Below, piece after piece: positions 1 through 40,446 of a DNA stretch of 40,446 nt. A program made the position numbers and the translations under genes. The DNA is from Brasilonema sp. UFV-L1 (GTDB lineage: Bacteria; Cyanobacteriota; Cyanobacteriia; Cyanobacteriales; Nostocaceae), in contig NZ_QMEA01000052.1 of assembly GCF_012912105.1 (NCBI RefSeq), positions 1-40,446 on the forward strand. Reading direction: 5' to 3'. The notes beneath the pieces are model-generated. The model ran no database searches. It saw nothing but the letters and a program-made list of their open reading frames with translations, and had not been told where the DNA came from. Each line of letters starts with the position of its first letter. Positions within the stretch are counted from its first letter, which is position 1.

Positions 1-56
1 CGATAGGGTCAGCGTTGGGTAGTTCACTCAACACACTTATTCCTCCTTAATTTCGG

Positions 57-698
57 ATGGTGCAAATTCCTTATTTTCCTGAAGCTAATCACCCACTGAT
101 TAAGTCACTGTTTCATTATGCTGACCAAGAACTGCTAACTCTTGTTCAGCAAAACCCGCATGCAGGTAGATATTTTACAGCGATTTTTTGCCGCTATAAC
201 CCAATAGTCTACACCTTGATTCGGCATTCAGCGCGATCGCCTGTGCAAGCTGATTATCTTTTTGCGCTCACCTGGCGACATATTTACTACGAACTCAATG
301 GACTTGATTTAAACAGTAGTCAATTTACTAAAGAGGGTCTGACGGTACAAAATTGGCTGATTAATATCACAGCTTACTGTATCAATGAGATTCAACTTCC
401 TCCTACAGAAGCAATTCATTATTCTCTCAAGGAGACTTCTCCACCATTGTGGTGTTATGTAGAACAAGCTTTAGACCAATTGCCACCCATTTTACGATTG
501 ATGATTTTGATGGCTCAAACGTTTCGGTGGAGTGAAACGAGAATCGCAGCTTACCTACAAGCTGAAGGGGAAATTATCAAGCCAAGCGAAGTCGCGAATT
601 TACTTCAATCAGGGTATCTCATGCTAGAGGAGAGATTACCAAAAGATATCCGCGTCATTTACTTGGGCGAAAATCTTCTTCAACCTGGGGCTGCGTAG
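57..698 (+). CDS. Sigma-70-like / ECF-like regulatory protein
   Basis: A 213-residue soluble protein. Residues about 40-80 (AIFCRYNPIVYTLI and the following helix) resemble sigma-70 region 2. Residues about 137-170 (ALDQLPPILRLMILM then a helix-turn-helix-like ETRIAAYLQAEG) resemble sigma region 4. The match is weak and region 2 lacks a clear -10-recognition helix, so it may be a sigma-like regulator rather than a working sigma factor. The ATG at 57 is the first start after an in-frame opening, but no good ribosome-binding site is visible, and the start could be the adjacent GTG. The convergent neighbour is an exported protein. Role inferred only from these motifs. Confidence 0.55.
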   Translation: MVQIPYFPEANHPLIKSLFHYADQELLTLVQQNPHAGRYFTAIFCRYNPIVYTLIRHSARSPVQADYLFALTWRHIYYELNGLDLNSSQFTKEGLTVQNWLINITAYCINEIQLPPTEAIHYSLKETSPPLWCYVEQALDQLPPILRLMILMAQTFRWSETRIAAYLQAEGEIIKPSEVANLLQSGYLMLEERLPKDIRVIYLGENLLQPGAA

Positions 699-790
699 AA
701 AAAAGGTTGATTCTGTTTCAAAAAAACAAACGACAGCCATTTCAGTATTTCACTAATCTGGCTGCCACCAGGAGTGAAAATTGCACGACT

Positions 791-1672
791 TTAATTCAAA
801 AAGACCTTACCATCTTTTTGAATTCTTACGACACCCTGCTTATCACTAGCTCTTCTTTGTTCATCCAAAGAAAGTTCTATCAATCCTGACTCGGTAGATG
901 TTGGAGTGACTTTTACAAAACCATTGTCTTGACGAACTGTACTAATAGTCACAGGAAGTGGCAAGTTTTGCAATACAACTTCTGTACGACCAGAAAGAAC
1001 ACGCTGCCCTGTATACCCAAGTGCTTCATAATTGATTCGAGCATTCGTGTTATTTCTCAGCCTTACAGAGACTTTTCCGTTAGCAGGAGTGACTAAAGCA
1101 ATAGGACTTTGGTTTTGTTCTGGTAAAGGGGGTGTGATATTAGAATTTTGTCTTTGTTGACTGCTGGGATTATTTTGAGATTGAGAAGATGTCCTGACAG
1201 TATAGTCATCTGTCGTTCCTTGTCTGGTAGAAGTCCGAATTTCGGATGATGAGGTGTTCGTGTCTTGTCCGGTGCTGGTCGTCGTGGACTGTGACTGGCT
1301 GCTGTAACTTTCGGTACTATTTTCAGAACGGTTGTATGGTGTATCACCGCCTACACCTTGGTCTACCTGTTGTTGTGTTGGTACAGGTTCGTTAGAAACA
1401 TTACCTGGAGTCACACGTCCTTGCTGTTCTGATTGTTGAGTAAAGGCATTAGGTTTACATCCTTGCGGAACCAAGACTCTACTGTTGTGGGGTTCTTCGT
1501 AGAAAATACTGGGGCAAGGGTTAATTTTAGAACTACTTTGTTGGCGAGGTTGCTGAGGTATATATTGCTGAGCTATTGCTTGAGGAATTACAGGTAAGCC
1601 AATAAGTAATCCACCACAAATAGCTCCTAAAAATTTAGCAGACTGACTCAATTTTTGGTATTGCTGGCTCAT
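791..1672 (-). CDS. Exported low-complexity hypothetical protein
   Basis: About 293 residues. The start at 1672 is chosen over an upstream ATG at 1711 because AGAGG sits 6 bases ahead of it and a normal signal peptide then follows: Lys-containing n-region, hydrophobic core GAICGGLLIGLPVIP, and an AIA-Q cleavage site near residue 35. A Cys-containing segment (NPCPSIFYEE...PQGCKPN) is followed by about 110 residues rich in Gln, Ser and Thr, probably disordered. The C-terminal roughly 100 residues look folded and beta-rich (VTPANGKVSVRLRNNTNARI) and resemble a domain seen in other cyanobacterial envelope proteins. No enzyme motif is visible. It probably lies in the periplasm or outer envelope. 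Confidence 0.7.
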   Translation of the reverse strand: MSQQYQKLSQSAKFLGAICGGLLIGLPVIPQAIAQQYIPQQPRQQSSSKINPCPSIFYEEPHNSRVLVPQGCKPNAFTQQSEQQGRVTPGNVSNEPVPTQQQVDQGVGGDTPYNRSENSTESYSSQSQSTTTSTGQDTNTSSSEIRTSTRQGTTDDYTVRTSSQSQNNPSSQQRQNSNITPPLPEQNQSPIALVTPANGKVSVRLRNNTNARINYEALGYTGQRVLSGRTEVVLQNLPLPVTISTVRQDNGFVKVTPTSTESGLIELSLDEQRRASDKQGVVRIQKDGKVFLN

Positions 1673-1711
1673 AATGACCTCTTTGTAAAGTAATTTAAAT
1701 CTCTCAATCAC

Positions 1712-2083
1712 ATGAAAACTCTTGCAACAACAAACAGCTTTTTTGAGGAAACATAGAAGACTGACTTGCTTATTGTTTAGACTATGCTTGCTTTTTAAAA
1801 GTTTTTAAAATTTCACAATCATAATATAACAATCACTAATCAATTCGTACTCTAACTATAGGCATGAAAAGTTAAGCAGGTAAAAAAGGCTTCTATACCA
1901 CAAGGATTAGAAAAGTCAACCCCCTCCCTTAGAACAAGGAAGCCAGATTTTGTTACAGACAATACATTGTTTGTGGGCGCAGCTTCTGACTTCTGACGAA
2001 TGATTCTCCCGTATGGCTTCCCCGAACGCCGTCAGATTTGATTTTGTATATGATAATGATTAATGACTGATAACTAATGACTC
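1712..2083. other. Intergenic region with short repeats
   Basis: No convincing gene. It is A+T rich near 1790-1860. At 1980-2000 there is the tandem CTTCTGACTTCTGACG, at 2012-2035 a short GC-rich dispersed-repeat fragment, and at 2050-2080 a run of TGATAA/TAATGA-type units. These are typical filler of Nostocales genomes. It probably carries the promoter of the exported protein at its left end. Confidence 0.5.
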
Positions 2084-2386
2084 ATGAGTAATACCAATAT
2101 AAGAGCAGAATTAACAGAAAACTTAGATGAGGCAGAGTGGGAATGGTTGATTCCGCATGCACAACGGGATGCTGTGATTGTCGTGGCGGTAGAACTAGAT
2201 TTACTGGATGTAGGAGTGGCGATCGCCAGTGATAATATCTTAGAAGTGCAAACCTGGATAGATGAGGCATTGATTACCAAACCCTCGGTTACACAAATAG
2301 GAGAGTGGAACACCCAACGTGCAAAGCGATTTGACACTTTGATTGTCCAACCTTACGTCCTTGTACAAGAAAAAGCTGCTTCTTAA
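2084..2386 (+). CDS. DUF2288 family protein
   Basis: A small acidic protein of 100 residues. The pattern ELTENLDEAEWEWLIPHAQRDAVIVV followed by LDLLDVGVAIASDN is characteristic of the DUF2288 family, a short conserved protein of unknown function found in cyanobacteria and proteobacteria. There is no signal peptide or membrane segment, so it is cytosolic. The ATG at 2084 directly follows the family-typical N-terminus. It has no operon partner: the flanks are repeat-rich non-coding DNA. Confidence 0.75.
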   Translation: MSNTNIRAELTENLDEAEWEWLIPHAQRDAVIVVAVELDLLDVGVAIASDNILEVQTWIDEALITKPSVTQIGEWNTQRAKRFDTLIVQPYVLVQEKAAS

Positions 2387-2491
2387 AACAAAAAGATAAA
2401 TTCATTGCTACGAAAACTCATATGTTTGAAAAAGTGGAGTTTTTCGATAAAGTTTTCGCAGTAGCACACAACAATTGAGGATGCTGGTCAA

Positions 2492-2640
2492 AATCAATGA
2501 ACAATGAACAATGAACAATTATCAATGAGCAATTAACAGTGAACAGTGAACAGTTATCAAAATAAGCAGCTTTCTTGAACTGATAACTGATACTGCGCTT
2601 CCTTGATAACTGATAATTGATAACTGACAATTGATTGGTT
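2492..2640. repeat. Short tandem repeats (STRR type)
   Basis: Degenerate tandem heptamer-like units: ATGAACA repeated at 2498-2520, AACAGTG units at 2535-2555, then TGATAACTGATAAT units at 2580-2630. Such short tandemly repeated repetitive sequences are common between genes of heterocystous cyanobacteria. The reading frames that cross this stretch are composed of the repeat and are not taken as genes. Confidence 0.7.
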
Positions 2641-2682
2641 AAGCGTATACTGTTTCATAACTAATTTTTATAGTTTATTTGA

Positions 2683-3294
2683 TCACTGTTTGTCTTGCGA
2701 TTCATCAGCACCTGTGTAACCGGTAGCAACCCAAACTATTGCTCTGACTCCATCACGGATAGATTTTTCAATCGGTTCGGGAGATGTTTCAGAAGGAACT
2801 GTAATCGGTTTAAAATCAATTCCTCGGCTACCCAAAACAATTTCACCAATGACTTTGGCACGCCGCATATGGTAGTCAGAAGTGACTAAATACACACTTT
2901 TTATACCTCTTTTTTTCAAATCATCCACTAGTGTTGTAAAATTTTCTACAGTATTAGTCGCTCTGTAGTCTAGGCGTAACCGCTTGATATCAACTCCAGC
3001 TTTAGCAAACACCTGTTTAGTCACCCTTGGAGGACTACCCCCAGAAATTAAAATGGGTAAATGGGGGTGCTTTTGGGCAAAATTTGCTGTAAACTTCTCT
3101 CGCTCTAGTTTAGATGTCGAACCACCCAAGACCAAAATTGCTTGAGGCTGCGTAAATTGGCTTTGAATTTCCTTGTAACCCCATAACATCGCTAATGGTA
3201 GTGCTAGGAGCATAAACTGAGAATAGATACCTTTAAATTGTTGCTTTTTCAAGGGTCTACCACCTCGGTAGCTTAAACAAAAACTTTCTCGCAA
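2683..3294 (-). CDS. YdcF / DUF218 family membrane-anchored protein
   Basis: 203 residues. An N-terminal membrane anchor lies at about residues 26-43 (SQFMLLALPLAMLWGY), followed by the DUF218/YdcF fold: AILVLGGS at the start of the first strand, LISGGSPP, the LDYRATNTVENF segment, and VYLVTSDYHMRRA. These are the conserved motifs of the YdcF/SanA-like family, which is linked to envelope functions. The biochemical activity of the family is not settled. The protein likely faces the periplasm. It has no obvious operon partner. Confidence 0.85.
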   Translation of the reverse strand: MRESFCLSYRGGRPLKKQQFKGIYSQFMLLALPLAMLWGYKEIQSQFTQPQAILVLGGSTSKLEREKFTANFAQKHPHLPILISGGSPPRVTKQVFAKAGVDIKRLRLDYRATNTVENFTTLVDDLKKRGIKSVYLVTSDYHMRRAKVIGEIVLGSRGIDFKPITVPSETSPEPIEKSIRDGVRAIVWVATGYTGADESQDKQ

Positions 3295-3894
3295 AAATAA
3301 TAACGTAGATTAAATAACGTAGATTATCAGAGCGCTAAAATATGTGCTCAAATTTGTATTTGAGTCATTTTTTGTTCGATGAGTCGTCCGTAGTTATTCT
3401 GGTATAGATACTTCTCTTTGGTAAACTCAGTATCAGTAGACTTTTTGACAAACTACGACGACTTGTGATTGTCAGAGTTTATAAGGATAATAGACGCAGA
3501 TTTTCTATCACCTGTGCCTATCCAAAAGAAGTCAGAAGACTGAGGTCAGAAATCAGAAGACCATTAGGTAAACTTTTTAACTGTTACCTGATTGTAAACT
3601 ACCGAGACGGGGTATTAAACCCGTTTATTCCCCACTCGCTTGGGTAGGCGTTCTGGCTTCTGGCTGTTAAGAACTGAATTCTTTGTTGATAAATAAAGAG
3701 ATATCTCCAGATTTAATGGACGATTTTAACCGCTATCTAAGCAAATGCAAAGGTTTTGTGACTAATTTATCCAGTTTCTGGACTTAGGTAAACAAACCCG
3801 GTTAAGAGTAAAAATCGTATGTTTAACAACCAAATACGAACAAAGAAACCGGTTTGCTAGCAGATGGTGCATAAATCCTAAGTTTATTAGACAA
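3295..3894. other. Non-coding stretch between ydcF-like gene and tRNA
   Basis: About 600 bases without a supported gene. At 3528-3562 there is a GTCAGAAGACTGAGGTCAGA-type tandem, and at 3648-3665 CTTCTGGCTTCTGGCT. A loose inverted repeat pairs AAACCCGGTT (3793-3802) with AACCGGTTT (about 3847-3855). A 60-codon open frame from 3465 is crossed by the repeats and has no recognisable product. Confidence 0.45.
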
Positions 3895-4325
3895 CGGGAC
3901 TGGCCAGATTCGAACCGGCGACCTAGCGCTTCAGATTTGTGTGAGTTTCCCCACTCTCTGGACTATACCTTCACCATAGGCTTTAAGCCCTTAGGCGGTA
4001 GCTTTCTAGTCTCTACACCTTCCTGAGCAAAACTGCATCATCAATGACATAGTTTTAGGCTCAGGCTTGGCTCGGTATTCCCATGAAGTGCTAGCATCGT
4101 GGTCAAAATACAACCAATCTGACTTTTTGCTGTCGCTGCTGTGCTGCTTTCCACAATCATTTAGAAGCATCCTACTAAAAGGATTAAGCAACGCCAGATT
4201 GTGTAAACAATGCTTTCTTCTCTTTTTAGGGTTCACCGAATTTAACTACATTCACTCATAGAGTTTCCCCTATGGTGCCCGATAGTTCAGGAGGCGCTCG
4301 CTCTATCCTGCTGAGCTACAGCCCC
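3895..4325 (-). tRNA. tRNA-Arg(CCU), interrupted by a group I intron
   Basis: The 5' exon is 4325-4289 (37 nt): acceptor strand GGGGCUG, D arm GCUC...GAGC, anticodon strand AGCGC, and loop CUCCU ending with anticodon CCU. The 3' exon is 3931-3895: loop AA, GCGCU closing the anticodon stem, variable loop, T arm GCCGG-UUCGAAU-CUGGC, acceptor CAGUCCC, discriminator G. The acceptor stem pairs fully with one G-U. CCA is not encoded. The exons join only after removal of 357 nt whose boundaries fit group I rules (U before, G last). The tRNA reads AGG arginine codons. Confidence 0.92.
3932..4288 (-). ncRNA. Group I intron in tRNA-Arg(CCU)
   Basis: A 357-nt intron in the anticodon loop directly after the anticodon. 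P1 can form as UCCU of the 5' exon with GGGA of the intron, placing a U-G wobble at the splice site, with CUAU/AUAG extending it. Core elements are visible: P near 4231-4246 (AAUUCGGUGAACC), Q near 4057-4082 (GGGAAUACCGAGCCAAGC), R at 4001-4019 (GUGUAGAGACUAGAAAGC), and S at 3960-3969 (GGUAUAGUCC). A long P6 hairpin (CCUGAGC/GCUCAGG) lies between Q and R. About 150 nt of extra sequence sits between P and Q (the P5 loop). An open frame of 76 codons (4236-4006, GTG start) crosses it but shows no homing endonuclease motif. Confidence 0.88.
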
Positions 4326-4355
4326 AAGTGAATATCATTTTACATGATACCATCT

Positions 4356-6078
<1,723 letters not shown>

Positions 6079-6263
6079 GAGGTGATTTTGATGCAGTTTC
6101 CATCCATCAATGCACTTGTTTGTGTCATGTCTTGTTGACATGGGAAAGTGAAGCACAAGAAGTGAGAAATTTCTTAGAAGAAGATGAGGATAGGCTATTG
6201 AAACCGCGTTACGCGCTCAAGCTGTTTTTTGATTCACGCACCAAGCACAAAAGTCAACCTATT

Positions 6264-8330
6264 ATGACCAAATTCCACTGGCTAGAAGTTGGTGAATACG
6301 CTTCCCTCTCCCTCTCTGCACTAGGATTAGTCACAGCAGCTGTTACGCAACAGATGATTTATGTAGCAGCTCCTTTGACTGTAACAGTTTGCTTAAACGT
6401 TGCAAATCGCGAAAGGTTAAAGTCTTTGACTAAGCAGCATCAACAGTCAACAATTGACAAACTGGATTTATTTATAGATCCACTCAGACAACGACTGGCA
6501 AACTTTGATACTTTCACTCAAAAACTGAGTGCAACAACACAACAACAGCTTGAGGAATTACGAAAGAATGAGCAGCAAGATATCAATATTTTTACAGAAC
6601 GATTTCAAGAACTTGATACATCTTTGCTAGAGATAACTACAAAAATTCAACAGCAGATACAGACTTTAGCGCAAAATCAGCAAGAACAGAATATTGACGA
6701 CTTGAGACAGCGCCTGACTCAACTTGACACCTTAACGCAACAGTTAAGTACAAACACGCAAAAACAGATCGACCCAATTTATCAGCGCCTTGCACAACTT
6801 GATACACTCACACAACAGTTGAGTCAAAACACTCAACAGCAAATGCAGGAGGGACAAAGTATTGATGCAACGAATCAACGACTGACTCAACTCGACACCT
6901 TTATCCAACAGTTGAGTACAACAACAAAACAGCAGATAGACCCAATTTATCAGCGTCTTTCTCAGTTAGACTCCTTTGCACAGCAATTGAATCAATATAC
7001 TCAGCACCACATCCAAGTCTTACAGCGAACTCAGCAGGAACAAAATATTGATGGGATGAGAGAACATTTGACTCGACTTGATAACCTGACACAAGAGTTG
7101 AGTACAAATACTCAAAAACAGTTTCAAGAATTTCAGTATGCGATCGCCCTACTTCAGACAGAACTCCAAGAATTGTCCCAGGTAAAGCAGCAATACCAAA
7201 GCGTGTCCGAAAAAAAGAAAAAACCAGAAGGTTTCAAGCCTTCAGGGGGAACGACTAAACCACCAGCACCTGTTCCGGAAAAGAAGCAAAACACAAACTC
7301 TTCTCCAAATCGATCCCCAATCACGCTCATCCAAAACTCGAATTCTCAACTCAAGAATACAACACCTGAGGTTTCTACACCTGCTGTCACTCCACCTCCA
7401 TCACCACCAACATTACCCCCAACAGCACAAGCTTTAACAACTGAACCTGTTTCATATAAAGTAACGTCTATCGCTTTTAGTCCGAATGGGCAAACATTAG
7501 CTAGTGGTTCTGATGACAAAACTATTAAAATTTGGCATTTGGCTGACAAGGAACCTCGCATTCTTAAGGAAACAGGTGGATTTTCCTGTTCTGGTGGAGT
7601 GAATTCTGTAGCATTTAGTCCTAATGGACAGCTTTTGGCGAGTGGAAGTGATGACAAAACGATTCAGTTGTGGGAGATTGCAACAGGAAAGCAAATCTGT
7701 ACTTTCACGGGACATAAAGATAATATTTATACTATTGGCTTTAGCCCAGATGGAAAAACTTTAGCCAGCGGTAGCAAAGATAAGACAGTCAAGCTTTGGT
7801 CTATAGAAACACATAAAGAAACATCTACACTCCACGGACATTGTGATGAAGTTTTCTGCGTTGCTTTTAGTCCAGACGGAAAGATTTTAGCCAGCGGTGG
7901 TGCAAAGAAGGATAAAACTATCAAAGTCTGGTATCTGGATGAAAATAAATTTTTGACTCTTAAGAGTCAGTCTGAAGAATTGGGAGGAATTCATTCTATT
8001 GCTTTTAGTCCAGATGGTAAAACTCTTGCCAGTGGTGGTACAGATAAGACAATTAAAATTTGGCAACTCTCAAGCGGTCAAGAACTCAGCATTCTTACAG
8101 GACACTCTGATACTGTATATTCAGTCACTTTCAGTCCAGATGGTAAAACTCTTGCAAGTAGTAGTCAAGACAAGACAGTTAAACTTTGGCAAGTGGAGAC
8201 AGCAAAGGAAATTCGTACTTTCACAGAAAGTACACAGCCAATTTATTGTGTTGTTTTTAGCCCAGATGGTAAAACATTAGCTACAGGCACCAATGGTGAA
8301 AATACTATCATGCTATTGCCTTGTTGTTGA
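6264..8330 (+). CDS. Coiled-coil WD40 repeat protein with N-terminal membrane hairpin
   Basis: About 688 residues. The ATG at 6264 (MTKFHWLEVGEY) is preferred to one at 6120 because the extra 48 residues look non-coding and this N-terminus matches related cyanobacterial proteins. Residues 10-50 contain two hydrophobic segments (ASLSLSALGLVTAAV and MIYVAAPLTVTVCL), a probable membrane hairpin. Residues about 60-310 are Gln-rich coiled coil built from near-identical units (QRLxQLDTLTQQLSTNTQKQ), with partial DNA-level duplication at 6771 and 6940. A Pro/Thr linker follows. The C-terminus holds seven WD40 repeats, one complete propeller. The protein is probably a scaffold; partners unknown. Its position behind a J-protein may be functional. 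Confidence 0.87.
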   Translation: MTKFHWLEVGEYASLSLSALGLVTAAVTQQMIYVAAPLTVTVCLNVANRERLKSLTKQHQQSTIDKLDLFIDPLRQRLANFDTFTQKLSATTQQQLEELRKNEQQDINIFTERFQELDTSLLEITTKIQQQIQTLAQNQQEQNIDDLRQRLTQLDTLTQQLSTNTQKQIDPIYQRLAQLDTLTQQLSQNTQQQMQEGQSIDATNQRLTQLDTFIQQLSTTTKQQIDPIYQRLSQLDSFAQQLNQYTQHHIQVLQRTQQEQNIDGMREHLTRLDNLTQELSTNTQKQFQEFQYAIALLQTELQELSQVKQQYQSVSEKKKKPEGFKPSGGTTKPPAPVPEKKQNTNSSPNRSPITLIQNSNSQLKNTTPEVSTPAVTPPPSPPTLPPTAQALTTEPVSYKVTSIAFSPNGQTLASGSDDKTIKIWHLADKEPRILKETGGFSCSGGVNSVAFSPNGQLLASGSDDKTIQLWEIATGKQICTFTGHKDNIYTIGFSPDGKTLASGSKDKTVKLWSIETHKETSTLHGHCDEVFCVAFSPDGKILASGGAKKDKTIKVWYLDENKFLTLKSQSEELGGIHSIAFSPDGKTLASGGTDKTIKIWQLSSGQELSILTGHSDTVYSVTFSPDGKTLASSSQDKTVKLWQVETAKEIRTFTESTQPIYCVVFSPDGKTLATGTNGENTIMLLPCC

Positions 8331-8952
8331 GCCGAGCAGAGTACCTGAAGACTACAAATAAACTTCATCCAGTCGTGCTGTCAAAAAAGACTATATTTAT
8401 AACAAATTTTATAAAATGTTAAGACAGATGAATCGTCATAAAATTTGGTAAATATATACACCCTAAACGACGGGACAATGCTAACTTAAAAATAGGCACA
8501 TGCAAGTTAGATATGTAAGTAAGATATATCTAAGTCTTCTGTGTTAGAGCTTTGTGCCTCCTGCTCTAATATATGATTCGCAATCAATTCTCAGTTGTCG
8601 TGTTCTGTGTGATGTGTTTTCGCCTAAAGTTTAGTAAAGTCGTTTCGGAGGTTTTTTTAACTGACAGCAAAAATGCCTGCTTAGCTGAAAGAAAAGACAC
8701 ACAATGCGTGAAGATATTGATTGTGAAGCTTGTCCACCTTTAGTTGAGTGACTTTCTTCTCATTTTTTATTTTTTGAATCGTTCACACAAAATAAACCGC
8801 TGAAAGCTGCTGATACGCATCCATCGTAGCTTTTGGCGGTTAGTCTGTTAATGGCTGATTTCAAAATGAAAAGAAGTTTTTTAATCTTCACGCCCTGCTC
8901 CAGAGTTTCCAGCTCTGCTGTTCACTACAAGATTGCAAAGGACAAACTGGTT
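8331..8952. other. 622-base gap without a supported gene
   Basis: A+T-rich sequence with stops in all frames and no RNA gene recognised. The only structure seen is an imperfect hairpin at 8797-8839: CCGCTGAAAGCTGCTGAT can pair with ATCGTAGCTTTTGGCGG with a few mismatches. This lies about 110 bases beyond the 3' end of the broken acetyltransferase gene, so it could be a decayed repeat or a distant terminator. Confidence 0.4.
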
Positions 8953-9603
8953 TCAGAAAAATGAATATAACATCAATATACAACCGGCTGACTCTTTAAT
9001 AGATGAAAATACTTTCTCTCCTTGAAATGTGTATGAATCGTAGAAGAATGTCACCTGTTCTCTAAAACCTAATTTTCTAAATATATGCTGAGATATTAGT
9101 CCAGTCGCTTCTGCAATTGCTAAAGAAAAATTGTGTGAATTGGCTAGTTTTAAGTTTTCCTGTATCAAAGTTGTCGCAATTTTCTGATTTTTATATTCAT
9201 CTTGAACTCCTAGCATAAAAATATGCAAGATCTGACCCAATTCCAAATCCAAAGGTTGTCTCGATGTATAACTTGAATCTAATTCATGTAATCAAGCAAG
9301 AAGTGGTTCAAATTTCCCGCTAATCTCATCCAGAGGAGGAGGTTCTGTCATCAAATCTTCTGAGATGACAAAACCAACAACCTTTCCATTGGAATCGGTG
9401 GCAACAATAGAAAGTCCGTCCTCAATCGCTTTTCTACAGTAAGATTCAGCGAATGTCTTAAATTCTTTAGAGTTTATTTTTAAAGCTCTAGTCATTGGTT
9501 CATAATTCGCAAAGACTTGAGAGCATAAATCAGCAGTTTGCTCAAAATCATCTGGTTGAATAATTCGGAATTTTATTCCATCCTTTTCATGGATAATCTT
9601 CAC
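8953..9603 (-). pseudogene. GNAT-family N-acetyltransferase, interrupted by an in-frame stop
   Basis: The gene reads as one frame of about 216 codons broken by a single TGA at 9294-9292. The first 103 codons give GIKFRIIQPDDFEQTADLCSQVF (typical GNAT N-terminus) and GKVVGFVISEDL. After the stop the same frame continues through LDLELGQILHIFMLGVQDEYKNQKIATTLIQEN, the acetyl-CoA-binding part, although the usual R/QxxGxG/A is degraded to NQKIAT. It then reads ATGLISQHIFRKLGF, a normal GNAT C-terminus. There is no frame change, so this is a nonsense mutation. Its neighbour, an amino-acid decarboxylase transcribed divergently, is also broken. An amine acetyltransferase role is only inferred from that pairing. 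Confidence 0.8.
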
Positions 9604-9769
9604 TAAAGTTATCTTCAGTCTTCAGTAACTACATCTGAAAAATACCACAAAACCAGGGAAATTTAGCAGAAAAAACAGAAGATATAATATATTTTGATTT
9701 TCTGATTTTTTTAGCTTCCCTGTATCTAGTAAATTGATATAAGGTTTCGCTCGTATTAGAGGCTTTGGA

Positions 9770-11190
9770 ATGGAATCGCAACAAGACTACCACATGTCTC
9801 CAGAGGAATTTCGCCGTTGGGGATATCAAGCTATAGACTGGATAGCCAACTACTTAGAGAATGTCGAGAACCTACCCGTTCTTTCTCAAGTTGAGCCAGG
9901 GGACATAAGAGCTAAGCTACAGAATGCACCGCAGCAAGGAGAATCTTTCGAGGCAATTTTGAAAGACCTTGATGAAATTATTATCCCAGGACTCACTCAT
10001 TGGCAATCTCCCAACTTCTTTGCCTTCTTTCCCACCGGGATTTCTGCACCATCGATTTTAGGAGAGTTAATCAGTGCAGGGTTGGGGATACAAGGAATGT
10101 TGTGGACTACTTCTCCTGCTTGTACTGAATTGGAAAGCCATGTTTTAGATTGGCTGGTAGATATGCTAGGGCTACCAGAACAGTTCAAATCTTCTCAAGC
10201 AGGGGGAGGAGTCATTCAAGACTCGGCTAGTAGTGCAACTCTTGTAGGTTTGCTCGCAGCTAGAGAACAGAAGACAGCAGATATTAACAAGCTGGTTGCG
10301 TACACTTCAACTCAGGCGCATTCGTCAATGGAAAAAGCCGTTAAAATTGCGGGGCTGCCAGTCGGGAAAACTTGCGAGCCCTTGAGGTGGATGCTAACTA
10401 TGCAATGCGTGCTTCGGCGCTACAGCAGTGCATCGAAGCGGATATTAAGGCGGGGTTGACTCCATGTTTTTTGGCTGCTACTGTAGGAACAATCTCATCC
10501 AATGCGATTGATCCGATTCCGCAGTTAGGAGAAATTGCGCAAAAGTACAATATCTGGCTGCATGTTGATGCGGCGATGAGCGGTACAGCCGCCTTATGTC
10601 CAGAATTTCGGTGGATTCATCAAGGGCTAGAGCAAGCTGACAGTTATTGCTTTAACCCTCATAAATGGATGATGACTAACTTTGACTGTACCTGCTTCTA
10701 CGTGCGCGATCGCGCCCCACTGATTCAGGCACTCTCAATTATGCCAGAGTTCCTGAAAAATCAGGCAAGCGATTCGGGCAAGGTCATTGACTATCGCGAC
10801 TGGCAGATTCCTCTAGGACGCAGATTCAGAAGTCTCAAACTTTGGTTTGTGATTCGCTATTACGGTATTGAAGGCTTACAACATTATATTCGCAAGCATG
10901 TCGCTTTAGCACAAGAATTTGCTCAATGGGTAAAATCTCACCCAAGCTTTGAGTTAGTTGTGAATCCTCCCCTGAATTTAGTCTGCTTTCGGCACAAAGG
11001 TGGCGATAGCATTAACCAGGAAATCCTCAATAGTCTCAATTCCTCAAGCAAACTCTACCTAACTTCAACTAAGCTTGACCAAAAACTAACTTTAAGAATG
11101 TCGATTGGACAAGCAACAACAGAAAGCATAAATGTGGAGCAAGCGTGGAAATTAATTTGTCAACAAGCTGATTCATCCAACCTAGTTTAA
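9770..11190 (+). pseudogene. Group II PLP-dependent decarboxylase (aromatic amino acid decarboxylase type), frameshifted
   Basis: Together the two frames encode about 473 residues, normal for aromatic-L-amino-acid/tyrosine decarboxylases. Frame 1 (9770 to about 10365) has MSPEEFRRWGYQAIDWIANYL, HWQSPNFFAFFP, and HSSMEKAVKIAGLPVG. Frame 2 continues as ENLRALEVDANYAM, TVGTISSNAIDPI, WLHVDAAMSG, and SYCFNPHKWM with the PLP-binding lysine, to a complete C-terminus. The break lies at GTCGGGAAAAC (10361-10371): one extra G would restore ...VGENLRAL. The gene is therefore a recent pseudogene or carries a sequencing error in a G run. It ends 9 bases inside the convergent phosphoesterase gene. Substrate not predictable beyond aromatic-type amino acids. 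Confidence 0.88.
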
Positions 11191-12009
11191 AGTTATCACA
11201 GTGACTTCTGGTGGACAAAATAAACGCCCTGGTGGATAAGTCCCTAACCCACGATTAACGTAGAGCTGATTTGTTCCTACCTTGTGAAAACCCTGCGCCC
11301 ATTCCCAGTGTCTGACGACTTTAGAACAATCTCCTCGCAAAAATGGCACCCATCGCCGCAGTTTTCTGGGAAGTTTGCGAATAAACGGCTTATAATAGAC
11401 TACTAAGGGACCAAGTCCTGGAAGTACAATTTGAGCACCGTGGGTATGACCAGACAGTTGCAAATCCACTCGCCATTTTTGTAAGATTTCAGCACTATCT
11501 GGGTTGTGAGATAGCACAATGCAAGGTGTAGTCCCATCTAGCTGATTCATCACAACTTTAGGGTTAAATTCTCGTGACCAGTAATCAGCTAACCCAACCA
11601 GAGGTAATTCTTTGCCTAAAGGATATGCAATTTCATTCCAAAGAACTTTAATACCTATACTCTCAAATGCAGTGCTTACCTCTGCTTTGGAACGACTGTA
11701 ATAGATATCATGGTTACCAAGTACAGCGTAGATCCCAGTGCGACTTTGAAGATGTTTGAGTCGTAGCACAAGCTTGTGAATTGGTGACGGATCGTCAGTC
11801 ACATAATCACCTGTTAAAACAACCAAATCGGGTTCAGCTTCGTTGCTGATTCTGATCGCTTCTTCCAACATTTCTTCCGATAGCCGCTTACCGTCATAAT
11901 GCAGGTCTGACATATGTACCAGCTTCGTACCTTGTAACGATGCTGGCAATCCTGCAATATGAACTGTCAACTTCTCGACGCTTAGAGGTCCAGATAACAA
12001 CCAGTGCAT
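11182..12009 (-). CDS. Metallophosphoesterase
   Basis: 275 residues with the full calcineurin-like metal-site series: SDLHYDG (Asp35, His37), LTGDYV, GNHDIYY, LSHNPD, and SGHTHGAQ. Gene order and the short N-terminus resemble the YaeI-like/UDP-diacylglucosamine-related phosphoesterase branch, but the sequence lacks a clear N-terminal membrane helix. The substrate is unknown. The start ATG at 12009 gives a family-like N-terminus. The gene is divergent from the nuclease-ParA fusion across 197 bases and convergent with the decarboxylase pseudogene. Confidence 0.9.
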   Translation of the reverse strand: MHWLLSGPLSVEKLTVHIAGLPASLQGTKLVHMSDLHYDGKRLSEEMLEEAIRISNEAEPDLVVLTGDYVTDDPSPIHKLVLRLKHLQSRTGIYAVLGNHDIYYSRSKAEVSTAFESIGIKVLWNEIAYPLGKELPLVGLADYWSREFNPKVVMNQLDGTTPCIVLSHNPDSAEILQKWRVDLQLSGHTHGAQIVLPGLGPLVVYYKPFIRKLPRKLRRWVPFLRGDCSKVVRHWEWAQGFHKVGTNQLYVNRGLGTYPPGRLFCPPEVTVITLN

Positions 12010-12206
12010 TGTGCTGACATAACTCCTATTACCAGCGCTTACAGCTTAACAAATCATCTGGCAACGAGTATAGAACTTGGGACGACTTTTTGAAAAATTT
12101 ATGAAAGTTCTTAGAGATGTTAAACTAGATTTCGTCTTCACGAACATTCGTTGTCACAAAGTGATTTAAGCTACGATTAGCTTACTGTATCCTTAAATCT
12201 CAATTT

Positions 12207-13349
12207 ATGGAGCCTGCTTACACAAAAGACTATAGTCACTTTGAACAGCATGTAGTAACACTTCTCCATAGAGCGGGTTGGACAGTGATAGCTGCCAAGT
12301 TAAACCAGCCTGGTTATGATTTTGTTGTTAGAAAAGGAAACTTAGTTGGCGCTGTCTGCATCAAATGGCTAAGAAACAATGTCGCAGCACCCCAGCTTTT
12401 AAAATTTGCCAACTTTTTAGATTCTGATGAAGGTAATAAATTTCAATTTGGCTTATTCATCACAACAAAAGGTTTTAGCGGACCGGCACTGGCTTTAATT
12501 AGATCATGGGGTAATGATGCTAAAATTCGCTGTGGAATTGCTCAACAAAATAAGCTCGTTGGTATTGATGGCGCTGATTACGAAGCTAGAGTTAATGATG
12601 ATTCTCTTCAACCAGAAAAAGTTTATTTTGGCATTTTTACTTGTAAAGGAGGAGTCGGGAAAACGACCATAGCAGGACATTTAGCAGGAGCATTTGCACT
12701 ACAAGGATTCAATGTAGCACTTGTAGATTTAGATCCAGAACAAAATTTGCAAAAGCTAGTGGGAGATGGAATTTTTGTTCCTAATTCTAAAGGTAGAGGA
12801 ACAACGATAGAAGTGTTTGATGGCAGAGATTGGCATGAAGATTCCGCACGTGATTGTAAGATAGTTATTTGCGATTGTTCGCCTGCACTTGAGCGTAACC
12901 CCACAAGCTTGGTCGAAAAATTTCACTATTGCATTATACCAACTACCTTAAATCCACTCGGCTTAAATAAGCATGGTAAAGTCATTCGAGACACTGTGAC
13001 AGAAATACGTCACATCAACAAAAATGCTCACTTATTTGTCTTAGTGAATAACTTCAAAAATCCTGGTTCTCAGAAATTAAATATTCTCAGAAAAGTTTAT
13101 TTCGAGACATATAAAGATATTCTCAAAATAGATGATAAGTTTCATTGTATAGACCCAGCAGAAGTTTGTATTCGTGCTAGTGAACAACTTTATTACTGGG
13201 GAATACATATTCTGGAAAATCCAGAAAATCCATCGAGTAGACTGGCATTTGATTTGATTGGAGGAAAGTGCTACCCACGTGATGATTTTATCAGCTTGGC
13301 AGATTACATCGAGAGAAAAGCTGGTCTTGGAATTCTGCGGGGTTCCTAA
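12207..13349 (+). CDS. Mrr-like restriction endonuclease domain fused to a ParA-type ATPase
   Basis: 380 residues. Residues about 8-115 follow the Mrr/PD-(D/E)XK plan: FEQHVVTLLHRAGWTV, GYDFVV (Asp38), AVCIKW (Lys53), and GLFITTKGFSGPAL. The usual Gln/Glu two residues before the lysine is Cys51, so catalysis may be altered. Residues about 140-370 form a MinD/ParA P-loop ATPase: KGGVGKTT (147-154, deviant Walker A with both lysines), VALVDLDPEQNLQ, KIVICDCSPAL (Walker B-like), and IIPTTLNPLGLNKHGKV. There is no ParB gene or parS-like cluster beside it, which argues against plasmid or chromosome partition. No membrane segment. A DNA-targeting, defence or conflict role is inferred. Confidence 0.8.
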   Translation: MEPAYTKDYSHFEQHVVTLLHRAGWTVIAAKLNQPGYDFVVRKGNLVGAVCIKWLRNNVAAPQLLKFANFLDSDEGNKFQFGLFITTKGFSGPALALIRSWGNDAKIRCGIAQQNKLVGIDGADYEARVNDDSLQPEKVYFGIFTCKGGVGKTTIAGHLAGAFALQGFNVALVDLDPEQNLQKLVGDGIFVPNSKGRGTTIEVFDGRDWHEDSARDCKIVICDCSPALERNPTSLVEKFHYCIIPTTLNPLGLNKHGKVIRDTVTEIRHINKNAHLFVLVNNFKNPGSQKLNILRKVYFETYKDILKIDDKFHCIDPAEVCIRASEQLYYWGIHILENPENPSSRLAFDLIGGKCYPRDDFISLADYIERKAGLGILRGS

Positions 13350-13530
13350 TATAGAAATAGTGATGCAGCTTTTCTACAAAAGAAGTTATAGAAAAATGGA
13401 TCAACCTGTTTTTGGTAACTGAAGTGGATGCTGTATACCAATTGGTGTATGAAAATGCGCCTCCTTATATCTCAATACAGTTCAGTTAAGCATTTCTTTC
13501 TTCTCTTTGTGTCCTTTGCGTTCTTTGCGG

Positions 13531-13614
13531 TACCCTGCGGGAAGCCCTTCGGGTTCGCAGTCGCCTCTGTCGGGAAACCCTCCTGCAGCGCTGTCTCACC
13601 GCTGCGCGTCTACG
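13531..13614. repeat. GC-rich small dispersed repeat cluster
   Basis: Several short inverted units in tandem: CCCTGCGGGAAGCCCTTCGGG, then GTCGGGAAACCC, then CCGCTGCGCGTCTACG. The last unit is shared with the copy inside the NACHT gene (35431-35463). Its composition is far more G+C rich than the flanks. It resembles the small dispersed repeats described in Nostoc genomes. Confidence 0.65.
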
Positions 13615-13751
13615 TTCAAAAAATTGACTTTGACAAAGAGTTTTAGCCTTAACTGAACCGTATTGCCTTATATCTTGCACTCTTGTCAAAAAGCGCGGGT
13701 TTCTTGAGAATGACGACACAAACCTTACCTGAATTTGAGGAACGAACCACA

Positions 13752-13848
13752 TTAGCGTAGCGTGCCCGCAGGGCATAGGCGCGTTAGCGTTGCGTGTACC
13801 GTCTTCGCATAGGACACATTAGCACAGCGTGCGCCCTTGGCGCATAGA
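13752..13848. repeat. Two tandem small dispersed repeats
   Basis: Two related units: TTAGCGTAGCGTGCCCGCAG followed by GGCATAGGCGCG, and TTAGCACAGCGTGCGCCCTT followed by GGCGCATAG. Each folds through GTGCCC...GGGCA-type arms. The core GCGTGCCCGxAGGGCATAG is the one found in frame inside tnpB at 25760-25785. Confidence 0.7.
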
Positions 13849-14017
13849 AAGAAAGAACAAGTCAAGAAAATTTTGCACAGCCTGACAAAGAAATGGTATA
13901 GTTCATCTCAAAAACAAGTTGCTGATGGCGAGAAAGATAAATCACACTTTAAAAAGTTTAGAAAGCTCAAGCCAAAGACAGCAAGAGCAATTAGGTTGTC
14001 ATAGTTAAAAAGTAAAC

Positions 14018-15778
14018 ATGAACGCCACACAAGAACAGCTAAAAGTTAAACTACAGAAAGCTTTGAATGCAGCTTTTGGTGCTGACTACGTGAATGTAGA
14101 TCCAATGTTAGTGCCAGCTAGCAATCCTAAATTTGGTGATTATCAAGCAAATGTTGCTTTAGTGTTAGCAAAGCAGTTGGGACAGCAACCAAGGGCGATC
14201 GCACAACAAATTGTTGATAAACTAGATGTATCTGATATTTGCAAGCTACCAGAAGTTGCTGGTCCTGGCTTTATCAATCTCAAGCTGAAAACAGAATACC
14301 TAGAAGCACAACTTCAAGTAATTCAAGCTGATCCAAGATTAGGAGTTCCACCAACTCAGAATCCTAAACGTGTGATTGTGGATTATCCTAGCCCAAACAT
14401 TGCCAAAGAAATGCATGTCGGGCATTTGCGTCCAGCAGTGATTGGAGATTGTCTTTCCCGAATTATAGAATTTATCGGTCATGACGTTCAACGGATTAGC
14501 CATGTTGGTGACTGGGGAACGCCGTTTGGGATGCTTATCGCTTATCTAGAAGAAGCATACCCGGAAGCTTTAACCAGCACTGAAACTTTAAATTTAGGTG
14601 ACTTGTCTTCGTTTTATCGTCAGGCAAAAAAACGGTTTGATGCAGATGCAAATTTCCAAGAAGCAGCACGTCAAGCTGTGGTAAAACTACAGGCAGGAGA
14701 TGAAAAAACACTGCTGGCATGGAAGATAGTTTGTCAGTTATCGAGTCGAGCGTATCAAGTTATTTACAATTTGCTAGGGATTGCTCCTTTTATTGAACGA
14801 GGTGAGTCATTTTATAATGCTTTACTGCCTGAAGTTGTAGAGGAATTGGATAAGAAAGAACTTCTAGTAGAAAATCAGGGTGCAAAGTGCGTCTTCCTGG
14901 AAGGTTTTACTAACAGGGAAGGTGAGCCTTTACCCTTGATTGTGCAAAAATCAGATGGAGGATATAACTATGCTGCTACAGATTTAGCAGCAATTCGCTA
15001 CCGGGTGGAAGTCGATAAAGTACAACGAGTAATTTACCCGGTTGGTGCAGAACAAACAAATCACTTTGCCCAGATTTTTCAAGTGGGACGAAAAGCTGGC
15101 TGGATTACAGACGATGTAGAATTTGTTCATACACCGTTTGGTTTGGTGCTAGGAGATGATGGTCAAAAATTGAAAACCCGTTCTGGGGAAGCAGTACGGT
15201 TAGAAGATTTGTTAGATGGTGCGATCGCCTATGCTCGTGCAGATATAGAAAAGAGAATACAACAAGAAGGACGCGAAGAAACACAAGAGTTTATTCATAA
15301 TGTTGCCCAAGTTATTGGTATTAGTGCAGTTAAATACGCTGACTTAAGCCAAAACCGTACCAGTAGCTACATCTTTAGCTACGACAAAATGCTAGCCCTC
15401 AAAGGCAACACTGCACCGTATATGCTCTATGCTTATGTTAGGACTCAGGGTATTAGTCGTGAAGGTCATATTGAGTTTGAAAAGCTAGGAGCTGATGCTC
15501 AAATTGTCCTGCGGGAAGATACAGAATTAACTCTGGCAAAGCATTTGTTACAGCTTGACGAAGTTATGGGTGAAATCGAAAAAGATTTACTTCCAAACCG
15601 CTTGTGTGAGTATCTGTATCAACTGAGTGATAAGTTTAATAAGTTCTACGAAAATTGCCCTGTTCTCAAAGCTGAGGAACCTGTGCGGACATCGCGATTG
15701 GTGCTGTGTGACTTGACAGCTAGAACTTTGAAGCTGGGACTTTCTTTGCTGGGAATTAAGGTTTTGGAAAGAATGTAG
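14018..15778 (+). CDS. argS: Arginyl-tRNA synthetase
   Basis: 586 residues, normal length for class I ArgRS, which charges tRNA-Arg with arginine. The N-terminal Add-1 domain ends in [14 protein letters not shown]. The HIGH motif appears as HVGH (133-136) in [20 protein letters not shown]. The KMSKS-like loop is KLKTRSG from Lys384. The C-terminal anticodon-binding DALR domain ends in [23 protein letters not shown] is also typical. The gene is intact and probably transcribed alone, with a hairpin just downstream. The tRNA-Arg(CCU) gene elsewhere in the window is a substrate. Confidence 0.97.
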
Positions 15779-15796
15779 TACCGCTTTTGGGGAATT

Positions 15797-15831
15797 CAAT
15801 CCGGGAGTGCGTCCCGCTGCGCTAACACGCA
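15797..15831. repeat. Short dispersed repeat after argS
   Basis: GGGAGTGCGTCCCGCTGCGC followed by TAACACGCATTC, a short GC-rich unit with arms GTGCGT/ACGC. A similar tail (TAACACATTC) follows the glutamine-synthetase-like gene near 27690-27706. Confidence 0.45.
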
Positions 15832-15833
15832 TT

Positions 15834-15860
15834 CAAAAAGCTTACATCACAAGCTTTTTG
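15834..15860 (+). terminator. Hairpin downstream of argS
   Basis: A perfect 10-bp stem CAAAAAGCTT / AAGCTTTTTG with a 7-base loop, 56 bases after the argS stop codon. The 3' arm carries TTTTT, so the hairpin can act as a rho-independent terminator although no longer U tract follows. Confidence 0.6.
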
Positions 15861-15880
15861 CGCTTTGAGTGAACTGTCTT

Positions 15881-15900
15881 TGTGGTTTTTAAAAACCACA
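15881..15900. promoter_or_regulatory. 20-bp perfect palindrome upstream of the Uma2 gene
   Basis: TGTGGTTTTT is followed at once by AAAAACCACA, a perfect loop-less inverted repeat about 97 bases upstream of the Uma2 start. Its symmetry fits a dimeric repressor operator better than a hairpin. No known consensus is recognised. Confidence 0.4.
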
Positions 15901-15996
15901 CCAGACAACAGAGGAGGAAATTTCTGTGTAGGATTTTTCTGTTAGTGTTAAAGCTCATTAAACTAAAGGTAGCACCAAAAGCTCTTAACCACTAAG

Positions 15997-16758
15997 ATGG
16001 CTGCAAAAAATACAGAAACGCCTGCAGAATTTACTGTACAAGATAACGCAGAAGATATTATCATTCCACCATGTGACTTGTGGAGTGATGAACCTCCCTT
16101 GGAAAGTGACCTTCATCGAGAGCAAATAGAACTTTTGCTGGCTTGCCTGAAATGGTGGTGGCAAAACCGCAGTGATTTCTACGCTAGTGGTAACCTAACT
16201 ATATATTACAGTCCAAAACACATCACGACACGAGACTTTAGAGGTTCAGACTTTTTTGTTGTTTTAGGATGTGAAAATCGCCCCCGCAAAAGTTGGGTTT
16301 TGTGGGGAGAAGAGGGTAAATATCCCAACGTTATAGTTGAATTGCTTTCCAACAGTACTGCTAAAGTTGATAAAGGAACGAAAAAGCAACTCTATCAGGA
16401 TGTCTTTCGGACACCAGAATATTTTTGGTTTCACCCAGATACTCTTGAGTTTCAAGGATTTTGTCTCATGGGGGGACAGTACAAATCCATAGAACCAAGT
16501 GCCGAAGGTTGGCTATCGAGTCACCAGCTAGAGTTGTTTTTGGGAGTTCATGAGTCAAAATTACGGTTTTTCAATTCAGACAAGCAACTGATACCAACAC
16601 CAGAAGAAAGAGTCGAAGCCGCACAGCAGCAAGCTGATGCTGCACAGCAGCAGGCTGAAGCAGAACGACAACAGAAGGAACTTGCGCAACAACGAGTGGA
16701 AGAACTCCTCGCTAAACTCAAGGACTTAGGTGTTGATCCTAAAGACGCAGTAAATTAG
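15997..16758 (+). CDS. Uma2 family (DUF820) putative nuclease
   Basis: 253 residues. The Uma2 core occupies about residues 40-190, with the restriction-endonuclease-like pattern: FRGSDFFVVLG (acidic Asp), NVIVELLSNST (Glu), and DKGTKKQLYQD with the family lysines, then TPEYFWFHPDT. The C-terminal 40 residues are a charged coiled coil (EERVEAAQQQADAAQQQAEAERQQ) common in this family. Uma2 proteins are greatly amplified in cyanobacteria and their biological role is not established. A perfect palindrome lies upstream. Confidence 0.9.
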   Translation: MAAKNTETPAEFTVQDNAEDIIIPPCDLWSDEPPLESDLHREQIELLLACLKWWWQNRSDFYASGNLTIYYSPKHITTRDFRGSDFFVVLGCENRPRKSWVLWGEEGKYPNVIVELLSNSTAKVDKGTKKQLYQDVFRTPEYFWFHPDTLEFQGFCLMGGQYKSIEPSAEGWLSSHQLELFLGVHESKLRFFNSDKQLIPTPEERVEAAQQQADAAQQQAEAERQQKELAQQRVEELLAKLKDLGVDPKDAVN

Positions 16759-16823
16759 AGGTCACCGCAAATGGTACAAACACCACCGAAAGAATAGCTA
16801 TTACGAGGAGTGATGTTCTACTT

Positions 16824-17432
16824 TTACTCCAAAATACCGACTAAAATTTTGACGATTTCTTCCAGATTATCAGGTAATGTGTAAGAAGCAATATCCCGTG
16901 TCACAGTACGCGAATGACTCTCTAAGGTGCCGAAAACCCAAACATCTCCCATTGTCACTACTCCGTACAGTATAAATGGCGTATCTTCTAGCATGGAAAG
17001 CGCAATCATTTCTACTGCTAGCTGAGTAAAACCCCGCGTTAAATCGTCACGTTTTGCCTCGACGACAACTAAATTTTGTTCAGATTGAATGAAATAGTCT
17101 AGATTTCCTTGAAGTAAGTTATTGACTTTTAGGGGATACTCAATCCTCAACAAGCGCTTACAAGTCACTGCTACCCGACTCAAGACAGGGGCGATCAAAA
17201 TCTCTCGTTTGGCTGCTTCACTACTGAGAGTGACATAAGGGATAGTTTCTTCTATCTGCTGTTGTAGTTCGGTTAAACGTTCTAATTGACTGCTAGTTTT
17301 AGGAAGCTGTAACCGACTGCGAGTAAAAGTATAGCCAAATTCTGCTAAAATCTCATCTGTGTCGTTGGGTAACTCAAAGTACGAACGAAATGAATAGTTT
17401 CCATTCTCCTGTAGAATCTTCGGCTTTGACAT
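16824..17432 (-). CDS. PD-(D/E)XK-like hypothetical protein
   Basis: 202 residues. The N-terminal part (YSFRSYFELPNDTDEILAEFGYTFTRSRLQLP) and central AKREILIAPVL are shared with the broken gene at 30428-31136, so the two are paralogues. NLDYFI followed by LVVVEAKRDDLTRGFTQL gives the Asp and Glu-x-Lys of a PD-(D/E)XK nuclease fold. It then reads LYGVVTMGDVWVFG. No partner domain or signal sequence. DNA cleavage is inferred from the fold motif only. Convergent with Uma2. Confidence 0.72.
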   Translation of the reverse strand: MSKPKILQENGNYSFRSYFELPNDTDEILAEFGYTFTRSRLQLPKTSSQLERLTELQQQIEETIPYVTLSSEAAKREILIAPVLSRVAVTCKRLLRIEYPLKVNNLLQGNLDYFIQSEQNLVVVEAKRDDLTRGFTQLAVEMIALSMLEDTPFILYGVVTMGDVWVFGTLESHSRTVTRDIASYTLPDNLEEIVKILVGILE

Positions 17433-17551
17433 CAGCGTTTCTCCTACAACATCCTTGCTACTTCACTGCTATTCATAGCAATATCTTGCTCTTTGCCCCT
17501 AGGATATTCATAATTCCTGGATTTATCTTCTACAGATTTCATAGTTAACTG

Positions 17552-19030
17552 ATGGACAAAGTAATGATATTACCCAACTACATTAACGGTCAGTGGTGTA
17601 CATCTATCGCTACAGAATACTTGGATGTTCTCAACCCAGCTACAGCAGAGATACTGGCTAAAGTACCCCTATCACCTGCTTCTGAGGTAAACCAAGCAAC
17701 GGAAGCAGCAGCAGAAGCTTTTGTCAGTTGGCGACGCACTCCACCCACGGAACGAGTGCAGTATCTATTTAAACTGAAGTATCTGCTAGAAGAGAATTTG
17801 GAAGATTTAGCTCGTACAATTACCACTGAATGTGGTAAAACTTTGGCAGAGTCCAAAGGTGAGATGCAACGCGCTATTGAAAATGTAGAAGTTGCTTGCG
17901 GGATTCCGATGATGATGCAAGGGACGAACTTAGAAGATATTGCTAGAGGAATTGACGAAATGATGATTCGTCAACCTTTGGGAGTTGCTGCAGTTATTGC
18001 CCCATTTAACTTTCCGGGGATGATTCCGTTTTGGTTTATGCCTTATGCTCTTGCTTGTGGTAACACTTATATTGTCAAGCCTTCCGAGAAGGTACCGCTA
18101 ACAATGCAAAAAATCTTCCAATTGTTAGAAAAGACAGGGTTGCCCAAAGGTGTGATTAATTTAGTGAATGGTGCAAAAGAAGCTGTAGATGCAATTTTGG
18201 ATCATCCGAAAATTCGAGCAATTAGTTTTGTTGGCTCTACACCTGTTGCAAAATATATATATGGTCGGGCAGCTGCAAATGGTAAACGAGTGCAATGCCA
18301 AGGTGGTGCCAAAAATCCCCTGATTGTTTTGCCAGATGCAGATTTAGAAATGACGACACGCATCGCTGCTGATAGTGCTTTTGGTTGTGCAGGACAACGT
18401 TGTCTTGCTGCTTCTATAGCTGTGACTGTAGGACAAGCACGCCACACCTTTACAGAAGCGATGACTGAGACTGCTAAAAAGCGAGTTGTCGGGAATGGTT
18501 TAGACCAAGGTGTAGAAATGGGACCAGTTATTACTACTCAAAGTAAAGCACGAATTGAGGATTTAATTCAAAAGGGGTCAGATGAAGGGGCGACAGTGTT
18601 AGTGGATGGGCGAAATTCCAAGATATCTGGTTATGAAAATGGTAATTTTGTACGTCCAACAATTCTGCAAAATGTTGATCCAGCCGGTGAAATTGCGCGG
18701 ACAGAAATTTTTGGTCCTGTGCTGAGTTTAATACATTTAGAGACTATTGAGCAGGCGATCGCCCTAGTCAACAGCGGTCAATACGGTAACATGGCTTGTC
18801 TGTTCACCACCAGTGGCGCTGCTGCCCGTAAGTTTCGCTATGAAGCTGAAGCTGGTAATATTGGCATTAACATAGGAGTCGCCGCACCAATGGCATTTTT
18901 CCCGTTTAGCGGTTGGAAAGAAAGCTTTTTTGGTGATTTACACGGTCAAAGCAACCATGCTGTAGAATTTTTTACCCAAACGAAAGTGGTCGTCGAACGC
19001 TGGCCTAAAGATTGGTCGCGTCAATTTTGA
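17552..19030 (+). CDS. Methylmalonate-semialdehyde dehydrogenase-type aldehyde dehydrogenase
   Basis: 492 residues. Closest in style to CoA-acylating methylmalonate-semialdehyde dehydrogenase (MmsA/IolA): [63 protein letters not shown], and the catalytic cysteine in GCAGQRCLA (Cys284). The oxyanion Asn in PFNFPGM is present. These enzymes lack the general-base Glu of ordinary ALDHs; here the site reads QGGAKN, consistent with that. The family makes propionyl-CoA or acetyl-CoA from valine or inositol breakdown. No other such gene is nearby, so the substrate is uncertain. The first ATG is used; a second Met four codons on is an alternative. Confidence 0.88.
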
Positions 19031-19302
19031 ACATTGCACCAGTAAGCGGAACCATCCCGCTTTCTGTCAATCAATCCAGCCTCAAATAACTCTCGTCGCA
19101 ACATCGCAGGATCACCAAATGTGTGATGCTGATTAAGCAGTATATTCACCTCTTTTTCTGTATAAACAGTATCAACTTCAAACTTTGAGGCTAAATACTC
19201 TAACACCAGTTTTTGAAACTTTCCTTTATTGCGCTTGGAGGGCCACTCTTTTACGCGTCCCTGTTCATCTAGATAGCTTTTCAGTTCTTCTGCGTAATTC
19301 AT
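19021..19302 (-). CDS. DUF2087 domain protein
   Basis: 93 residues. [36 protein letters not shown] followed by [25 protein letters not shown] is the DUF2087 signature: a winged-helix-like domain often found at the C-terminus of transcription factors, here standing alone. DNA binding is likely but not shown. It overlaps the convergent dehydrogenase gene by 10 bases. Confidence 0.85.
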
Positions 19303-19713
19303 AGTTTACCTTAGTGCTGTCTTAACTAAGAAAAAACATTAAAACCAGTCACAATTTTGCATCAATTTTTTGGAAAACCGAGTTAACCCACTACTTGTAC
19401 CATTTCTCTGTGAGGCTGCGCCAAGTTTTATTGACTTCTTCTTTCTTTCGATCCGCCCAGGGCGCTGTTTCCCCTTTGTGGTTTGTTTTTCATATAATTG
19501 GGCACTTAAGTAACGGTCATTTCGTCACTATCACTTATACCAAACAAACCTTGATGAACAGCAGTTAGCACATCACAAGTGAACTGCTGTTAATCTTGAT
19601 TGGGAATTAAGCAGCTGTCAAATCTGTTGCAGTTAGCCTAGGGTACACAGTTTTTTATCTTTAGTATTTCTACCAAATAGATTACATTATCACAGGTCGT
19701 GAAGGAGTAGAAC
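19303..19713. promoter_or_regulatory. Intergenic region with an inverted repeat upstream of an exported-protein gene
   Basis: 411 bases without a gene. At 19557-19591, AACAGCAGTT and AACTGCTGTT form a perfect 10-bp inverted repeat around a 15-base spacer, about 120 bases upstream of the next gene. There is no U tract, so an operator or mRNA structure is as likely as a terminator. GAAGGAG lies before the next gene's GTG start. Confidence 0.4.
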
Positions 19714-20103
19714 GTGAAAACAGCGTTAATCACGAAAACACTGTTCGCATCATTTAGTTTGTTAGCTTTATTTGCCCCGCAAATTGCTCATGCTCAAATC
19801 ATACCGCAACCTTGGGTCTCAGTTGGTAGCCAAGAAGGTGATATAACTTATTCTGTAGGGGCAAGAGCCTTGAATTTGGGAGCCGAGTTAGGATTTGGTC
19901 CTGACGGTTCTACAGGTGTAGATGTCTTAAAATTTATCAGCTTGCCTGTGATTTCACCTTATGTAGGATTGGGATACTATTCAGCTGATAAAGGATTTGC
20001 TTTTTCTGGCGGGGTTCAGGTGGGTGCTAGCGATAACGTTTTTGTAGGAGTTGGTTACAATTCAGTTCGAGGAATTAATGGACAACTGGGAGTAAGATTT
20101 TAA
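19714..20103 (+). CDS. Small exported beta-rich protein
   Basis: 129 residues with a GTG start preceded by GAAGGAG seven bases upstream. The signal peptide is clear (MKTALITKTLFASFSLLALFAPQIAHA, cleavage after residue 27). The mature part of about 100 residues has alternating strand patterns with glycine and aromatic residues (YSVGARALNLGAELGFG, YVGLGYYSADKGFAFSGGVQVG, VFVGVGYNSVRGINGQLGVRF) and ends in Phe. This is like an outer-membrane beta-barrel piece, though too short for a full barrel as a monomer. Function unknown. Confidence 0.75.
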   Translation: MKTALITKTLFASFSLLALFAPQIAHAQIIPQPWVSVGSQEGDITYSVGARALNLGAELGFGPDGSTGVDVLKFISLPVISPYVGLGYYSADKGFAFSGGVQVGASDNVFVGVGYNSVRGINGQLGVRF

Positions 20104-20645
20104 TTTTTGTTTCTATTTTGTCTCTATATGTCTTTGTCCAAGGTGCGTGGAATAATAGATTTCACGTACTTTCTCTCAAAAATATCGTCCATTTGCAAGA
20201 TGATCTCTTAGTCTGTTTTGTTTTTCCCTTGTTTACTTTGAAATACACCACTTAAGATGCAAAAGATGTAAACGCAAGCAAGGTCTAACATATGGAGTAT
20301 AAACTATATTACAACCAATTCATTTAGAATTGTTATATAATAATTATTGAGCAAACAAAAAATCTTTTGTTCTATTTTGATACTGATTTTTAAGATTTTC
20401 AGCTATTTTTAATTTTCCTTGACGGTAAAATATTGCAAAAACTTGTTTTTTGAGGATTTCTGGCGTATTCTTTCTTTTGTGATAAAGAATGAGATACCAG
20501 CAAGTAATAAGCAAGTAGTAGGATGGGCTGTATCTACACTTTCAGCATTCATAGTAGGAATTGACAGAAAATCTAGCTATCATCCACTAAATATTAAACA
20601 GTGTTAATTGTATTGACCTAGTATTGACTTGGCAGATATTTTTTT
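20104..20645. other. A+T-rich intergenic region upstream of a WD40 gene
   Basis: About 540 bases with no supported gene. A 62-codon frame from a TTG at 20419 lacks a ribosome-binding site and any recognisable motif. No hairpin or repeat stood out. It probably carries the promoter of the WD40 gene. Confidence 0.4.
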
Positions 20646-23006
20646 ATGGAGCAAGGAGTAAGATTACTTATTCAACTAGTATTAGAGTTGACACCTGTTA
20701 TTGCAACTTTAATACAAAAGAGAAATGAAGACCGTCCGGCTGTTGCAAAATATCTGCCTTCAGAAGAGATTAAAGAATTTATCCAATCTGTTAGCAGTGC
20801 CAGTCGGAGTATCAGTCATGTGAAAGGATTGGAGCAGGAAAAATTTCAGCAACAGCAATTAGCATTTTCTTACCAAGAAACACAATTAAAGATAGCAACA
20901 CAACAGCGAGAAATCGCACTCAAGTTACCAGAAGTCCAAAAAGTTTTTGAAAGTTGGCCTTTACGATTATCGCCTTCACAAATTTTAGAGTCTCAAAAAA
21001 GTCATCAACGAACTCCACTCAAAATTTTTCTTGCTCCTCCTAAAATTAAGTTTGATAAATTTGATAATCGAGGAGAAGAAACTTCAGATATCGAGTTTAT
21101 GTTAGCTGAAGGTTTACGAGAATTTTTAAATCAGCATTATTCTCTACATAATCCGGTTAGACCAACGGAGTTTTTAGCTGGCGCTTGGGATAGTAAGCGT
21201 TTTCACAGTGAATCAAGTATTAAGGCTTTGTTTGGAATGTTAAAAACAGAGCCTATTTTAATTCTAGAGTCAGAAGCTGATGGAGATTATCTCAATTTTC
21301 GTATTGGTTATTGGGGACTGGGACAAGATAATTATTACTATCAAACGATGTCTCGTTTTTCATATAAGGAAATTGTTTACGAATCGGCAATAAGCCGTGC
21401 GAGGAAGTGGAAAATAATTAGAGATGAACTCATCGCGCTAGGAGAAAATTTAGAAGAAATTAATCATCTTGGCGGAGAAAATGTGATTAATTTAGCAATT
21501 TTGGAAAAGGCAGAAAAATGGAAAGAAAAAGGCATTGACATTAGTGAGTTACCGTTACAATACCAAATCAACCGTCAGGATATTGAAAAACTGTGCCAGG
21601 TTTTGATTAGATGTCATATTCTCGCTGCGGGTTGGGTAGCTGATGCATATCATTTGGTTCATCATGATGTTCCTCCACGACTACCTGAATTATTAGCTAG
21701 TTTTCTGACAAACGCCTCTGATTCAAAATCATTACAAGCGATATCTGGCGAGAATCCACTTCGCGTATATGCTGCAGGATATAAACAACTCTATCAGGCT
21801 CTGGAGATGAAGCAACATCACTGGATTCCTGATTTAGCATTGGAATTGGCGCGGGTTTTATCATATTTATCTGATGACATATGGGCAAAGGAACAACTAG
21901 ATTACTCATTAAACACATGGTTGCAAATGCGTCAAGTTCCACAACAGCAAGGAAGACATCCTTTAGTGGCAATGCAATCAGCCGTGAAGATAGAAGATCA
22001 GGAATATATCGAAAAATTGAAAGAATATTTTGCAGCAGTTGATGATAGTCAAAATGTGATTTATGTTGAAGAACTTTTGAATACCATTGCCAAAGCCAAA
22101 GACAAACACCAAGAAAAATCTGCTTATCTTAGTCATACCCTGACTGGACACTCTGATAAAGTCACATCTGTAGCTATCTGCCCAGATGGACAGACTTTAG
22201 TGAGTGGGTGTGTAGATAAAACGATTAAGATTTGGAATCTCACCACAGGAAAAGTTATTCGTACTTTAACTGGAAATATAGGAGAAGTTTCATCTATAGC
22301 TATTAGCCCCGATGGAAATTTCCTCGTTGTTGGTAGCTGCGAACATCCTAGAAATAATGTCAAAGTATGGCATCTTGCGACTGGGAAATTATTGCACACT
22401 CTCTTAGGGCATCAAAAGCCCGTTAACTCTGTGGTGATTAGCCCAGATGGACAAATTCTTGCCAGCGGTAGTAACAAAATCAAGATTTGGAACTTGCATA
22501 AAGGCGATCGCATTTGTACTCTTTGGCATTCATCCGCAGTTTATGCCGCTGCAATCAGCCCAGATGGTACAATCCTCGCCAGTGGTAGCAGTGATCATAA
22601 AATTAGGCTATGGAATCCAATGACAGGAGAACTATTACGCACTTTCAGTGGGCATTCAGATGAAGTCAAAGCAATAGCTATTTCTCCTAATGGTGAATTC
22701 TTAATCAGCGGTAGCTTAGACAAAACAATTAAAATTTGGCATCTGAACACAAGTCATGTCGTCTATACGCTGAGTGGACATTCAGATGAAGTGAAATCAG
22801 TTGTTGTCAGTCCTGATGGACAAACTTTTTCTAGCGCTAGTGCTGATAAAACTATCAAGATTTGGAGTTTTGATACTGGAGAATTACTACAAACTCTCAC
22901 TGGACACTCAGGCGCAGTAAATTCTATTGTAATTAGCCCAGACAATCGGTTAATTGTAAGTGGTAGTTCTGATAAAACTATTAAAATTTGGCAAAGAACC
23001 GATTAG
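20646..23006 (+). CDS. WD40 repeat protein with an unrecognised N-terminal module
   Basis: 786 residues. The N-terminal roughly 490 residues show no family I recognise: a short hydrophobic start (LLIQLVLELTPVIATLI), a charged helix at about 55-100 (EKFQQQQLAFSYQETQLKIATQQREI), a compact region with SDIEFMLAEGLREFLNQHY and FLAGAWDSKRF, and a long helical part. The C-terminal 295 residues form seven WD40 repeats (HSDKVTSVAICPDGQTLVSG... to DKTIKIWQRTD), one full propeller. No P-loop, protease or nuclease motif is visible in the N-terminal part. The architecture, sensor propeller plus unknown module, recalls cyanobacterial signalling or conflict proteins. Confidence 0.85.
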   Translation: MEQGVRLLIQLVLELTPVIATLIQKRNEDRPAVAKYLPSEEIKEFIQSVSSASRSISHVKGLEQEKFQQQQLAFSYQETQLKIATQQREIALKLPEVQKVFESWPLRLSPSQILESQKSHQRTPLKIFLAPPKIKFDKFDNRGEETSDIEFMLAEGLREFLNQHYSLHNPVRPTEFLAGAWDSKRFHSESSIKALFGMLKTEPILILESEADGDYLNFRIGYWGLGQDNYYYQTMSRFSYKEIVYESAISRARKWKIIRDELIALGENLEEINHLGGENVINLAILEKAEKWKEKGIDISELPLQYQINRQDIEKLCQVLIRCHILAAGWVADAYHLVHHDVPPRLPELLASFLTNASDSKSLQAISGENPLRVYAAGYKQLYQALEMKQHHWIPDLALELARVLSYLSDDIWAKEQLDYSLNTWLQMRQVPQQQGRHPLVAMQSAVKIEDQEYIEKLKEYFAAVDDSQNVIYVEELLNTIAKAKDKHQEKSAYLSHTLTGHSDKVTSVAICPDGQTLVSGCVDKTIKIWNLTTGKVIRTLTGNIGEVSSIAISPDGNFLVVGSCEHPRNNVKVWHLATGKLLHTLLGHQKPVNSVVISPDGQILASGSNKIKIWNLHKGDRICTLWHSSAVYAAAISPDGTILASGSSDHKIRLWNPMTGELLRTFSGHSDEVKAIAISPNGEFLISGSLDKTIKIWHLNTSHVVYTLSGHSDEVKSVVVSPDGQTFSSASADKTIKIWSFDTGELLQTLTGHSGAVNSIVISPDNRLIVSGSSDKTIKIWQRTD

Positions 23007-23025
23007 GTCTCGAATAGGTCTCGAA
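23004..23025. repeat. 11-bp tandem duplication at the WD40 gene stop
   Basis: TAGGTCTCGAA occurs twice in direct succession. The first copy includes the stop codon TAG (23004-23006). Confidence 0.7.
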
Positions 23026-23098
23026 GGTAGCACCTCCTCAATACTCGTCCACCCCTACATCAATTGCTAATGACCAATGGCAAAAAGGCAATTAGTCA

Positions 23099-24427
23099 TC
23101 AGCAATTAATGTAGTGCTGCAATTCCCAAGGTGTCACTGTGGAGTTGTAAGCATCCCATTCCTGATACTTGAACTCCAGAAAAGTCTTTACTCCTAAGTC
23201 TCCCAGAGTCGTCATCAACAAAGCATCCTGTTCTAAACATTGGAGTGCTTCAAATAAGCTAGTTGGGAGTTTCTGGAGGTTGGGAAACTCTGAACCCCGG
23301 ACAAACATATTTTCATCCAAGCGCTTCCCAGGGCTAAGATGCTTCGCCATTCCTTCTAACCCTGCTGCCAAAATTCCTGCCTGAGCTAAGTAAAGATTAG
23401 CAGATCCATCCACCAGACGACATTCAAACCTTCCCGCCTCCGGAATGCGAATCATGTGGGTGCGGTTGTTACCGCCGTAAGATATGTAGCGAGGACTCCA
23501 GGTACTTCCAGAATTGGTATTGCTGGCTCCCAATCGCTTGTATGATGTGACTGTTGGATTGCACAGTGCTGATAATCCACGGGCATGGGCGAGAACGCCA
23601 GCAATAAATTCGTATGCTATCGCACTCAATCCCATCTCATCCGTTTTATCCAAAAAGGCGTTCCCACTTCCCCAAAGGCTCATGTGTATGTGTCCACCAT
23701 TTCCAGTTAAGTGCGAAAATGGTTTGGGCATGAAAGTCGCTGTCAAACCTCGTTGTTCGGCTAGAGTTTTCACCATGTACTTAAAGAACACATGGCGGTC
23801 AGCAGTTGTCAGTGCATCGCTGTAAGTCCAGTTGAGTTCAAATTGACCGTTAGCATCTTCGTGATCACACTGGTAAGGTTCCCAGCCTAACTCTTCCATG
23901 TAACTCACAATCGTGGAAATCAAATCAAACTGCCGCATTAAGTTCAACTGGTCATAGCAAGGTCGGGCGGCTGTATCCATTGCATCAGCAATTTCATAAC
24001 CTTGGTCATTTTTCTTAAGTAGGAAAAACTCAGCTTCTACCCCAGTTTTATAGCTATAACCCAGGCTTTCGCACTGCTGGAGTATGTTTTTAAAAATCAC
24101 ACGTGGAGACGCGCTAAACAGTTCACCATCTAAGTAAACATCACTAGCTACCCAAGCAACATTTCTTTGCCAAGGTAGAACAATCAGAGAATTTGGATCA
24201 GGAATAGCAGCAATATCGTGAGAGTCTGGTCCTAGCCCTAAATAACAAGCAAAAGGAGCAAAGAAAGCACCATCAGATTCAACTGTAGCAATCTTAGCAG
24301 CAGGAATGAGCTTGGCACGGGTTACCCCCAAAAGGTCTGTAAATGATACCAGGAAGAAATCTAGCTTTAAGTCGTCAGCCAACTCAACAAGAGATTTCGT
24401 TTTATTTTCCGGCAAACTTCCAACCAT
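23099..24427 (-). CDS. Type III glutamine synthetase-like (GlnT-type) enzyme
   Basis: 442 residues of the glutamine synthetase superfamily. The beta-grasp domain has FFLVSFTDLLGVTRAKLIP. Catalytic parts follow: VEAEFFLL (metal-binding Glu), QFELNW, TGNGGHIHMSLW (metal and glutamate site), RIPEAGRFECRLVDGSANLYLAQAGILAAG. Its length and motifs fit the short type III/GlnT group related to gamma-glutamylmethylamide synthetases rather than the housekeeping GlnA, and the adenylylation site is absent. It probably ligates ammonia or an amine to glutamate; the true amine is unknown. It is divergent from a second GS-like gene with an insertion element between them. Confidence 0.87.
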   Translation of the reverse strand: MVGSLPENKTKSLVELADDLKLDFFLVSFTDLLGVTRAKLIPAAKIATVESDGAFFAPFACYLGLGPDSHDIAAIPDPNSLIVLPWQRNVAWVASDVYLDGELFSASPRVIFKNILQQCESLGYSYKTGVEAEFFLLKKNDQGYEIADAMDTAARPCYDQLNLMRQFDLISTIVSYMEELGWEPYQCDHEDANGQFELNWTYSDALTTADRHVFFKYMVKTLAEQRGLTATFMPKPFSHLTGNGGHIHMSLWGSGNAFLDKTDEMGLSAIAYEFIAGVLAHARGLSALCNPTVTSYKRLGASNTNSGSTWSPRYISYGGNNRTHMIRIPEAGRFECRLVDGSANLYLAQAGILAAGLEGMAKHLSPGKRLDENMFVRGSEFPNLQKLPTSLFEALQCLEQDALLMTTLGDLGVKTFLEFKYQEWDAYNSTVTPWELQHYINC

Positions 24428-24700
24428 CGCAATTTCTCCCAGTTCGTATGTCCTCTGTGTTCTCTATGATTCGTTTCACAACGAAATCTCACAACTCAAA
24501 TAGGATTGTAATATCAAACCTTTTTCATAATTTACAGATTTTCAGGATTGACACAAGCGCGATTATGTGAATGACACAATGCGATCGCGTTTTGGATAGA
24601 CTCCGTGGAACAAAAGCCCAAAGTACACGCCAGGGATACGCGTAGTGTGCGAAAGAACAGCATGACCGAAAGTCGAAGGGCGCAAGCCCCTAAATTCTAT

Positions 24701-24892
24701 TTATGGGGATAAGCCCGTAGGGGATTTTAATCCCCGTCCAAATTCTTCTATCAACTCACTAGCGCTTATCCCGCGAGATTTTGCTACATTTTTGATATTT
24801 TCCCAAGCCGTAGGGGTAAGCACTACAGTTCTTTTGGCTTTTACCTCATCGTGCAAAATTGGTACGTCTCTTAACCGCTTTTTGGTTGTCAT
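24701..24892 (-). CDS. Ribbon-helix-helix-like small protein of the insertion element
   Basis: 63 residues: a basic N-terminus (MTTKKRLRDVPI), a strand RTVVLTPTAWENI and two helices (KNVAKSRGISASELIEEFGRGL), the layout of an Arc/CopG-type DNA-binding dimer. It is divergent from tnpB with 59 bases between them, which contain the tnpB promoter. It is therefore placed to repress tnpB, an inference from position. Confidence 0.65.
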   Translation of the reverse strand: MTTKKRLRDVPILHDEVKAKRTVVLTPTAWENIKNVAKSRGISASELIEEFGRGLKSPTGLSP

Positions 24893-24914
24893 TTATAGAT
24901 ATGCCGTGTATACT
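24886..24914 (+). promoter_or_regulatory. Sigma-70-type promoter of tnpB
   Basis: TTGTCA (24886-24891), a 17-base spacer, and TATACT (24909-24914), 38 bases upstream of the tnpB start. The -35 box overlaps the start of the divergent small DNA-binding gene. Confidence 0.55.
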
Positions 24915-24951
24915 AGATATAAGCTAACAAACAAAAGGAGGTGATTCAAGA

Positions 24952-26154
24952 GTGTTAGTACTGGAGTACAAAGCGGTAGTCAAGAAGACGAAATCTACAG
25001 CCATAGACGAAGCTATTCGTACAAGTCAGTTTGTACGGAACAAGGTATTACGTTATTGGATGGATAACCGTGGAGTAGGCAAGAAGCAGCTATATCAGTA
25101 CAACACTCAGTTGCGTGCAGAATTTGGATTTGTCAAAGACCTAAATAGTCATGCGTGCCAAGCTTCTGTTGAGAATGTGGAACGCGCAATCAACAGGTTT
25201 TTTGATAATTGCAAGAAAAACAAACAAGGGTTAAAGGGCTATCCTCGGTTCAAGAAAGATTGTCGCTCTGTCGAGTACAAGCAGTCTGGATGGAAGCTAC
25301 ACTCAACAAAGCGTCGGATTGTTTTCTTGGACAACAAAGGTATCGGTGAAGTTAAGTTGTTGGGTAAGTGGGATATCCACACATATCCAATCGAGTTAAT
25401 CAAGCGCGTCCGGATTGTACGCAAGGCTGATGGCTATTATGTCCAGTTTTGCATCAAGGTAGACACTGCATCCGAAGCGAGAACAGGAGATGGTGAAGTC
25501 GGCTTGGATGTCGGATTAGAACATTTTTACTCTGATTCAAACGGGCATCACGAAGAAAATCCAAGGTTTTTAAGAAAAGCTGAAAAAGCTATTAAACACG
25601 CTCAACGCCGGATTTACACCAAGGAAAAAGGTAAAAACAACAGACGAAAAGCTAGGGGGCGATATGCCCGGAAACATTTAAGAGTAAGTAGGCAACGTGA
25701 AGAACATGCCAAGAGACTGGCACGTTGCGTATGCAAGGCTAACGCCTTTGTCGCCTACGATAGCGCAGCGTGCCCGAAGGGCATAGATTTAAACGTGAAA
25801 GGGCTGGTTAGAAATCGCCACCTAGCCAAGTCAATCAGTGATGTTGCTTGGACTTCTTTTCGTCGTTGGATTGAATACTTTGCTTTGAAGTTTGATAACA
25901 AAGTTGTCGCTGTCGCACCTCACTACACGTCACAAAAATGTAGTAATTGTGGAGAGACTGTTAAGAAAGGGCTGTCTACAAGGACTCATAATTGTTCTCG
26001 TTGCGGAACGGTTCTGCAACGAGATGTGAATGCAGCTATCAACATATTGCTCAAAGCTAAAAATACCGGAGGGCATCCGGGAATCAACGCTTGGGGAGAT
26101 GTTTCCTCTACTTCTGTTGGTGGTAACACTTGCAAAAGCAAGAAACGTCGATGA
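24952..26154 (+). CDS. tnpB: TnpB RNA-guided nuclease homologue with an insertion at the RuvC-II site
   Basis: 400 residues. The GTG start is preceded by AGGAGGTG. The RuvC-I Asp186 lies in GLDVGLEHF and the RuvC-III Asp358 in QRDVNAAINIL. The zinc finger CSNCG...CSRCG is complete. The RuvC-II segment, normally YEDLNVKG with the catalytic Glu, reads Y-D270-SAACPKGI-DLNVKG. The eight extra residues are encoded by 25760-25785, a copy of a dispersed repeat also seen near 13760, and the Glu is replaced by Asp270. Nuclease activity is therefore probably lost or weak, although the frame is intact. Guide (omega) RNA would be expected to overlap the 3' end of this gene. Confidence 0.92.
   Translation: MLVLEYKAVVKKTKSTAIDEAIRTSQFVRNKVLRYWMDNRGVGKKQLYQYNTQLRAEFGFVKDLNSHACQASVENVERAINRFFDNCKKNKQGLKGYPRFKKDCRSVEYKQSGWKLHSTKRRIVFLDNKGIGEVKLLGKWDIHTYPIELIKRVRIVRKADGYYVQFCIKVDTASEARTGDGEVGLDVGLEHFYSDSNGHHEENPRFLRKAEKAIKHAQRRIYTKEKGKNNRRKARGRYARKHLRVSRQREEHAKRLARCVCKANAFVAYDSAACPKGIDLNVKGLVRNRHLAKSISDVAWTSFRRWIEYFALKFDNKVVAVAPHYTSQKCSNCGETVKKGLSTRTHNCSRCGTVLQRDVNAAINILLKAKNTGGHPGINAWGDVSSTSVGGNTCKSKKRR
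25760..25785. repeat. Dispersed repeat inserted in frame in tnpB
   Basis: The core GCGCAGCGTGCCCGAAGGGC matches the 13752-13848 units (GCGTAGCGTGCCCGCAGGGC). It is bracketed by GAT on both sides. Net length change against the family consensus is 24 or 27 bases, so the frame is kept. Confidence 0.75.
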
Positions 26155-26163
26155 GCCAAGAAT

Positions 26164-26184
26164 CCCCCGGCTTTTTGCCGGGGG
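26164..26184 (+). terminator. Right-end hairpin of the tnpB element
   Basis: A perfect 8-bp stem CCCCCGGC / GCCGGGGG with TTTTT loop, 10 bases after the tnpB stop. In IS200/IS605 elements this structure serves as the right-end recognition hairpin. It can also stop transcription and form the 3' part of the guide RNA scaffold. Confidence 0.6.
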
Positions 26185-26287
26185 AGTGTCAAAAATCAAG
26201 TGTTCAGCTAAGGGTTTTTTCTGAGGATAGCGATGGTCATAGGTTTAATTTAAAGCTAAATTAACATATGTCAATCATCTACGCGCG

Positions 26288-27646
26288 ATGAAAATGTCTG
26301 TATTAAACAAGACAAAAACTGCTTTTGATAGCATCACCCAGTTTATTGAATATCTAAAAGACCAAGGTTTTGAGTACATCCGCTTCGAGTTACCGGATTT
26401 ACACGGAGTCTCTCGCTCAAAAGTTGTGCCAATTGACAAAGTAGAAAGCTTTACGAGTAAAGGTCTTAATTTTTATGGCGGTTGTCTTGCTTTAGATACC
26501 GCTTCAATGGTTGTACCCGGTTCTGGCTATCACGGAGAACGGAAATACCGTGACTTACTCTTAATTCCAGACCTTGATACTTTAACACCAGTACCTTGGA
26601 TAGAAAAAACAGCTAAGGTCATTTGTGACCCCGTATGGAGTGCAAAAGAACCTGTGGAAGTTGCACCCCGTTATATACTCAAGCAGTTACTAGCAGAAGC
26701 AGCACAGCTTGGATTCGATGTCATGATGGGGCATGAGTTTGAGTTCTATCTTCTTAATCAAGAAACAAAGGAACCGCTTTTTGATGGGTTACATATTTTT
26801 AATAATATTCGCAACCAATACGTTCCTGAAATCACCCAGTTACTGGAATATCTGCGCGCCTCTGAGATAGATGTTATCACCCATAACTGCGAGTACGGTC
26901 CCTCCCAATTCGAGATCAACTACGGACCAAGTACAGGAATTCGTGGTGCTGACAAGGCTTTTACCTTCAAGAATGCAGTCAAGGAGATTGTTCATCAACT
27001 CGGCTATCACGCCACCTTCATGTCTAAACCTTTTATTAATAAATCCGGTTGCTGTTGTCATTTTCATATCAGCCTCATTGACCGCAACACTGGAAACAAT
27101 GCTTTTGTTGACAAGAATGACAAGTATGGTTTATCTGCTACTGCTCAAGCCTTCATTCAAGGTATCTTAGATCATGCAGAGGCGATGATGCCATTAGTGA
27201 ATCCTACGCCTAATTGTTATCGTCGCCTCAAACCTCACACGTTTGCTCCCTCGAATATCAGTTGGGGTATTGAAGATCGTTCAGCAATGGTGCGAGTCAA
27301 GGTAACCGATGATGAATCAACTCATGTAGAAATGCGCGCAGCTTCTGGTCTTAGTAATCCTTACCTAAGTGCAGCAGCTACTCTAGCAGCGGGTTTGTTG
27401 GGTATTAAACAACAGCGTCAACTACAACCCTCAGTAGAAGGTCCCAGCGAGGACAACCCAAATCTACCGAAGTTACCTCAAACGCTTGAGGAAGCTTTAT
27501 CTAGACTGGCTACAGATGTGGATATGCAAAATATACTCTCTCAAGAGTTTGTCCACCTCTTTACAACTGTGAAGCGTTTTGAACTAGCTCGTTTTCACGA
27601 ACATCTTACCGAGTGGGAACGCCATGAGTATTTGGATGTTTACTAG
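26288..27646 (+). CDS. Glutamine synthetase family protein, lengsin-like
   Basis: 452 residues. The N-terminal IRFELPDLHGVSRSKVVP and later PVPWIEKTAKVICDPVW, SPRY-like APRYILKQLL, QFEINYGPSTGIRGADKAFTFK, SWGIEDRSAMVRVK and HVEMRAASGLSNPYLSAAATLAAG follow the lengsin-like branch of class I GS. HEFEFYLL keeps a metal-site Glu. The usual GNGMHVHQS loop reads NKSGCCCHFHISL, with three cysteines, so substrate use may differ from ammonia/glutamate. The start could be the ATG at 26288 or the one two codons later. Divergent from the GlnT-like gene; a joint role in amine or amino acid metabolism is inferred. Confidence 0.85.
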   Translation: MKMSVLNKTKTAFDSITQFIEYLKDQGFEYIRFELPDLHGVSRSKVVPIDKVESFTSKGLNFYGGCLALDTASMVVPGSGYHGERKYRDLLLIPDLDTLTPVPWIEKTAKVICDPVWSAKEPVEVAPRYILKQLLAEAAQLGFDVMMGHEFEFYLLNQETKEPLFDGLHIFNNIRNQYVPEITQLLEYLRASEIDVITHNCEYGPSQFEINYGPSTGIRGADKAFTFKNAVKEIVHQLGYHATFMSKPFINKSGCCCHFHISLIDRNTGNNAFVDKNDKYGLSATAQAFIQGILDHAEAMMPLVNPTPNCYRRLKPHTFAPSNISWGIEDRSAMVRVKVTDDESTHVEMRAASGLSNPYLSAAATLAAGLLGIKQQRQLQPSVEGPSEDNPNLPKLPQTLEEALSRLATDVDMQNILSQEFVHLFTTVKRFELARFHEHLTEWERHEYLDVY

Positions 27647-27717
27647 AGTTAACTGTTCTGGGGAATTCGCTCATTCGCTGCCTACAGCACGCTACTAACA
27701 CATTCAAAATCAGAGAA

Positions 27718-30264
27718 TTACGTTAACATTTGACGAATCAACGTTCTGACCTTATCTGCAGAATCTTGTTGCAATGCTGATGTGGCGATCGCCTCTGCTT
27801 GTGCCATTGTTAATTGGGCGATCGCCTGCTTAAATGTTGGAATCGCTTGTGGATTCAAACTCACTTCATCCAATCCTAACCCTAGTAAAATCGGCACTGC
27901 TAAAGGATTTGCTGCTAGTTCCCCACATAATCCCACCGAAATGCCTACTTTATGCGCAGCTTGGACAGTTTGCTGGATCATCCGCAACACAGCCGGATGC
28001 ATTGCATCAACTAAAGTTGCAACTTGTGGATGTGTACGGTCTGCTGCCATGATATACTGACTAAGGTCATTTGTTCCTATACTAAAAAAGTCCACTTCAG
28101 CTGCTAACTGTTCAGCAAGCACAACAGCCGAAGGTGTCTCTACCATCATCCCGACTTCCATCTTTTCATCAAAAGAAATATCCGCTTGACGTAGTTCAGT
28201 TTGTACTTCTGCGAGTATTGCCTTTGCTGCTTGTATTTCTTGCACAGTCGCAATCATCGGAAACATGATTTTAATTTCATGTCCAAGACTTGCTTTTAAA
28301 ATTGCCCGCAACTGGTTTTTAAAAATATCAGGATGAGCAAGACAAAAACGAATTCCACGCCAACCTAAAAAAGGATTCGTTTCTTGTGGAAAATTCAGAT
28401 AAGGAATTGGCTTGTCGCCTCCCACATCAAGTGTGCGAATAATCAACGGACGATTTTCAAGAAGTTGGGCGATTCGTTGATAAACTGCTATTTGCTCTTC
28501 TTCTGAAGGTGGTGTTGTTCTTTCCAAATAAAGAAACTCAGTGCGGAACAGTCCTACGCCTTCTGCACCCAACCTCAAAGCTTCTTCAGTATCACAAATA
28601 CCTCCGATATTAGCATAGACTTTGATTTGCCTGGTCTTGTCACGAGTGATTGCTGGATTCGCCGCCGTTGTCATTGCTTGCTGATGAGCAATCTGCTGTG
28701 CATTCCGCTTTGCCTCAAGTGCAGTCTGGATATCTCCTTCTGGTTCTATCCAAACTCTGCCAATCTCTCCATCAAGCGCCACAAGGGTACTGTTTGCTAC
28801 TTGCAGTATCTCTGGTGGTAAACCAAAAATCGCAGGAATACCTAATCTCCGAGCGATGATAGCACTGTGTGAAAGAGCACTTCCTGATGTTGTACAAATT
28901 CCCAAAACTTTTGTTGGGTCTAGTCTTGCAGTGTCAGAAGGACTGATATCAGTTGTCACTAAAATAGCTGGTTCGGATAAATTAAAATGGGTAGGATTGT
29001 GCTCAGAAATGATCAGATGAGATTCAAATCTACTGAGCACTCGTAAGACTCGCTGTCCAACATCCATAACATCAGCAACTCGCTCTTGTAGATAAGAATC
29101 CTCAATAGTACGATAATTATCTGCCAACTCATTCACCACTGCCTGCCAAGCTGCTTCAGCATTGAGGTGTTGTTCAAAAATGCGTTGCTGAACGGCTTCA
29201 AGTACCACAGGATCTTCTAAGAAAAGCAGATGAGCATCAAAAATAGCAGCTTCAGCGTCTCCAATTTGGATAGATGTTTGTGAGAATAAAGCTTGAATTT
29301 CCTCGTGAGCAAGTTGAACAGCTACTTGTAAACGTTGCCACTCTTCCTCAAGATTATCTACGTGATATTGCTGTACATGGATTGGAGTGGGATGATACAG
29401 AAAAACGGGTGCGATCGCCACTCCATTGGAAGCAGGAATACCTTGTAAGTAATGGGGTGATAGGGAGATAGGGGGGTGGGGAGATGGGGTGAGGTGATAG
29501 GGTGATGGGCTGGTATCTTCTTCGCCAAAGTTATTTTGGACTAATGTTTTTAATGCTACCAGCGCCTCATCTGCATCAGAACCAGTTGCAGTAATAACTA
29601 ATTCGTGTCCTTGACGCACACCCAAGGTGGATACTTGGTTGATACTGTCAGCGCGTACTGCTTCAGTACCTTTAGTAACATTCCGCACTTTGACTTGGGA
29701 TTGAAAACGGGCTGCTGTTGCAACAAATTTCGCTGCTGGACGAGCGTGTAATCCTAAAGGGTTACGGACTGTAAGACGTATTTCTTTTGTCATTTGTTCT
29801 TCATTGACAAATGACGTAGATACGTCCGTGGTTTCCTCAAGGATATGGCTCACATTTACACCCAATTGAGTGGCTTTAGCAACCAATGCTCCCCGTGCTT
29901 GGGCTATCACCTGTTGAATGTTGCTACCAGAAGCTGCAGTCACAGCAGCTGCAATTGCACCTTCAACAAGTGGTGCTTCACACAGATGGACTTTTGAGCG
30001 TTGTTCTTCTGAGAGAAATTCAAGTGCCATTTCTGCACTCATTAAAGCGCTGCCTAAATCCATTAAGATGACGACACCTTCATCATTATAAACAGAGGCG
30101 ATCGCCTCATAAACTTGTATAGCATCTGTACCTAGCGGGTTTTCTGAGTCGTCAATTCCTGCAGCAATAGCCAAGGGGACTTTACCCTGAACCATTTGCA
30201 CTGCTAGTTCTCGGACTCCTTCTGCTAGCTGGCGACTGTGAGAAACTATGACAATTCCAACCAC
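27718..30264 (-). CDS. DhaM-HPr-Enzyme I multiphosphoryl transfer protein
   Basis: 848 residues with three phosphotransfer modules. Residues 1-130 are an EIIA-Dha (DhaM) domain with phospho-His9 in VIVSHS. Residues 158-245 are HPr with His173 in GLHARPA. Residues 275-848 are a full Enzyme I with His466 in GSALSHSAIIAR and a PEP-binding barrel (GVGLFRTEFLYLER, GGDKPIPY, FSIGTNDLSQY, VGLCGELA). E. coli DhaM has only a truncated EI part, so this one should take phosphate from PEP on its own. The expected acceptor is a DhaL/DhaK dihydroxyacetone kinase, but neither gene is in the window. The HPr-EI linker is repeat-encoded (29456-29512). Confidence 0.93.
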   Translation of the reverse strand: MVGIVIVSHSRQLAEGVRELAVQMVQGKVPLAIAAGIDDSENPLGTDAIQVYEAIASVYNDEGVVILMDLGSALMSAEMALEFLSEEQRSKVHLCEAPLVEGAIAAAVTAASGSNIQQVIAQARGALVAKATQLGVNVSHILEETTDVSTSFVNEEQMTKEIRLTVRNPLGLHARPAAKFVATAARFQSQVKVRNVTKGTEAVRADSINQVSTLGVRQGHELVITATGSDADEALVALKTLVQNNFGEEDTSPSPYHLTPSPHPPISLSPHYLQGIPASNGVAIAPVFLYHPTPIHVQQYHVDNLEEEWQRLQVAVQLAHEEIQALFSQTSIQIGDAEAAIFDAHLLFLEDPVVLEAVQQRIFEQHLNAEAAWQAVVNELADNYRTIEDSYLQERVADVMDVGQRVLRVLSRFESHLIISEHNPTHFNLSEPAILVTTDISPSDTARLDPTKVLGICTTSGSALSHSAIIARRLGIPAIFGLPPEILQVANSTLVALDGEIGRVWIEPEGDIQTALEAKRNAQQIAHQQAMTTAANPAITRDKTRQIKVYANIGGICDTEEALRLGAEGVGLFRTEFLYLERTTPPSEEEQIAVYQRIAQLLENRPLIIRTLDVGGDKPIPYLNFPQETNPFLGWRGIRFCLAHPDIFKNQLRAILKASLGHEIKIMFPMIATVQEIQAAKAILAEVQTELRQADISFDEKMEVGMMVETPSAVVLAEQLAAEVDFFSIGTNDLSQYIMAADRTHPQVATLVDAMHPAVLRMIQQTVQAAHKVGISVGLCGELAANPLAVPILLGLGLDEVSLNPQAIPTFKQAIAQLTMAQAEAIATSALQQDSADKVRTLIRQMLT
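29456..29512. repeat. Heptamer-type repeat inside the DhaM fusion gene
   Basis: On the gene's strand the sequence is a run of CACCCCATCTCCCCA-like and TATCACC units, encoding the Pro/Ser/His-rich linker SPSPYHLTPSPHPPISLSPH. Such runs are usually intergenic in cyanobacteria; here the repeat is tolerated between domains. Confidence 0.65.
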
Positions 30265-30427
30265 GGCTACACCCTCAATTCCTTGAGAAGCTTTTACCTA
30301 CCCAATTACTTTATGCTGCTAATGGCTTCAAAGCGTAGGATGCGTAACGAAGTGTAACGCACTTTATGAGCTAAAGCACTGCTAATCTATCCGTGATCTA
30401 AGAAAAATGTGATGTGCAGCTTAGCTT

Positions 30428-31136
30428 ATGTCAATTCTTGACTCCAATCAAAGTTATACTTTCAGCCGATACTTTGAGCTTGGCTTTGAAGCTAGTGAAC
30501 TCGCTCAAGAATTTGGCTATAGTTTAACTCGAAAAACGCTCAATTTACCTCAGTTCCCTGATGAACTTGATCGCTTGGGAGAATTACGCGATAGCGTAAG
30601 CGCAAGCGCACGCCAAGGGCTAACGCGAAGCGGCTCCCTGCTGGAGCTAGCGCTGCTGCTTTGCTGCAGATCGCATTGAGGAGGTATTACCATTTGTACC
30701 GTTGACTAACGAACTTGCAAGACGAGAAATTCTCATCTCGCGGGTGGTGACGGAGTTAATTCATTACACACAGGCAGAATTACGAATTGAATATAGTTTG
30801 AAAGTTTCTAATTGGCTTCAAGGTAATTTAGATTATTTACTGCGGGTAAAATCCGGAAATAAACTATTAGTCATTGAGGCAAAATACGAGGATTTAACGC
30901 GAGGTTTTACGCAGTTAGTCGCCGAATTGGTGGCACTATATCAGTGGTCAGGCTCGACTACACTTGACCAACAGCCAATTTTTATTGGCGTTGTTTCTAC
31001 AGGTACAATATGGCAATTCGGTAGGCTCGACCGCAACACAAAGCATTTTGAACAGGGGATTAATAGCTATCGAGTTCCCGAAGATTTGGAGCAAGTCATG
31101 CGAATTTTAGTAGCAGCTTTGAAAGGAAATAATTAA
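30428..31136 (+). pseudogene. PD-(D/E)XK-like protein gene broken by a 79-bp repeat
   Basis: A paralogue of the gene at 16824-17432. The first 55 codons (SYTFSRYFELGFEASELAQEFGYSLTRKTLNLP...LGELRD) are normal. Then 30593-30671 (79 bases) intervenes, after which another frame resumes as IEEVLPFVPLTNELARREILISRV and runs to the end with NLDYLL...LLVIEAKYEDLTRGFTQL. Removing the 79 bases gives ...ELRDRIEEVLPF in one frame, about 210 residues. The C-terminal frame from about 30702 still holds the nuclease-like core, but the N-terminal part is lost from it. Confidence 0.85.
30593..30671. repeat. 79-bp dispersed repeat inserted in a HIP1 site
   Basis: A GC-rich element with internal palindromes (GGCTCCCTGCTGGAGC among others), flanked by GAT at 30590-30592 and GAT at 30669-30671. 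Excision of one GAT and the intervening DNA rebuilds the octamer GCGATCGC within a continuous reading frame. Confidence 0.8.
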
Positions 31137-31186
31137 ATAAGTACCAAAAGTGTCACGTTTGTACAATAGTAGATTTTTTGTTACAC

Positions 31187-31603
31187 TTATGTATCTTGAA
31201 ACAAAATTCTAAAACCTTCTTGGACAAAATGCCTATCGTGGGTCAACACATCAATAATTCCTAATTGCTTCATCGTTTGCATAGAAATACAATCTGTGAG
31301 GCTGTATTCTTTGTCAAGACGACTTTCGTACAACTCCAAACCCTGTAAAAAAGATTCGCGAGTTTGTTGCATCACCTGAATATTAGGATTAGCAATGATA
31401 TCTTTAATTAATTGAACGTTGCGTTGCCGCATTCGGTTTCCATAGGTACACAGAAAGTTCAGCACTTCAGTCAATACTTCATCTGTCGTCACAATTTGAA
31501 CCAGTTCCAAGCTTCTGGTCATCTCTATCGCTTTTTTATGCCAATTATCTCTTGGATTTATTAATGCTACCCAATAGAAAGTATCTGCAAATACAAGTTT
31601 CAT
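31187..31603 (-). CDS. PIN domain toxin (VapC-like)
   Basis: 138 residues of the PIN nuclease fold with the acidic metal site: Asp7 (VFADTFYW), Glu42/Glu46 (TTDEVLTEVLN), Asp104 (YSLTDCISM) and Asp123 (DVLTHDRHF). PIN toxins cut RNA, often tRNA. The ATG directly abuts the stop codon of the upstream antitoxin-like gene, so the two are co-transcribed and probably form a type II toxin-antitoxin pair. Intact. Confidence 0.88.
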   Translation of the reverse strand: MKLVFADTFYWVALINPRDNWHKKAIEMTRSLELVQIVTTDEVLTEVLNFLCTYGNRMRQRNVQLIKDIIANPNIQVMQQTRESFLQGLELYESRLDKEYSLTDCISMQTMKQLGIIDVLTHDRHFVQEGFRILFQDT

Positions 31604-31909
31604 TTAGGCTTTTTTTGGTGTTCCATAGAGGTAATGGTCATGTTGTTCAGCAGCATCCGTCGGGAGTTGGCTTAGCTCCTCATCGGTCATATCATTTGTA
31701 AAACTTTCAACAATTTTTAGTATGGATTCACCTGTTGTGTGATTGTTTGAAGCATCAGCTTTTTTCATATAAATAGTGATTGCTTCTTGAAGTCGTGCAA
31801 ACGCACTATCAAGAGAATTATCCTGAAATTGATATTCTTCTAGTTCTGGACAAGATATAAGGTATCCTGACTCGTTCTTTTCAATAACTATATTAACTTT
31901 CTCTGACAT
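31604..31909 (-). CDS. HicB-like antitoxin partner of the PIN toxin
   Basis: 101 residues from the ATG at 31909 (MSEKVNIVIEKNESGYLISCPELEEYQFQDNSLDSAFARLQEAITIYM), a start at 31930 being possible. The first 50 residues have the beta-alpha pattern of the HicB/DUF1902-like partial RNase H fold. The C-terminal part is acidic (TDEELSQLPTDAAEQHDHYL), suited to covering the toxin. HicB-like antitoxins more often pair with HicA; pairing with a PIN protein is a known variation in cyanobacteria. Its stop codon touches the toxin start. Confidence 0.75.
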   Translation of the reverse strand: MSEKVNIVIEKNESGYLISCPELEEYQFQDNSLDSAFARLQEAITIYMKKADASNNHTTGESILKIVESFTNDMTDEELSQLPTDAAEQHDHYLYGTPKKA

Positions 31910-31979
31910 TTTAGTTTGCTCCCATTTCATCCTTTTAATTTAGATTATATAAATTCTCTCATTCTATTTTGGAAGTCAG

Positions 31980-32097
31980 GCGATCGCACTAAAGCGAGCA
32001 CTCTATGGCAATACCTAAAGGGCACGCTACGCGTTGGCTGCGCCTGCACTTTGCGCTTACGCGAAGACAGCGCACTGCTACGGCTGGGCGATCGCCC
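31980..32097. repeat. Dispersed-repeat cluster between two HIP1 sites
   Basis: GC-rich units (GGGCACGCTACGCGTTGGCTG, TTGCGCTTACGCGAAGACAG, GCACTGCTACGGCTGGG) fill the space between GCGATCGC at 31980-31987 and GCGATCGC at 32088-32095. It lies just downstream of the antitoxin-like ORF. Confidence 0.6.
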
Positions 32098-32139
32098 TTT
32101 TATGTTTGTTAATTATTTCTTGCGCCAAAGATTCACCCA

Positions 32140-32337
32140 CTATTTTACGAATTTCTTCCTTCCCTGGATACGGTTGAGTTGTTTTTCATGCCCCGTAAAA
32201 TTTGCTAAGTCTTTTTTGGGATTTGTATCATTTTTTTGAGTACGGAATTTGATAAATTCAATAAAATCAGCGACAAGTTGAAATTGTTCTTCACTAAGCT
32301 TGTCTATTTCTTGTTTGAGACTTTCTTTCGTTGTCAT
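32140..32337 (-). CDS. Antitoxin-like protein (DUF2281/VapB type), possibly frameshifted
   Basis: 65 residues. MTTKESLKQEIDKLSEEQFQLVADFIEFIKFRTQK resembles the N-terminal helices of DUF2281-type antitoxins common in cyanobacteria. The C-terminus (LNRIQGRKKFVK) is atypical. In the +1 frame the same DNA reads QPYPGKEEIRKIVGESLAQE and onward to a stop near 32085, which looks more protein-like, so a one-base shift near 32170 may have altered the end. No toxin gene follows; the next DNA is a repeat cluster. Confidence 0.6.
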   Translation of the reverse strand: MTTKESLKQEIDKLSEEQFQLVADFIEFIKFRTQKNDTNPKKDLANFTGHEKQLNRIQGRKKFVK

Positions 32338-32383
32338 TGTTTTTTGGCTAGTTGCGTTTTCAGATTGTGTGAATATTTTAATT

Positions 32384-35300
32384 TTACATTTCCCCTTCTT
32401 CCACTGCGCCTAGTGCTTTAAGGGTGGCTTTCTCGGTTGCGGTTAAACCTATAACGCCTGTGATCTTCATGTTTTCGTAGGGTCGAGATGTTAGTTTTTT
32501 AAAACACTCACCTGTTTTTACATCCCAGAACTTTAAATTCAGACCGCTGCTTACAATTACTTGACCATCAGGGCTGAAGACAACTGAAACTTGATTAACT
32601 AAAACTTGATTAGTATCTTCATGAAAAGTATTTAGACATTCTCCTGTACGAGTGTCCCATAATTTCACTATCCCATCTCCACTCCCACTTACAAGTACTG
32701 AGTTATCCGGACTAAAGGCAACTCCTCCTATCCAACTAGTATGACCATGTAAAGTTTTAGGTTTAAGATAGTTATTTACACCAACATCCCATAGTTTTAT
32801 CGTTCGATCATCACTACCACTAGCCAGCATCTGACCATCTGGGCTAAATGTAACTGAATATATCCAATTAGTGTGTCCTTCTAAAGTTTTAAAACACTCA
32901 CCTGTAGATATACTCCACAGCTTTATGGTACAGTCTCCACCGCTACTAGCTAGTATTTGAGTATTTGGGCTGAAAGTGACACACAGGACTCGGTCACTGT
33001 GTCCTCGCAAAATTTTCAAACACTGATTGCTTTGGACATCCCACAGCCTTATGGTATCGTCTCCACTAGCACTAGCAATTAACTTTCCATCTGGGCTAAA
33101 GGCGAGTGAGTGTATCCGACTGGTATGTCCCTGTAAAGTTGTTAGACACTGACCACTCTCGATCTCCCATAACCTTACTGTTTTGTCTCCGCCAGCGCTA
33201 GCAAGCAGCTTTCCATCTGGACTAAAAACAACAGAACCAACCCAACTGCTATGACCTTTTAAAATTCGCAGATATTTTCCTGTGCGGTAATCCCAAAGCT
33301 TAACTACCTTGTTATTACTGCCGATGGCAAGAGTTTGTCCATCGGGACTAAAAGTGGCTCGTAGTAAATCAGTATATCCCTGTAAGGTTATAAAACATTC
33401 ACCACTCTCAACATGCCATAACCTCGCAGTTTGGTCACGTCCACCACTAGCAACTATGCGACCATCCGAACTAAAAACAACCGAATAAACTTTATCTGTG
33501 TGTCCATGTAGACTTTTTAAACATTCTCCACTCTTAACATTCCACAATTTCACCGTTCGATCATGACTACCGCTAGCAAGAATTTGACCATCAGGGCTGA
33601 ACATAACTGAATTTACCCGATCAGTATGTTCTCGAATAGTTTTCAAACATTTACCATCATTGATGCACCATAGTTTGATCGTTTGATCATTACTACCACT
33701 CGCAAGTATTTGGCTATCTGGACTAAATGCAACTGAATATACCCTACTGTCATGTTCTCGCAAAGTTTTTAAGCATTCACCATTTTTGGTATCCCATAGT
33801 TTTACAGTTTGATCGCAACTACCACTAGCCAGCATTTGACCATCTGCACTAAACGCTATTGATAGCACTCTGTCTGTGTGTCCTCTTAAAGTTATTAAAC
33901 ACTCACCACTCTCAACATCCCATAGTTTCACAGTTTGATCGTAACTGCCACTAGCAAGTATTTGACCGTTAGGATTAAAAGCAATCGAGTGTATTCGGTT
34001 ATCATGTCCATACAAGGTTTTGATGCATTTCCCTGTATTTGTATCCCAGAACTTTATTGTTCCATCGTGACCACCACTGGCTAAAATTTCACCAGAAGAG
34101 TTAAAGACAACTGAATTTACAAGATTATAATGACCTTCACAAACTAAAACTTCTTTACCTGTAGCCATCTCCCACACATGAACAGCACCATAATAATCAC
34201 CTGTTGCTAAAAGTTGATTGTTTGGGCTTAATGCTACACAAATAACTCTGCCAAAGAGTTTTGTGAAACTTGAATCAGATAAATTTGCCTCTGTGAAATT
34301 AGTACCGAGCAAACTCGCATTGCTAAAATCAGCACCTTTAATGACAGTGTGGCACAAATTCCTCATTTCAAATGCATTTTCATCGGCTTTTAACAATAAT
34401 GTTGCCGCATTTCCCCCAACATAACCCACCTCATCTTCACTTCTCCCCTTCGTTCCCTCAATTACATCAAAAACCGACTTTTGAGTATCAACATCAATCA
34501 TCGGTAAAAGCAAATCCATCACCGCTTTTGTTAAAGGCGATCGCCCAAAACTCTCCCTCAACTTTTCCAACGACTCACTTGCAAATCTCCTCAGTGGGGC
34601 ACTTGACAAAATTCCCCCCACCTCATGCACCTGGTGACGAAAATAAGATGACCAAGTGTAATCAACTGGTGCTGCATCATTATTTATATGCAACTGCACC
34701 TGCGCCAACTGAATAAAATCATCAGCCAACGCCCCCAACTGGGCCGCAAACTTATAAGCGACAAAAAACTCTAACAGCGAACGATGCGCCGGAGTATAAT
34801 CACCATCGGCATTACGAATCAGCATCGTCTGCCCCATCATGTCATAATGCCAGTGGTCTAAATCCTTCTCCTCCTGAACAACATCACCAAACAACCGACG
34901 AATTCTGTCAGGAAAAAGGCGATAATTTAAACTCATCTGGTCAGTAGACAGCATCTCCCAGGAAAGTTCACACAAAAAGTAGAGCTTATCTGCTAAAGAA
35001 GTAAAAGTTCGCTCTGCTTTTATATCACGTTCCATCTTCCGCCGCACTGCATACAGGTAAACTCGCGACATATCCACTGGCTTACCTGCTTCAATATCTG
35101 GCAAAGCTTCTAAAATTAACTCTGTCATCACTGGACGACGCGCCAAATCCAACAGTTGAGGATTGCTCATGACCTGCTCAACTGTGGTAGATTCAGCTTG
35201 GAATGACAACACCTGCCGGATTTGCTCGTCGTCGAATTTCTCCAGTTCCAGCACTTCAAACTGGGGCGTTTCACCTGTCAGGTTGGCGGTAGAAGCTTGC

Positions 35301-35464
35301 AATTCTGCGTTGAGTAAAGCACGTCCTTCTTTTGCTTCTGGAAAATGTTCGGTGCGACAAGTCAAGATCACTTTAGCACCAGGAACGACGACTTTCGCCA
35401 ACTCCCAAAAGTTGTTGATCATTTGTTGGCGATGCCTTCGGCAAGCCGCTTCGCGTCTACGCAC
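32384..35464 (-). CDS. NACHT-WD40 protein, C-terminal part of a broken gene
   Basis: This frame carries the rest of the NACHT domain (INNFWELAKVVVPGAKVILTCRTEHF, then the winged-helix region), a short pentapeptide-repeat stretch (GADFSNASLLGTNFTEANLSDSSF), and fourteen WD40 repeats, enough for two seven-bladed propellers. It ends with ITGVIGLTATEKATLKALGAVE, the standard tail of cyanobacterial NACHT-WD40 proteins. The GTG at 35464 lies inside an inserted repeat and is not a natural start; translation could restart at the ATG at 35422. Without the upstream P-loop half the product cannot bind ATP. In the intact state it would be a STAND-type sensor. Confidence 0.88.
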   Translation of the reverse strand: MRRREAACRRHRQQMINNFWELAKVVVPGAKVILTCRTEHFPEAKEGRALLNAELQASTANLTGETPQFEVLELEKFDDEQIRQVLSFQAESTTVEQVMSNPQLLDLARRPVMTELILEALPDIEAGKPVDMSRVYLYAVRRKMERDIKAERTFTSLADKLYFLCELSWEMLSTDQMSLNYRLFPDRIRRLFGDVVQEEKDLDHWHYDMMGQTMLIRNADGDYTPAHRSLLEFFVAYKFAAQLGALADDFIQLAQVQLHINNDAAPVDYTWSSYFRHQVHEVGGILSSAPLRRFASESLEKLRESFGRSPLTKAVMDLLLPMIDVDTQKSVFDVIEGTKGRSEDEVGYVGGNAATLLLKADENAFEMRNLCHTVIKGADFSNASLLGTNFTEANLSDSSFTKLFGRVICVALSPNNQLLATGDYYGAVHVWEMATGKEVLVCEGHYNLVNSVVFNSSGEILASGGHDGTIKFWDTNTGKCIKTLYGHDNRIHSIAFNPNGQILASGSYDQTVKLWDVESGECLITLRGHTDRVLSIAFSADGQMLASGSCDQTVKLWDTKNGECLKTLREHDSRVYSVAFSPDSQILASGSNDQTIKLWCINDGKCLKTIREHTDRVNSVMFSPDGQILASGSHDRTVKLWNVKSGECLKSLHGHTDKVYSVVFSSDGRIVASGGRDQTARLWHVESGECFITLQGYTDLLRATFSPDGQTLAIGSNNKVVKLWDYRTGKYLRILKGHSSWVGSVVFSPDGKLLASAGGDKTVRLWEIESGQCLTTLQGHTSRIHSLAFSPDGKLIASASGDDTIRLWDVQSNQCLKILRGHSDRVLCVTFSPNTQILASSGGDCTIKLWSISTGECFKTLEGHTNWIYSVTFSPDGQMLASGSDDRTIKLWDVGVNNYLKPKTLHGHTSWIGGVAFSPDNSVLVSGSGDGIVKLWDTRTGECLNTFHEDTNQVLVNQVSVVFSPDGQVIVSSGLNLKFWDVKTGECFKKLTSRPYENMKITGVIGLTATEKATLKALGAVEEGEM

Positions 35465-36879
35465 TTCGCAGCCATTTCGTCAAAACCATCAAAAATCAAC
35501 AGCAGTTTCCCCATACTGTTAAGCTGGTCAAAAACCTCGCTGTTTAAGCGAATATTGTGTTGTGTAAAAAAGAAACCTGCCAGAACGTTCTCAACATTCA
35601 GTGCTTTAGCATAGTCGCGCAGGGTGATGATAAGAGGAAGCCGGGGACGTTCAACGCCACGTTTTTGGGCATCCCGATATCGTTGCAGTGCAATCCACGC
35701 ATAATGAAAAGCAAACCAAGTTTTACCAGTGCCAAATTCCCCTAAAATAGAAATATGCTCCTTAGCAGGGTCATCTAACCACATATCAAGATAACCATCA
35801 ATCCAGCCGTCGCGTTCGTCGTATCGACTGACTCCGATTCGGCGTTTGCTAAGTGAGTCAAATTCTTCTTTAGTGCAAGCCAACGGCACGTATTTTTTGT
35901 CAATTTCTCGGCGTTTCACCTCAGCCTCTAGCCAGTCGAGATAATCACTGAAGTCAGCATCTTGGTCTATCAGTTCGTCAAAAGTATAACAATCAAGCTG
36001 GCGATTTTCCTCTTTCTCTACTTCATCACGCGCCGCCCGTGAAATTCGTCTTGCTGTCACTAACCAACCTTCATCAGTTTTTTGCTTTTCCACCGACTGA
36101 CGCAAAGCCATCACATCACCTAGTCCCGCCTCACCCTCAATTCCACGTATAAGAATGCGGTCATATCGATTACGTCGTGCGGGAATATCAATAATCCACT
36201 CAAAATAATTGTCTTCCCAAACTTCATACTTTTCAAAGCGGTAGCCCAAGGTTTCAAACCAGCCTTGCATCTGCTGGGCTAAAGCGATCGCCCGACATTT
36301 CTTTTCTTGTAGAGACGTTGCATGCAACGTCTCTACACTCTGTGCTGCTAACCGTGCCATCTCTGTTCTCATTCCTTCCTGTGTCGGCAGTCTTTCCAAC
36401 TGTTCTTGGATACTTGCGATTCTTTTATGTAGAGAACCTATCTGCTGATTCATCAAAACATCAGCAGGTGTTCGGCTGCGCTTAGCAACTTCGATAAAAA
36501 CCGTGGCAAAAGCAGCAATTTCTCGCCTCATGTCAATTCCCGAGGTTTTGATTTCATCACCCAAGGCGTAGGCATCGAGAAAAGCATCAATTTCTGAGAG
36601 AAGAATTGAGGGATTGTTATGACTTAATGCTTTGCGGAAAGCCTGTTTTATTTCTTCTTGCCGAAAAAGTTCGAGAAATGGCTTGGGTTTGCCTATTCCA
36701 TATTCTACCAGAGCGTAGGCGTAAACTCCGCTGAAATCAGATGGAGGATGCTCTGGATCAAGGTTAAATTTCTTTAATAATTTGATGACAGTCTCGTTAC
36801 GCTGAATCTTTTCTTTGATTATTGGATTGGCAATACCAGTAATTGCGCTGATGAGCGAGTCAAGATTAATCGGTATCAC
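35419..36879 (-). CDS. NACHT-WD40 protein, N-terminal part of a broken gene
   Basis: 486 residues. Residues 1-150 are helical with no known motif. Residues about 195-310 (GWFETLGYRFEKYEVWEDNYFEWIIDIP...LIRGIEGEAGLGDVMALRQSV...GWLVTARRISRAA) have the spacing of a restriction-endonuclease-like fold but lack a clear E-x-K. The NACHT P-loop is GEFGTGKTW (Lys386) and Walker B is LLLIFDGFDE (Asp464, Asp467, Glu468). The frame then enters an inserted repeat and stops after AAKCVDAKRLAEGIANK. The downstream frame continues the protein. In-frame residues VETLHATSL come from a palindromic repeat. Intact homologues would be STAND NTPases with a possible antiphage role. Confidence 0.87.
   Translation of the reverse strand: MIPINLDSLISAITGIANPIIKEKIQRNETVIKLLKKFNLDPEHPPSDFSGVYAYALVEYGIGKPKPFLELFRQEEIKQAFRKALSHNNPSILLSEIDAFLDAYALGDEIKTSGIDMRREIAAFATVFIEVAKRSRTPADVLMNQQIGSLHKRIASIQEQLERLPTQEGMRTEMARLAAQSVETLHATSLQEKKCRAIALAQQMQGWFETLGYRFEKYEVWEDNYFEWIIDIPARRNRYDRILIRGIEGEAGLGDVMALRQSVEKQKTDEGWLVTARRISRAARDEVEKEENRQLDCYTFDELIDQDADFSDYLDWLEAEVKRREIDKKYVPLACTKEEFDSLSKRRIGVSRYDERDGWIDGYLDMWLDDPAKEHISILGEFGTGKTWFAFHYAWIALQRYRDAQKRGVERPRLPLIITLRDYAKALNVENVLAGFFFTQHNIRLNSEVFDQLNSMGKLLLIFDGFDEMAAKCVDAKRLAEGIANK
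35431..35463. repeat. Dispersed repeat that frameshifts the NACHT gene
   Basis: On the gene's strand: TGCGTAGACGCGAAGCGGCT then TGCCGAAGGCATC. The palindrome GCTTGCCGAAGGC and the GCGTAGACGCG unit match other copies (the 13599-13614 unit is CGCTGCGCGTCTACG). The net insertion is not a multiple of three. Removing it joins DGFDEMAAK to RQQMINNFWELAK. Confidence 0.75.
36308..36337. repeat. 30-bp perfect palindrome inside the NACHT gene
   Basis: The half-site TGTAGAGACGTTGCA is followed by its exact reverse complement. This family of AGAGACGT...ACGTCTCT palindromes is widespread between genes of filamentous cyanobacteria. Here it is translated in frame as part of SVETLHATSLQ. Confidence 0.75.
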
Positions 36880-37042
36880 AGGAGCTTTTTTGTATAAAAG
36901 GGAAATTTATATCTTGCTTTCTTTTATGTTAACGTCTGGCAACTTTTGACTGTAAGGATTCTCTGCTTCCACACATCAGCCCAGAGCGTTATGCTTACCA
37001 GTGAACAGTGATAACAATATCATTAGCTACTAACAGCAGAAC

Positions 37043-37708
37043 ATGGCAAATAAAACCCTAGGACTCGAAAAAAATCTTTATGACTACTTGCACTCAGTCT
37101 CATTGCGAGAGCCAGAAGTGTTAGCACAATTGAGAGAGGAAACCGCGCAGCATCCAATGAGCATTATGCAGATTGCTCCAGAGCAAGGGCAATTTATGGC
37201 ACTGCTGGTGCAGTTAATAGAAGCAAAAAAAACTTTAGATATAGGTGTTTTTACAGGATACAGTTCTTTAGTAGTGGCATTGACATTGCCACCAGAGGGT
37301 AAGGTTGTAGCTTGTGATGTCAGTGAGAAAGATACGGCGATCGCCCGGCGTTATTGGCTAAAAGCAGGAGTCGCAGATAAAATTGAACTACATATAGCCC
37401 CAGCACAGGAGACTCTGGATCGTTTGATTGCTGGTGGAGAAGCAGGAACTTTTGATTTTGCCTTCATTGATGCAGATAAAAACAACTACGATAACTACTA
37501 TGAGCGAGCTCTACAACTTGTACGTCCTGGTGGGTTGATTGCAATTGATAATGTCTTTCAGTCAGGACGAGTTGCAGACCCTCAACAGCAAGACAACAGA
37601 ACTAACAACATCCGCGCCTTAAATCAGAAACTGCATCATGATCCACGAATTACGATCAGCATGCTACCAATCGCAGATGGCTTAACATTAGCGCTGAAAC
37701 TTCGTTAG
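37043..37708 (+). CDS. SAM-dependent O-methyltransferase (caffeoyl-CoA OMT family)
   Basis: 221 residues. SAM site motif I is KTLDIGVFTGYSSLVVAL. EGKVVACDVSEKDTAIARRYW holds the acidic ribose-binding residue. FDFAFIDADKNNYDNYYERAL is the metal-binding DADK..Y signature of the cation-dependent caffeoyl-CoA/catechol OMT family. GGLIAIDNVFQSGRVADP completes it. It methylates a catechol-type hydroxyl group with Mg2+; cyanobacterial members act on varied small phenolics. Followed by a rho-independent terminator, so it is monocistronic. Confidence 0.93.
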   Translation: MANKTLGLEKNLYDYLHSVSLREPEVLAQLREETAQHPMSIMQIAPEQGQFMALLVQLIEAKKTLDIGVFTGYSSLVVALTLPPEGKVVACDVSEKDTAIARRYWLKAGVADKIELHIAPAQETLDRLIAGGEAGTFDFAFIDADKNNYDNYYERALQLVRPGGLIAIDNVFQSGRVADPQQQDNRTNNIRALNQKLHHDPRITISMLPIADGLTLALKLR

Positions 37709-37829
37709 TTTCTAGACTAGAAGTCTGGACAGCTGTTGCAGCAAATTGCCGTAATTTTAACAAAACTTCAAATCTGGTTTGCTACACTTATATTAGCAAA
37801 CATTCAGTTTGCTCCTCACACCACACAAT

Positions 37830-37866
37830 GCTCTCTTGTTCGTCAATAGCAAGAGAGCTTTTTTTT
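37830..37866 (+). terminator. Rho-independent terminator after the O-methyltransferase
   Basis: A perfect 9-bp stem GCTCTCTTG / CAAGAGAGC with an 11-base loop, followed directly by eight T residues, 122 bases after the stop codon. It isolates the next gene, which must have its own promoter. Confidence 0.9.
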
Positions 37867-37935
37867 CAAGGGCTCACAAGTTTTATACTAATCCAAGAAT
37901 ATTCCTGAAAAATAAATTTCAAAAGAGAGCGAGTT

Positions 37936-40317
37936 ATGACAAGTGTAGAGTTTGAAAAAACTGTGCTCAGTGAACAGCAGGTAGAGAAGCTATGGGAAGC
38001 GTTCACAGTGTTTGATGAGGACGGTAGTGGAGCGATCTCAACCGAGGAACTAGGGCAAGTCATGCGTTCCTTGGGACAGACTCCCAGCGACACGGAAGTG
38101 CGCGACATGATTAAGGAAGTTGATGTTGACTTGTCGGGTAGTATTGATTTTGAGGAGTTCAAAGCACTGATGGTGTCTAGGCAAGGCGATCGCAACAGTC
38201 GCCTCAAGCTGGCATTTAGTGTGTTTGATGAAAACGGTAGTGGTGAAATCACCGCAGACGAGATGCGATCCGTGATGAGCCAGTTTGGGTTGACCGATGA
38301 AGAACTCGATGAGATGGTCAAAGAAGTGGACCATGATGGCGATGCTTCGATTGACTTTAAGGAGTTTTGTCAACTGATGCCCGATGAATCAGAGATCACA
38401 ACGGGGTATCAAGACTCACCAATTGTAAGCACCAGTTCGCTGAAAACAACTACAGATTCAATTGACACAGCTACCATCAATGCAGTCTCGGCGACTACTG
38501 ACACTTCACAAGAAACATCTACTAAGATAGATTCAGAGGTGGGGCGGCTGCAACAAGTACTCTCCCAACATCCACAAAATGAGCAGCAGCGTGGTACCTC
38601 CTGTTTGCAGATGCAAATTGCTTTGTTTCGTCTACTTCAAGGAGCAGCTTACCGCTGTTTCCGCGAGAGTTTCTCCGCCAACCACGAAACCCATCTGCGC
38701 GTAAGAAACTTGCCATATAGAATCACTGACTTTGTGCAGTTTGTAAAGACGGCAATTGAACTGTACAAAGGATTGGGTATAGTGGAAGCGGCTTGCCATC
38801 CTGTACTAGATGCCGTAGTTGAATCAATTTCGGCTGAGTATGTGCGACTAGAGGAACGCATTCAGAACTGGAAGACAATCCAAAAGACACCAGAGATGTT
38901 GGCAGAAGAGAAAGCGATGTTGGAGGCGCGTGGTAAGTCTGCCACTGTCAAACAGAAATTTGCTGCGGGGGTTGAGTTTGCGATTACACTGAAGAAGAAA
39001 AGTTTTAGCTTACGTGATATCGCTGAAGGTGTACTTGCCATCAACGAACTCAACCGACTGAGGAACATAGAGCTGAATGCGGAGTTGGCTCCACCACCAG
39101 CTAAATCTGAGGAACATCCACAAGAGTACCTGAAGAAGTGGAACCGTGTTATCCTGACAAGTGCATCAGAAGAAGTGGATGGTGCAATGATGCCGGTATC
39201 ATATTGGTATGAGGATTTCATGCCAAAGCTTTTAGCTGCGTTCAACGTGAGTACAAAAGCGGACATCCAGAGCAACACAGTACCTGACGAGGTGGCTTTG
39301 CAGAAGTGGTACGACTCCACCAAGACAGCAGGGGAGTTTAACCGCTATGGGGCGGATGTTGCAGAAAGCTTTGCAAACTGCACCGCTCAACTTCTGTTGA
39401 GACTCAAGCAAGCATGGCGACTGACACACCATTACCTCAATGGTGTGCAAAAACGGCGCGAACGCTTGGAGTTTGGACGTGAATCAGGTGCGCTCTCACA
39501 GTATGTGTCATTCATTGATGTGTATCTAGGGCGGAGCGATGTAAAGGATGCACAAATGCGTGTCAGCTTTCCATACTATATTGGTCCTGCGGTGTGGCGC
39601 TTCTTCCACACGACTGCTGAAATTGTCTGTACCAAGACACCTGAGCAACAAAAAGCCCTAGTGCGAACCTTCAAGGAATTCTTCGGGCTGTTTGCTACCA
39701 TGTACCCCTGTCCTTACTGTCGTCATCATCTCAACATGTATGTGGTGCAGAATAAGGAGGTGGAAATGTACCCCGTGGAGTACCTTGTTCTTGGACGTGA
39801 CATACACCTAACTAACTTTGAAGTGTCGCTGGATGCAAAGCTGTCCACTGTTGTGGATGGTTCTTCTCTTCGCCTCTTCCTTTGGAAGCTGCATAACACA
39901 GTTTCCTCTTCTATTGCTCGCTCGGAAGAGTGGTACCATAAGGACGAGAAAGCATTTTATACGACTCGCTATTGGCCTAGCATTGACTCTGAACTGGCAC
40001 GAGCTAAAGCACTTCAACACATTAGCATTGCAACTGACCGCATCTACCGCCTCTATGGCATACTCAGACCAGCATCACGGCTAGCAGGGGTGAGAACAAC
40101 ATTGCAAAAGCTGTTGGATAAGGGTGATGAGGAAGGCATTAAGGAAGCGTGTATAGTTGCACAGGATTACATAAAGGAATTAGAGGAAGCTGCCATTAGC
40201 GGAAACTTCTTGCAAGAGACATACTACTTCAATCCTGACCTTATCGATAAAGCTCCACATTTCACCCCCGAGGAGGAGGAATTTGCACGCAGTGGTGTGT
40301 TTGTTGAGCTCGTCTAA
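37936..40317 (+). CDS. Calmodulin-like EF-hand protein fused to an Erv1/Alr-like sulfhydryl oxidase domain
   Basis: 793 residues, ATG preceded by AAGAGAG; a possible -10 box TATACT lies at 37884-37889. Residues 15-148 are a calmodulin-like lobe pair with four EF-hand loops: 27-38 (DEDGSGAISTEE), 63-74 (DVDLSGSIDFEE), 98-109 (DENGSGEITADE) and 132-143 (DHDGDASIDFKE). ELGQVMRSLGQTP is almost the eukaryotic calmodulin sequence. Residues about 200-540 are helical and unrecognised. Residues about 545-670 match the Erv/Alr FAD-oxidase plan: Trp554-x3-His558, the redox pair CPYC (592-595) in YPCPYCRHH, and W-x2-His653-Asn654 in LFLWKLHNTV. There is no signal peptide, so it is cytosolic. It probably makes disulfides with O2 under Ca2+ control; this is inference. 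Confidence 0.85.
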   Translation: MTSVEFEKTVLSEQQVEKLWEAFTVFDEDGSGAISTEELGQVMRSLGQTPSDTEVRDMIKEVDVDLSGSIDFEEFKALMVSRQGDRNSRLKLAFSVFDENGSGEITADEMRSVMSQFGLTDEELDEMVKEVDHDGDASIDFKEFCQLMPDESEITTGYQDSPIVSTSSLKTTTDSIDTATINAVSATTDTSQETSTKIDSEVGRLQQVLSQHPQNEQQRGTSCLQMQIALFRLLQGAAYRCFRESFSANHETHLRVRNLPYRITDFVQFVKTAIELYKGLGIVEAACHPVLDAVVESISAEYVRLEERIQNWKTIQKTPEMLAEEKAMLEARGKSATVKQKFAAGVEFAITLKKKSFSLRDIAEGVLAINELNRLRNIELNAELAPPPAKSEEHPQEYLKKWNRVILTSASEEVDGAMMPVSYWYEDFMPKLLAAFNVSTKADIQSNTVPDEVALQKWYDSTKTAGEFNRYGADVAESFANCTAQLLLRLKQAWRLTHHYLNGVQKRRERLEFGRESGALSQYVSFIDVYLGRSDVKDAQMRVSFPYYIGPAVWRFFHTTAEIVCTKTPEQQKALVRTFKEFFGLFATMYPCPYCRHHLNMYVVQNKEVEMYPVEYLVLGRDIHLTNFEVSLDAKLSTVVDGSSLRLFLWKLHNTVSSSIARSEEWYHKDEKAFYTTRYWPSIDSELARAKALQHISIATDRIYRLYGILRPASRLAGVRTTLQKLLDKGDEEGIKEACIVAQDYIKELEEAAISGNFLQETYYFNPDLIDKAPHFTPEEEEFARSGVFVELV

Positions 40318-40446
40318 ATATTAGTAGACAGTGGTTTACACGTGAAGAGTGTCACTAAGTTTCTCGTGTGATATCAAGAGACTTCGTGGCAGCTGTCCGG
40401 GAAAAGGTTAAAGGGGAAGGTGGGGTCCCCTCTGGGGATAAGGGGC
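40318..40446. other. Right edge, no gene
   Basis: 129 bases after the EF-hand/Erv gene. The end (40420-40446) is GC-rich with GGGGTCCCC and repeated GGGGA units, probably part of a repeat cut by the window edge. No terminator hairpin was recognised. Confidence 0.4.

Follow-up and report, generated by a model that had tools for sequence, protein, structure and literature searches.

A calmodulin-like EF-hand lobe fused to a putative Erv-type thiol oxidase module with a proposed QSOX-like fold in Brasilonema sp. UFV-L1 and other bacteria

Gene and genomic context

The window (the whole stretch of 40,446 nucleotides analysed, contig NZ_QMEA01000052.1 of Brasilonema sp. UFV-L1) carries near its end a single uninterrupted ORF with an ATG start that encodes a protein of 793 aa (Table 1). 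A genome search places this gene at one location only. The dN/dS of 0.07–0.11 against four relatives shows that the frame is not a chance one, and the fusion of EF-hands to an Erv domain, described in the original prediction, is confirmed. The gene is also intact in three records titled complete chromosomes (CP019636.1, NZ_CP031705.1 and NZ_CP114040.1), and contamination or an assembly artefact was rejected on this ground. By eye, residues 1–40 contain no evident signal peptide, in agreement with the prediction, and no membrane helix was found, with no 19-residue stretch hydrophobic enough (top mean Kyte-Doolittle 1.3); the protein is presumably cytosolic. PADLOC gave no match for the protein, and a match to an NCBIfam calcium-binding effector family that spans the EF-hands falls below the cut-off (62 vs 120 bits).

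The gene upstream of the fusion gene encodes an O-methyltransferase. The hairpin located between the two suggests that the fusion gene is transcribed separately, though it is a pattern match only, of a kind found 4 times in the window vs 2.3 expected. The window ends 129 bases past the stop codon of the fusion gene, and the context is readable on the upstream side only.

Neighbouring genes were clustered from 1020 frames around 80 named loci (the best 80 of 105 relatives), many of which have short flanks. Among the 25 largest clusters listed, the biggest is present in 20 loci and is histidine-kinase-like by eye, and no single offset is common to more than six loci. Some small clusters are near-fixed in place in five to six loci, which we read as close kin. 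Pfam analysis of 20 neighbours, from four loci in the picocyanobacterial/Rhodobacterales clade, revealed no common theme. The glgX genes found near a Gemmobacter plasmid copy and, seven frames off, near a Prochlorococcus copy are 60% identical, and their shared proximity is probably coincidence. On these results, which cover the 25 largest clusters and the Pfam analysis of four loci, an operon or partner gene was rejected.

Four other features of the window were recorded. On the reverse strand, two frames in different phases overlap (32384–35464 and 35419–36879), one with the NACHT-associated domains NNH5 and NA-iREase1 and the other with WD40 repeats; together they look like a single NACHT-WD40 gene interrupted by a frame break. 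Two overlapping forward frames (9770–10459 and 10372–11190) match parts 1–167 and 169–375 of Pyridoxal_deC and probably belong to a single decarboxylase gene that a frame break has divided. Between 23099 and 27646, two glutamine-synthetase-like genes on opposite strands stand around a TnpB-like (OrfB_IS605/Cas12f1-like) gene at 24952–26154. The reverse frame at 27718–30264 encodes a single-chain PTS protein of the EIIA-HPr-enzyme I type.

Table 1. Features of the fusion gene and its upstream flank (window coordinates)
Feature	Position	Strand	Residues	Basis
Terminator-like hairpin, 11 pairs then T run, between upstream O-methyltransferase gene and fusion gene	37830..37858	+		pattern match
Whole gene: calmodulin-like lobe, linker, QSOX-like pseudo-Erv/Erv module (proposed)	37936..40317	+	793 aa	frame, Pfam, fold match
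Calmodulin-like four-EF-hand lobe, 51% identical to human calmodulin	37966..38385	+	11–150	Pfam, PDB search, tree
EF-hand loop 1, DEDGSGAISTEE	38014..38049	+	27–38	loop pattern
EF-hand loop 2, DVDLSGSIDFEE	38122..38157	+	63–74	loop pattern
EF-hand loop 3, DENGSGEITADE	38227..38262	+	98–109	loop pattern
EF-hand loop 4, DHDGDASIDFKE	38329..38364	+	132–143	loop pattern
Variable, poorly ordered linker, pLDDT under 50	38389..38526	+	152–197	structure model, alignment
Middle helical region, very conserved, proposed QSOX pseudo-Erv counterpart	38596..39570	+	221–545	fold match; exact boundary inferred
Basic segment, proposed internal target helix of the lobe	38929..39009	+	332–358	model, charge scan
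Catalytic Erv domain	39586..39924	+	551–663	Pfam profile, predicted helices
W554-x3-H558, FAD-binding type motif	39595..39609	+	554–558	aligned to Erv1
CPYC redox motif, invariant in 70/70	39709..39720	+	592–595	alignment
Insert between CxxC helix and HN helix	39748..39858	+	605–641	structure model
W650KLHN654, second FAD-binding type motif	39883..39897	+	650–654	placed by eye, outside Erv1 alignment
C-terminal helical tail	39925..40314	+	664–793	structure model

Calmodulin-like lobe

The N-terminal lobe contains four canonical EF-hands with the spacing of calmodulin, identified by Pfam as EF-hand_7 (1.2e-30) and four EF-hand_1 stretches, and this part of the original prediction is borne out. 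The identity to human calmodulin holds over 142 columns, whereas identity falls to 24% with the genome's own calerythrin-type EF protein and to 32% with the closest of the three other cyanobacterial EF proteins compared. A PDB sequence search with the lobe gives calmodulin at about 142 bits; the other EF protein of the genome scores higher with juvenile-hormone diol kinase (88 bits), calexcitin (53) and calerythrin (46) than with calmodulin (about 35). The structure matches to the lobe include 5e37, a Chlamydomonas 'redox protein' that we take to be calredoxin. When 146 genomes of the phylum were scanned with the lobe, matches outside the family did not exceed 67 bits and 42% identity. In a 22-row tree the lobe sits with calmodulin and is split at 99/97 from the calexcitin group, where the genome's calerythrin/calexcitin-type EF protein joins calexcitin and juvenile-hormone diol kinase (99/97). 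Grouping with ordinary calerythrin-like proteins therefore did not occur in this small tree, which holds four eukaryotic proteins and lacks calerythrin itself; the branching order inside the calmodulin half is mostly unresolved, and the eroded family lobes L091 and L097 stand apart from the rest.

By a loose loop pattern, the 80 named loci (the best 80 of 105 relatives) carry four loops in 52 cases, three in 8, two in 2, one in 10 and none in 8, the last group including four loci with an incomplete N-terminus (L079, L089, L100 and L101). All four loops are canonical in most cyanobacterial copies and in the four complete Nannocystaceae copies. The oxidase core is kept in lineages that lost most EF loops.

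Erv domain and predicted fold

The C-terminal domain matches Pfam Evr1_Alr (PF04777) over residues 552–609 with an E-value of 4e-10 and 40.4 bits (cut-off 27.6), the only such match in the genome, so the Erv/Alr assignment of the original prediction is supported by profile search. The same profile matches 70/70 aligned family members at E up to 10 (best 1.7e-12). W554, H558, H653, N654 and CPYC are invariant in all 70 sequences, and we presume that the two motifs containing the Trp and His residues have a FAD-binding role. The predicted order of WxxxH, YPCxxC and WxxHN is correct, but the Erv/Alr spacing is not fully kept: the gap from CxxC to HN is 57 residues (596–652), longer than the approximately 28 residues of ALR. 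A second, shuttle cysteine pair in the chain is a feature of Erv/ALR enzymes. No second invariant pair was found among the 70 sequences, in which C592 and C595 are the only invariant cysteines. C287 (63/70) and C482 (61/70) were rejected as a required shuttle pair since neither is invariant, and the only recurrent cysteine (20% or more) past residue 595 is C739 (48/70). The domain is proposed to bind FAD and to have thiol oxidase activity.

The four-helix bundle fold of Erv enzymes is supported at the level of structure prediction. Helices are predicted at 551–565, 569–589, 593–604 and 642–663, and the C-terminal model matches the QSOX1 oxidase fragment (3lli) by VIA-align, but Foldseek alone did not list this fragment among 44 weak PDB matches, none of which reached E 0.001. 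The original prediction left approximately 350 middle residues unrecognised; by fold, this region is probably a counterpart of the pseudo-Erv half of QSOX, and at sequence level no sign of a pseudo-Erv was seen. A pseudo-Erv/Erv pairing in one chain is therefore proposed from the models. The rows of the structure search with the full-length model were taken up by EF-hand proteins, and this search was uninformative for the rest of the protein.

A protein of the giant virus Yasminevirus (A0A5K0UAY3 in BFVD, 1140 aa, named histidine kinase) is a Foldseek match to the C-terminal model (E 2.0e-17, 21% identity) and to the full-length model (E 8.3e-19). By these model comparisons, the family may reach giant viruses or protists.

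Candidate internal target helix

Of the 50 structure matches listed for the full-length model, 14 extend the lobe match to residues 348–358, and three of these are titled calmodulin with target peptide; the model thus seems to put helix 338–354 near the site where calmodulin holds its target. Docking of the lobe on an internal basic helix at about 338–354 is proposed from this model. Mean pLDDT is higher with the lobe than without it for residues 341–350 (71 vs 55) and 351–360 (62 vs 46) and is opposite for residues 331–340 (59 vs 64), the two models having been built on differing alignments.

Net charge in 27-residue segments of residues 221–793 (546 segments) was compared with the count of intact loops in 37 of the 39 sequences of the smaller alignment, which comprises the window protein and 38 of the 80 loci; L089 and L102 were left out due to an incomplete lobe. 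Segment 332–358 ranks first of 546 (rho 0.87), with a mean charge of +4.9 in sequences with four loops and −1.6 in those with none or one. The first-chosen segment, 336–362, ranks 27 (rho 0.72; 0.76 with all 39 sequences), and a second region at 671–697 has a rho of 0.84 with a smaller charge difference (+1.2 to −1.4). Three exceptions (L097, L098 and L103) have one or two loops and yet a charge of +3. The correlation is a lead and not proof because the number of phylogenetically independent pairs is 2 on supported branches and 3 on all; in the two supported pairs charge moves in the same direction in 1.4 on average and never in the opposite one, and significance is unreachable with that number.

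Distribution and family tree

The original prediction proposed that other Nostocales be checked for the same architecture. With residues 201–793 as the query, 24/291 genomes of the order and 18/386 genomes of a phylum sample match, own genome included in each; these counts take in truncated or stop-bearing remnants (G265, G253, G240 and G576) and one copy whose two pieces lie on separate contigs (G219). In a GTDB-based collection, 122 stretches match the peptide patterns and 105 encode a relative. Among the best 80 of these 105, filamentous and other cyanobacteria are 60–94% identical, Nannocystis and Enhygromyxa 56–62%, Pseudomonadota (mostly uncultured) 53–61%, and Rhodobacterales with picocyanobacteria 47–49%. 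Truncated or stop-bearing remnants of the fusion gene in some relatives (L023, L024, L025 and L034) seem to reflect repeated gene loss.

A tree was built from 70 C-terminal parts (the window protein and 69 of the 80 loci, picked, as was the smaller alignment, for completeness and spread). The Cyanobacteriota are not one clade, with at least four changes on supported branches. The Myxococcota form one clade (100/100) inside cyanobacterial branches, and the copies from picocyanobacteria and Rhodobacterales make up a distant clade (100/100). Caution applies to this tree: long branches come together at L111, and a mislabelled bin or a paralogue can look like a transfer. One bin labelled Klebsiella pneumoniae (L095) has a copy that groups at 100/100 with two copies from uncultured proteobacteria, and its label is probably wrong. 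No relative was found in phage records, and two scans of viral contigs, whose reach is relatives keeping short peptides, gave 60 and 2 pattern matches, none confirmed. Mobile or phage cargo was rejected on these results; one plasmid copy was found, in Gemmobacter, where it is annotated 'ERV1/ALR-related protein'.

Comparison with known systems

The Erv1, Erv2 and ALR enzymes (PF04777) are small and symmetric and have a shuttle cysteine pair. The 793-aa protein resembles them in its significant profile match and in the order of WxxxH, YPCxxC and HN, whereas it differs in its fused core, longer CxxC-HN gap and Ca2+ lobe; Erv1 is described as a dimer in passages of PMC3616962. With QSOX (quiescin sulfhydryl oxidase, 3lli) it would share, by predicted fold, a non-catalytic and a catalytic Erv-like bundle in one chain; both have a CxxC with FAD-type motifs. 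Unlike QSOX, it is bacterial, has no signal peptide by eye, has no thioredoxin domain (no such family among 16 Pfam matches) and carries the calmodulin-like lobe at its N-terminus. Its family also has no invariant C-terminal CxxC, which passages of PMC3616962 give as universal in QSOX.

Calmodulin shares the four EF-hands but is free-standing, whereas the lobe lies inside a bacterial enzyme of about 800 residues. Calredoxin (CRX) of Chlamydomonas likewise joins four EF-hands to a dithiol redox enzyme, whose thioredoxin activity is Ca2+-dependent according to the abstract of PMC4911631, but it is a thioredoxin that reduces its partner and no FAD oxidase. In NOX5, which has a cyanobacterial member as well as eukaryotic ones, a calmodulin-like EF domain is joined to a flavin oxidase and gates it (passages of PMC7317449); NOX5 differs as a membrane NADPH oxidase with an unrelated catalytic part and no thiol chemistry. 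According to passages of PMC7016017, calmodulin-like EF-hands of cyanobacteria occur in fusions with redox and membrane domains; cysteine-rich domains are mentioned alongside cyanobacterial homologues of calmodulin. The main text of that paper contains neither Erv nor sulfhydryl as a word; its figures or supplement may draw the fusion under another name. Two further cyanobacterial loci have EF-hands ending a membrane protein that by eye looks like a 4Fe-4S CcoG relative (L125, 1468–3402, reverse strand) or a urea transporter (L128, 1486–3195, reverse strand).

Proposed function

Retention of the EF-hand/Erv fusion in other bacteria suggests a calcium-controlled thiol-oxidising switch. The reading that we favour, by a modest degree, is a soluble cytosolic FAD thiol oxidase like the oxidase half of QSOX that is set by the N-terminal calmodulin-like lobe; its basis is the architecture, the motifs and the conservation seen across the family. 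The oxidase would be built as a pseudo-Erv and an Erv bundle in one chain, with the lobe replacing the thioredoxin domain. The C592-C595 disulfide would be reduced by substrate thiols, small-molecule thiols or a partner thioredoxin, and the electrons would pass to FAD and then to O2 to give a disulfide and H2O2. Upon a rise in Ca2+, the lobe would close on the internal basic helix (about 338–354) and so alter access to, or dynamics of, the active site. The pseudo-Erv/Erv pairing and the docked helix in this scheme come from fold prediction; FAD binding, oxidase activity, the sense in which Ca2+ acts and the client are inferred. The fuller picture, in which clamp, own target helix and QSOX-like oxidase make up a bacterial single-chain Ca2+ switch for Ca2+-timed cytosolic disulfides and H2O2, in a lineage that cyanobacteria share with myxobacteria and further bacteria and that has a structural relative in a giant virus, is put forward tentatively. 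Bacteria do not normally form disulfides in the cytosol.

The protein could instead be an active thiol oxidase with no switch, whose lobe is structural, constitutively Ca2+-loaded or a docking platform. Conservation of the oxidase core where most loops are lost agrees with this, but most cyanobacterial copies and the four complete copies from Nannocystaceae retain a full set of canonical loops, and the proposed target helix tends to be less basic where loops decay; we consider such a lobe somewhat unlikely. It is less probable again that the Erv domain is a Ca2+-controlled generator of H2O2 or redox signals, or an O2/thiol sensor, rather than an enzyme that makes structural disulfides. The usual clients of Erv enzymes are proteins, and no signalling gene stands at a fixed place nearby, whereas the absence of a signal peptide (by eye), a membrane helix and invariant shuttle cysteines would suit this role, for which NOX5 offers a precedent of EF-hand control over a reactive-oxygen maker (passages of PMC7317449). 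The insert between CxxC and HN and the missing invariant shuttle pair would also fit an Erv fold that is a scaffold without thiol oxidation, with CPYC binding a metal or a partner, yet the invariance of CPYC, W554, H558, H653 and N654 in 70/70 makes this very improbable.

Origin and significance

The original prediction considered assembly after transfer of eukaryotic DNA. This is not supported as a recent event because the fusion is present in several bacterial phyla and passages of PMC7016017 infer that calmodulin reached eukaryotes from cyanobacteria or actinobacteria. Erv1/Alr is noted in Nostocales, Oscillatoriophycidea, Rhizobiales and Rhodobacterales in passages of PMC10598087, in which fusion with EF-hands does not appear. 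Among the full-text matches listed in a literature search whose scope lay outside subscription papers and preprints, no paper on a bacterial EF-hand/Erv fusion was found. Passages of PMC3616962 describe pseudo-Erv/Erv modules of the QSOX type from eukaryotes and a comparable arrangement in an enzyme of a baculovirus.

If the proposed reading is true, a Ca2+-switchable oxidase could serve as a tool, and the family would bear on the origins of both the pseudo-Erv/Erv module and calmodulin. A bacterial calcium-controlled version would link Ca2+ signals directly to thiol oxidation and would provide a testable role for Ca2+ in cyanobacteria.
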